From Parcubacteria group bacterium Gr01-1014_30 (GTDB lineage Bacteria > Patescibacteriota > Minisyncoccia > Minisyncoccales > 2-12-FULL-40-12), in assembly GCA_007376185.1 (NCBI GenBank), contig VMFS01000009.1:1-45127 (forward strand): DNA of 45,127 bases, given 5' to 3'. Below are positions 1 through 45,127 of this stretch, one piece after another (position 1 is the stretch's first letter; each line of letters opens with the position of its first letter). A program made the translations under genes and the position numbers. Under the pieces are notes generated by a model. It saw nothing but the letters and a program-made list of their open reading frames with translations, had not been told where the DNA came from and searched no databases.

Positions 1-3
1 CAA

Positions 4-813
4 ATGTATTTGAAAGAAATAGGTAGAACCGCTTTCTTGACCGCCGCCGAAGAAAAGTCGCTGGCAAAAAGGATTGAAAAAGGCGACGCCGAAGCCCGTA
101 GAAGGCTGACTCGGGCAAACCTTCGCTTGGTGGTTTCCATAGCCAAAAAGTACATTGGCCGCTCGCCCAACTTAACCTTACTTGACTTGATTCAAGAAGG
201 CAATTTGGGACTTTTCCGAGCCGTGGAAAAGTTTGACTGGAGAAAGGGCTATAAGTTCTCAACCTATGCCACGTGGTGGATAAGGCAAGCAATCACCCGC
301 GCCTTGGCCGACCAGGCAAGAACCATAAGAATACCCGTGCACATGGTGGAAACCATAACAAAATACAGCCAGGTTAAAAGGCGGCTTTTACAGGACTTGG
401 GCAGAGAACCCCTTCCTGAGGAGATAGCCGCTGAAATGGGCATTGAAGTTAACAAAGTCCACCACATTCAAAAAATTTCCCAAGATACCGTTTCTTTGGA
501 AACGCCAGTGGGTGAGTCAGAGGACGACTCAATTTTGGCAGAGTTCATTGAAGATGAAAAGGTTATTTCGCCCTCAATGGAGGCAGGCCGCACGCTTTTA
601 AAAGAACGCCTAAGAGAAATCTTGGGTGACCTGACCCCCAGAGAACAAAAAATAGTCGCTTTAAGATTCGGTTTGGAAGACGGAATAACACACACTTTAG
701 AGGAAGTGGGCAACGAGTTTGGAGTAACAAGGGAAAGAATCCGCCAAATTGAAGCCAAGGCCCTGCAGAGAATCAGAGAGCACGAAGCTCTAAAAAAGTT
801 GAGAGGCTATTGA
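4..813 (+). CDS. rpoD: RNA polymerase sigma-70 factor (RpoD/SigA type), probably continuing upstream of the window
   Basis: [27 protein letters not shown]...[15 protein letters not shown]...[30 protein letters not shown]...[15 protein letters not shown]...[24 protein letters not shown]: sigma70 regions 1.2-4.2. Confidence 0.95.
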
Positions 814-837
814 AATTATTATATAGTGGGTACACAT

Positions 838-1126
838 TCCCCGGTAGCTCAATGGTAGAGCGGCTCGCTGTGAAATAATTGCAGCTTTCCGCCGAAAGAC
901 GGATTGAAAAACTTTGGGATAACGGTGAAACCTGTAAAATGGCAACACCGTGGGAACCCCGCTCTCTAAGCTTGTGAGTCGATTCATTGGCACAGAGGGC
1001 GGGGGCGCCGTAGAGACTAGATACCAAAGCGCCCGGAAAGGGTGATGATATAGTCCACGCCATTACGAAAGTAGTGGATTAAGTGTAACGAGAAGGTTGT
1101 AGGTTCGAATCCTACCCGGGGAGCCA
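838..1126 (+). tRNA. tRNA-Asn(GUU) interrupted by a group I intron (exons 838-871 and 1086-1126, CCA encoded)
   Basis: Joined exons give TCCCCGGTAGCTCAATGGTAGAGCGGCTCGCTGT/TAACGAGAAGGTTGTAGGTTCGAATCCTACCCGGGGAGCCA: full cloverleaf, acceptor TCCCCGG/CCGGGGA, anticodon loop CTGTTAA. Confidence 0.9.
872..1085 (+). other. Group I self-splicing intron (214 nt) between anticodon positions 35 and 36 of tRNA-Asn
   Basis: P1 GCUGU (exon)/GCAGC (881-885) with U.G at the 5' splice site; R/P7 motif GTAGAGACTAGATAC; S motif GATATAGTCC; intron ends in G. Confidence 0.88.
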
Positions 1127-1165
1127 AAGTTGTCGAAGTCAGCAAATTATCCCACCTTTTATAAC

Positions 1166-1573
1166 ATGCAGAGGAAATTCATAAAAATCGAACAGTTGGC
1201 AAAATATATCTTGCCGGATGAAGAGGTTATCTTTTTGGACTCTTCCCCAACAAGAGATATAACACTGCCGCCGAGGACAGTGCTTGTTGCTATTCATGGG
1301 ACCCAGATAGGTCTTTGTGGTTATCAAGGGACTGTTTATGTCGGACGAAATGACAGCAATAGTACGGTATTATTAGATGTCGACGCTTATTCCTTTAACA
1401 GCGATGCTGATTCTGAGGGCAACATTGAAGTAGTAGGTCCTATTAAAGTTCGTGGGCTTCATCATAGTAATGATATTCCAGACCCTCTAAAGACCGGAGC
1501 TCCCAATCGGGTAGTAGATAGATTGGAGGAGATTAGTTCCGGGAATCTGTCAGACTCGAACTTCATTAGCTAA
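1166..1573 (+). CDS. hypothetical protein
   Basis: ORF track 1130..1573; first ATG in frame at about 1166 (MQRKFIKIEQLAKYILPDEEVIFLDSS); 1130 is a TTG. Confidence 0.5.
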   Translation: MQRKFIKIEQLAKYILPDEEVIFLDSSPTRDITLPPRTVLVAIHGTQIGLCGYQGTVYVGRNDSNSTVLLDVDAYSFNSDADSEGNIEVVGPIKVRGLHHSNDIPDPLKTGAPNRVVDRLEEISSGNLSDSNFIS

Positions 1574-1575
1574 AG

Positions 1576-1735
1576 CAAGAGGTGCCGAGTCTGAGTCGAG
1601 AAGTTGCGTATACCAGCAACTTGCACTCTTACTCCCGCGAGGTAGGGCTTATTGTCCAAGGTTATCAGGAGTGGCGAGCTTGGGAGCCAGTGTGCGCGAA
1701 CAGATGCGAGAGCTTCTGTTTTTGTTTCCAAAAAA
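1576..1735 (+). ncRNA. possible structured non-coding RNA with terminator-like 3' end
   Basis: No convincing ORF; hairpins AAGTTGC-GTATACCA-GCAACTT and ACAGATGCGAGAGCTTCTGT followed by TTTTTG; family not identified. Confidence 0.3.
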
Positions 1736-1777
1736 TAGTGAGTTGGGGGGTAGGGTAAAAAAGAGTATTATTGAGTT

Positions 1778-2185
1778 ATGAACGCAAAACTCAAAAAAGT
1801 TATCACATTTTTAGCTCCAGTATTGGGTGCTGGTGCGATAGGCGTATGCCCTCTTTGCTGGATTGGTTCGGCCTCACTTCTCACTTATCTTGGACTTGGG
1901 GCTTTAATACCAGTTTGGCGATGGATTGCTTTTGGTTTTATCGCTCTCGGTGCAGTAGGGTTTATTTTGGATTGGCGAGCCCATAAAAATCCAAAGCCGC
2001 TTATACTCCTTGCCATTGGAGCGGTTCTTCTCTATGTAGGACGCTATGTATTTTTAAGCACTTGGGGATCGTGGCAGATTTGGGGAGTAGGAGCTTTATT
2101 GATCGTTGCGGCGGTAGTATACAATAAATCGCTTTTTAGAAAAACCAAAATACAACCAGATATAGCGAGTAAGACGACGGGGTAA
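1778..2185 (+). CDS. small multi-TM membrane protein with CPLC motif, MerC-like
   Basis: MNAKLKKVITFLAPVLGAGAIGVCPLCWIGSASLLTYLGLGALIPVWRW: several TM segments plus CPLCW. Confidence 0.6.
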   Translation: MNAKLKKVITFLAPVLGAGAIGVCPLCWIGSASLLTYLGLGALIPVWRWIAFGFIALGAVGFILDWRAHKNPKPLILLAIGAVLLYVGRYVFLSTWGSWQIWGVGALLIVAAVVYNKSLFRKTKIQPDIASKTTG

Positions 2186-2190
2186 AAATT

Positions 2191-2769
2191 ATGAAAAGAC
2201 AATACCAAACTCTTGCCTTAATTCTATTTGTCTTCTTACTCGGAACGGCAGTTTTCACTTCAAAAAACAGCCAAAACAGCGAACTGAAACTTCATATTGC
2301 CCCTGAAGCAATGGCGGCTAAATTTGATTACTTAAGCCAAAATGGCAATTCTTCTTGTTCTGCCAATTTCCAAAAATCTATTCCGCAGATGACAGACGCC
2401 GACCATATTCGGGGTTCTTGTTGTAGTCCCATGAGTCTCCACCGCTATAGCGAACAAGTAGAAGGTCTCAAAAAATACGCCAACATCCCAGAAATCCCGT
2501 CTGACCCATACGACATTGAGGCGAGCTTGGCGAAAAAATTGATCAGCTATTACGATATGGAGCTTACCCCACAAGAACAGGCGGCATACGATTACGCAAT
2601 GGAGAACTCACACGAAAAAGGGCCGTGTTGCTGTAAATGCTGGCGATGGTATGTCTATGGCGGCTTGGGCAAATACCTTATCCGCTATTATGGATTTGCA
2701 GGAGAGCAACTGACCGAGGTTTGGAACTTATCAGATGGGTGCGGCGGCGATGAAGAACATAATCATTGA
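2191..2769 (+). CDS. exported Cys/His-rich hypothetical protein
   Basis: N-terminal signal/TM segment; SCSANF, GSCCSP, GPCCCKCWRW, DGCGGDEEHNH; 5 nt after the MerC-like ORF. Confidence 0.7.
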   Translation: MKRQYQTLALILFVFLLGTAVFTSKNSQNSELKLHIAPEAMAAKFDYLSQNGNSSCSANFQKSIPQMTDADHIRGSCCSPMSLHRYSEQVEGLKKYANIPEIPSDPYDIEASLAKKLISYYDMELTPQEQAAYDYAMENSHEKGPCCCKCWRWYVYGGLGKYLIRYYGFAGEQLTEVWNLSDGCGGDEEHNH

Positions 2770-2893
2770 GCATACTGTCTCAAATCTGGGATATAAATAT
2801 ACCCATTTTGTCTCTCAAAAATGGTTCTAACGTTGTTCACAATTCGGAGCCAGATAGGATGATGCGAGTTCACCGCCTCGGCGCGGAGTTTAT

Positions 2894-2921
2894 CCCGCAC
2901 CGAGCTTGCTCTGGTGCGGGG
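2894..2921 (-). repeat. palindromic element, CCCCGCACC-AGAGCAAGCTC-GGTGCGGG on the minus strand
   Basis: Plus strand CCCGCACC GAGCTTGCTCT GGTGCGGGG; same signature as 43039-43067. Confidence 0.75.
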
Positions 2922-3059
2922 CCCCTCGGCGGGCAAATCGGCAAGAATTTTGGCTTGTTGAGCGGCCTCTGAAACGGCTCTTTGCTTTTTCAAAAAGAAA
3001 AGTGTATTATTAAAACATAGATTGAGAGTCTAGATTTACAAATAGGTTGCTCCTTTATT

Positions 3060-3335
3060 ATGTATCACAGCCTTCAAAAACTTTTGAATCAAGAAAATTC
3101 TCCGGCAGACATGTCCCAGGAAACCACGAAAGAAGAATTTTTGGCAGAGCACAACAAGCTTTCGCCTTTAAATCTGAAAGCTACAACAGCTTTGCTTTCT
3201 CGTTTCAGAATAGAGAAATCATCAATGTTCAAAGCTGATGATTGGCCCATAGATAAACTTCGAAGGCCGTTTATTTTATGGCTAACTTCCTTGCCATTGT
3301 CAGAAAGAGGAAATATTCACAACAAGAAAGCATGA
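3060..3335 (+). CDS. small hypothetical protein, paralogous to 5015-5245
   Basis: FLAEHNKLSPLNLKATTALLSRFRIEKSSMFKADDWPIDKLRRPFILWLTSLPL aligns with the ORF at 5015. Confidence 0.5.
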   Translation: MYHSLQKLLNQENSPADMSQETTKEEFLAEHNKLSPLNLKATTALLSRFRIEKSSMFKADDWPIDKLRRPFILWLTSLPLSERGNIHNKKA

Positions 3336-3363
3336 AAAACTCACACAACCCGAATAGAAATGC

Positions 3364-3392
3364 GTTCGGATTTCGTTCAGGGTATGGAGCCA
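3364..3392 (+). repeat. 29-nt direct repeat, copy 1
   Basis: GTTCGGATTTCGTTCAGGGTATGGAGCCA, identical at 4903-4931. Confidence 0.85.
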
Positions 3393-3472
3393 CTCAATTT
3401 ACTTATGAATAAAGTTTTGTAAAAGGACGTTTCTCCATTTGAAGAGAGGTTATAATTTCTGCACAAAATATT

Positions 3473-4096
3473 ATGAATATAAAAAATATCCAACTCATTA
3501 TAATAACAGCCATTGCCACTGCCTTGATAGTTGGTGGAAGTGTGTATTGGTGGCAAATATCTATTTTGGATAAAGAAAAGAATGAGATGCAGCAACGCAG
3601 TAGCGAGTTGGAGGCCCAAATTAACGATCTTCGAGAACAACTTGACCTGATAACGACAGAGAGGAACGAATTGGAGCTGCGCATTAGCGAATCTGCCAAA
3701 GAAAATGAGCTCCCGGCGCCGTGTGATGCAGTTGAAGCCAAGAGGGGCTGTGTTATGAATGACTTTAATCTCATGTCGCCCAGTGGCGGTGAACAACTCT
3801 GTTTGGGCGAGACATATTATGTTAAATGGAAAGTTCCAAAAGACGTGGATATAATCAAACTTTCTTTACGTAAAGGCGGCACTACTTATCCATTGGGAGA
3901 CTTCCCGGCAAGTTATAATGAAACAGGCCAAATAAATGGGGAAGGCACATTTCCGTGGAAGGTTGGCAGCACAGCCGGTGGCATAACGATGAAAGAAGGG
4001 GCAGCTTATGAAATATGGATAAATGCAACATACAAGGGCGCATCAGTGAACGATGTAAGCAATGGCCCATTTTCCATATTATCCTGTAGAGGATAA
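3473..4096 (+). CDS. membrane-anchored extracellular protein with coiled coil and C-terminal Ig-like (Kre9/Knh1-like) domain
   Basis: N-terminal TM, heptad-rich KEKNEMQQRSSELEAQINDLREQL, then LMSPSGGEQLCLGETYYVKWKVP...DIIKLSLRKGG. Confidence 0.6.
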   Translation: MNIKNIQLIIITAIATALIVGGSVYWWQISILDKEKNEMQQRSSELEAQINDLREQLDLITTERNELELRISESAKENELPAPCDAVEAKRGCVMNDFNLMSPSGGEQLCLGETYYVKWKVPKDVDIIKLSLRKGGTTYPLGDFPASYNETGQINGEGTFPWKVGSTAGGITMKEGAAYEIWINATYKGASVNDVSNGPFSILSCRG

Positions 4097-4329
4097 AAAT
4101 CAGACATATCACTTGGCAGTTTACTCATAGCAGGGTAGTGTATAACCCTCTGATGTTACGCTTTTAAAGTTAATAATTTTTGTTCTATCATAACCTTGAA
4201 AGGCTCAATTTCCCGTTTAATCCTATGCCAATCAACTATTCTGAAAGCGTTTAATACGGGGAGCCATAAAACTAGCACAAAAGAGAAACTGGAAAGGATC
4301 TGCATTTCGGCTGCGGAAATTATACCACT

Positions 4330-4890
4330 ATGAAAGACAATGCCTCGCGTTTTCTTGATGAGCTGCGCTTGGCGATCATAGAAAAATGGGGGGAAAAGAT
4401 TTTCACCTTCGTGCTTTACGGATCGTATGCCAGCGGGACCGCCAAAGAAAGTAGCGACATTGACATAATTATTCAGCTAAAACCAGGATATAAAAAAAAG
4501 GAGCTGGACGGCGCGCATGAACTGCTGAAATCCTTATGTCGTAAACATGGAGTAAGCGCCGATTGGACTCTTTATCCGCCCTTTTTGAAGTACATCCACC
4601 CCCCGATTATCATTATGGAATACGACGAAATGGATTGGGAAAAGGGGTCTGTTCGCAACTTCACCCTGCTTTCCACGATACGAGTCAGCTCCGTGGTCAA
4701 AAGCGTATTTCTTGAAAACATCAAGAAAAGCGGCAGAGTGTTTTACGGAGAAGACGTGCTGGCTAAGATGCGTTTGGATGTTTCCTTTTTTGACCGCTTG
4801 GTTGCTTTTTTCGCCTACCCCATGTTTCTTTGGAACAAATATTCTTCAAAAGCGTTTTATAAAATATTCCGGGTGATTAGCCGTTCTTAA
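4330..4890 (+). CDS. nucleotidyltransferase domain protein (MNT-type)
   Basis: VLYGSYASGTAKESSDIDIIIQL: GSxxxGxxxxxSDIDI motif. Confidence 0.75.
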   Translation: MKDNASRFLDELRLAIIEKWGEKIFTFVLYGSYASGTAKESSDIDIIIQLKPGYKKKELDGAHELLKSLCRKHGVSADWTLYPPFLKYIHPPIIIMEYDEMDWEKGSVRNFTLLSTIRVSSVVKSVFLENIKKSGRVFYGEDVLAKMRLDVSFFDRLVAFFAYPMFLWNKYSSKAFYKIFRVISRS

Positions 4891-4902
4891 AATATGAAAA
4901 AG

Positions 4903-4931
4903 GTTCGGATTTCGTTCAGGGTATGGAGCCA
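4903..4931 (+). repeat. 29-nt direct repeat, copy 2
   Basis: Identical to 3364-3392. Confidence 0.85.
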
Positions 4932-5014
4932 GAAAACTAGATACGAACTCTGAATTTTGAAGACCTAAAACCGAGGCTGTTTTCTTTTCAATAAGAATAT
5001 GCTATACTGAATGT

Positions 5015-5245
5015 ATGAAGGCTAAGAGCAACGAACTTAAGGAAAATCAAACCATTACATCTCTAGCCGTTTTTATTGAAAATTACAACAAGAGCATTCC
5101 GGAAGATTTCACTCGGGCGACAAGCAAGGTATTGGAACAGTTTCAGATCACGCACCCGGCGCTTTTTAAAAACCCCGACGGCTGGTCTATTGAAAAACAC
5201 CGCAAGCGGCTTATGGATTGGCTTTTTTCGCAAAGGGAGCTTTAG
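5015..5245 (+). CDS. small hypothetical protein, paralogous to 3060-3335
   Basis: FIENYNKSIPEDFTRATSKVLEQFQITHPALFKNPDGWSIEKHRKRLMDWLFSQREL. Confidence 0.6.
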   Translation: MKAKSNELKENQTITSLAVFIENYNKSIPEDFTRATSKVLEQFQITHPALFKNPDGWSIEKHRKRLMDWLFSQREL

Positions 5246-5430
5246 TTAGATCAAATTATCTACCAAGAACTAACTGGCGAGAATTGCGATTTTGTCGCAG
5301 TCCAAAAAACTCCGGGAGAAGCAAAAGAAATTTTTTGTCAGACCTTGGCGGGGTTGGGATTTTTTATTCCCTGTTTTTAAATATATAATGTGGTAATACC
5401 TATTAACGAAATAATTAGCGTTTTTCTGCT

Positions 5431-6624
5431 ATGAAAATGGAGAGACGCTACATAGTAACTCCGATAATTTTAATAATCCTAATAATCGGGACTTTATTTT
5501 TTATTAATTTTAACTCTATCAATAATAGGTTAGCTTCTTCAGAGAAGTCAACGCCATTGCCAACGCCCGAAGGCAGTAATATTCCGGAAATTAAAAAACA
5601 GCTTCTTGCCCCGCCAGAAGTGGTGAAAGCTATTTATGTGACTAGTTGGTCAGCTACCAGAGAAGACTACATTGATTATATATTTAATCTCGCCAGGAGA
5701 AAGAAAATTAACAGCGTCGTAATTGACATTAAAGATTGGTCTGGATATGTGGCTTATGATACAAAAGTTCCAGACGTGGAGATATATAGCGCAAAAAGTG
5801 TAAGGATTAAAAACATTAATTCTTTAGTCCAGACGCTTCACGAAGAGCAAATTTATGTAATAGCCAGAATTGCTGTTTTTCAAGACCCAAGGTTGGCCCT
5901 AGCCAGGCCGGATTTGGCAGTTCATAGTAAATCTAAATTGGCTTCCTCTACTTTTTCTTCGTCTACTCTCTGGTTAGACAAATCAGGATTAGCCTGGATT
6001 GACCCTGCGGCCAAGACAGCTTGGGAATACAATATTGCCATTGCCAAAGATGCCTTATCTCAAGGGTTTGATGAAATAAATTTTGATTATGTCAGGTTTC
6101 CTTCAGACGGCGATTTAAAGGATATGGTTTTTCCTCTTTGGGACGGAAAGACCCCAAAACATTTGGTTATTAAAGATTTTTTTAAATATCTTCGGCAGGA
6201 ACTTCCCGACGCCAAATTGTCAGTTGACCTTTTTGGGCTTTCCACGGTTAACTTTGACGATTTGGGGGTAGGCCAGGTGATTGAAGACGCTTTTGAATAC
6301 TTTGATTATGTTTCGCCCATGATTTATCCTTCCCACTACGCCCCTGGCTTTTTGGGTTATCAGAACCCCGCAGAGTATCCTTATGAAGTCGTAAAATACT
6401 CAATGGACAATGCTTTGGAGAGATTATCAATCTACAAGCAAATGCAAAAAAGAAACGTTCAATTACGACCTTGGCTTCAGGATTTTGATTTAGGGGCCGT
6501 TTATGATGCCGAAATGATAAAGTCTGAAATTAGAGCGGTTTATGACGCCGCCAGAGAAAATTTTAAGGGTTTTATGCTGTGGAACTCATCAAATATTTAC
6601 ACAGAAGGAGCTCTTGAACTATAA
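5431..6624 (+). CDS. putative glycoside hydrolase, DUF4015 type, membrane-anchored
   Basis: KAIYVTSWSATREDYIDYIFNLARRKKINSVVIDIKDWSGYVAYDT...GFDEINFDYVRFPSDG...SVDLFGLSTV. Confidence 0.85.
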   Translation: MKMERRYIVTPIILIILIIGTLFFINFNSINNRLASSEKSTPLPTPEGSNIPEIKKQLLAPPEVVKAIYVTSWSATREDYIDYIFNLARRKKINSVVIDIKDWSGYVAYDTKVPDVEIYSAKSVRIKNINSLVQTLHEEQIYVIARIAVFQDPRLALARPDLAVHSKSKLASSTFSSSTLWLDKSGLAWIDPAAKTAWEYNIAIAKDALSQGFDEINFDYVRFPSDGDLKDMVFPLWDGKTPKHLVIKDFFKYLRQELPDAKLSVDLFGLSTVNFDDLGVGQVIEDAFEYFDYVSPMIYPSHYAPGFLGYQNPAEYPYEVVKYSMDNALERLSIYKQMQKRNVQLRPWLQDFDLGAVYDAEMIKSEIRAVYDAARENFKGFMLWNSSNIYTEGALEL

Positions 6625-7292
6625 TGAACTATAATATGAACATGCTACCTTTCTCCACTCCCAATAGTTCGCTAGTGCTTTCTTTTTTAGATTTAAGAAA
6701 AGCAATCGGCGTTATAGGGCTTGCTTTGCCGTTTGTATTGGCGTTGGGAAAGATTATTTTGGAAGGCGGAGGTCTTCAAAGTTCAATCAGCAGCTATTAT
6801 TACACGATCATGCGCGACGTGTTCGTGGGCAGTCTTGTTGCCATTGGCGTATTTATGACGTCCTATCGAGGCTACGAGCGGATTGATGCGGTTGCCGGCA
6901 AACTTGCGGCCGCGTTTGCCATAGGAGCTGCTTTGTTCCCGACATTTCCGCCAACGCAAGCTAACGCAACCCAAACGCTCATCGCAGTCTTGCACGGCAT
7001 CTTTGCAGCATTGCTTTTTTTGTCTTTGGCATTTTTTTCCCTCGCGCTTTTTCGAAAAACCAACCCCAGCAAAACGCCGACACCGCAGAAACGAAAACGG
7101 AATTTTGTTTACACTGTATGCGGTATCGGTATTGTTATCTGTGTTGTCTTTGCTGTGTTTTTGAATCTACTGCCTAAAGATTCATTTATATTCAGATTGA
7201 ATCCAATCTTCTGGCTGGAGGCTTTTGCCATAGTTTTTTTTGGCATTTCTTGGTTTGTCAAAGGCGAGGCCATTCTCAAAGATGAAGTATAA
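6624..7292 (+). CDS. multi-TM membrane protein, unknown function
   Basis: Several hydrophobic segments; SSISSYYYTIMRDVFVGSLVAIGVFM. Confidence 0.65.
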   Translation: MNYNMNMLPFSTPNSSLVLSFLDLRKAIGVIGLALPFVLALGKIILEGGGLQSSISSYYYTIMRDVFVGSLVAIGVFMTSYRGYERIDAVAGKLAAAFAIGAALFPTFPPTQANATQTLIAVLHGIFAALLFLSLAFFSLALFRKTNPSKTPTPQKRKRNFVYTVCGIGIVICVVFAVFLNLLPKDSFIFRLNPIFWLEAFAIVFFGISWFVKGEAILKDEV

Positions 7293-7452
7293 ATAAAGTA
7301 TGGAAGACCCTTTGGGGCAAAAGTTATGACAGCAGTAAGAAAGTTTGTTGCCAAGTGCGGCAAATATGCTAAAATAGTAAGGAAACACGGCGTTTTGAGC
7401 GTCAGCTATAATTAGGAAAGGTCGAGTAATCAAGGTTTACAAAAAGTGAATC

Positions 7453-8385
7453 ATGCAAAATAAAAAAATCTTAACCGCGTTTCTTATTGCCGCAATGCTT
7501 TCGCTCGGCATGCCTACCGGGCTTGGAGCCCAAACAGCCACGACAAGCACCACCACAACCCCCGCTGACTTGCTTCAATTGCTGCGCCAGCAAATGGAAA
7601 CGCTGAAAGCCAAGATGGTAGAGTTAAATCAGCAGCTGGAGGCCTTAAGGCAGGCGAGGCAAGAAGTAAAAGAGGCGGCAAAAGAGATTAAGGGTACTCT
7701 AAGATTGCTTAAAAGCTTGCGGCTTGGCATGAGCGGTGAGGACGTTAAGTTGTTGCAGGAGATGCTGGCAACCGACCCCGAAATTTACCCTGAAGGGTTA
7801 GTTACGGGATATTTCGGGCCCCTAACTGAAAAGGCGGTAAGAAAATTCCAAGCTAAAGCCAAGATTGAGCAGGTAGGGCAAGTGGGGCCTAAAACCTTGG
7901 CTAAAATAAACGAATTGCTGACAGAAGGCGCAGGGGCTTCAGGCAAGGTTCCGCCGGGACTTTTGATAGCGCCGGGAATAAAAGCAAAGCTTGGCTTTTC
8001 TCCCGAGCCCTTGTCTGGCCAAAAACTGCCACCGGGAATTGCCAAGAAGCTGGACATGGCCACGTCCACTCCGCCAGCAACCTCTACGCCTGATACAACG
8101 GCGCCTGTGATTAACAATCTTGGAGCAAAAGACATCACAGCCACATCAACAGTGATAACGTGGGGCACGAACGAGCATGCCAATAGCAAGGTTTGGTACT
8201 CCACTGCTACACCGGTAACTGCGGCAACTTCAACGGCCATGGCAAGTTCCGCTGTTTTGGTTTTTGAGCATGCCGTAGCATTGTCGGGCTTGACTGCGAG
8301 CACAACCTATTATTACTTTATTTCCTCTGCGGACTTAGCTGGAAACACTGCCACGTCTAGCGAACAGTCGTTTATGACAAAGTAA
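7453..8385 (+). CDS. secreted peptidoglycan-binding (PG_binding_1) protein with Fn3-like C-terminal domain
   Basis: Signal peptide; LRLGMSGEDVKLLQEMLATDPEIYPEGLVTGYFGPLTEKAVRKFQ; APVINNLGAKDITATSTVITWGTNEHANSKVWYST. Confidence 0.85.
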   Translation: MQNKKILTAFLIAAMLSLGMPTGLGAQTATTSTTTTPADLLQLLRQQMETLKAKMVELNQQLEALRQARQEVKEAAKEIKGTLRLLKSLRLGMSGEDVKLLQEMLATDPEIYPEGLVTGYFGPLTEKAVRKFQAKAKIEQVGQVGPKTLAKINELLTEGAGASGKVPPGLLIAPGIKAKLGFSPEPLSGQKLPPGIAKKLDMATSTPPATSTPDTTAPVINNLGAKDITATSTVITWGTNEHANSKVWYSTATPVTAATSTAMASSAVLVFEHAVALSGLTASTTYYYFISSADLAGNTATSSEQSFMTK

Positions 8386-8396
8386 AGCTAAAGGGG

Positions 8397-8426
8397 ACAA
8401 AAAATCGCCTTGAAGGCGATTTTTTG
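8397..8426 (+). terminator. Rho-independent terminator
   Basis: AAAAAATCGCCTTGAAGGCGATTTTTT. Confidence 0.85.
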
Positions 8427-8463
8427 TTTTGTAGCCAAGCGCGCGTTTTGATAAAATAAAAAC

Positions 8464-9087
8464 ATGGGAAAAAAACTTGAAAAAGCGACTTTTGCCGGAG
8501 GGCCTGCCCGCGCAACCTTTGCAGGCGGGTGTTTTTGGTGCCAAGATGCGGTTTTCAGGATGCTCAACGGAGTAAAGTCGGTGGTGTCGGGGTATTCGGG
8601 CGGAGATAAAGAAAATCCGACTTATGAGCAGGTTTCTACAGGCAGAACCGGGCATATGGAGGCCGTACAGATAGAGTACGATCCAAGCCAAGTAAATTAC
8701 AAAGATCTGCTTGAGGTTTTCTGGACTTCGCATAACCCAATCCAGAAAGGCGGCCAAGGCGCTGATACGGGTTCCCAATACGAGGCCGCGATTTTGTATC
8801 ATAATGACGAGCAAAAAGTACTTGCCGAAGAATCTAAAGCCTCGCTTCGCGTCGGCGAAGCGAGGCGCGAGAAGAACGCGAAGCGTTCTGCGAACAAGGC
8901 CTTAGAAGACCAAAAAATATACGACAAGCCCATTGCCACAAAAATTATGCCTTTCAAAAATTTCTATCCTGCTGAAGATTATCATCAGGATTACTACGGT
9001 AAAAATCCAGAAGCCCGGTATTGTCAGATAGTGATAAATCCCAAGGTTGAAAAAATTAGGAAGTTGTTTCACGATAAATTAAAATGA
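8464..9087 (+). CDS. msrA: peptide-methionine (S)-S-oxide reductase MsrA with in-frame insertions
   Basis: [31 protein letters not shown]...[36 protein letters not shown]...[13 protein letters not shown]. Confidence 0.93.
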
Positions 9088-9512
9088 CCAGCTTGCCCAA
9101 AACAGAGGAGGAATTGAAAAAGAAGCTGCTGCCGGAGCAGTATCGAGTGATGAGAGAAGCCGGCACCGAGCCGCCTTTTTCCGGCAAATACGTTCACACC
9201 AAAGACAAAGGAATGTACAGGTGTGCAGTCTGTGGAGCTGAGCTTTTTTCTTCTGACGCCAAGTTTGACTCGGGAACCGGCTGGCCGAGTTTTACAGAGC
9301 CCGCCAATCTTAAAAACATTGAACTTCGGGAAGACAGGAGTTTGGGTATGCTGCGAAAGGAGGTGTTGTGCAAAAAATGCGGTTCGCATCTAGGCCATGT
9401 CTTTTCGGATGGCCCGCCAGACCGCGGCGGAAAAAGATACTGCATTAATTCTGTGTGTTTGGAACTTGCCAGACCTTTGTCAACACCAGGTGTTGACAAA
9501 GACAGGTGTTGA
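9084..9512 (+). CDS. msrB: peptide-methionine (R)-S-oxide reductase MsrB
   Basis: [53 protein letters not shown]...[24 protein letters not shown]. Confidence 0.95.
9478..9503. repeat. near-perfect palindrome at the msrB 3' end
   Basis: TTTGTCAACACC-AGGTGTTGACAAA, then ACAGGTGTTGACAG. Confidence 0.7.
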
Positions 9513-9530
9513 CAGAGGATTTTCTTGAGC

Positions 9531-9559
9531 TTGACATTTTTTGACAGGTTTGCTATAAT
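9531..9559 (+). promoter_or_regulatory. sigma70-type promoter
   Basis: TTGACA (9531-9536), 17-nt spacer, TATAAT (9554-9559). Confidence 0.75.
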
Positions 9560-9731
9560 TATGGTATAGTAATTTTGCACTTTTACAATATATTTTTACT
9601 ACTTGCGAAGTTGGTTGCGAATTAGAGATTATCTAATTGGTGTTTTCTAACCCGCAACTAACAGGAACGCCGCTGGTATCTAGCAATAGGGCTGGAGCTG
9701 GTAGGTGGTCCGCTCACAAGGAGAGACAGTC

Positions 9732-10388
9732 ATGGCTACCATCGTGGAAGACGTGACCCACGGACAGTTGGAGGAAGTTAAGCGTATGGCGAAAGCCGCC
9801 GGCGTCGGGAAAGACCTGTTTCAGACAGAATTTCTCGACAATGGTGCGTTGGCCAGTTTGTTTCGTAGGGTCGGCGAGAAGTCGGTGAAGCCGCCGCTTC
9901 TGACCGAAATCGACACCGTTGAGTTACCGTCAGTAGAGCGGTTCGTGGCAGCCGATGCCTTCGGACCCAACAATCCGGACGGCATCAGGTTTTTCCTCGG
10001 CGACAATTTCAAGAAGCTGTTTTTTGGCAAGACGGAGGCAAACGTTCACGCGGCGACACTGGCCATTCACCGGCTCAACCGGAAGTCGGTTGATGAGCCT
10101 ATCCGTCGCGAGCTCACTCCGAGCCGCGAGGAGACGGCGCTTGCTCACTTCTACGAGCTGATTAAGCGTCAGCCAAGAGGCGAGCGGGGCAAGCTGCCGA
10201 CCGACGGCACCTTGATCATCGCTTACATCTATGATGTCAATGAGATCGGCGGTGATAATGGCAAGGGGACTCTTTGGGCCGTGGGCGCGGACTGGAACTC
10301 GTTCAGCGCCGGGTGGAGCGTGAACGCCCTCTCCGTTGAGGATCCGTTTCCGTGGCTTCAGGGCCGCCGCGTTCTCTCCCGTAAGTAG
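9732..10388 (+). CDS. hypothetical protein (higher-GC cassette)
   Basis: MATIVEDVTHGQLEEVKRMAKAAGVG...WNSFSAGWSVNALSVEDPFPWLQGRRVLSRK; AAGGAGAGACAGTC upstream of ATG 9732. Confidence 0.75.
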   Translation: MATIVEDVTHGQLEEVKRMAKAAGVGKDLFQTEFLDNGALASLFRRVGEKSVKPPLLTEIDTVELPSVERFVAADAFGPNNPDGIRFFLGDNFKKLFFGKTEANVHAATLAIHRLNRKSVDEPIRRELTPSREETALAHFYELIKRQPRGERGKLPTDGTLIIAYIYDVNEIGGDNGKGTLWAVGADWNSFSAGWSVNALSVEDPFPWLQGRRVLSRK

Positions 10389-10430
10389 TTTTGGAACTTG
10401 GGTTTTCGTATCCTTGGTTCTTGGTTCTGC

Positions 10431-10463
10431 GGCGCCGAATGTGTTGTCAACACATTCGGCGCT
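10431..10463 (+). terminator. Rho-independent terminator, near-perfect palindrome
   Basis: GCGCCGAATGTGTTGTCAACACATTCGGCGC followed by TTTTC. Confidence 0.8.
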
Positions 10464-10629
10464 TTTCAATTCTTTTAATTTCTTATAAAATATGCCTTGG
10501 ATAGTAGGCGAATCTGCCTGTGGTCAAGGCTGCAGGCGGCCGAATTCTAGAAAAGGAAGGGAAAAGGGACAGTCCGGGGACTGTTCCTAACAAACCCCTA
10601 ACAAACCCCACTTTTTGCCAGGTTGATTT

Positions 10630-10893
10630 GTGGCCGTCCGCCTCTGTTTTTTGCAAGACAGATTAAAATTATCAATCCACCCCGACAAAATCTTCACCAA
10701 AACCCTTGCTTCCGGCGTTGACTTCCTGGGCTGGATTCACTTTCCCGACCACAGAATTTTGAGGACAACCACGAAGAGGAGAGTGTTAAGGAGAGTATAT
10801 ACATTGCTAACTCCTGAAACTATAAATTCTTATCTGAGTCTAATGAAATGGGGGAATGCTTATAAATTATGCAGGTATTTGAGAAAAGTTTAG
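10630..10893 (+). pseudogene. C-terminal remnant of a reverse transcriptase (RNA-directed DNA polymerase)
   Basis: FLQDRLKLSIHPDKIFTKTLASGVDFLGWIHFPDHRILRTTTKRR resembles the RT palm-end/thumb region; the YxDD-bearing part is absent. Confidence 0.6.
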
Positions 10894-10933
10894 GGCTTGG
10901 CAAGATTCCCCGTTTAGATTATACTTAGTTATC

Positions 10934-12199
10934 ATGTCAGAGCAGTTTCTAATCCGCGGAGGGAGAAAACTTCTGGGGCAAATTCAGGTTCGTGGAGCCA
11001 AGAACGCTTCTTTTCCTCTTTTGGCGGCTTGCCTTTTAACCAAAGAACCGTGCTTTATTTCCAACTTGCCGCTTGTCCAAGACGTTTTGCGACAGCTTAG
11101 CATTCTGGAAAAAATAGGGGCTCAGGTCTCGTGGCTCGGAAAACGTAGCATTAAGATTGTTTGTTCAGACATTGACCCCAAAGATTTGCCTTTTGATATT
11201 ATCACTTATTTTCGCGGCTCAATAGTGCTTTTGGGGCCGCTCTTGGCGCGTTTTGGCAAAATAAAGTTTCCGCTGCCCGGGGGCTGTCTGATAGGGGCCA
11301 GGTCAATAGACACGCACTTGGACGCTTTTTCCCAGATGGGCGTGAAATTGCGGGCAGAAGGAAAAAACTTTTATTTTGAAGGGAGACCTAAGGCATCCTC
11401 GGTAACTTTGCGGGAGTTCAGCGTTACGGCCACTGAAAACGTGATTCTGGCCGCGGCTTCAAAAGCAAAGGAAACTTTACTCAAAATCGCTGACCAGGAC
11501 TACGAGGTTCAGGGATTGGTAAGTGTTTTGAGAAAAATGGGAGCAAAGGTTGAGCAAAAAACCGCCCACACCATCAAGGTTAGCGGGAGTAAAAAACTAA
11601 AGGGATTTAAGCATACCATAATGCCCGACCCTTTAGAGACCGGCACTTTTGCGGCGATGGCTTTGGCGACAAAAAGCAAAGTTCTGATTAGAGGAGCGGC
11701 AGTTGATTTTTTGGAGCTTTTTTTAAAAAGATTGCGCGATTTCGGCGCGAAGTTTGAAGTTTTGAAAGGAGGCAAAGAGATTTTAATTTTACCTTCAAAA
11801 GTTCTTAAAATGGACAAAATCCAAAGCTTGCCTTACCCCGGGGTACACACTGACTTGCAGCCAGAGCTTGGCGTTTTAGCCACTCAATCTAGAGGACCTA
11901 CCCTTATTCATGACCCTCTGTACGAAGGCCGCTTGAAATACTTGGAAGAATTGAACAAAATGGGAGCTAGCATTATTTTTTGTGACCCCCACAGAGCAAT
12001 AATCAACGGCCCAACCCGTCTTGTGGGAAAGGAAATTCCTTCTTTGGACATTCGCTCGGGAGCCGCTTTCTTGACGGCGGGGCTGGTGGCTTCGGGGAAT
12101 ACCATAATCAACAACATCTATCAAATAGACAGAGGGTACGAAAGAATAGAAGAGAGATTACAGGGCTTGGGAGCAGATATAACGAGGGTATCCGTATGA
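10934..12199 (+). CDS. murA: UDP-N-acetylglucosamine 1-carboxyvinyltransferase
   Basis: FLIRGGRKLLGQIQVRGAKNASFPLLAACLL...ATENVILAA...YPGVHTDLQPELGVLATQSRG...DIRSGAAFLTAGLVASG. Confidence 0.95.
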   Translation: MSEQFLIRGGRKLLGQIQVRGAKNASFPLLAACLLTKEPCFISNLPLVQDVLRQLSILEKIGAQVSWLGKRSIKIVCSDIDPKDLPFDIITYFRGSIVLLGPLLARFGKIKFPLPGGCLIGARSIDTHLDAFSQMGVKLRAEGKNFYFEGRPKASSVTLREFSVTATENVILAAASKAKETLLKIADQDYEVQGLVSVLRKMGAKVEQKTAHTIKVSGSKKLKGFKHTIMPDPLETGTFAAMALATKSKVLIRGAAVDFLELFLKRLRDFGAKFEVLKGGKEILILPSKVLKMDKIQSLPYPGVHTDLQPELGVLATQSRGPTLIHDPLYEGRLKYLEELNKMGASIIFCDPHRAIINGPTRLVGKEIPSLDIRSGAAFLTAGLVASGNTIINNIYQIDRGYERIEERLQGLGADITRVSV

Positions 12200-12204
12200 T
12201 ACCC

Positions 12205-12313
12205 GAGCACCCCGCCCTCTAAGCTGTTGGATTTATTCCCGAAAGTAAATTTTCTGCTCGTGATAGGATTTACCCTGCGGATGATGTCAAATAGCATAGA
12301 GGGCGGGGTGCTC
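12205..12313. mobile_element. gene-less GIY-YIG-family palindromic element with 17-bp perfect terminal inverted repeats, reverse orientation
   Basis: GAGCACCCCGCCCTCTA (12205-12221) / TAGAGGGCGGGGTGCTC (12297-12313). Confidence 0.7.
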
Positions 12314-12340
12314 GCTCAATTATAAAATAATTTCACTCGC

Positions 12341-13348
12341 ATGTTTTTAAGAAAAATTGGAATTGACCTCGGCACTTGCAATTCTTTGGTTTTCGTTCCA
12401 GGCAAAGGTATAGTTTTGCAAGAACCCTCGGTTGTTGCCGTTACCCTTGCCGAAAATAAAATTTTGGCGGTAGGCCAGGAAGCTAAAGAAATGACGGGTA
12501 GAACTCCAGACACCATCAGGGTTTACAGGCCTCTAAAAGACGGCGTGATAGCTGATTATAAGGTAGCGCAGGCCATGCTCAAACATTTTATCGACAAGGT
12601 TTCAGGCAGCTTCAGGTTTTTAAAACCCGAATTGATGATAGGGGTGCCAGCTGGCATAACTTCCACGGAAAGAAGGGCCGTGATTGAAGCGGGCTCGTGG
12701 GCCGGAGCAAAACAAGTTTTTGTGGCAAAGGAACCCATTTTGGCCGCTATTGGAGCAGGCATCCCCATCAACTCTTACTCAGGATACATGGTTGTTGACA
12801 TTGGCGGAGGGACTTCTGAGGTTGCCGTGATTTCGCTGGGCGGCATAGTTACGTCAAGTTCTGTCAGAGTGGCCGGCGACAAAATGGACTTTGCCATAGC
12901 AAACTTCATTAAAAAGAAATACAACTTGGCGATTGGAGAGCGCACTGCCGAAGAAGTGAAAATAAAAATCGGCACGGCTCAGCCCAAAAAGCAGGAAGAG
13001 TTTTTGGAGATTCGCGGCCGAGACCTAATTTCCGGTCTGCCAAAGAACGTTAAAGTTTCTTCAAACGAGGTTGCCGAAGCTTTAGCTGAGCCTCTCTCCG
13101 ACATTATAAAAGCGATAAAAGCCGTGCTCTGGGACACTCCAGCCGAATTGTCAGCCGACGTGATGGACAAAGGCATGACGCTGACGGGGGGCGGATCCAT
13201 TTTGAGAAACATCGATGAGTTAATAGCTAAGTCAACCGGCGTTCCTTGTTTCTTAGCCGCAGACCCGCTTTCTTGCGTTGCCAAAGGAACTGGAGTGGTG
13301 CTTGAAAACTTGGAAGTTTACAAGAAAAGTATAATGTCAAAGAAATAG
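12341..13348 (+). CDS. mreB: rod shape-determining protein MreB (paralogue 1)
   Basis: KIGIDLGTCNSLVFVPGKGIVLQEPSVVAV...GVPAGITSTERRAVIEA...MVVDIGGGTSEVAVISLGGIV. Confidence 0.92.
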   Translation: MFLRKIGIDLGTCNSLVFVPGKGIVLQEPSVVAVTLAENKILAVGQEAKEMTGRTPDTIRVYRPLKDGVIADYKVAQAMLKHFIDKVSGSFRFLKPELMIGVPAGITSTERRAVIEAGSWAGAKQVFVAKEPILAAIGAGIPINSYSGYMVVDIGGGTSEVAVISLGGIVTSSSVRVAGDKMDFAIANFIKKKYNLAIGERTAEEVKIKIGTAQPKKQEEFLEIRGRDLISGLPKNVKVSSNEVAEALAEPLSDIIKAIKAVLWDTPAELSADVMDKGMTLTGGGSILRNIDELIAKSTGVPCFLAADPLSCVAKGTGVVLENLEVYKKSIMSKK

Positions 13349-13400
13349 TTACATTTCATCACTTTATAATGATGATATGCTGATATGATGAAATGTTAAT

Positions 13401-14084
13401 ATGATTTTGAGTAATCAAAAAAAACTTGAATATCTAAAAAAACTGGTTGAAGCAAATAAACTCACTCATGCTTTGCTGGTTTCCGGGGTCACGGCAAAAG
13501 AGTTTGTTCTGCAGCTGTTTGGCCACGACATCAGCAAAGTCCACCCCGATTTTGTTGTTGTTGGGCTCAAAGAGGAAGAGATTAAGATATCTCAAGTTCG
13601 CGACTGCATATGGCGTCTGTCTTTGAAACCATCCACAGCTCTCCTGAAAGTAGCTGTAATAAACCAGGCTCATCTTATGAATCAGGAAGCGCAATCGGCG
13701 CTTTTGAAAACATTGGAGGAGCCCAAGGGAGAGGCTTTCTTGGTTTTGGTAACCGAATTTCCCGACGCCCTTTTGCCGACGATTATTTCGCGAGTTCAGA
13801 GAGTTAAGTTTTTTTCGCAAGAAGCTGACAAACCGAGAGATTATTCAGGGATAACGGCTTTGACGAAAGCCGACTTGGCCGAGCGTTTTAAGTACGCGGA
13901 AAATATTTCCAAGTCGCCCGCCTTGTCGGGAGTTTTAACTACCTGGTTGTATTATTTCAGGAGGGACGTTATCAAAAACAAGGCAATTCTTCAAAAAATC
14001 CAAAACACGCTTTTTTTAATAGAGAGAACCAACGTTAACCGGCGTCTGGCGCTTGAAACTTTAATGCTTCATGAAAACTTTTAG
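13401..14084 (+). CDS. DNA polymerase III delta'-like protein
   Basis: LTHALLVSG...LKVAVINQAHLMNQEAQSALLKTLEEPKGEAFLVLVTEFPDALLPTIISRVQRVKF. Confidence 0.8.
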   Translation: MILSNQKKLEYLKKLVEANKLTHALLVSGVTAKEFVLQLFGHDISKVHPDFVVVGLKEEEIKISQVRDCIWRLSLKPSTALLKVAVINQAHLMNQEAQSALLKTLEEPKGEAFLVLVTEFPDALLPTIISRVQRVKFFSQEADKPRDYSGITALTKADLAERFKYAENISKSPALSGVLTTWLYYFRRDVIKNKAILQKIQNTLFLIERTNVNRRLALETLMLHENF

Positions 14085-14289
14085 AGAAAAACGTTTTCAA
14101 ATTGGAAATATCGGCGGCAGAAGTTACAACTACCAAGTTCAAACTGTTGCTGCCGAGGGCGAAAGTTACTGTATTGAAGTTATGTTGAATTCGGGCAATT
14201 GGGTTTGCGTAGATGGTTCTGGAACTTCAGAACAGTATGTAGGCGACCCTGATTGTTCAGCTGCCCAGCAAACCAAATTGTGCAATTAG
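14071..14289 (+). CDS. small ORF resembling a pilin-like C-terminal fragment; may be a remnant
   Basis: YCIEVMLNSGNWVCVDGSGTSEQYVGDPDCSAAQQTKLCN; overlaps the upstream gene. Confidence 0.35.
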   Translation: MKTFREKRFQIGNIGGRSYNYQVQTVAAEGESYCIEVMLNSGNWVCVDGSGTSEQYVGDPDCSAAQQTKLCN

Positions 14290-14304
14290 TAACTATTAAC
14301 TGCT

Positions 14305-14880
14305 ATGTTGGATAAAGAAAACATAAATTATAAAGATATCGTAAACGGAATTAAGCCCGAGCTGCAAAAAGTCATTAGTTTTATGGAAAGGGAGACCTCG
14401 AAAATTCGCACGAGCAGAGCCACGCCTTCTTTGGTTGAAGACGTTGTGGTTGACTGTTTCGGGCAGAAGTTTCCTTTAAAGCAGTTATCGGCCATTTCCA
14501 CGCCAGAAGCTAGACAAATTCTTATCCAGCCTTGGGACAAATCGTACACTGAAGGCATAGTTGCTGCTCTGGAAAAAACTGGGATAGGGGCAAATCCGGT
14601 GGTTGACAAAGACGCCGTCAGGCTGACTCTGCCGCCTCTAACCCAAGAGTACCGGAAAAACTTGTTTTCACTTTTAGCCGAAAAAAAAGAGCAGAGCCGG
14701 CAAACGGTCAGAAGGTGGAGAGACGAGGCTTGGGACGAGATTCAAGAAAGATTTAAGGAAGGCAAAATAAGAGAAGACGACAAGTTCAGGGGCAAAGAAG
14801 AGCTTCAGAAGTTGGTGGATGAGTATAACAAGAAGATTGAGGAGTTGACAGAGAGAAAACATAAAGAAATTTTAGAATAA
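14305..14880 (+). CDS. frr: ribosome recycling factor
   Basis: TSKIRTSRATPSLVEDVVVDCFGQKFPLKQLSAISTPEARQILIQPWDKS. Confidence 0.95.
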   Translation: MLDKENINYKDIVNGIKPELQKVISFMERETSKIRTSRATPSLVEDVVVDCFGQKFPLKQLSAISTPEARQILIQPWDKSYTEGIVAALEKTGIGANPVVDKDAVRLTLPPLTQEYRKNLFSLLAEKKEQSRQTVRRWRDEAWDEIQERFKEGKIREDDKFRGKEELQKLVDEYNKKIEELTERKHKEILE

Positions 14881-15971
14881 TGGTGTTCACCGTTATCATC
14901 GTAGTTTTTTCGCTGATTCTACTTATAATCCTTCATGAGTTGGGGCATTTTTTGGTTGCCAAGAAATTTGGAGTAAAAGTTGAAGAGTTCGGCGTGTTTT
15001 TGCCGCCACGTTTGTTCGACAAGAAAATTGGAGAGACAATCTACTCTCTAAACTTAATCCCTCTTGGGGCTTTCGTGAGAGTTTTGGGAGAGGAAGGCGA
15101 GGCAGGAATTCACGACATCAGGAGTTTTGCTTCAAAACCAATTTGGCAGAGGGCCGCAATTGTTGCAGGCGGCGTGGTTTCTTTCTGGCTGGTGGCGGCT
15201 TTTTTGATGAGTTTCGTTATGTGGCTTGGTTCTCCCACTGCGGTTTCAGACGATGACAAAGGCCTCTTAATAAATCCAAAAGTGCAGATTAGTATGATAG
15301 CTTCGGCGTCGCCGGCTCAAGCTGCCGGCTTGAGAGTTGGAGACACTATAAGAAAATTCGAAATTCGAAATTCGAAATTCGAAATTAACAAAGTAAAAGA
15401 GGTTCAGGAGTTGACAGAGCAATATAAGGGTCAAGAGATTATTTTGCAAGTTGAGCGAGGTAAGGAGGTTTTTAATATTTCTTTGGTGCCGCGCGTTTCG
15501 CCGCCAGAGGGCGAGGGAGCAATGGGAGTTGTTTTAGTAAGGACAGCTTTGGAGAGGCATCCTTGGTATCTAGCGCCCATCAAAGGTATTGAAGCTACCT
15601 TAACAATGACCGGAAACATAATAGCCGCTTTGGCGGGTCTCCTATCAAACTTGGTTTTGGGCAAAGGCGTTCCGCCGGGAGCCGATTTGACCGGACCCGT
15701 TGGCATAGTGGCTTTAATGACTCAGTTTTTCCAGCTCGGGCTGGCCAACTACCTGCAGTTTATCGCCGCAATCTCAATTTACCTTGCCATTTTCAACATC
15801 CTGCCCATACCAGCGCTTGACGGCGGAAAACTTATGTTTTTGTTTATTGAGAAAGTAAAAGGACGGTCGGTTAACCAAAAACTTGAACAAAAAGTTACCG
15901 CCTTTTTCTTCAGCGTCCTGCTTTTGCTTATTGCTTTGATTACGATAAGAGACATAACCCGACTTTTCTAA
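14880..15971 (+). CDS. rseP: site-2 protease RseP (M50, PDZ)
   Basis: ILHELGHFLVAKKFGVKVEEFGVFLPPRLF (HExxH); ILPIPALDGGKLMFLFIE. Confidence 0.93.
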   Translation: MVFTVIIVVFSLILLIILHELGHFLVAKKFGVKVEEFGVFLPPRLFDKKIGETIYSLNLIPLGAFVRVLGEEGEAGIHDIRSFASKPIWQRAAIVAGGVVSFWLVAAFLMSFVMWLGSPTAVSDDDKGLLINPKVQISMIASASPAQAAGLRVGDTIRKFEIRNSKFEINKVKEVQELTEQYKGQEIILQVERGKEVFNISLVPRVSPPEGEGAMGVVLVRTALERHPWYLAPIKGIEATLTMTGNIIAALAGLLSNLVLGKGVPPGADLTGPVGIVALMTQFFQLGLANYLQFIAAISIYLAIFNILPIPALDGGKLMFLFIEKVKGRSVNQKLEQKVTAFFFSVLLLLIALITIRDITRLF

Positions 15972-15974
15972 CCT

Positions 15975-17216
15975 ATGCGACAATCCCAACTTTTTACTAA
16001 AACGTCAAGGGAAGCGCCAAAAGATGAGCAGGCCTTGAACGCAAAATTGCTCATGAGAGCCGGTTTCGTGCACAAAAATTCAGCCGGAGTTTATTCTTTT
16101 TTGCCTCTGGGCTGGCGGGTTTTGAGCAAAATAGCCGACATCGTGAGAGAAGAAATGGCGGCTATAGGAGGACAAGAGATTTTCCTTCCGGTTTTGGTTG
16201 ATAAAAGATATTACAAAGCCACGGGTAGGGCAAACGTTGACATAACTTTTGAAGCAAAAGGCAAAAGCCACGATACTGGCGAGTTTATAATCGGCTGGAG
16301 CCACGAGGAAGTTTTGACAGAGATTGCTTCCCGTTTTGTCTTCTCTTTCAAGGACCTGCCTTTTGCTGCTTATCAGATACAGACAAAAGCCAGGGCAGAG
16401 CCCAGAGCCAAGTCGGGTCTTTTGCGAGGCAGAGAGTTCGTAATGAAAGACCTTTACAGCTTTCACGCCTCAAAAGAAGACCTCTTGCGTTATTACGAGG
16501 AGGTAAAGAAGGCCTACTTTAAAATATTTAAGCGCTGCGGACTGGAAACAATTTATACTTTAGCTTCGGGAGGCGTGTTCACCATGAGTAACACTCACGA
16601 GTTTCAGGTTGTCGCTCCCTTGGGCGAAGATACTATATACGTTTGCCAAAAATGCAAATACGCCGAGAATAAAGAAGTTTCAAAAATTAGAGGCATTAGC
16701 AAGTGTCCCAAATGCTCAGGCCAAATACAAGAAAAAAGATCTATTGAGGTTGGCAACATTTTTCCCTTGGGCGAGAAGTACTCGAAGGCCTTTGATTTGC
16801 GCTTTACCGACAAAAAAGGCGAGAAAAAGTACGTAGTAATGGGGTCTTACGGCATTGGGTTGAGCAGAACAATGGGCGCCGTTGTGGAAGTTCACCATGA
16901 CCAAGAAGGAATTATCTGGCCAAAAGAAATAGCTCCTTTCGGAGCGCATTTGATTTTGTTGGGTGAGGAGTCAAAAGTTAAAGAAGTTAGCGAGAGTTTG
17001 TACGGAAGTTTGAAAAAACATGGAGTTGAAGTATTATATGATGACAGGGAGCAAAAGACAGTTGGAGAGAAATTTGCCGACGCCGACTTAATTGGGATTC
17101 CCTGGAGAATCGTGATCAGCGAGAGAACATTGCAGAAAGATTGCGCGGAATTGAAAAAGAGAAATGATAAAAAAGTAAAGTTGGTGAAAATAAAAAATGT
17201 TCAACAAACTATTTAG
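15975..17216 (+). CDS. proS: prolyl-tRNA synthetase, short form
   Basis: MRQSQLFTKTSREAPKDEQALNAKLLMRAGFVHKNSAGVYSFLPLGWRVLSKI...RAEPRAKSGLLRGREFVMKDLYSFH. Confidence 0.93.
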   Translation: MRQSQLFTKTSREAPKDEQALNAKLLMRAGFVHKNSAGVYSFLPLGWRVLSKIADIVREEMAAIGGQEIFLPVLVDKRYYKATGRANVDITFEAKGKSHDTGEFIIGWSHEEVLTEIASRFVFSFKDLPFAAYQIQTKARAEPRAKSGLLRGREFVMKDLYSFHASKEDLLRYYEEVKKAYFKIFKRCGLETIYTLASGGVFTMSNTHEFQVVAPLGEDTIYVCQKCKYAENKEVSKIRGISKCPKCSGQIQEKRSIEVGNIFPLGEKYSKAFDLRFTDKKGEKKYVVMGSYGIGLSRTMGAVVEVHHDQEGIIWPKEIAPFGAHLILLGEESKVKEVSESLYGSLKKHGVEVLYDDREQKTVGEKFADADLIGIPWRIVISERTLQKDCAELKKRNDKKVKLVKIKNVQQTI

Positions 17217-18336
17217 TCGTTTTTCCGAAGACATTGCCATTGATCTGGGAACGGCCAATTCCCGCGTTTACGTTCGGAACAAAGGTATAGTGATTATGGA
17301 GCCTTCTGTGGTGGCCATAAACCAAAAAACCGGACAGGTTTTGGCCATTGGTAACGAAGCCAAAAAAATGGTGGGCAGGACTCCGGCCCATATTGTGGCC
17401 ACGAGACCCTTGGTTTCGGGGGTGGTTTCCGACTTTGAAGTAACAGAGCAGATGCTTAAATACTTTATTGAGAAAGTCAGAAAGAAGCATTTGATTATCA
17501 ACCCCGCCCCGCGAGTGATTATGGGTATTCCCTGCGGCGTTACCGAAGTTGAAAAAAAAGCCGTTAAAGACGCAGCCAGGTCTGCGGGAGCCAGAGATGT
17601 GTTTATAATTGAGGAACCCATGGCCGCTGCCATTGGCGCAAGATTGCCAACTCAGGAGGCCGGTGGAAACTTCATCGTTGACATTGGCGGAGGCACCACT
17701 GACATTGCTGTAATTTCTCTCGGCGGAATAGTGATATCCAAGACCTTGAAAGTGGCCGGAGACCGCTTAAACCAAGACATCATCCAGTTTGCGCAGGACG
17801 AGTATAAATTGTTAATCGGCGAGAGAACGGCCGAAGCCATTAAAATAAACATAGGCTCGGCTTACTATGCAAGCTCCGGATCAAAACCTCAAAGAGCGGC
17901 AGCAACAAAAAGTAAAGGAAGCAAAAAAGAGGTCTCGCAAACAAACGGCGGAGCCGATAACTCAAAAAAAGAGATGCCTATGCGCGGCAGAAACTTAGTT
18001 ACCGGTTTACCCGAGGAAATTATGGTTGGGAAGCAGGAAATAAAAAGCGCGATGGAAAAGTCGATTCGCCTTATTGTTGAAGAGGTCAAAAAGACAATAG
18101 AAGAGGCGCCGCCGGAACTTTTGGCCGACGTTATGACCAGAGGAGTGCAAATGGCAGGCGGCGGGTCTCTTTTGCGAGGCATAGACGTTTTAATTCAAAA
18201 AGAGACCAAGATTCCCACAACCGTCATTGAAGATCCCTTAACAGCCGTTGTGAGGGGAGCCGGCATGGTTTTGGAAAACTTGGACGAACTGCAGGATGTT
18301 TTGGTGGAAACCAAGGAGCTGGAACCGCCCCGTTAA
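17197..18336 (+). CDS. mreB: rod shape-determining protein MreB (paralogue 2) with a hydrophilic insert
   Basis: DIAIDLGTANSRVYVRNKGIVIMEPSVVAINQKTGQVLAIGNEAKKMVGRTP; insert SGSKPQRAAATKSKGSKKEVSQTNGGADNSKK. Confidence 0.93.
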   Translation: MFNKLFSRFSEDIAIDLGTANSRVYVRNKGIVIMEPSVVAINQKTGQVLAIGNEAKKMVGRTPAHIVATRPLVSGVVSDFEVTEQMLKYFIEKVRKKHLIINPAPRVIMGIPCGVTEVEKKAVKDAARSAGARDVFIIEEPMAAAIGARLPTQEAGGNFIVDIGGGTTDIAVISLGGIVISKTLKVAGDRLNQDIIQFAQDEYKLLIGERTAEAIKINIGSAYYASSGSKPQRAAATKSKGSKKEVSQTNGGADNSKKEMPMRGRNLVTGLPEEIMVGKQEIKSAMEKSIRLIVEEVKKTIEEAPPELLADVMTRGVQMAGGGSLLRGIDVLIQKETKIPTTVIEDPLTAVVRGAGMVLENLDELQDVLVETKELEPPR

Positions 18337-18352
18337 TCTTACATCTTACGTC

Positions 18353-18649
18353 ATGATAACGAAGGAAGAAGTTAAGAAAGTCGCCAAACTGGCCCGCTTG
18401 GGTTTAACCGAAAAAGAAATAGTGAAGTACCAAAAAGAACTTTCGGCTATTTTGGGTTATTTTGAAAAACTCAAAGAGATTGATGTTTCAGGGGTTGAAC
18501 CGATGAGCCACTCGGTTCGTGTTGAGAATGTTATGAGAGTAGACGTTGCTAGCGAAAAACGCAAAGCGAAAAGTGCACAACTGACGGAGTTGATGCCCGA
18601 AACAAAAAACGGTTACTTGAAAGTCAAATCAATTCTCAATGGACATTGA
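18353..18649 (+). CDS. gatC: Asp-tRNA(Asn)/Glu-tRNA(Gln) amidotransferase subunit C
   Basis: MITKEEVKKVAKLARLGLTEKEIVKYQKELSAILGYFEKLKEIDVSGVEPMSHS; ORF track begins at 18296 upstream. Confidence 0.92.
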   Translation: MITKEEVKKVAKLARLGLTEKEIVKYQKELSAILGYFEKLKEIDVSGVEPMSHSVRVENVMRVDVASEKRKAKSAQLTELMPETKNGYLKVKSILNGH

Positions 18650-20075
18650 AAACCTGACGATTAACAAAATCCATCAAGGCCTGGCTTCAAAAGAGTTCTC
18701 GGCTTTGGAGTTGGCTCAGGCGCACTTGGCCCGGATTGAAAAAAATGACAAAGGCATTTTCTCTTTTTTAACCTTGGCTAAAGAACAAGCTCTTTGGCAA
18801 GCCAAAGCTGTTGACAAGTTGCTGGCCCAAGGGAGCCAAGTTTCTTTGCTGGCCGGAGTTCCCTGTGCTGTCAAAGACAACATGATGGTTGAAAACGTTA
18901 AATGCACGGCCGGGTCTAGAATGCTTGAAAACTACGTAGCTCCATACGACGCTACCACAGTAAAGGAGCTAAAGGATGCAGGTGCCGTGATTTTGGGGAA
19001 AACCAACTTGGATGAGTTTGCCATGGGTTCTTCAACCGAAAACTCGGCTTTCGGGCCCACAAAGAATCCTCACGATTTGAAGCGTGTTGCCGGGGGGAGC
19101 TCGGGCGGGTCCGCCGCCGCGGTGGCCGCAAATATGGCCGTTTTTTCTCTCGGCTCAGACACGGGCGGCTCCATACGTTTGCCCTCTTCTTTTTGCGGGG
19201 TGGTTGGCCTGAAACCAACTTACGGGGCGGTTTCACGTTACGGCCTTATTGCTTTCGCTTCTTCGTTTGACCAAATAGGGCCCCTTGCGAAAACGGTTGA
19301 GGACTGCCAGATTGTTTTTGATGCGATAAAAGGGAGAGACGAGAAGGACAGCACTTCCGTAAATCCTAAATCACAAATCCCAAATCCCAAATTCGAAATT
19401 CGCAATTTAAAGATCGGCGTTCCTAAAGAGTACTTTGTTGAAGGAACTGATCCGGGGGTGGAAAAAGTTATAAAAGCGGCGATTAAGAAATATGAAGATA
19501 TGGGAACTGAGATCATTCAAGTAAGTTTGCCGCATACAGAATACGCGTTGGCTTGTTATTATATTATTGTGCCGTCTGAAGCATCGGCCAATTTGGCGAG
19601 ATACGATGGTGTCAAGTACGGGCATTCGGAAGCTAAAGACGCAAAGCGCAAAGAGAAAAATTTATTAGACGTTTATTTGCAAAGCAGAGAGAAGGGTTTT
19701 GGCGCTGAAGTTAAAAGAAGAATTATGCTGGGGACTTACGCTTTGTCTGCGGGCTACTACGATGCGTATTATTTAAGGGCGCAAAAAGTTCGACAGTTGA
19801 TAAAGCAGGATTTTGACAATGCTTTTGGAAAAGTTGACGTTATTTTTACCCCGACGTCGCCAACAACCGCTTTCCGTCTTGGCGAAAAGACAGATGATCC
19901 TTTAACAATGTACCTCGCCGACATTTTTACGGTCTCGGTCAACTTGGCGGGACTTCCGGCTTTGTCCCTGCCCGTTGGCAAGGCGGGAAATCTGCCTGTT
20001 GGCCTTCAGATAATCGGGAGGCCCTTTGAGGAGCACAAAATTTTGGAAGTCGGCAAAAAGTACCATGTGGCATGA
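18639..20075 (+). CDS. gatA: Asp-tRNA(Asn)/Glu-tRNA(Gln) amidotransferase subunit A, with in-frame repeat-coded insert
   Basis: GVPCAVKDNMMVENVKCTAGSRMLENYVAPYDATTVKELK...GGSSGGSAAAVAA...SDTGGSIRLPSSFCGVVGLKPTYG. Confidence 0.95.
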   Translation: MDIENLTINKIHQGLASKEFSALELAQAHLARIEKNDKGIFSFLTLAKEQALWQAKAVDKLLAQGSQVSLLAGVPCAVKDNMMVENVKCTAGSRMLENYVAPYDATTVKELKDAGAVILGKTNLDEFAMGSSTENSAFGPTKNPHDLKRVAGGSSGGSAAAVAANMAVFSLGSDTGGSIRLPSSFCGVVGLKPTYGAVSRYGLIAFASSFDQIGPLAKTVEDCQIVFDAIKGRDEKDSTSVNPKSQIPNPKFEIRNLKIGVPKEYFVEGTDPGVEKVIKAAIKKYEDMGTEIIQVSLPHTEYALACYYIIVPSEASANLARYDGVKYGHSEAKDAKRKEKNLLDVYLQSREKGFGAEVKRRIMLGTYALSAGYYDAYYLRAQKVRQLIKQDFDNAFGKVDVIFTPTSPTTAFRLGEKTDDPLTMYLADIFTVSVNLAGLPALSLPVGKAGNLPVGLQIIGRPFEEHKILEVGKKYHVA

Positions 20076-20583
20076 ATCCGTAGTTTCATTCATTTTGGAG
20101 CCGCCTAACCTTCTTTGGCTGACCTGGCTGAAAGTTGTTTTTATGGTTTTTTCCGCATTCCTGGTTTTCGTCGTTTTTTTCTTCGGTTTTTTCAGGTCGG
20201 AGTGGCTGCAGTTAAAGTTTCTGTTTGACGCTTTCTCGTTTTTTGGCTACAAACCCGCAGCTGCCAGAAAAACGCAGAGGCAGTGGGCAAAGATTGTTTC
20301 GCGGCTTGAAAAAGGACTTGAGTCAGAGTACAAACTGGCGGTTATTGAAGCTGATTCATTTCTTGACGACATTTTGGTGAAAATGAACTTAAAAGGCGAG
20401 TCAATGGTAGAAAGGTTGGAGAGTGCGCCGAGGGAGTTAATCTCAAATGTTAAAGATATTGAATCTGCACACAAGATCCGCAACAACATTGTTCACGACC
20501 CGGACTATCGCTTGGAGCTTGAAGAAACAAAAAAAGCTGTGGATATTTATGCTAGAGCCCTTGCGGACTTGGAGATTTTGTGA
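20067..20583 (+). CDS. hypothetical membrane-anchored protein
   Basis: MWHESVVSFILEPPNLLWLTWLKVVFMVFSAFLVFVVFFFGFF TM then soluble domain; ORF track start 20026. Confidence 0.6.
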
Positions 20584-20604
20584 ACTTGTGCTAAGATTTA
20601 TAGC

Positions 20605-20878
20605 ACCGGGGTAGAGAAGTAGTATCTCACGAGTCCCATAAAATTTTGTGGCCTAGGATGATAACATCTTACGGAAAAATTCCCGAAATTGCTGGAAAAC
20701 CCCTTGGGGCAATCAGCAGCCAAGCCCCGACGTAACGTCGGGGAAGGTTCAGAGACTATAATGGGAACACCCTTTTCTTGGAAGAGATGAGGGAGATGGT
20801 ATAGTCCATTCTCTTTGGCAACAAAGAGTTAATAAAAAGAAGCTCGAGACCTTGGTGCAATTCCAAGCCCCGGTACCA
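20605..20878 (+). tRNA. unusual CAU-anticodon tRNA interrupted by a group I intron (exons 20605-20639 and 20840-20878, CCA encoded)
   Basis: ACCGGGGTAGAGAAGTAGTATCTCACGAGTCCCAT/AAGCTCGAGACCTTGGTGCAATTCCAAGCCCCGGTACCA; acceptor ACCGGGG/CCCCGGT; loop CCCATAA. Confidence 0.78.
20640..20839 (+). other. Group I self-splicing intron (200 nt) between positions 36 and 37 of the CAU tRNA
   Basis: P1 CCAU/GUGG with U.G at the splice site; GCAGCCAAGC; GGTTCAGAGACTATAATGGG; GGTATAGTCC; intron ends in G. Confidence 0.87.
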
Positions 20879-20891
20879 GTTAAAATTTAAT

Positions 20892-21584
20892 ATGAACACT
20901 GTTACTACCAAGAAACTCCTTTCTCAAGAACTAAGAAGAAGCGGTTGGAGTATTGGCGAGATTGCCAAAGAGCTAGATATGTTAAAGAGTGGCTCTATTA
21001 GCAAATGGTGTCGTGATATTGTTTTGACGCCAGAGCAAATTGAAAGATTGTCAGAAAGACAAACTTCAGGTAGCTATAAAGGTAGAATGGTTGCCGCGGA
21101 AAGGTTAAGGGCGGATAGATTGCGAGAAGTTAAGCTGACGAGAGAGGAAGGATTGAAAGACATTGGCAAGCTCAGCAAAAGGGACCTTTTTATAGGCGGA
21201 TTAGGGATGTACTGGAGTGAAGGCGAAACATATCCTGGAAGCGACAGATTGAGTTTTATAAATTCAGATCCTAAAATGATTTTGTTTATGTTTAAATGGT
21301 TTAAGGAGATTTGCGGAGTTTCAGATAATAAGTTTTCTCTTCAGGTCAAAATAAATGAAATCCATAAGAATAGGGCGGGCGAGATAGAAAGTTATTGGTC
21401 GAAACTTATAAACATTCCTTTGACCCAATTTACTAAAACGATTTTGATAAAAGCAAAATCTAAGAAAATTTACCCAAACCCAGACGAGTATTTCGGCACA
21501 TTAAGAATTACCGTTCGCCAAGGCACTAAACTTAGAAGGAAACTTAATGGTTGGCTTGAAGGTTTGGCGAATTTGCCGGGGTAG
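20892..21584 (+). CDS. HTH plus putative homing-endonuclease-like protein between two tRNA genes
   Basis: N-terminal HTH (WSIGEIAKELDMLKSGSISKWCRD), then IGGLGMYWSEGETYPGSDRLSFINSDPKMILFMFKWFKEICGV; stop codon lies in tRNA-Glu. Confidence 0.45.
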   Translation: MNTVTTKKLLSQELRRSGWSIGEIAKELDMLKSGSISKWCRDIVLTPEQIERLSERQTSGSYKGRMVAAERLRADRLREVKLTREEGLKDIGKLSKRDLFIGGLGMYWSEGETYPGSDRLSFINSDPKMILFMFKWFKEICGVSDNKFSLQVKINEIHKNRAGEIESYWSKLINIPLTQFTKTILIKAKSKKIYPNPDEYFGTLRITVRQGTKLRRKLNGWLEGLANLPG

Positions 21585-21612
21585 TTCAGCTGGCCAGAAC
21601 GCCGCACTTTCA

Positions 21613-21717
21613 CCCCGCACCAAAATTTCCGGCTGTGTAGCTCAGTGGTAGAGCAAACGTTTCATAAGCGTTGGGCCAGAGGTTCAATCCCTCTCACAGC
21701 CACAATTTGGTGCGGGG
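21613..21717 (+). mobile_element. palindrome-bounded insert carrying tRNA(CAU)
   Basis: CCCCGCACC (21613-21621) ... GGTGCGGGG (21709-21717), extended by AAAATT/AATTT. Confidence 0.65.
21631..21702 (+). tRNA. tRNA with CAU anticodon (Met or Ile2), nested inside the tRNA-Glu gene
   Basis: GGCTGTGTAGCTCAGTGGTAGAGCAAACGTTTCATAAGCGTTGGGCCAGAGGTTCAATCCCTCTCACAGCCA: canonical cloverleaf. Confidence 0.92.
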
Positions 21718-21755
21718 CAAGTAAGGCGGAAGTCGTGGGTTCAAGTCCCACCCTC

Positions 21756-22759
21756 GGCACCACTTTGAAAAATGCAAGTTTCAAAGTAGTGCAGTATTCT
21801 TGAATTAATCCGAACGCACTTTTCCGGAAAAATCTCCCCGCGAAAATTCGGAAAGGCGGCGGAGCCGCACCGCTCAAAACCGCAAAAGAACCCGTAGAAA
21901 AACATCGGCTCGAACCATATTTTAATTTTGGGGGAAGAAAAGATAATCAGAACATTCAAAACGCCATCCCTAATAACACGCAAAACTACTACGGTAATCT
22001 TGCGAACGAATGCAAAAGTAAACAGAGCGAAAGTTGTTGCATTGCTTCCGTCGAAGCAATGAAGGCAGGAAATTACACACTTGCCCCTCAAGAGGGTTGC
22101 CCTGCTGGTTATCAACCCAACATGATGAGATGTATTGATAGCTTCCGATGGTGCCAGCCAGTAGAAAAATCTACGAACAATGCGCAAACTCAAAGCGCCG
22201 CTCCTGCGCTTGACTTCTTTGCTGGTGGAAGTATTTTCGGAAGCTCGTTTGAAGTTAAAATTTCTGGTGCTCATATTACTTATCGAGAAACAACGCAAGG
22301 CGGCGCAAAAGAAGTAAATAAAATTGATCGTTCATTACTCCCAGTAGAATTAGATGACATTCGCAAAACCATTTCGGATGCCGGTCTTATAAATTTGCAA
22401 TCGCAAGATTTTACTAAGGAACTGCTTGTACCTGACCAAGCGACATATCGAATTACCGTATCACTTGATGGTAAAGAAAATAAAATCAACTGCGGTATTC
22501 CTCCGTCTGGTACAGAACCGACCACGAAGTGCCAGAAGCAAATTGATAAATTGAGGTTGAAACTTAATAGCATATTAGGTGTGAACATTTATTGATTTTA
22601 AGTATGCCGCCAAAGAAAAACTGGAAATTATCATCGGTGCGGCTCCGCCGCCTTTCCGGATTTTCGCGGGGGGATTTTTTCGGAAAAATGCGTTCGTACT
22701 AATTCAAGAATACTGCACTACTTTGAAACTTGCATTTTTCAAAGTGGTGCCGTATTCTG
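21756..22759 (+). mobile_element. gene cassette 1 bounded by ~124-nt imperfect inverted repeats (21756-21880 / 22636-22759), abutting the tRNA-Glu 3' end
   Basis: CGGCACCACTTTGAAAAATGCAAGTTTCAAAGTAGTGCAGTATTCTTGAATTAATCCGAACGCA matches the reverse complement of 22696-22759 with 2 mismatches; similarity continues ~60 nt inward. Confidence 0.75.
22059..22595 (+). CDS. hypothetical protein (cassette 1); frame open further upstream, start uncertain
   Basis: Upstream in-frame sequence reads ...GGRKDNQNIQNAIPNNTQNYYGNLANECKSKQSESCCIASVEAMKAG... Confidence 0.55.
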   Translation: MKAGNYTLAPQEGCPAGYQPNMMRCIDSFRWCQPVEKSTNNAQTQSAAPALDFFAGGSIFGSSFEVKISGAHITYRETTQGGAKEVNKIDRSLLPVELDDIRKTISDAGLINLQSQDFTKELLVPDQATYRITVSLDGKENKINCGIPPSGTEPTTKCQKQIDKLRLKLNSILGVNIY

Positions 22760-24108
22760 AAATTAGTCCGAACCCATTTTGGCGGGCGGGCTCTGAAAAA
22801 AATCCGAAGCCGCTGGGATAAAAACTGCCAAAGAACCCGTTAAAAATATCGGCTCGAACCATATTTTGATTTTGGGAAAAAGAAAAATTTTTAATCATAT
22901 GAACAATAAATTATTAATTCCAGTTTTTATTATTGGTGCCATAGTAGTTGGCTATTTCTTGGGTGTGAGTAATAAATCTACTAACACCACGATAGATACT
23001 CCGGTTAATAAAACTGTAATGTCTCATAGTGATGAAGGGGGGTCTAGCAATTCTGTAATACCAGGAGCTCAACATATCCATGCTATTGCCTACGACACCG
23101 AAAGCAATTTACTTTTAGGAACACACGGCGGACTATTCCAGAGCAACGACGGTGGCAAAACTTGGCAAAAGGTTTCGGTGAAAGGAAGCGTTAACGCTGA
23201 TGATTGGATGAGCCTCGTTGTTGACCCCCGAAACCAGAAAACAATTTTTGCCGGTGGACATGATCTAGGTGTCATAAAAAGTATTGATGGTGGTATTGCC
23301 TGGGTGCGTTCTGATGATGGGATAAAAGGTACAGATATTCATGGTTTGGCGATTAATCAACGTAATCCCGATTTACTTTTTGCCTACTCTGTTGATAATG
23401 GTGTGTTCAAAAGTAAAGACGGCGGCGTTTCTTGGAAGCGTATGGATGACGGCCCCGAAAACCCAGGCGTAAGATCGTTTGCCTATATGGCGGTACAAAC
23501 TTCGATGGATAAATCTATGGGCTGGGATAATTGGGGCCTCCTCTTGGCGGGGACGGCTGACGGTCTCTTCCAATCTTTCAGTTGTTTTTGCGGTTGGACA
23601 AAGACAACGAATGTTTTTGACAACACAACAGTTTATACGCTTGCTACTTTCCATAAAGATTTAACTGTTATGTATGCAGGCACGCAAGCCGGGGCTTGGA
23701 AAACAATCGATACCGGGCAAAACTGGAAAAAACTCGACGGTCTGAATGGTGTCAAAGTTACTGCCATTGCCATCAATCCTGAAAATTTCAAGGAACTTAC
23801 TGCTTCTAGTGAAGATGGTATAATCTATCGAAGTCCAAACGCTGGCGAAAGTTGGCAGAGAATCAATTAGGCCGCAAAAGAAAAACTTGTCCCGATTTTG
23901 TCCCCTGACTGAAGTCGGGGTTACAAAATCGAGGATCCTCGATTTTTCATAAAATCAAAGATTTTAGAAAAATCGGGAAAATTGTCATTCGTGCGGCTCA
24001 CTTCGACTTCGCTCAGTACAAGCCGCCGCCTTTCCGAATTTTCGCGGGGGGAGTTCCTCGCCGCCGCAGGCGGCGAAATGCGTTCGGACTAATTCAAGAA
24101 TACTGCAT
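22732..24108 (+). mobile_element. gene cassette 2, bounded by diverged versions of the cassette 1 ends
   Basis: Left GTGCCGTATTCTGAAATTAGTCCGAACCCATTTT...AAAGAACCCGTTAAAAATATCGGCTCGAACCATATTTTGATTTTGGG; right GTGCGGCT...GCCGCCGCCTTTCCGAATTTTCGCGGGGGGA...ATGCGTTCGGACTAATTCAAGAATACTGCA. Confidence 0.65.
22899..23870 (+). CDS. membrane-anchored BNR/sortilin-type beta-propeller repeat protein
   Basis: HIHAIAYDTESNLLLGTHGGLFQSNDGGKTWQKV; repeated GGxxW; SSEDGIIYRSPNAGESWQRI; ORF track start 22866, ATG at 22899. Confidence 0.8.
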   Translation: MNNKLLIPVFIIGAIVVGYFLGVSNKSTNTTIDTPVNKTVMSHSDEGGSSNSVIPGAQHIHAIAYDTESNLLLGTHGGLFQSNDGGKTWQKVSVKGSVNADDWMSLVVDPRNQKTIFAGGHDLGVIKSIDGGIAWVRSDDGIKGTDIHGLAINQRNPDLLFAYSVDNGVFKSKDGGVSWKRMDDGPENPGVRSFAYMAVQTSMDKSMGWDNWGLLLAGTADGLFQSFSCFCGWTKTTNVFDNTTVYTLATFHKDLTVMYAGTQAGAWKTIDTGQNWKKLDGLNGVKVTAIAINPENFKELTASSEDGIIYRSPNAGESWQRIN

Positions 24109-24179
24109 CAATCATTAGACGCCGTTTCAATTTTTCGGCTGCGTTTTTTATTGAAAACCTGATCGATTTAAGATATAAT

Positions 24180-25172
24180 ATGATAATGTATAGACTTGCT
24201 GATTCGCCACGTATTAAAAATATCGAGAGGAGCTTTGAAGACTCCATCGCCACAATTTTATACAACTGGCATTGGAAAGCGAATTTAAAGCATAGTGAAA
24301 TAGGAGAGAGGTTAGACATACCACGCCCTACTATTAGTCGTTGGTTTAGGAAACTCGGCGTGCCATCGCAGGATAGTCATAAAATTACTAATAATAATTT
24401 GTTGAATGTCGGACCAAGATGTGGTCCGCGTGCACAACCTAGAGTAAAAAAAGTAAGACCAGTTTTGGTTAATCAAGACTTCTTTAAAAAGTGGACACCG
24501 GAAATGGCTTACGTGTTAGGATATTTTGCGGCCGATGGTTGTATGTCTGTTAACTCAAGAGGTGCTCATTTTATTGAGTTTACATCAACAGACAAAGAAC
24601 AGATTGAGAGAATCCGAGAGAAGATGCAGTCTTCTCATGTTATTGGTAGGTTTGTTTCAAAAAATCCGAGATGGAAAACAGGATACCGTCTTCAAATAGG
24701 AAGCAAAGAGATGTTTAACGATTTATTGAGATTGGGGTTGACTCCACGAAAAAGTTTGACTCTTGATTTGCCGGAAGTGCCGGAGCAATACTTTTCGCAT
24801 TTTGTTAGAGGTTATTTTGATGGTGACGGCAGTGTGGCTTTCATGAGGTATTTCAGAAATGATAGGAAAAAGTTGGTTTACGCGTTTCGTACGAGGTTTA
24901 TCTCGGGGAGTAAAATATTTTTAGAGAAGTTGTTGCAGAAGCTGCGATTTTTTGTGGGCACTAAAGGCGGTTCGCTTATAAAAAAACAGGATGGTTCTTT
25001 TGAGTTATCTTTTTCAATGAACGATAGTTGCAAAATATTCTTTTATCTTTATAATGAATGTATTGCAGGAAACTTGTTCTTAACGAGAAAGTATAATAGA
25101 TTTCAAGAGGCGCTGAAAATATTAAGGGGGGGCGTAGCTCAATTGGTTAGAGCGCAAGATTGTCGATCTTGA
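24180..25172 (+). CDS. LAGLIDADG homing endonuclease with N-terminal HTH; 3' end overlaps tRNA-Asp
   Basis: HSEIGERLDIPRPTISRWFRKLGVP; MAYVLGYFAADGCM and FVRGYFDGDGSVAF (two LAGLIDADG motifs); C-terminus GGVAQLVRAQDCRS encoded by the tRNA. Confidence 0.88.
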   Translation: MIMYRLADSPRIKNIERSFEDSIATILYNWHWKANLKHSEIGERLDIPRPTISRWFRKLGVPSQDSHKITNNNLLNVGPRCGPRAQPRVKKVRPVLVNQDFFKKWTPEMAYVLGYFAADGCMSVNSRGAHFIEFTSTDKEQIERIREKMQSSHVIGRFVSKNPRWKTGYRLQIGSKEMFNDLLRLGLTPRKSLTLDLPEVPEQYFSHFVRGYFDGDGSVAFMRYFRNDRKKLVYAFRTRFISGSKIFLEKLLQKLRFFVGTKGGSLIKKQDGSFELSFSMNDSCKIFFYLYNECIAGNLFLTRKYNRFQEALKILRGGVAQLVRAQDCRS

Positions 25173-25201
25173 GGCTGCGAGTTCAAGTCTCGTCGTCCCC
25201 G
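25128..25201 (+). tRNA. tRNA-Asp(GUC), CCA not encoded
   Basis: GGGGGCGTAGCTCAATTGGTTAGAGCGCAAGATTGTCGATCTTGAGGCTGCGAGTTCAAGTCTCGTCGTCCCCG. Confidence 0.95.
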
Positions 25202-25377
25202 CTAAGAGAAAATAAGAAATGGCCCAATAGGGCTGTTTTTTGTTGATTTTAGGGTTTATTTCATCCAGTATTGACAGAATAGCTGAAATATGCTGAACTA
25301 AATTGTTCTTTGAAAATGCAATATCGAAGTAACATGTTAAGTCAGTTGTTTTTTTCAAACCCAACAAAAGAGATGCA

Positions 25378-25647
25378 ATGAAGCTGCTCGTGTACCTGTA
25401 TCGTGGAAACCATTATGTCATCCTGCTTGGCGGCTCTGAGAACTTCCAGACGCAAGAGGACGTCTTTCTCACCGGTGAGGAGAAGGAAGTTTTCACGATC
25501 ACGCACCTACCCGAAACACCTTTTCTAGAGACAGTGCGGAAGTTGATCGCTGAAGCAGATCGTCGAGGAATCAAGGACCTGCAAGCGATGGAGAAGATGT
25601 TCTCGGCGGGAAAGGCAGTGGCAGTAGGCCCCAAGACCGTGAACTGA
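25378..25647 (+). CDS. hypothetical protein
   Basis: First ORF of a tight three-gene, higher-GC cluster; AGAGATGCA upstream of the ATG. Confidence 0.6.
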   Translation: MKLLVYLYRGNHYVILLGGSENFQTQEDVFLTGEEKEVFTITHLPETPFLETVRKLIAEADRRGIKDLQAMEKMFSAGKAVAVGPKTVN

Positions 25648-25656
25648 GGAGGATTC

Positions 25657-25860
25657 ATGCAGGATTTGACTCCTGAAGAGAAGCACCGAATGATGCCCGT
25701 GGTGGAAGAATTCGTCTCCGATGTGCTGCGGCTTCAGCGGAAGTTTGAAGTTCAACGTCTGGCTCTGGAAGTCAAGTATTTCGAGAAGCTTCCGAAGGAA
25801 AACCGCATCCAGTGGCACTTCTTGCAACTCGCCGAAAAACAGCTAAGGAGAAGTGAATGA
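25657..25860 (+). CDS. hypothetical protein
   Basis: GAGGAGG upstream of ATG; stop overlaps the next start. Confidence 0.6.
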   Translation: MQDLTPEEKHRMMPVVEEFVSDVLRLQRKFEVQRLALEVKYFEKLPKENRIQWHFLQLAEKQLRRSE

Positions 25861-26087
25861 CAAAACTCCACGATGTCCGGCTAGATCAGGTCATGCCGAA
25901 GGGCAACCCGAGGCTTACCTGCTTCACACCAGGGTGCAATCGCGAGACTCTCGTGTGTAAGACCGAGTGGGGCGCGATTGAATGGAACGCCGCGCTCCGA
26001 GAATTCAAAACTCGACACCCGTTCAAGGGCACGGGGAATAAGGACACTCGGTTTGTGCCGTCGCTGGCCGATCCGATCGAGAAGTAG
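25857..26087 (+). CDS. hypothetical protein
   Basis: AAGGAGAAGTG upstream; ATGA overlap with preceding ORF. Confidence 0.6.
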   Translation: MTKLHDVRLDQVMPKGNPRLTCFTPGCNRETLVCKTEWGAIEWNAALREFKTRHPFKGTGNKDTRFVPSLADPIEK

Positions 26088-26111
26088 ACTATCATCCGCG
26101 CTCACGCGCAA

Positions 26112-26149
26112 TGAGCCGCCTTGGCACAGTCCGAGGCGGTCTTTTTCTA
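26112..26149 (+). terminator. Rho-independent terminator
   Basis: GAGCCGCCTTGGCACAGTCCGAGGCGGTCTTTTTC. Confidence 0.6.
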
Positions 26150-26165
26150 AATTCAGAGAGCGACC

Positions 26166-26181
26166 TGCCTGCCGGCAGGCA
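26166..26181. repeat. 16-bp perfect palindrome
   Basis: TGCCTGCCGGCAGGCA. Confidence 0.7.
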
Positions 26182-26460
26182 AGGAATTTGCCGCCATTCG
26201 ACTTCGTACCGCTTCGTCTCTCAACTATCATTCGAGACGACCTTGAGCTAAGTCGAAAGGGCGCGGTACTTCGCTCATGGTCTTCGACCAGCCTTGATTA
26301 CAAAGTCGAATGTTTCGAGCGACTCTGACGTTAGTCGGAGGAGTCGAGAAACTTTCTCACTAAAGCTTTCTCCTTCGCTCTTCGAGTTTCGGCAGACAAG
26401 CGCCTTTCTCCGCCAGCTGGCGGAGTTTGTTTTTCTTTTAATCCGTGATACTATGGAATT

Positions 26461-26772
26461 ATGAAGTTGGAGCGATACCCCGTAAAAAAACTTAAAAAGG
26501 AGATTTTAGCAATAGTGGGCAAGCGCTTGGACCTGAGAAAGTATAAAGTGTTTTTCTTCGGATCGCGCGTGAGCGGCAGAGGCGCCAAAACTTCCGACAT
26601 AGACGTTGGCATAAGAGGTCCCAAGGAAGTGCCTCTGGATAAAATGGCGGAGATTCGCGAAGACATAGAAAAACTGCCCCTTCTTTACAAAATAGACGTT
26701 GTTGATTTCAGCGCGGCTGACAAAGTTTTTCAAAAAGTAGCCGCCAGCCAGCTTGAACTTTTGACCAAGTAG
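26461..26772 (+). CDS. MNT-type nucleotidyltransferase (MntA-like antitoxin)
   Basis: KVFFFGSRVSGRGAKTSDIDVGI. Confidence 0.8.
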   Translation: MKLERYPVKKLKKEILAIVGKRLDLRKYKVFFFGSRVSGRGAKTSDIDVGIRGPKEVPLDKMAEIREDIEKLPLLYKIDVVDFSAADKVFQKVAASQLELLTK

Positions 26773-26773
26773 C

Positions 26774-27148
26774 ATGAAAGAACTCGACGCAATAGCCAAG
26801 AAGTATAAAAAAGCTGCGGCGCGCTTAAAAGAGGTTCTGGCAAAGCCCAAAACAGCGGAAAGAAGGGATTCAGCGATCAAGCGCTTTGAAATAACTTTTG
26901 ACCTCGCCTGGAAACTGACAAAAGAGTTCTTGCTGAAACAAAAGGGAGTCAGGTGTGATTCTCCCAAGGACTGTTTTCGCGAGGCATATCGCGCCAGCCT
27001 AATCAAATACGACAAATACTGGCTGGTCATGATCGATATCAGGAACCAAGCAGTCCACACTTACAGCGAAAAGTTCGCCGACTCTTTGTACAAAAAACTT
27101 CCCGATATTCTCAAAAAGTTTAAGGAGTTGGAGCAAAACTTAACTTAA
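26774..27148 (+). CDS. HEPN-family protein (HepT-like / HI0074 nucleotidyltransferase-substrate-binding family)
   Basis: RFEITFDLAWKLTKEFLLKQKGV...SPKDCFREAYRASLI...IDIRNQAVHTYSE (Rx4H); adjacent to MNT gene. Confidence 0.8.
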   Translation: MKELDAIAKKYKKAAARLKEVLAKPKTAERRDSAIKRFEITFDLAWKLTKEFLLKQKGVRCDSPKDCFREAYRASLIKYDKYWLVMIDIRNQAVHTYSEKFADSLYKKLPDILKKFKELEQNLT

Positions 27149-27307
27149 TGAAATTCCGCCAGCTCGCAGCCGAAGTTGTCTTTTGGTCGCACCTTCTTTA
27201 TTAATGCTTCTCATAAAGAATAAAACGAAATGAAGGAGAACTGTTCTCTTTCATTTGTTTTTAGGATTGTTTTTCCTTCAAAAATATGATATAATGAAAG
27301 AATAGGT

Positions 27308-28438
27308 ATGCTGATAGAAATTGACTCAAAAGAGGAGAAAGAGCTGATAAAACAGCTTGAAAAAAGAACCGACAATGAAGCTAAAAGAATGCTTCGTTTT
27401 TTGCGTATGCCGGATTTAACCAGAACCACCGGAAGCCCTTTGGCTGAACTCGTCAAAAGGGTGAAACAAATTCCCGCTCTCAAGGACTTTGACGATATAA
27501 AGATTCCAGAAATAGTGCCTACCAGGGTTTTGTTTGACCTGTTTAACATGCCGCCGGGGCATCCCTCGAGAAGCAAATCCGACACCTATTACGTTGACCA
27601 AGACCACATTTTGATAACGCACGACACGGTGATGTGGCATTACTATTTTGAGCACCCGCAAGTTAAAGAAAAAATCGCGCGGGGCGAGGACTTGGGCGTT
27701 GTTTGCTATACCAAAGTTTACAGGAAAGACGAAATCGACAGGCGCCACATGAACGTTTTTCATCAATTCGGCGGCCTTTATTTAACGCGTGACGAAAAGA
27801 GGAAGGTGACCCTTGACGATTTGAAGCAGGTTTTGGGGCAAGTTGCACAATCCATTTTCGGACCGAAAGTTGAGTATAATTTTACACCTGAAACTTTTCC
27901 CTACACCGATCCAAGTTGCGAGATGAATATAAAAGTAAGAGGGGAATGGGTGGAGATGGTGGGTTCTGGTCTTCCGAGAAAAGACGTATTAAAGAATTTC
28001 GACATAACAGGATACAACGGTTGGGCTTTTGGATTTGGACTGGAGCGACTGGCAATGGTTTCTATGGACTTGCCCGACATTCGGCTTTTGTGGTCGGACG
28101 ACCCCAGGGTTCGCAGCCAGTTAAAATTGGGGCAAAAGTTCAAAGAGATTTCAAAATACCCTTCAGTAACGCGCGACATTTCCTTTGTGGTTGATAAAGG
28201 TTTCGTTCCCAACGACTATTTTGATCTTATCCGCGACCTTGGCGGAGATTTGGTGGAACAAGTGGAGCTTTTGGATAAATATGAAGACGAAGAAAAATTC
28301 GGCAAAAACAAAATGAGTTATACCTACAGAATCGTTTACCGCAGCATGGAAAGAACTTTGGTTTCAAAAGAGGTTGATGAAATTCAAGACAAAATTTACA
28401 AAGAAACAGCTAAGCAATTCAGCGCAGAACTGAGATAG
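27308..28438 (+). CDS. pheS: phenylalanyl-tRNA synthetase alpha-type catalytic domain fused to a C-terminal FDX-ACB domain
   Basis: PGHPSRSKSDTYYVD...LITHDTVMWHYYF...EIDRRHMNVFHQFGG...GWAFGFGLERLAM, then SKYPSVTRDISFVVDKGFVPNDYFDLIRDLGGDLVEQVELLDKYE. Confidence 0.88.
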   Translation: MLIEIDSKEEKELIKQLEKRTDNEAKRMLRFLRMPDLTRTTGSPLAELVKRVKQIPALKDFDDIKIPEIVPTRVLFDLFNMPPGHPSRSKSDTYYVDQDHILITHDTVMWHYYFEHPQVKEKIARGEDLGVVCYTKVYRKDEIDRRHMNVFHQFGGLYLTRDEKRKVTLDDLKQVLGQVAQSIFGPKVEYNFTPETFPYTDPSCEMNIKVRGEWVEMVGSGLPRKDVLKNFDITGYNGWAFGFGLERLAMVSMDLPDIRLLWSDDPRVRSQLKLGQKFKEISKYPSVTRDISFVVDKGFVPNDYFDLIRDLGGDLVEQVELLDKYEDEEKFGKNKMSYTYRIVYRSMERTLVSKEVDEIQDKIYKETAKQFSAELR

Positions 28439-28453
28439 TGTAAAATAAATAAA

Positions 28454-30379
28454 ATGGCAGCTAAAAACGCAAAAACAGAAAACAGTTACCAAGCCAAAGA
28501 TATTTATGTTTTGGAGGGTTTAGAGCCGGTTCGCAAAAGACCGGGAATGTACATTGGTTCCACCGGCCCTGAAGGACTCCATCACTTAATCTGGGAGTGT
28601 TTTGATAACGCATTAGATGAAGCCATGGCTGGGTACGCCAAAAACATTGAGGTGGCGCTTTTGCCCGAAAACCGAGTGAGAACCACTGATGACGGCCGCG
28701 GCATTCCTGTTGAAAAACATCCGCAAACGAAAAAATCAGCTTTGGAAACCGTAATGTGCACTCTGCACGCTGGCGCCAAGTTCGGCGGCCAAAGTTATAA
28801 GATTGCCGGCGGGCTCCACGGAGTTGGAGTTTCCGTTGTAAATGCTCTTTCCAAGTGGGTGAGGGTTGAAGTTTGCCGTGATAAAATAAAATACGCCCAG
28901 GAATACGCCAAAGGAAAACCCAAAGCGGCCGTGAAAAAAATCGCCAGGTGCCAGCAATCTGGTACTCAGGTTACTTTTGAACCCGACCCTGAGATTTTCA
29001 AAGAGATTAAGTTTGATTTGAAGCGCATTTTGCACCACTTGCGCCAGCAGGCCTACTTGACCAAAGGGGTTAGAATCACCGTTGCTGACGAGCGACAAAA
29101 ACAAAAGACAACTTACGGCTTTTATTTTGAAGGCGGTCTGACTTCTTATATTAAGTACCTTGTCAAAGGACTAGCTAAGCATCACCCAAATGTTTTTTAC
29201 TGTTCGGGTTCCAAGGACCAAACTATGGTGGAGGCCGCTTTTCAATACACGGAAGAGCTTGAAAGTTACGAAGAAGGTTTTGCCAACAACATACACACTG
29301 GCGAGGGGGGTACCCATTTGACCGGTTTCAGGGTGGCCCTAACGAGAACTTTGAACGACTACGCCAAGAAACAAGGATTCATCAAAGATAAAAACGGCGA
29401 CAACTTGTCGGGCGACGACGTTAGGGAGGGGTTAACCGCCGTGGTTTCAGTGAAAATAAGGGAGCCCCAGTTTGAAGGCCAGACTAAAGCAAAGTTGGGA
29501 AATCCAGAAGCAAAACTGGGGGTTGAGACTGTTGTTTCAGAAGCTCTTTCTGACTTTCTGGAAAGAAACCCTCAGGACGCAAGAGCCATAATTGAAAAAT
29601 GTATTTTGTCTGCCAAAGCCAGAAAAGCGGCTAAGGCTGCCAGAGAAACGGTTTTGAGAAAAGGAGTTTTGGAGGGGTTGGCTTTGCCTGGCAAACTTGC
29701 CGACTGCGCCTCCCGCAAGCCGGAAGAATCCGAGCTTTACATTGTGGAAGGGGAGTCCGCAGGCGGATCAAGCAGGCAGGCGAGAAACAGGCACTTTCAG
29801 GCAATTTTGCCCCTGCGAGGCAAAATTCTGAATGTGGAAAGAGCGCGTCTGGACAAAATGCTTTCTTCAAAGGAAATAAAGGCGCTCATTATCGCTTTGG
29901 GAACGGCTGTGGCAGAGGACTTTGATCCCGAAAAAGCAAGGTATCACCGCATAATTTTGATGTCTGACGCCGACGTTGATGGCGCTCACATTCGCACTTT
30001 ACTTTTGACCCTTTTTTACCGATACTTAAAGCCGCTAATTGAGAGAGGTTACCTTTACATTGCCCAGCCGCCTCTTTATAAGATTCAGTCGGGAAAAGAA
30101 GCCCAGTATGCTTACACCGAAGAGCAGAAGTTGACTAAGCTGAAAGGTTTTGGCAAAAGACCTGTTTCCATTCAGCGGTATAAGGGCCTTGGTGAAATGA
30201 ATGCTTCAGAGTTGTGGGACACGACCATGGACCCAAAGAACCGCATTTTGCTCCAGGTGACAATTGACTCTGCCAGAGAGGCCGATAAAGTTTTCGACAC
30301 TTTGATGGGCGATGAAGTCCTGCCGCGGCGCAAGTTTATACAGAGCTACGCTAAGAAGGTCAAGAATTTAGACATTTAA
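28454..30379 (+). CDS. gyrB: DNA gyrase subunit B
   Basis: VLEGLEPVRKRPGMYIGSTGPEGLHHLIWECFDNALDEAMAG...ELYIVEGESAGGSSRQARNRHFQAILPLRGKILNVERARLDKML. Confidence 0.95.
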   Translation: MAAKNAKTENSYQAKDIYVLEGLEPVRKRPGMYIGSTGPEGLHHLIWECFDNALDEAMAGYAKNIEVALLPENRVRTTDDGRGIPVEKHPQTKKSALETVMCTLHAGAKFGGQSYKIAGGLHGVGVSVVNALSKWVRVEVCRDKIKYAQEYAKGKPKAAVKKIARCQQSGTQVTFEPDPEIFKEIKFDLKRILHHLRQQAYLTKGVRITVADERQKQKTTYGFYFEGGLTSYIKYLVKGLAKHHPNVFYCSGSKDQTMVEAAFQYTEELESYEEGFANNIHTGEGGTHLTGFRVALTRTLNDYAKKQGFIKDKNGDNLSGDDVREGLTAVVSVKIREPQFEGQTKAKLGNPEAKLGVETVVSEALSDFLERNPQDARAIIEKCILSAKARKAAKAARETVLRKGVLEGLALPGKLADCASRKPEESELYIVEGESAGGSSRQARNRHFQAILPLRGKILNVERARLDKMLSSKEIKALIIALGTAVAEDFDPEKARYHRIILMSDADVDGAHIRTLLLTLFYRYLKPLIERGYLYIAQPPLYKIQSGKEAQYAYTEEQKLTKLKGFGKRPVSIQRYKGLGEMNASELWDTTMDPKNRILLQVTIDSAREADKVFDTLMGDEVLPRRKFIQSYAKKVKNLDI

Positions 30380-30452
30380 AAATTCCTGCCCTGTGAACGA
30401 GGCATACTATAGCGGGGTTGACATCTAAGCGCATAATTCGTAGATTGTGATT

Positions 30453-30638
30453 ATGTTTGATAAAGTCATTACTTTTTTGAAAGAGGTCAGGTTGGAAATG
30501 AAAAAAGTCAACTGGCCAAACAGGCGAGAGACCGTAAAATATACCTTGATTGTCATCGCGGCGTCTTTCGCGCTGGCGGCTTTCCTTGGAGCTTTGGATT
30601 TTATTTTCACTACATTACTTAATAAGTTTATATTATGA
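30453..30638 (+). CDS. secE: preprotein translocase subunit SecE
   Basis: MFDKVITFLKEVRLEMKKVNWPNRRETVKYTLIVIAASFALAAFLGALDFIFTTLL; upstream of nusG and rplK. Confidence 0.92.
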   Translation: MFDKVITFLKEVRLEMKKVNWPNRRETVKYTLIVIAASFALAAFLGALDFIFTTLLNKFIL

Positions 30639-30643
30639 AAATA

Positions 30644-30700
30644 ACCCCGCCCTCTATGCATATGTGTTAATTCATTTAGCTTAGAGTGCTCGGTGCTCGC
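30644..30700 (+). mobile_element. degenerate gene-less GIY-YIG-family palindromic element between secE and nusG
   Basis: ACCCCGCCCTCTATGCATATGTGTTAATTCATTTAGCTTAGAGTGCTCGGTGCTCGC. Confidence 0.6.
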
Positions 30701-30709
30701 TCAGCTCGC

Positions 30710-31255
30710 ATGCCAAAACAGCAATTACCACAGCAAAAAAACTGGTACGTTATACATACCTATTCCGGATACGAAGACGCCGTTGCCAAAAACCTGAAAC
30801 AGAGGGTGGCTTCTTTGGGTATGGAAGACAAAATCTTCAACGTTTTGGTTCCCAAGGAAAAAAAGATTAAAATAAAAGACGGCAAAAGAAAAGTGGTGGA
30901 AGAAAAAATTTATCCAGGCTACGTTTTGGTAGAAATGATAGTTACCGACGACAGTTGGTACGTGGTGCGCAATACCCCAAACGTTACCGGTTTTGTGGGC
31001 GCGGGAACCACGCCTTTGCCCGTTTCTCTGCCTGAAATTGAGGGCTTGAAAAAGAGAATAGGTCAGGAAGAGCCCCAATACAAGATTGAAGTGAAGCCTG
31101 GTGACCCGGTAAAAATAGTTGACGGCCCTTTCAAGGATTTTGACGGCAAAGTTTCTGATGTTGACCAAGAGAGAGGAAAAGTAAAGGTGCTCGTCAATAT
31201 GTTCGGGAGAGATACACCCGTGGAACTGGACTCTTTGCAGATTAAAAAGTTATGA
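30710..31255 (+). CDS. nusG: transcription termination/antitermination protein NusG
   Basis: [29 protein letters not shown]...[29 protein letters not shown]...[19 protein letters not shown] track start 30686 is in the repeat. Confidence 0.95.
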
Positions 31256-31671
31256 AAAAAGTAAAAACAATCGTAAAACTTCAAATTCCGGCTGGCCAAG
31301 CCACTCCGGCGCCTCCGGTTGGTCCGGCTTTGGCTCCTCACGGGTTGAACCTTTTAGAGTTTTGTCAAAAGTTCAACGATATGACCAAAAGCCAAGCTGG
31401 CTGGGTTATACCCGTTGAAATCACGGTTTTTGAAGATAGAACTTACGAGTTAAAATTAAAACAGCCGCCGGCTTCCGAACTTCTCAAAAAAGCAGCCGCT
31501 ATTGAAAAGGGCTCAGGTACTCCCAACAAAACCAAAGTCGGCAAAATAACCAAGGCGCAGTTGCGCAAGATAGCGGAGCAAAAACTTCCCGACTTGAACG
31601 CCGAAAGCATTGAAGCCGCAGAAAAAATCATTGAGGGAACAGCGCGCCAAATGGGAATTACCATTGAGTAG
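31252..31671 (+). CDS. rplK: 50S ribosomal protein L11
   Basis: [36 protein letters not shown]. Confidence 0.97.
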
Positions 31672-31680
31672 CTGCCTTTT

Positions 31681-32508
31681 ATGGCACAGAAAATTCTCAT
31701 TCTTTATGTTCCGGTTATTCATAAAGGGTATTTGGATTTTTTTGACAAGATAAAAAATAGAGCTTCTAAAGTTTACTTGATTGATGCGCAACTGCAAGAA
31801 GAGCTTTCAGACTTCAAACCCGACATCGCTTCAATAAAGACCAGCAGAGTAAAAGCGCTGTTGGGTAAGTTGGGATTCAAAAATATATCAATTCTCTCAA
31901 AGAGCGGTTTAGGTAAACTCAACGGGAAAGAATTTATTCTTGTTGATGAGGAGATATCCCGAAACTTCGCCGGAAGGTACCTGAAAAAATCAAAAATAAG
32001 CTGGCAGTCGGTTTTCTTGCGCTGGGATAAAAGTAAGGTTTTGGTTCAAGTGCCTCCGAAGGACTTCCCGGTTTCCAAGAGTGTCTTTGATCGCAAAATG
32101 ATGGCAGAGACCGGAAAAGAAGCGCAAAAAAGTTCTGACTGGTGGCGTCAGATAGGAGCTGTTTTGGTAAAACATAGCAAAATTGTTCTCCGGGGCAACA
32201 ACAAATCCTTGCCTTCAGACCATACGCCCTATCAGGTTGGGGAGGCGCGCGATTTTTTTAAGGCGGGAGAGAGGCAAGATATATCCAACACAATTCACGC
32301 AGAGCAGATGATTATTTCCAAGGCGGCGAAAAAGGGGATTTCGCTGCAAGGCTCTTCACTTTATGTTACAGTTTTTCCTTGTCCTGTTTGCGCCAAACTC
32401 ATAGCGTTTTCGGGAATAAAAAATCTTTATTTTGCGAGCGGCGGCTCAAATTTTGATGCAAAAAAAGTTTTGGAATCGGCAAAAGTAAAAATAACTTACG
32501 TTAAATAA
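31681..32508 (+). CDS. dCMP/cytidine deaminase-family zinc protein with extra N-terminal domain
   Basis: NTIHAEQMIISKAAKKG...VFPCPVCAKLIAFSGI (HAE + PCxxC); N-terminal ILILYVPVIHKGYLDFFDKI. Confidence 0.85.
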   Translation: MAQKILILYVPVIHKGYLDFFDKIKNRASKVYLIDAQLQEELSDFKPDIASIKTSRVKALLGKLGFKNISILSKSGLGKLNGKEFILVDEEISRNFAGRYLKKSKISWQSVFLRWDKSKVLVQVPPKDFPVSKSVFDRKMMAETGKEAQKSSDWWRQIGAVLVKHSKIVLRGNNKSLPSDHTPYQVGEARDFFKAGERQDISNTIHAEQMIISKAAKKGISLQGSSLYVTVFPCPVCAKLIAFSGIKNLYFASGGSNFDAKKVLESAKVKITYVK

Positions 32509-33330
32509 ATGCAGCAATATTTGACTTTGTTAAAACACGTTTTGGAAAACGGCGAGAAAAAAAGCGATCCCCAAAGCGTGGGAAACATTGCTGTTTGCGG
32601 CTATCAGATGCGGTTTAAGATGGACGATGGTTTTCCGTTGCTGACCACCAAAAAAATGCCTCTAAAGTCAATTATTTACGAATTGCTGTGGTTTTTAAGA
32701 GGAGATACCAATGTTAAGTACTTGCAAGACCACGGAGTTACCATCTGGGATGAGTGGGCAACTCCGGAAGCTACTGCTAAATATAACTTGCCACCGGGCG
32801 AGCTTGGGCCAATTTACGGCGAAAAATGGCGGCGCTGGAAAACTAGAGAAGGAAAAACGATTGACCAGATAGCGGATGTTGTCAAAACCCTAAAAGAATT
32901 TCCGGATTCGCGACGTTTGGTAGTTAACTCTTGGGATCCTGAAGACGTAGACAAGGTTTTCGTGGCGCCCTGCCATTGCTTCTTTAAGTTTTTCCACGCG
33001 CAGGGGAAATTATCTCTACATTTATTTCAGCGTTCTGCCGATGTATTTTTGGGCGTACCTTTCAATATCGCCTCTTACTCTTTGCTATTAATGATGATGG
33101 CGCAGGTTACAGGCTTGAAGGCGCATGAGTTTGTACACACTCTTTCAGATACCCACCTTTATCTCAATCACATAGAGCAAGCAAAGATCCAACTACAAAG
33201 GGAGCCGCGGCCTTTGCCCAAAATGACGCTTAACCCCGAAATAAAAAATATTTCTGATTTTGATTACAAAGATTTCAAGATTGAAAATTACGACCCTCAC
33301 CCTTCCATCAAAGCCGAAGTCGGAATTTAG
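32509..33330 (+). CDS. thyA: thymidylate synthase
   Basis: [40 protein letters not shown]...[11 protein letters not shown]...[20 protein letters not shown]. Confidence 0.97.
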
Positions 33331-33334
33331 GTTT

Positions 33335-33760
33335 TTAGCCGATGGGGAAGTTGATGGTTTTTTTTGATAGAGGAGAAATCAAGTGAAAGTGCAGGTGGGC
33401 CACGGAAGCTCCGGTGTGGTCGGTGTCGCCAAATCTCAAAGCTAAGGCACCGCCTTTTATTTTGTATTTTTTAATGGCAAAGTTTGCCAAATAGGACACG
33501 GCTTCAAAATCTTTTTTCTTTAGTTCAGAAAAACTCTCTCTGTGTTTTTCTCCCAAAATTATCAAATGTTTGGTTGCGTTTTTGTAAGGCCAGCTGTTTT
33601 CAGTTAAAAACCAGCCGTCTCTTTTTTTCAGAATCGGCTTTTTGTGGTAGCGAAAGTTTTCTTTGCAAAATGGGCACTTGCCCGTTTTTGTTATCTTCTC
33701 AATCACTCTTTTGTACTCTCCTTTTCCGGCGTTTTTTATGTTGACGAATTTTTTCTTCAT
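33335..33760 (-). CDS. HIT-family protein
   Basis: CPFCKENF...ATKHLIILGEKHRESF...GASVAHLHFHLISPL (HxHxH). Confidence 0.85.
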   Translation of the reverse strand: MKKKFVNIKNAGKGEYKRVIEKITKTGKCPFCKENFRYHKKPILKKRDGWFLTENSWPYKNATKHLIILGEKHRESFSELKKKDFEAVSYLANFAIKKYKIKGGALALRFGDTDHTGASVAHLHFHLISPLSKKTINFPIG

Positions 33761-34299
33761 TAACCTTTCTTTACTATACTAGAAATCAGCCCCCCTAGGT
33801 GTTTTTTGATCATTTTTTCAATGATTCTTGTGGTGGACGTATTTTCAGCTTGCCTCGGCAACACCAATACCTTGTCGGAGTATTGTTTTATTTCATTGAT
33901 CTGTTTTTTAGAATAAGCGTCGGTTACTGCCACAAAAATGTCTGGCTTAATCATTTTAATCAGCTCGTAGCGCCACTGTCCCTTTTTGTCTATGTCGTCA
34001 ACCAAGGTCACATAATCAACACATTCTTGATACTTTAACATTTCCATTCTTTCTTCCTGAGGAATCACTGGTCTAAGCTTATTTTTTTTGTATAATTTAA
34101 TTCCGCGGTCGCTATCTGCGCCCACCACCAGCACATCTCCCTGCTCTTTGGCTTTTATCAGGTAGCGTAAATGTCCTATGTGAAGCATATCCCACGAACC
34201 GATGGTGCAAACAATTCTGTGGCCAAGTGTTTTATGGGCGTCGGTCCTATTTTTGAGCTCGGAATAATCTAAAATTATGTGGTTGTTTTCTGACTTCAT
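33760..34299 (-). CDS. RfaE/TagD-like cytidylyltransferase-family protein
   Basis: VCTIGSWDMLHIGHLRYLIKAKEQGDVLVVGADSDRGIKLYK. Confidence 0.85.
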   Translation of the reverse strand: MKSENNHIILDYSELKNRTDAHKTLGHRIVCTIGSWDMLHIGHLRYLIKAKEQGDVLVVGADSDRGIKLYKKNKLRPVIPQEERMEMLKYQECVDYVTLVDDIDKKGQWRYELIKMIKPDIFVAVTDAYSKKQINEIKQYSDKVLVLPRQAENTSTTRIIEKMIKKHLGGLISSIVKKG

Positions 34300-34319
34300 T
34301 CTGGTATAATAACAAAAGT

Positions 34320-34922
34320 ATGAAAGAAGGTGAAGAGGTTTTGGTGGTGAACAGGGAACTCATTTTCAAAGACGGGCGCTGGCAGGGGTTAAAAACAGAA
34401 AACTTGGACTATTATTTGGACTTGATAAGAAATAACTTCCAGTTCAGAAAAAGGGGTGAAGTTGAAAAAGATCCTTCTTGGCAGCAAATAATTCCATATA
34501 TTCTTTTTAACTTTAAAGACGAATACTTTCTCTACCGCTACCTGAAAAAAGCCAGCGAGCGGCGCTTGAAAGACGACTGGCTTTTGGGCATAGGAGGGCA
34601 TATCAATCCAGTTGATCTGAAAAGAGACCAAGATATCTTAGATGCCGGAGCTTGGCGGGAGTGGCAGGAAGAGATTGTTTACAATGGCAACCTTTTGGAG
34701 AAAAAGCTAATTGGCATTTTGAATGACGATAGACGAGAAGTTGAGGCCGTGCATTTGGGACTGGTTTATCTTTTCAAGGGAGACAGCCATGATATTTTTG
34801 TTAGGGAAAAAGATGTCTTGAAAGGGGAGATGGTAAAGCTTCAGGATTTGGAGAAGCGCTTGGAAAATATCGGCGGCTGGGCGCAGATTGTTTACAGAGA
34901 GTACTTATCAAAATTTTTGTAA
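34320..34922 (+). CDS. Nudix-like hydrolase-fold protein
   Basis: GIGGHINPVDLKRDQDILDAGAWREWQEEIVYNG: degenerate Nudix box. Confidence 0.55.
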   Translation: MKEGEEVLVVNRELIFKDGRWQGLKTENLDYYLDLIRNNFQFRKRGEVEKDPSWQQIIPYILFNFKDEYFLYRYLKKASERRLKDDWLLGIGGHINPVDLKRDQDILDAGAWREWQEEIVYNGNLLEKKLIGILNDDRREVEAVHLGLVYLFKGDSHDIFVREKDVLKGEMVKLQDLEKRLENIGGWAQIVYREYLSKFL

Positions 34923-34925
34923 TAG

Positions 34926-35414
34926 ATGACAATTTCACTTATTGCAGCTCTTGCAAAGAACAGGGTAATCGGCAAAGACAACAAACTGCCTTGGAACTTG
35001 CCAGCTGACTTGAAACACTTCAGGGATCTGACTTCGGGCAAGTCAATGATTATGGGGCAAAAAACCTTTGAGTCAATCGGCAGAGCTTTGCCTGGCCGCG
35101 CCAACATTGTTTTGACGCGCGACAAAAGTTTTAAGCCCAAAGGATGTGTCGTAGCTTACTCCATTGACGAGGCCCTAAAAGCGGCGGGGGACGTTGAGGA
35201 GGTGATGGTCATTGGCGGGGGCAATGTATTTTCGCAGTTTCTGCCTTTGGCCCACAAAATGTATTTAACCTTGATTGACCATGACTTTGAAGGCGACGCC
35301 TATTTTCCCGAGTTTGACAGAGCTGACTGGCAAGAGACCAAAAGAGTTGAAAACCTGCCTCATGGAGAAAACCGCTACAGATATACCTTCGTTACTTTGG
35401 AGAGAAAAAGATGA
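34926..35414 (+). CDS. folA: dihydrofolate reductase
   Basis: ISLIAALAKNRVIGKDNKLPWNLPADLKHFRDLTSGKSMIMGQKTFESIGRALPGR. Confidence 0.96.
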   Translation: MTISLIAALAKNRVIGKDNKLPWNLPADLKHFRDLTSGKSMIMGQKTFESIGRALPGRANIVLTRDKSFKPKGCVVAYSIDEALKAAGDVEEVMVIGGGNVFSQFLPLAHKMYLTLIDHDFEGDAYFPEFDRADWQETKRVENLPHGENRYRYTFVTLERKR

Positions 35415-36028
35415 CTGGAAATTTACGTCGCGGAAAGTTCATAGTTTTTGAAGGAATTGACGGCGCAGGCAAGGCAACTCAAACTAAACTGCTTTTAACT
35501 TATTTGCAAAAGAGAAGGCAGCCCGTTGAAAAGCTGGCGTATCCCGACAAAAAAGGCGAGGTGGGGAAATTGATATATAAATACTTACATTTGCAGTATG
35601 GCCTTTCTTCGCAAACCCAGTTTTTGCTTCACTTGGCGGATTTCGCAAAAGACCGGGAGAAAATTAGGAGTTGGTTGAGAAAAAATAAAACCGTGGTAGC
35701 TGACCGTTATTTCACTTCGGCTCTCGCTTACCAGGGAGCGCAAGGTTTTTCGTTCAATAAAGCTTTGTTGTTGGCAAAGACGTTTGAGCTTGTTAGTCCC
35801 GATTTGGTAATTTTTCTTAAAATTTCTCCCAAGACGTCTCTGAAAAGGAAGCATAAAGAAAAAAAGCTGCTGGACAGAAACGAGAAAGATAAAAAATTTT
35901 TGGCAAAGGTCGCAAAGTTTTATGAAAAAATGATAAAAAACCAAACCTTTGCCAGATGGCTTCTTGTTGAAGGGGAGGCGCCAAAAAAAGAGGTTTTTGC
36001 GGCAATTAAAAAGGAGCTGAAATTATGA
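35411..36028 (+). CDS. tmk: thymidylate kinase
   Basis: GKFIVFEGIDGAGKATQTKLLLTYLQKRRQPV...VVADRYFTSALAYQG. Confidence 0.95.
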   Translation: MTGNLRRGKFIVFEGIDGAGKATQTKLLLTYLQKRRQPVEKLAYPDKKGEVGKLIYKYLHLQYGLSSQTQFLLHLADFAKDREKIRSWLRKNKTVVADRYFTSALAYQGAQGFSFNKALLLAKTFELVSPDLVIFLKISPKTSLKRKHKEKKLLDRNEKDKKFLAKVAKFYEKMIKNQTFARWLLVEGEAPKKEVFAAIKKELKL

Positions 36029-37701
36029 ACCCCGTTAGAAGTTCAAAAAAAATTTTGCGTAATACTAGGAAAAAAGATGAAACCCCATTAGAAAGCTCGC
36101 GTCGCAAATCTCGCAGGGCAAAACCTGTCTTTGCTGGTTTGAAAAATGACTTTCTAACTGGGCGAGCCGACTTCGTCTCTGATAAGTTGCATCAAATAGC
36201 GCCAAAAGAAACTTCTAACGGAGTGAAGTACCAACCTACAGTCGGCTTGGAGGTGCACGTTGAGTTAAAAACGGCGAGCAAAATGTTTTGCTCCTGTTCA
36301 AACGATCCTGACGAGAAGCGGCCAAATGTCAACGTTTGTCCCGTTTGCATGGGTCATCCCGGAACTCTGCCCGTTATAAACGCCGAAGCATTAAGAAAAA
36401 CAATAAAAACCGGCCTTGCGTTAAATTGTGAAATACCGGAAATCACCAAGTTTGATAGAAAAAATTATTTTTACCCCGACTTGCCCAAAGGTTATCAGAT
36501 ATCGCAATACGATCAACCGCTTTGTGTGGGCGGATCCCTTTTACTTGGAAACTTAGTTTCCAAAAAGATAAGAATCCGAAGAGTGCATTTGGAAGAAGAC
36601 ACGGGTCGGCTCCTGCACGAAAAGGGGCACTCTTTGGTTGATTTTAATAGAGCCGGATTTCCTTTGATGGAACTGGTTACAGAGCCCGACTTGGATTCCG
36701 CCAAAGAGGCCAGAGCATTTGCCGAGGAACTTCAGCTTATTTTGAGGTACCTGGGGGTTTCGGACGCGAATATGGAAAAGGGCCAAATGAGAGTTGAAGC
36801 TAACGTAAGTTTGGCGAGAGAAGGAAAACTCGGCACTAAGGTTGAGATTAAGAACTTAAACTCTTTCCGTGCGGTTGAAAAAGCCACGGATTATGAGATT
36901 TCACGGCAGTCCAAAGTTTTGACTTCGGGCAAAAAAGTTATTCAGGAAACAAAAGGCTGGCAAGCGCAAAAAGAGGTTACGGTCAGCCAGCGAGAAAAAG
37001 AAGAAGCGCATGACTACAGATATTTCCCGGAGCCCGACTTGCCTCCCCTGCGTTTCACATCGGAGAAAATTGATGAAATCAGAGCCGAGCTACCAGAACT
37101 TCCTCAGCAGAGAAGAGCGCGTTTCCAAGCGGAATACGGCTTGACCTTCAAAGAAGTAGCTCTCTTTGCTCAAAACAAAGCGTTGGGAGATTACTACGAG
37201 AAAGCTGCGTCTGAACTTAGAAACTGGGCAAAAGAAATAGACGCCCAAAAAGAGGTCAGCCAGGAAGAGTTTTTTAAACTGGCAAAACTTTGTTCAAACT
37301 ACATTATTACGGACTTGCAAGGATTGCTGAAAGGTGCCTCGGTCGATGCGGATTTCAGAATAACTCCGGAAAACTTTGCCGAGTTCGTCATTTTGATTTA
37401 CAGAGGGCAGATTTCTTCAAAAACAGCCAAGCTGGTTTTGGAAGAAATGTTTTTTACTGGAGCCGATCCTACTCATATTATTGAGGAGAAGGGATTGGCG
37501 CAAATAACGGATGCCGCGGAAGTTGAGAAAATTGTAAAAGAAGTGATTTTACAAAATCCCAAAGGCGTAGAGGACTTCAGAAAAGGAAAAGAGGCGTCTT
37601 TCCAGTTTTTAGTTGGTAAAGTGATGTCGGCCTCAAAAGGCAGGGCCAGTCCAGAAGCGGTTCATAGAGTATTAAGAGCAACCTTGACAAAATTAAAATA
37701 A
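36025..37701 (+). CDS. gatB: Asp-tRNA(Asn)/Glu-tRNA(Gln) amidotransferase subunit B (core starts near YQPTVGLEVHVEL; N-terminal part is repeat-coded)
   Basis: YQPTVGLEVHVELKTASKMFCSCSNDP...NVCPVCMGHPGTLPVIN...KFDRKNYFYPDLPKGYQISQYDQPL. Confidence 0.95.
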   Translation: MNPVRSSKKILRNTRKKDETPLESSRRKSRRAKPVFAGLKNDFLTGRADFVSDKLHQIAPKETSNGVKYQPTVGLEVHVELKTASKMFCSCSNDPDEKRPNVNVCPVCMGHPGTLPVINAEALRKTIKTGLALNCEIPEITKFDRKNYFYPDLPKGYQISQYDQPLCVGGSLLLGNLVSKKIRIRRVHLEEDTGRLLHEKGHSLVDFNRAGFPLMELVTEPDLDSAKEARAFAEELQLILRYLGVSDANMEKGQMRVEANVSLAREGKLGTKVEIKNLNSFRAVEKATDYEISRQSKVLTSGKKVIQETKGWQAQKEVTVSQREKEEAHDYRYFPEPDLPPLRFTSEKIDEIRAELPELPQQRRARFQAEYGLTFKEVALFAQNKALGDYYEKAASELRNWAKEIDAQKEVSQEEFFKLAKLCSNYIITDLQGLLKGASVDADFRITPENFAEFVILIYRGQISSKTAKLVLEEMFFTGADPTHIIEEKGLAQITDAAEVEKIVKEVILQNPKGVEDFRKGKEASFQFLVGKVMSASKGRASPEAVHRVLRATLTKLK

Positions 37702-37771
37702 GATACTAAAGTATAGCATTGTTTTTTTAACAACTATATAACCGAATAACTGATAACCCGAGGAGTAGAAC

Positions 37772-37927
37772 GTGAAAAAGGAAAAAAAAGAAAGAGAATT
37801 GATAGAAGTGGATTTTGAGGGAGAAGGTTTGAAACCTGTTGCCCTAGAGGCGATTGAGAGTGGAGCATTCATTATTGTTTTAAAAGAAGGGGAGAAGAAA
37901 GGAGAAAAGGGTAAGGAGGGAGCATGA
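37772..37927 (+). CDS. small charged hypothetical protein (GTG start)
   Basis: VKKEKKERELIEVDFEGEGLKPVALEAIESGAFIIVLKEGEKKGEKGKEGA*; ATGA overlap with next ORF; not in supplied track. Confidence 0.4.
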   Translation: MKKEKKERELIEVDFEGEGLKPVALEAIESGAFIIVLKEGEKKGEKGKEGA

Positions 37928-38166
37928 CTCAGAAAGCGATCATTGCCCTGTTCTTTGTCGGCGTTGCGGTTGCTTTCCTTTTGGTGTTATATGGCTTTTC
38001 CCTTGTGATGTTTGTTTCCGGAGCTTCGGAAAACCAGGGGCTTATAGCTTATGTCCCCAAGTGGATTTATCCTTTGGCCCTCCTGGTTTTTTTTGAGAAC
38101 AGAAGAGAGGTTCAGGATTTTTTAGACCGCCTCGCAGATCTTATTTTCCACGGGAGGGGAAAATGA
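37924..38166 (+). CDS. small membrane protein
   Basis: Two hydrophobic segments; overlaps next start. Confidence 0.55.
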   Translation: MTQKAIIALFFVGVAVAFLLVLYGFSLVMFVSGASENQGLIAYVPKWIYPLALLVFFENRREVQDFLDRLADLIFHGRGK

Positions 38167-38558
38167 AAACAGAAAGACACCGAATTTTAATAGTTGATGA
38201 CGACTACGTCATGAGGATGTTGTTAAAAAAGATTATTAATTCCAACTTTGCAGGAGTTTCCGTTGTCACGACTTGTTCTGGCCAACAAGGTTGGACGGAG
38301 TTTGACGCAGACCAAATAAGACCCGACTTGGTGTTAACAGACCTCGGCATGGAGACGCCCTTGGCAGGGTTGGAGCTTGCTCAGAAGATTAGAGCGGTCT
38401 CGCCTCCGACTCCGATTATTCTGATTTCGGCTGGCGATTTGCGGAATGTCGACGTTGGCAACTTCAACTGTTGCTTGGAAAAACCCTTTAGGGCTGCCGA
38501 CCTTGTCCGCAAGATAGCTTACTTGTTGAACCTTCAAGCACAAGGGAAGAATAATTAA
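38163..38558 (+). CDS. orphan response-regulator receiver domain protein
   Basis: RILIVDDDYVMRMLLKKII...PDLVLTDLGMETPLAGLELAQKIRAVSPPTPIILISAG...CLEKPFRAADLVRKI. Confidence 0.88.
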   Translation: MKTERHRILIVDDDYVMRMLLKKIINSNFAGVSVVTTCSGQQGWTEFDADQIRPDLVLTDLGMETPLAGLELAQKIRAVSPPTPIILISAGDLRNVDVGNFNCCLEKPFRAADLVRKIAYLLNLQAQGKNN

Positions 38559-38572
38559 TGTTTATGTTTTAT

Positions 38573-38608
38573 AAAAATAGCGGGGGAGTTATAGCGCCCC
38601 CGCTATTA
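38573..38608. terminator. hairpin terminator between convergent genes
   Basis: AATAGCGGGGGAGTTATAGCGCCCCCGCTATT. Confidence 0.75.
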
Positions 38609-38623
38609 AATTTGTTTGGTGCT

Positions 38624-39520
38624 TTAAGCCAAGAAACTTCTAACCAATTTTTCGGCTTCTTTCTGATTTTTTACCCAGTTGATGCGTTTGTCGCGTTTAA
38701 ACCACGTCATTTGGCGCTTGGCAAATCTCCAGGTGTTTTTTTTGATTTCCTCAGCCGTCCTCTTCAAAGAAGATTTCCCTTGCAAGTGGTCAATCGTCTC
38801 GCGGTAACCTATGGCATCAAAAGCTGGCAGATTTTTGTCGTAGAGCTTGACCAATCCCTTAACCTCTTTGAGCAGCCCGGCCTCCACCATGTTATCGACT
38901 CTTTCTTCTATTCTGTCTTTCAGCTCGTTTTGTTTTAGGTTCAATCCGATTTGTAGAGAGTCAAACAATGGCCTGCCTTTTTTCCGCTGTTTTGAAAAGG
39001 GCCTTTTTGTCTTGATGGCTACTTCAAGCGCGCGTATAACTCTGCGCGGATTTTGCGGGTCAACGATGTAGGCGGCTTCAGGGTCAACTTTAACCAACTC
39101 CTCATAAACGCTTTTGAGCCCGCTTTTTTTAATTTTCGCTTCCAGAAGTTTTCTCAACTTTTTGTCGGGTTTGGCTCGAGGAATGGCAAGATTGTCAATC
39201 ACGGCTTTGATATAAAGGCCTGTGCCGCCGACCAAGAGAGGGGTTTTGCCTCTTGTTAGGATTTCGTTGATTTTTTTAACGGCGTCTCGTTTGTACTGCC
39301 AGACGGTGTAAAGTTGGTTGGGATTTTTTATGTCAACCAAGTGGTGCTTGACAGCTTCCCCTTCAGCTTTTTTCGGCTTGGCAGTGCCGATGTTCATGCC
39401 GCGATATATCTGCCGTGAATCAGCGGAAACAACCTCGCCGCGAAATCTTTTCGCCAGTTTAAGGGCCAGCTCAGTTTTTCCGGAAGCAGTCGGCCCCAAA
39501 ACCACAACCAATTTTTTCAT
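38624..39520 (-). CDS. miaA: tRNA dimethylallyltransferase
   Basis: MKKLVVVLGPTASGKTELALKLAKRFRGEVVSADSRQIYRGMNIGTAKP; ORF track extends to 39562. Confidence 0.95.
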   Translation of the reverse strand: MKKLVVVLGPTASGKTELALKLAKRFRGEVVSADSRQIYRGMNIGTAKPKKAEGEAVKHHLVDIKNPNQLYTVWQYKRDAVKKINEILTRGKTPLLVGGTGLYIKAVIDNLAIPRAKPDKKLRKLLEAKIKKSGLKSVYEELVKVDPEAAYIVDPQNPRRVIRALEVAIKTKRPFSKQRKKGRPLFDSLQIGLNLKQNELKDRIEERVDNMVEAGLLKEVKGLVKLYDKNLPAFDAIGYRETIDHLQGKSSLKRTAEEIKKNTWRFAKRQMTWFKRDKRINWVKNQKEAEKLVRSFLA

Positions 39521-41118
39521 TAATGGATTTCTTCTTTCTTCTCTTTCAAAAAAGTCCTCCACTGCTCCACGAACTCGGTAAAGACCTGAAAGGGCATATC
39601 TATAAAGGCCGTAATCAACACCACAACAACGTTATATTTTGACCATTGGTGCGACAGCCAGCGACCTGTTCTCAAAAAAGGCAGAGAAAAAGAGTCAATC
39701 AGAAAAGCAAAGAACCCGGCTTTTTCTTCGGATATCTCAAGCTCTTTCGCCCTTTCTCTTATTTTTGCGCCAGCAAAAGCGATCAAAGAGAAAAACATCA
39801 GGAATATTACTATTGAGAGTATCCCGAAGTTTAACTTTCGCAATCCCCAAACTATAGCCCCAAAAGACACCAAAAAAGTAAAAACGTAAAAAAGTGCGAT
39901 TACGGCGCCAAAGATAACGCCTCTTTTTCTTGTCGGTTTAATGGTATATATGTCCTTTTTGCTCTTTTCGTAAGCTAACTTCATTGTTTCCATTATTACT
40001 CGGTCCAGGTTTTCCTTTCTCGGAGGTTTTATGGTTGAAACCAAAAAAAGCATCAAAAGAGGCGGAATCAGAACGTTAATTCCCAAGGTTTGATAATCAA
40101 GGCGGTCCAGAAAGTATTTTTCAAAGGGAACTTCAATGGCCAAAACCACGAGAATTTTCGTTGCGAAAATTGAAACCGTGGAAAAGGTCGCGGCTCTAGT
40201 CATCTTTGACTTGATGGCTTGTAAACGAGAAGCGTAAAATTTTTTGACGGAATTTTCAAAGATTTCCGGACTGGACAAGGTTTTTGAAGCCTCTTGGGGA
40301 TTTTCTGCAAGAACGTCTCCCAGTATCAAAAAAGCCGTGTCGTATTTTTCGCAGACCTTGTAGAACTTTTCAGACAGCGGATGGTGTAGTTCTTTTTCCA
40401 GTTCGCTCCGGATTGAATAAACGTTCAGGGCTATCTCCTTGAGTTGAGGTTCTTTTAAGTCAGACCAGTTACGGTATTTTCTCTGCAAAAGGTAGTAAGT
40501 GATTATGGGTTCATTCAGCTTAAAAAGAGCCCTTTGGCAAGCTATGAATGTTTGTGTTCTCTTTTCCTCTTCTGGCAGGCGAGAGTAAACCACAGTGTTG
40601 CCCGACACCTCAATTTTTCTATCCATTACGTCCGTCATGTACTCAATCAGCGATTTTTCTTTGAGGGGAGGTGAAAGAATTTCTTCTATTTCGCAGGCGG
40701 CTATATCTAGCAGCCAGTTGTTGAACCGAGTTTTTTGACCTTCCTTTGTTTGCGGCTCGTTTTCAAAGATGAAAAGGTACTTGCTGAGAGCTTTTTGAAC
40801 GTCCGCAACTTTTGTTTCTTCAATACGGTCGTTGGGGAAGTGCCCCGAGCGGATTAATTCAAGAACCAAGGGCTCTGCTTCAGCCGAGCTTTTCCGCAGA
40901 AGCAGACGCCTTTTCAAAACCCTTTCTATGGCGGCTCTCCGCAAGAGGTGCTCTTCTTTCCAGTCGACAACTTTTCTTATTTTTTCGTAAAAAGAAGCGA
41001 CTTTACTCGCCACTTCGTCAACGTGAACAAAAACTGCCCCCTCTTTTGGTTCAAGAGCGGCCTGGCAGCTGCGGTACTGTTTAATTAAGTTTTGAGTTGG
41101 CTGGGAAATTTCTGGCAT
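39520..41118 (-). CDS. large hypothetical protein with C-terminal TM segments
   Basis: MPEISQPTQNLIKQYRSCQAALEPKEGAVFVHVDE...; TM segments in the C-terminal half; track start 41193. Confidence 0.6.
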   Translation of the reverse strand: MPEISQPTQNLIKQYRSCQAALEPKEGAVFVHVDEVASKVASFYEKIRKVVDWKEEHLLRRAAIERVLKRRLLLRKSSAEAEPLVLELIRSGHFPNDRIEETKVADVQKALSKYLFIFENEPQTKEGQKTRFNNWLLDIAACEIEEILSPPLKEKSLIEYMTDVMDRKIEVSGNTVVYSRLPEEEKRTQTFIACQRALFKLNEPIITYYLLQRKYRNWSDLKEPQLKEIALNVYSIRSELEKELHHPLSEKFYKVCEKYDTAFLILGDVLAENPQEASKTLSSPEIFENSVKKFYASRLQAIKSKMTRAATFSTVSIFATKILVVLAIEVPFEKYFLDRLDYQTLGINVLIPPLLMLFLVSTIKPPRKENLDRVIMETMKLAYEKSKKDIYTIKPTRKRGVIFGAVIALFYVFTFLVSFGAIVWGLRKLNFGILSIVIFLMFFSLIAFAGAKIRERAKELEISEEKAGFFAFLIDSFSLPFLRTGRWLSHQWSKYNVVVVLITAFIDMPFQVFTEFVEQWRTFLKEKKEEIH

Positions 41119-41149
41119 GTTAGTGAACGAATGTGAGCGAAAACCCCGC

Positions 41150-41362
41150 TCAAATTTTTCTCTTTTTAGCCAGCCGTTTTTTGAATCTCTCAACTCTTCC
41201 CATCACGTCAACTATTTTTTCTTTGCCCGTGTAAAAAGGATGGCACTGAGAGCAAATTTCAACTTCCAGGAACTCTTTGGTGGAGCCAACCTGAAAAGAA
41301 GCGCCGCAGGCGCATTTGACTTTTGCCTCGGGAAAATATTGCGGATGTATGTTTTTATTCAT
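41150..41362 (-). CDS. rpmE: 50S ribosomal protein L31
   Basis: [63 protein letters not shown]. Confidence 0.95.
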
Positions 41363-41447
41363 AAGAATCGATGTTAATATACGAATGTATTAGCATATTA
41401 GCATCGCGGTATTGAAAAATCAAGGACGATATTGTAATATGGTAGAT

Positions 41448-42191
41448 ATGAAAAAGAAAGATGATTTTGGTTTAGACGTTGAAGAAATGGCCAAGGCCGG
41501 GCTTCATTTCGGCCATCGGTCTTCGAGAGTTCACCCCAAAATGGCGCCTTTTCTGTTTGGCGTCAGAAACGCCGTTCACCTGATTGATTTGGAGAAAACG
41601 AAAGAAAAGTTTGCCAAAGCCCTTAACTTTATCCAGCAAGTAATTTCAGAAAACAAAAGTTTGCTGCTGGTCGGAACGAAAGTTCAAGCAAAGGACTTGG
41701 CTAAAGAAATGGCCAAAGAGTGCGGCCTTCCTTACGTTGTGGATCGCTGGTTGGGCGGCACTTTCACCAACTTTGACATAATAAGAAAACGGCTGGACCA
41801 CTTCAAAGAGCTGGAAAAGAAAAAGAGAGAAGGTGAGTTTGAAAAGTACACCAAGAAAGAGAGAGCTCTTTTTGACAAAGAGTTGAGAGACCTGGAAACT
41901 AAGTTTGGCGGCATCAAAACCTTGGGAAAGCTGCCCGACGCCATTTTGGTTTTGGATATGAAAAAAGACGCTTTGGCCGTGAAGGAAGCCAGAATGAAGA
42001 GCATTAAGGTTGTCGGCGTTGTTGACACCAACTGCGACCCCACTTTGGCCGACTATCCCATTCCGGCAAACGATGACGCCATAAGTTCAATAAGATATAT
42101 TTTAGATAAAGTGAAAGAAGCAATACTGAAATCAAAATCCGAAGTTCGACCACAGCCCATTTCCAATGGGCTGGGTCGCCCAGCCCTTTAG
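41448..42191 (+). CDS. rpsB: 30S ribosomal protein S2
   Basis: AGLHFGHRSSRVHPKMAPFLFGVRNAVHLIDLEKTKEKFAKALNFIQQV...YVVDRWLGGTFTNFDIIRKRL. Confidence 0.95.
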   Translation: MKKKDDFGLDVEEMAKAGLHFGHRSSRVHPKMAPFLFGVRNAVHLIDLEKTKEKFAKALNFIQQVISENKSLLLVGTKVQAKDLAKEMAKECGLPYVVDRWLGGTFTNFDIIRKRLDHFKELEKKKREGEFEKYTKKERALFDKELRDLETKFGGIKTLGKLPDAILVLDMKKDALAVKEARMKSIKVVGVVDTNCDPTLADYPIPANDDAISSIRYILDKVKEAILKSKSEVRPQPISNGLGRPAL

Positions 42192-42203
42192 TAAGGGCTG
42201 TGG
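42150..42203. repeat. two nested perfect inverted repeats at the rpsB 3' end
   Basis: CCACAGCCC (42150-42158)/GGGCTGTGG (42195-42203); inner GGGCTGGG (42168-42175)/CCCAGCCC (42179-42186). Confidence 0.8.
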
Positions 42204-42292
42204 CGAAATTCGAAATCCGAAACCCCGAAGGAAAACCTTCCTTTTCCCACGGGGCAGGCAAATTCTAAATCATAAGTTCCAAAGTAAAAGTC

Positions 42293-42589
42293 ATGGAAAA
42301 AGCACTGAACCAAGGAGTAGTTGAATCCTATATCCACTCAAACAGAAAGGTTGGGGTTCTGCTTGAATTGAGATGCGAGACCGATTTTGTGGCGAGGACC
42401 GATGAGTTCAAAACCTTGGCCCACGAACTTTGCTTGCAGGTTGCCGCTCTGAACCCCAAGAAATCGGAACTCATGGGTCAGCCATGGATCAAAGACGCGG
42501 CAAAAACGATAAAAGATTTGATCACCGAATATGCCGAAAAGCTTGGAGAAAACATAGTCGTCAAAAGATTCATAAGATATGAGCTTTGA
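42293..42589 (+). CDS. tsf: elongation factor Ts, short form without N-terminal UBA domain
   Basis: GVVESYIHSNRKVGVLLELRCETDFVARTDEFKTLAHELCLQVAAL...MGQPWIKDAAKTIKDLITEYAEKLGENIVVKRFIRYEL. Confidence 0.88.
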   Translation: MEKALNQGVVESYIHSNRKVGVLLELRCETDFVARTDEFKTLAHELCLQVAALNPKKSELMGQPWIKDAAKTIKDLITEYAEKLGENIVVKRFIRYEL

Positions 42590-42974
42590 GATAACAGCGT
42601 TAATAATATTGCTTGGGAGTTTGGTAGGCCTGGCTTTCATAATTTTACGCAAACTTCCGATTTTGGCGGACTTGCCCGAGACCTCCGAGGAATCGGGAGA
42701 CGGCTTGCGGCAGCGCTTTAGCAATAAAATCAAGAGTTTTTCTCTGGAGACGTTTTTGCAAAAGGCGTTATCGCGAATGCGAATTTTAACTCTGAAAACC
42801 GAGAAAAAAACAGCCGACTGGCTGCATGCTCTAAGGCAAAGGACTCAAAAGCAGAACAACTTCGGCAAAGACAACTACTGGCAGGAAATAAAGGGCGCAA
42901 GCAACAGCAAGAGCCAGGAGAAAGGGCTTAAAATCCCCCGTGGTGGAAAAATAGGAAGGAGCGATAGCGACTGA
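42579..42974 (+). CDS. hypothetical TM protein; C-terminus runs into palindromic sequence
   Basis: MSFEITALIILLGSLVGLAFIILRKLPILADLPE; last residues coded by AAAATCCCCCG... (partner CGGGGGATTTT near 43008-43018). Confidence 0.5.
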   Translation: MSFEITALIILLGSLVGLAFIILRKLPILADLPETSEESGDGLRQRFSNKIKSFSLETFLQKALSRMRILTLKTEKKTADWLHALRQRTQKQNNFGKDNYWQEIKGASNSKSQEKGLKIPRGGKIGRSDSD

Positions 42975-43020
42975 CGTAAGAAACCGAAGATGTCTTAAGC
43001 CGGGGGTCGGGGGATTTTAT

Positions 43021-43038
43021 GCCGATGTAGCTCAATGG
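43021..43038 (+). pseudogene. tRNA-Thr-like 5' fragment interrupted in the D loop
   Basis: GCCGATGTAGCTCAATGG; no matching 3' acceptor CATCGGC nearby. Confidence 0.5.
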
Positions 43039-43067
43039 CCCCGTACCAGAGCAAGTTCGGTACGGGG
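43039..43067 (+). repeat. palindromic element CCCCGTACC-AGAGCAAGTTC-GGTACGGGG
   Basis: Perfect 9-bp stem, 11-nt loop; same signature as 2894-2921 with compensatory changes. Confidence 0.8.
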
Positions 43068-43102
43068 TAGACGCCGCAACGGTTTTGCGAAGCGGAGCGT
43101 AG

Positions 43103-43207
43103 CCCCTCACCATTTGCCAGGATAGCTCAGCGGAAGAGCAACTGTTTTGTAAACAGTAGGTCGTGGGTTCGAATCCCTCTCCTGGCTTTTTGGCAAATGG
43201 TGAGGGG
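43103..43207 (+). mobile_element. palindrome-bounded insert carrying tRNA-Thr
   Basis: 17-bp perfect IR CCCCTCACCATTTGCCA (43103-43119)/TGGCAAATGGTGAGGGG (43191-43207). Confidence 0.65.
43116..43187 (+). tRNA. tRNA-Thr(UGU), CCA not encoded
   Basis: GCCAGGATAGCTCAGCGGAAGAGCAACTGTTTTGTAAACAGTAGGTCGTGGGTTCGAATCCCTCTCCTGGCT. Confidence 0.95.
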
Positions 43208-43240
43208 TAAAGTTGGTGGTTCAAATCCACTCTCAGGCTC
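43208..43240 (+). pseudogene. tRNA 3' fragment (T arm and 3' acceptor strand)
   Basis: TAAAGTTGGTGGTTCAAATCCACTCTCAGGCTC; T arm GGTGG-TTCAAAT-CCACT; matching 5' acceptor GCCTGAG not found. Confidence 0.5.
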
Positions 43241-43244
43241 TTTT

Positions 43245-43323
43245 ACCCCGCCCTTGAAGTTGACCGCGCCAAAACGCGTCTTATTATTTTTAATGTCAAC
43301 TTCAAGGGCGGGGTTTTTTTTTT
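43245..43323 (+). terminator. long-stem terminator-like hairpin upstream of prfB
   Basis: ACCCCGCCCTTGAAGTTGAC / GTCAACTTCAAGGGCGGGGT followed by T tract. Confidence 0.75.
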
Positions 43324-43349
43324 TGCGAAATATGCTATCATATAAAAAC

Positions 43350-44346
43350 ATGAAGCAGATTGTCGGAAAGATTAAAGAACTGCAAGAACGCCTCCTCAAG
43401 TTAGGAGACCGTCTTTGACCCCATTAGAAACTCAAAAGATTTGAGTTCTAACGGGGCAGGCTTGCAAAAAGAGCTTGACGATTTAAAGGAGTTGAGCCAA
43501 GAACCCGAGCTGGAAAAAGAAGTAGAGCGAAGCCTTGAAGGACTTGAAAAGAAAGTAAGAGAAAGAGAAATTAAACTTTTTCTGTCAGGAAAGTATGACA
43601 AATCTGCGGCTCTGCTGACAATTCAGGCTGGCGCTGGCGGTCAAGACAGTCAGGACTGGGCCGCCATGCTTTTGCGAATGTACCAGAGATACTGCCAGCA
43701 GAAAGGATACAAAACAGGAATATTGCATCAGTCCTTTGGAGAAGCAGGTGGCCCCCAAGGACGCATCGGAATTAAGCAAGTTACGCTAGAAATCAAAGGA
43801 GAGTTTGCCTACGGTTTTTTGAAAAGAGAATTCGGAGTTCACCGTTTGGTTCGCTTGTCTCCTTTTTCAGCCAAGAAACTGCGTCACACCTCCTTTGCTT
43901 TGGTGGAAGTTTTGCCCGAGCTCCAAAAAGGTATGGAAAGAGAGGTAAAAATTAAGCCCGAAGAAATAAGGGTGGACACTTTCAGAGCTTCGGGGCCGGG
44001 CGGCCAGTACGTCAATAAAAGAGAGTCGGCTGTTAGAATTACGCACTTGCCCACGGGAATTGTGGTTGCCTGCCAGGCAGAGCGTCTGCAGGGGCAAAAC
44101 CGCGACAAAGCTATGAAGATTCTGGCTGCAAAACTTTACCAGTTGAAAGAATCCGAGGTCCAAAAAGAGTTAAAAGAAATCAAAGGCAAAAGGGTTCAAG
44201 CCGCGTGGGGAAATCAGATAAGGAGCTACGTTTTGCACCCCTATAAAATGGTCAAGGATTTGCGAACAAAAGTTGAAACGTCAGACCTTGAAGGAGTGTT
44301 AGACGGCGACCTGGAAGAATTTATAGGAGCGGAAATAAGACTGTGA
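43350..44346 (+). CDS. prfB: peptide chain release factor 2 with programmed +1 frameshift (43350-43415 joined to 43417-44346)
   Basis: MKQIVGKIKELQERLLKLGDRL-TGA in frame 1; slippery CTTTGAC (43413-43419) after TTAGGAGACCGT; +1 frame DPIRNSKDLSSNGAGLQKELDDLKELS...GAGGQDSQDWAAMLLRMY...SGPGGQYVNKRESAVRITHLPTG. Confidence 0.92.
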
Positions 44347-45023
44347 TAAAGTTTCAAAACGTTTTCAAAATATACCCCCCGAATACCACGGCCTTGGAAG
44401 ACGTTTCTTTTGAAGTCAGGCCAGAAGAGTTCGTTTCCATCGTGGGCAAATCGGGGGCCGGCAAAACCACGCTTTTGAAGCTGGCTTTGGCCGAGGAAGC
44501 GCCAGAAAGCGGCAATGTTTTTTTTGATGACCAGGACATTCACAAACTGCGGCACTCTCAGCTTCCTTACTACCGCAGGCGCATAGGGGCCGTTTTCCAG
44601 GACTATAAACTTTTCCCTTCAAAAACGGCTTATGAAAACATATCCTATATTTTAGAAGTAATGGGTGTCTCAGACGAGAAAATTTCCCACGACGTCAAAG
44701 AGGTTTTGGAAATAGTGGGTTTGCAGGAAAAAGCTCACAACTCCCCTGTTCAGCTCTCAGGAGGCGAGCGGCAAAGAGTTGCCATAGCCCGCGCTTTAAT
44801 TCACCGGCCCGACGTTATCCTGGCCGATGAACCCACCGGCAACCTTGACCCTTACAACACCGCTGAAATAATCCGGCTTTTGCTGAAAATTCAGGAAATG
44901 GGCACGACCTGCATTTTGGCCACGCACAACAAAGAAGTGATAAACAGATTGGGTAAGCGAGTCATCACGTTGGAGCAGGGGAGAATCGTCAGGGACGTGG
45001 AAAAAGGAAGATTTATTCTGTAA
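44343..45023 (+). CDS. ftsE: cell division ATP-binding protein FtsE
   Basis: MIKFQNVFKIYPPNTTALEDVSFEVRPEEFVSIVGKSGAGKTTLLKL...QLSGGERQRVAIARALIHRPDVILADEPTGNLD. Confidence 0.93.
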   Translation: MIKFQNVFKIYPPNTTALEDVSFEVRPEEFVSIVGKSGAGKTTLLKLALAEEAPESGNVFFDDQDIHKLRHSQLPYYRRRIGAVFQDYKLFPSKTAYENISYILEVMGVSDEKISHDVKEVLEIVGLQEKAHNSPVQLSGGERQRVAIARALIHRPDVILADEPTGNLDPYNTAEIIRLLLKIQEMGTTCILATHNKEVINRLGKRVITLEQGRIVRDVEKGRFIL

Positions 45024-45030
45024 AGAATAA

Positions 45031-45127
45031 CCCCGCCCTCTATGCTGTATGTATTATGTTTATATAGGTAAGCAGAAAAGTAATGATAAATTTTACATCG
45101 GTTATACTAAAGACTTAATACAGCGAA
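45031..45127 (+). mobile_element. left end of a GIY-YIG element, truncated by window edge
   Basis: CCCCGCCCTCTATGCTGTATG..., same end as 12205-12313 and 30644-30700; carries the GIY-YIG ORF start. Confidence 0.65.
45049..45127 (+). CDS. GIY-YIG (UPF0213-like) endonuclease, N-terminus only
   Basis: ATG 45049: MYYVYIGKQKSNDKFYIGYTKDLIQR... Confidence 0.85.
   Translation, partial: MYYVYIGKQKSNDKFYIGYTKDLIQR

Follow-up and report, generated by a model that had tools for sequence, protein, structure and literature searches.

Short GC-rich palindromes present at many sites are known as palindromic elements in Rickettsia. The mitochondrial repetitive hairpin-forming elements (PMC2800124) and the GC clusters of yeast (PMC4478555) are likewise short GC-rich palindromes found at many sites, rRNA included, and their mobility is unknown or borrowed. 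Mobile hairpin elements are not described there with complete tRNA cargo or with an isotype that matches the disrupted tRNA, whereas both are found in the locus reported here. Insertions and intervening sequences of CPR rRNA genes (PMC11270868) are under 200 bp and belong to neither group I nor group II; the 23S rRNA units without tRNA that we describe below would belong there. That survey is of rRNA only, and tRNA, palindromes and hairpins are absent from its main text.

Insertion in a tRNA gene with replacement of the lost tRNA function is also known from integrative elements whose attachment sites are tRNA genes (e.g., SSV1; PMC3293823). However, these elements encode an integrase and use site-specific recombination to rebuild the gene that they enter, whereas here a whole second tRNA sits in the loop of a unit of about 100 bp with no enzyme gene. 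No direct repeat of the att kind was found at the unit ends, and about 100 bp leaves no room for an integrase. Archaeal bulge–helix–bulge introns and split or permuted tRNAs (PMC3218864, PMC4090602) share with our locus the interruption of the anticodon loop and the junction helix; here, in contrast, EndA was not found, the loop is not restorable and what is inserted is another tRNA, of the same isotype. The tRNA-Sec nested in selB (PMC8124441) is likewise a tRNA gene within another gene, but its host gene is protein-coding, a single isotype is involved and there is no palindrome family, unlike the nested tRNAs here. No report of bacterial tRNA-in-tRNA genes was found in the open-access literature. 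Palindromic elements and tRNA genes as targets are already known; for the isotype-matched nested replacement, no precedent was found in that literature.

The window, i.e., the whole stretch of DNA analysed, is 45,127 nt long and corresponds to contig C10 of the genome of Parcubacteria group bacterium Gr01-1014_30 (G000; 769 kb, 11 contigs, 97% complete). At 21575–21762 it contains one tRNA gene inside another, both on the forward strand. The inner gene, an intact tRNA(CAU) at 21631–21702/3, is called by ARAGORN and by Rfam (RF00005, 70.5 bits) and is part of the genome-wide tRNA list. It fills the loop of a 105-bp palindromic unit (21613–21717), whose flanking arms, CCCCGCACCAAA on the left (21613–21624) and TTTGGTGCGGGG on the right (21706–21717), pair perfectly over 12 bp. 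This unit interrupts the outer tRNA (21575–21758), recognized with a tRNA-halves script and RNA folding by its acceptor stem GCCGGGG/CCTCGGC, D arm and T arm; an encoded CCA extends it to 21762. ARAGORN and the Rfam tRNA model reported the inner gene alone and missed the outer one. The fold of the precursor reaches −80.1 kcal/mol (z = −4.7), with 0 of 200 shuffles equally stable. The arrangement of the original prediction, with one tRNA lying in a palindrome within another, is thus upheld by ARAGORN, Rfam, the halves script and the fold, and it was also right that the insert is not group I-like: the group I intron core (RF00028) is absent from the insert (21609–21721), which ruled out such an intron, and the model matches the window at 862–1077 and 20629–20828. 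A permuted tRNA, with the arms as acceptor ends, was ruled out by eye, there being no T arm beside the arm sequence.

Its outer gene had been predicted to be a tRNA-Glu(UUC). By homology, the gene is a tRNA-Met(CAU) of the elongator type, and the palindromic unit has taken the place of its anticodon. An uninterrupted gene from genome G047, which reads GCCGGGGTAGTTCAGCTGGTGAGAACGCCGCACTCATAAGGCGGAAGTCGTGAGTTCAAATCTCACCCCCGGTACCA (stretch CCGCACTCATAAGGCGG) with anticodon CAU, matches both outer halves. The 5′ part (21575–21608: acceptor strand, D arm, 5′ strand of the anticodon stem and positions 32–33) is identical to it at 32 of 34 bases (94% over 34 nt), and the 3′ part (21722–21762: anticodon loop end TAA, 3′ strand of the anticodon stem, T arm, acceptor and CCA) is 88% identical over 40 nt, with a compensated change in the T stem. 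Relative to the parent loop CTCATAA, positions 34–35 (CA) are replaced by TTCA-[arm...arm]-CAAG. The left boundary bases TTCA (21609–21612) were placed against this parent loop and against other copies, TTTCA[arm] being found also at L217 and L203, and the right boundary bases CAAG (21718–21721) lie 3′ of the arm in identical form at the same two loci. The UUC anticodon is thus an artefact: its TTC is created by the bases at the insert boundary (TTCA...CAAG).

Gene order gives the same answer. In G002, a similar intact Met gene lies within an fMet-Met-Asp cluster, and the window keeps that order. The initiator tRNA-Met (20605–20878, forward strand; sequence and a blastn match of the fMet half), split by a group I intron (RF00028 at 20629–20828, 85.5 bits), is followed by the nested Met and by tRNA-Asp(GUC) (25128–25201, forward strand; tRNA calls), the third member of the cluster known from relatives. 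The tRNA-Glu(UUC) reading, dropped once the intact CAU homologue was found, is refuted by this homologue and by the G002 cluster. Other features of this neighborhood are a 230-aa ORF (20892–21584) between fMet and the nested Met, with its stop codon inside the 5′ half of the outer tRNA, no Pfam match and, in PHROGs, weak matches to transcriptional regulators only, and a LAGLIDADG endonuclease ORF (24180–25172) that overlaps the 5′ part of tRNA-Asp (25128). Elsewhere in the window (838–1122), a tRNA-Asn recognized by its body and loop has a group I intron in the anticodon loop (Rfam, 51.7 bits), similar to the intron of a tRNA-Phe on another contig (C2:50526–50812).

The genome-wide tRNA list, made of 40 Rfam hits plus the three genes carrying group I introns (fMet, Asn and Phe), contains no elongator Met gene other than the inner one, in an assembly that is 97% complete. 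The Ile tRNAs of the genome have anticodons GAU and UAU and, because these read Ile, the inner CAU gene is not needed for that amino acid. It forms a normal cloverleaf, and its CCA is not encoded, as in the other cargo tRNAs. Since no other elongator Met gene was found, we take the inner gene to be the working one, and the outer gene would be a relic. The original prediction had offered a dead outer gene as its alternative, and we judge this to be a better reading than splicing. Two observations count on the other side: the outer tRNA of the window shows no visible decay (acceptor stem fully paired, T arm intact, CCA present), which argues against a relic, and the sister genome G001 has a free-standing Met gene of the inner type (96%), so that either of the two Met alleles could be the one native to this lineage, which counts against the explanation that we favor below.

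The arrangement is not confined to the window. Counting the locus described above (N1, Met), the genome has four nested loci, and for none of the inner genes was a second gene with the same anticodon found, fMet excepted. A whole-genome scan for interrupted tRNAs located a Gly body enclosing tRNA-Gly(CCC) (N2, C7:69475–69633) and a Glu body enclosing tRNA-Glu(CUC) (N3, C1:12723–12884). The arm pattern located tRNA-Pro(UGG) inside a body recognized by eye as Pro, an isotype that the automatic test ranked third (N4, C2:4406–4508). For three of the loci in this genome, RNA folds were far stabler than those of shuffled sequences.

Most of the genomes compared are metagenome assemblies. A pattern of palindrome, T-loop motif and palindrome was found in 17 of the 247 genomes of the order, at 22 places, and its reversed control at none; inspection placed all 22 within remnants of tRNA genes. 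In a sample of 380 genomes from the phylum, 9 matched. The arms-only pattern (CCCCGCMC...GKGCGGGG, about 100 bp) is present in 44 of the same 247 genomes of the order, against 1 for the reversed pattern. A GTDB scan, rich in chance matches from GC-rich genomes and from which we retained just the loci whose matched arms enclose a tRNA, added cases from Portnoybacteria, Kerfeldbacteria, Doudnabacteria, Wolfebacteria and Uhrbacteria among the matches listed; the same listed matches include an Elusimicrobia assembly (L171), outside that radiation, and two loci (L203 and L217) in assemblies named just "bacterium". In total, 43 distinct candidate loci were collected, part of them from the listed GTDB matches, and a few of them, such as L236 and L276, are probably spurious matches. 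Even among members of one genus the occurrence is sporadic, G004 and G110 (genus of G049) having no such arrangement. At one locus (L127 in G031, 1430–1750) nesting is triple, Leu in Leu in Leu, and the outermost and innermost genes look identical outside the lost anticodon arm. Absence from related genomes, which the original prediction had named as the mark of a one-off insertion, is the opposite of this outcome of wide recurrence with matched isotypes.

The match between inner and outer genes extends to both strand and isotype. Taking as the signature of an outer tRNA the acceptor pairing across the unit plus the D and T arms, with a cut-off at the 95% point of deliberately mismatched flanks, 19 of the 43 loci exceed it when read on the strand of the inner tRNA, against 0 of 43 on the antisense strand. 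Outer pieces, partly set by hand, were compared with 232 tRNAs from which the inner tRNA of the locus itself was excluded, and the outer isotype equaled the inner one in 24 of 30 testable loci and was within the top two in 27; 5000 shuffles of the labels gave a mean of 3.8 matches and a maximum of 11. Where an outer anticodon can still be read, as in units of the T loop and D loop, it is the same as the inner one (CCU, CCG, UCU or CAU) at L118, L139, L130, L128, L142, L281 and L083. The sole exception is L267, with CCA vs. CCG, a difference of one base and as would be expected for a decaying gene.

The place taken by the unit depends on its arms. A unit with CCCCGCCC arms typically takes the place of the entire anticodon arm (positions 27–43), leaving an outer 5′ piece of 25–28 nt and a 3′ piece of about 28–31 nt. 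Those with CCCCGCAC arms are found in the anticodon loop as TTTCA[unit]CAAG (N1, L217 and L203), in the T loop as T-stem-CCYG[unit]TGA-RANY with loss of TTC (L083, L118, L130, L139 and L142) and in the D loop (L128 and L278). Some outer genes are visibly damaged, which supports their being relics, as does the altered anticodon of L267: L126 has lost its 3′ half, L134 and L268 have further hairpins in the T loop, and L136, L265 and L271 have extra hairpins.

Units with the same arms also exist without any tRNA. The genome has 29 units with these arms, of 26–306 bp, and 25 of them have no tRNA; they are dispersed copies with terminal inverted repeats, as in mobile palindromic elements. Two, of roughly 100 bp each, lie within the 23S rRNA gene (L063; C9:59828–59928 and C9:60404–60502), and short empty hairpins with the same arms occur as well. 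A second palindrome-ended unit of the window, found by the arm pattern, is 99 bp long with outer arm bases CCCCGCCC/GGGCGGGG and no tRNA (12210–12308, no strand assigned); it is placed between a gene of the MurA/EPSP-synthase family and mreB, where it interrupts the loop of a small hairpin with GAGCA/TGCTC at its mouth. In G096, a palindrome-ended unit (L121, 1501–1598) overlaps the 5′ side of a weak match to RNase P RNA (33.6 bits, E = 9e-9). The window also has a 68-bp palindrome, CCCCGCCCTTGAAG..., at 43246–43313, with an identical copy at C9:94671–94738 of the same genome.

One comparison bears on movement. A Met unit with like arms and 96% identical cargo occupies the Met anticodon loop in our genome and the T loop of a different Met gene in G029, which belongs to another family. 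Arms and spacers can likewise be common to units of one cargo, with 94% identity between L139 and L267. From these similarities, we infer that tRNA-carrying units may be mobile. No target-site duplication is evident at the tRNA copies, where loop bases are lost instead. Three long units of the genome without tRNA, of 200–306 bp (C11:76455–76760, C11:105596–105795 and C6:142693–142992) have TTGA on both flanks, possibly as target duplications. No transposase could be linked to the arms, and an origin of the RAYT/REP kind was rejected: the genome has a single Y1 transposase gene, around which CCCCGC arms are absent. A phage origin was also rejected, with no useful phage match and, among 37 viral contigs that fit the pattern, 0 with a tRNA-holding palindrome.

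We consider it likely that a family of palindrome-ended elements disrupts tRNA genes and yet supplies a replacement tRNA of the same kind. Units of the family, with arms CCCCGC[A/C]C.../...G[G/T]GCGGGG and about 100 bp in length, would occupy hairpin loops of RNA genes as well as other sites. A unit that carries a tRNA would land in a tRNA gene and destroy its anticodon, T or D loop, and would at the same time supply a complete tRNA of the isotype and strand of the broken gene. The inner tRNA would be co-transcribed with the outer gene, released by ordinary RNase P and 3′-end processing and then receive its CCA by addition, the outer tRNA being left as a relic. Such a compensated insertion would have a low cost, and the unit could no longer be lost after the death of the resident gene. 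It is reasonable to hypothesize that the inner gene functions, that the outer gene is dead and that selective lock-in is the source of the matched isotypes. The matching itself could come from selection alone, other insertions dying or decaying, or from a targeting step through tRNA similarity. Selection alone may not explain it, because the location of all 22 sites of the order in tRNA remnants, with isotypes matched wherever testable, exceeds what simple random insertion would give.

Alternatively, the nesting could arise in place, through a recombination or template-switching event in which the loop of a hairpin receives a copy of a tRNA of like type, with no mobile tRNA-carrying unit involved. 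We hold this to be unlikely: it would fit the nearly constant isotype match, the innermost and outermost Leu genes of L127, which look identical outside the lost arm, and the empty short hairpins, but not the fact that two families have the same arms, with Met cargo 96% identical, in different loops, nor the conservation of arms and spacers between units of the same cargo, such as L139 and L267. It is also conceivable that the outer tRNA has a function as a scaffold or as a shell for processing, the composite tRNA-on-tRNA molecule retaining an outer fold that protects or presents the inner tRNA, or that the outer acceptor end has a role of its own. The precise replacement of the anticodon arm by CCCCGCCC-class units, the perfect acceptor and T stems kept by several outer genes and the stability of the folds of three loci of this genome speak for such a role. 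However, the arrangement is sporadic and missing from close relatives such as G004 and G110, several outer genes are decayed or have gained further hairpins, and units placed in the D loop or the T loop disrupt the outer fold, so that a scaffold seems to us quite improbable.

Compared with the relic outer gene of the reading that we favor, splicing of the outer tRNA has very little in its favor. The insert would be a new type of tRNA intron, removed in a bulge–helix–bulge-like manner, with the halves joined by an enzyme such as RtcB. The bulge–helix–bulge of the original prediction can indeed be drawn at N1, but the shape is not conserved in the family. The search for ligase and endonuclease genes that it had suggested gave a divided result: RtcB is encoded, which proves nothing because this ligase is widespread, and an EndA-type endonuclease (PF01974) was not matched at E ≤ 1 in the genome, although archaeal controls did match. 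Removal of the unit at N1 would not yield the parental CUCAUAA loop. At other copies, the TTC of the T loop or the whole anticodon arm (27–43) is gone, and joining could not rebuild a normal tRNA; the outer anticodon of L267 is mutated, and a joined product would in any case duplicate the inner isoacceptor. With no EndA found and loops that are not restorable, the split-tRNA idea did not hold up. Least credible of all is an assembly artefact or chance palindrome. Metagenome assemblies and a pattern search that yields chance matches in GC-rich genomes would be a setting for such errors; against this stand the absence of the reversed pattern from the 247 genomes, the matched isotypes and the occurrence of four loci in one 97% complete genome, as well as in independent assemblies.

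A further step can be proposed, more tentatively and with some doubt on our part: the tRNA-carrying palindromes could constitute, in Patescibacteria and some other bacteria, a minimal selfish element that moves horizontally, invades and kills genes for the isoacceptor of its cargo and becomes indispensable through the replacement tRNA, repeatedly enough to produce Russian-doll tRNAs.

Genes for tRNAs are among the most conserved and essential, and yet in several families of tiny-genome bacteria they are found nested in broken copies of their own kind. If our explanation is true, it would represent a new way in which a DNA element can turn both harmless and impossible to remove, by bringing the gene that it breaks. 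It would also affect tRNA annotation and account for odd tRNA remnants in Patescibacteria, and it would offer a case, open to testing, in which the replacement of essential tRNA genes is enforced, possibly across families.
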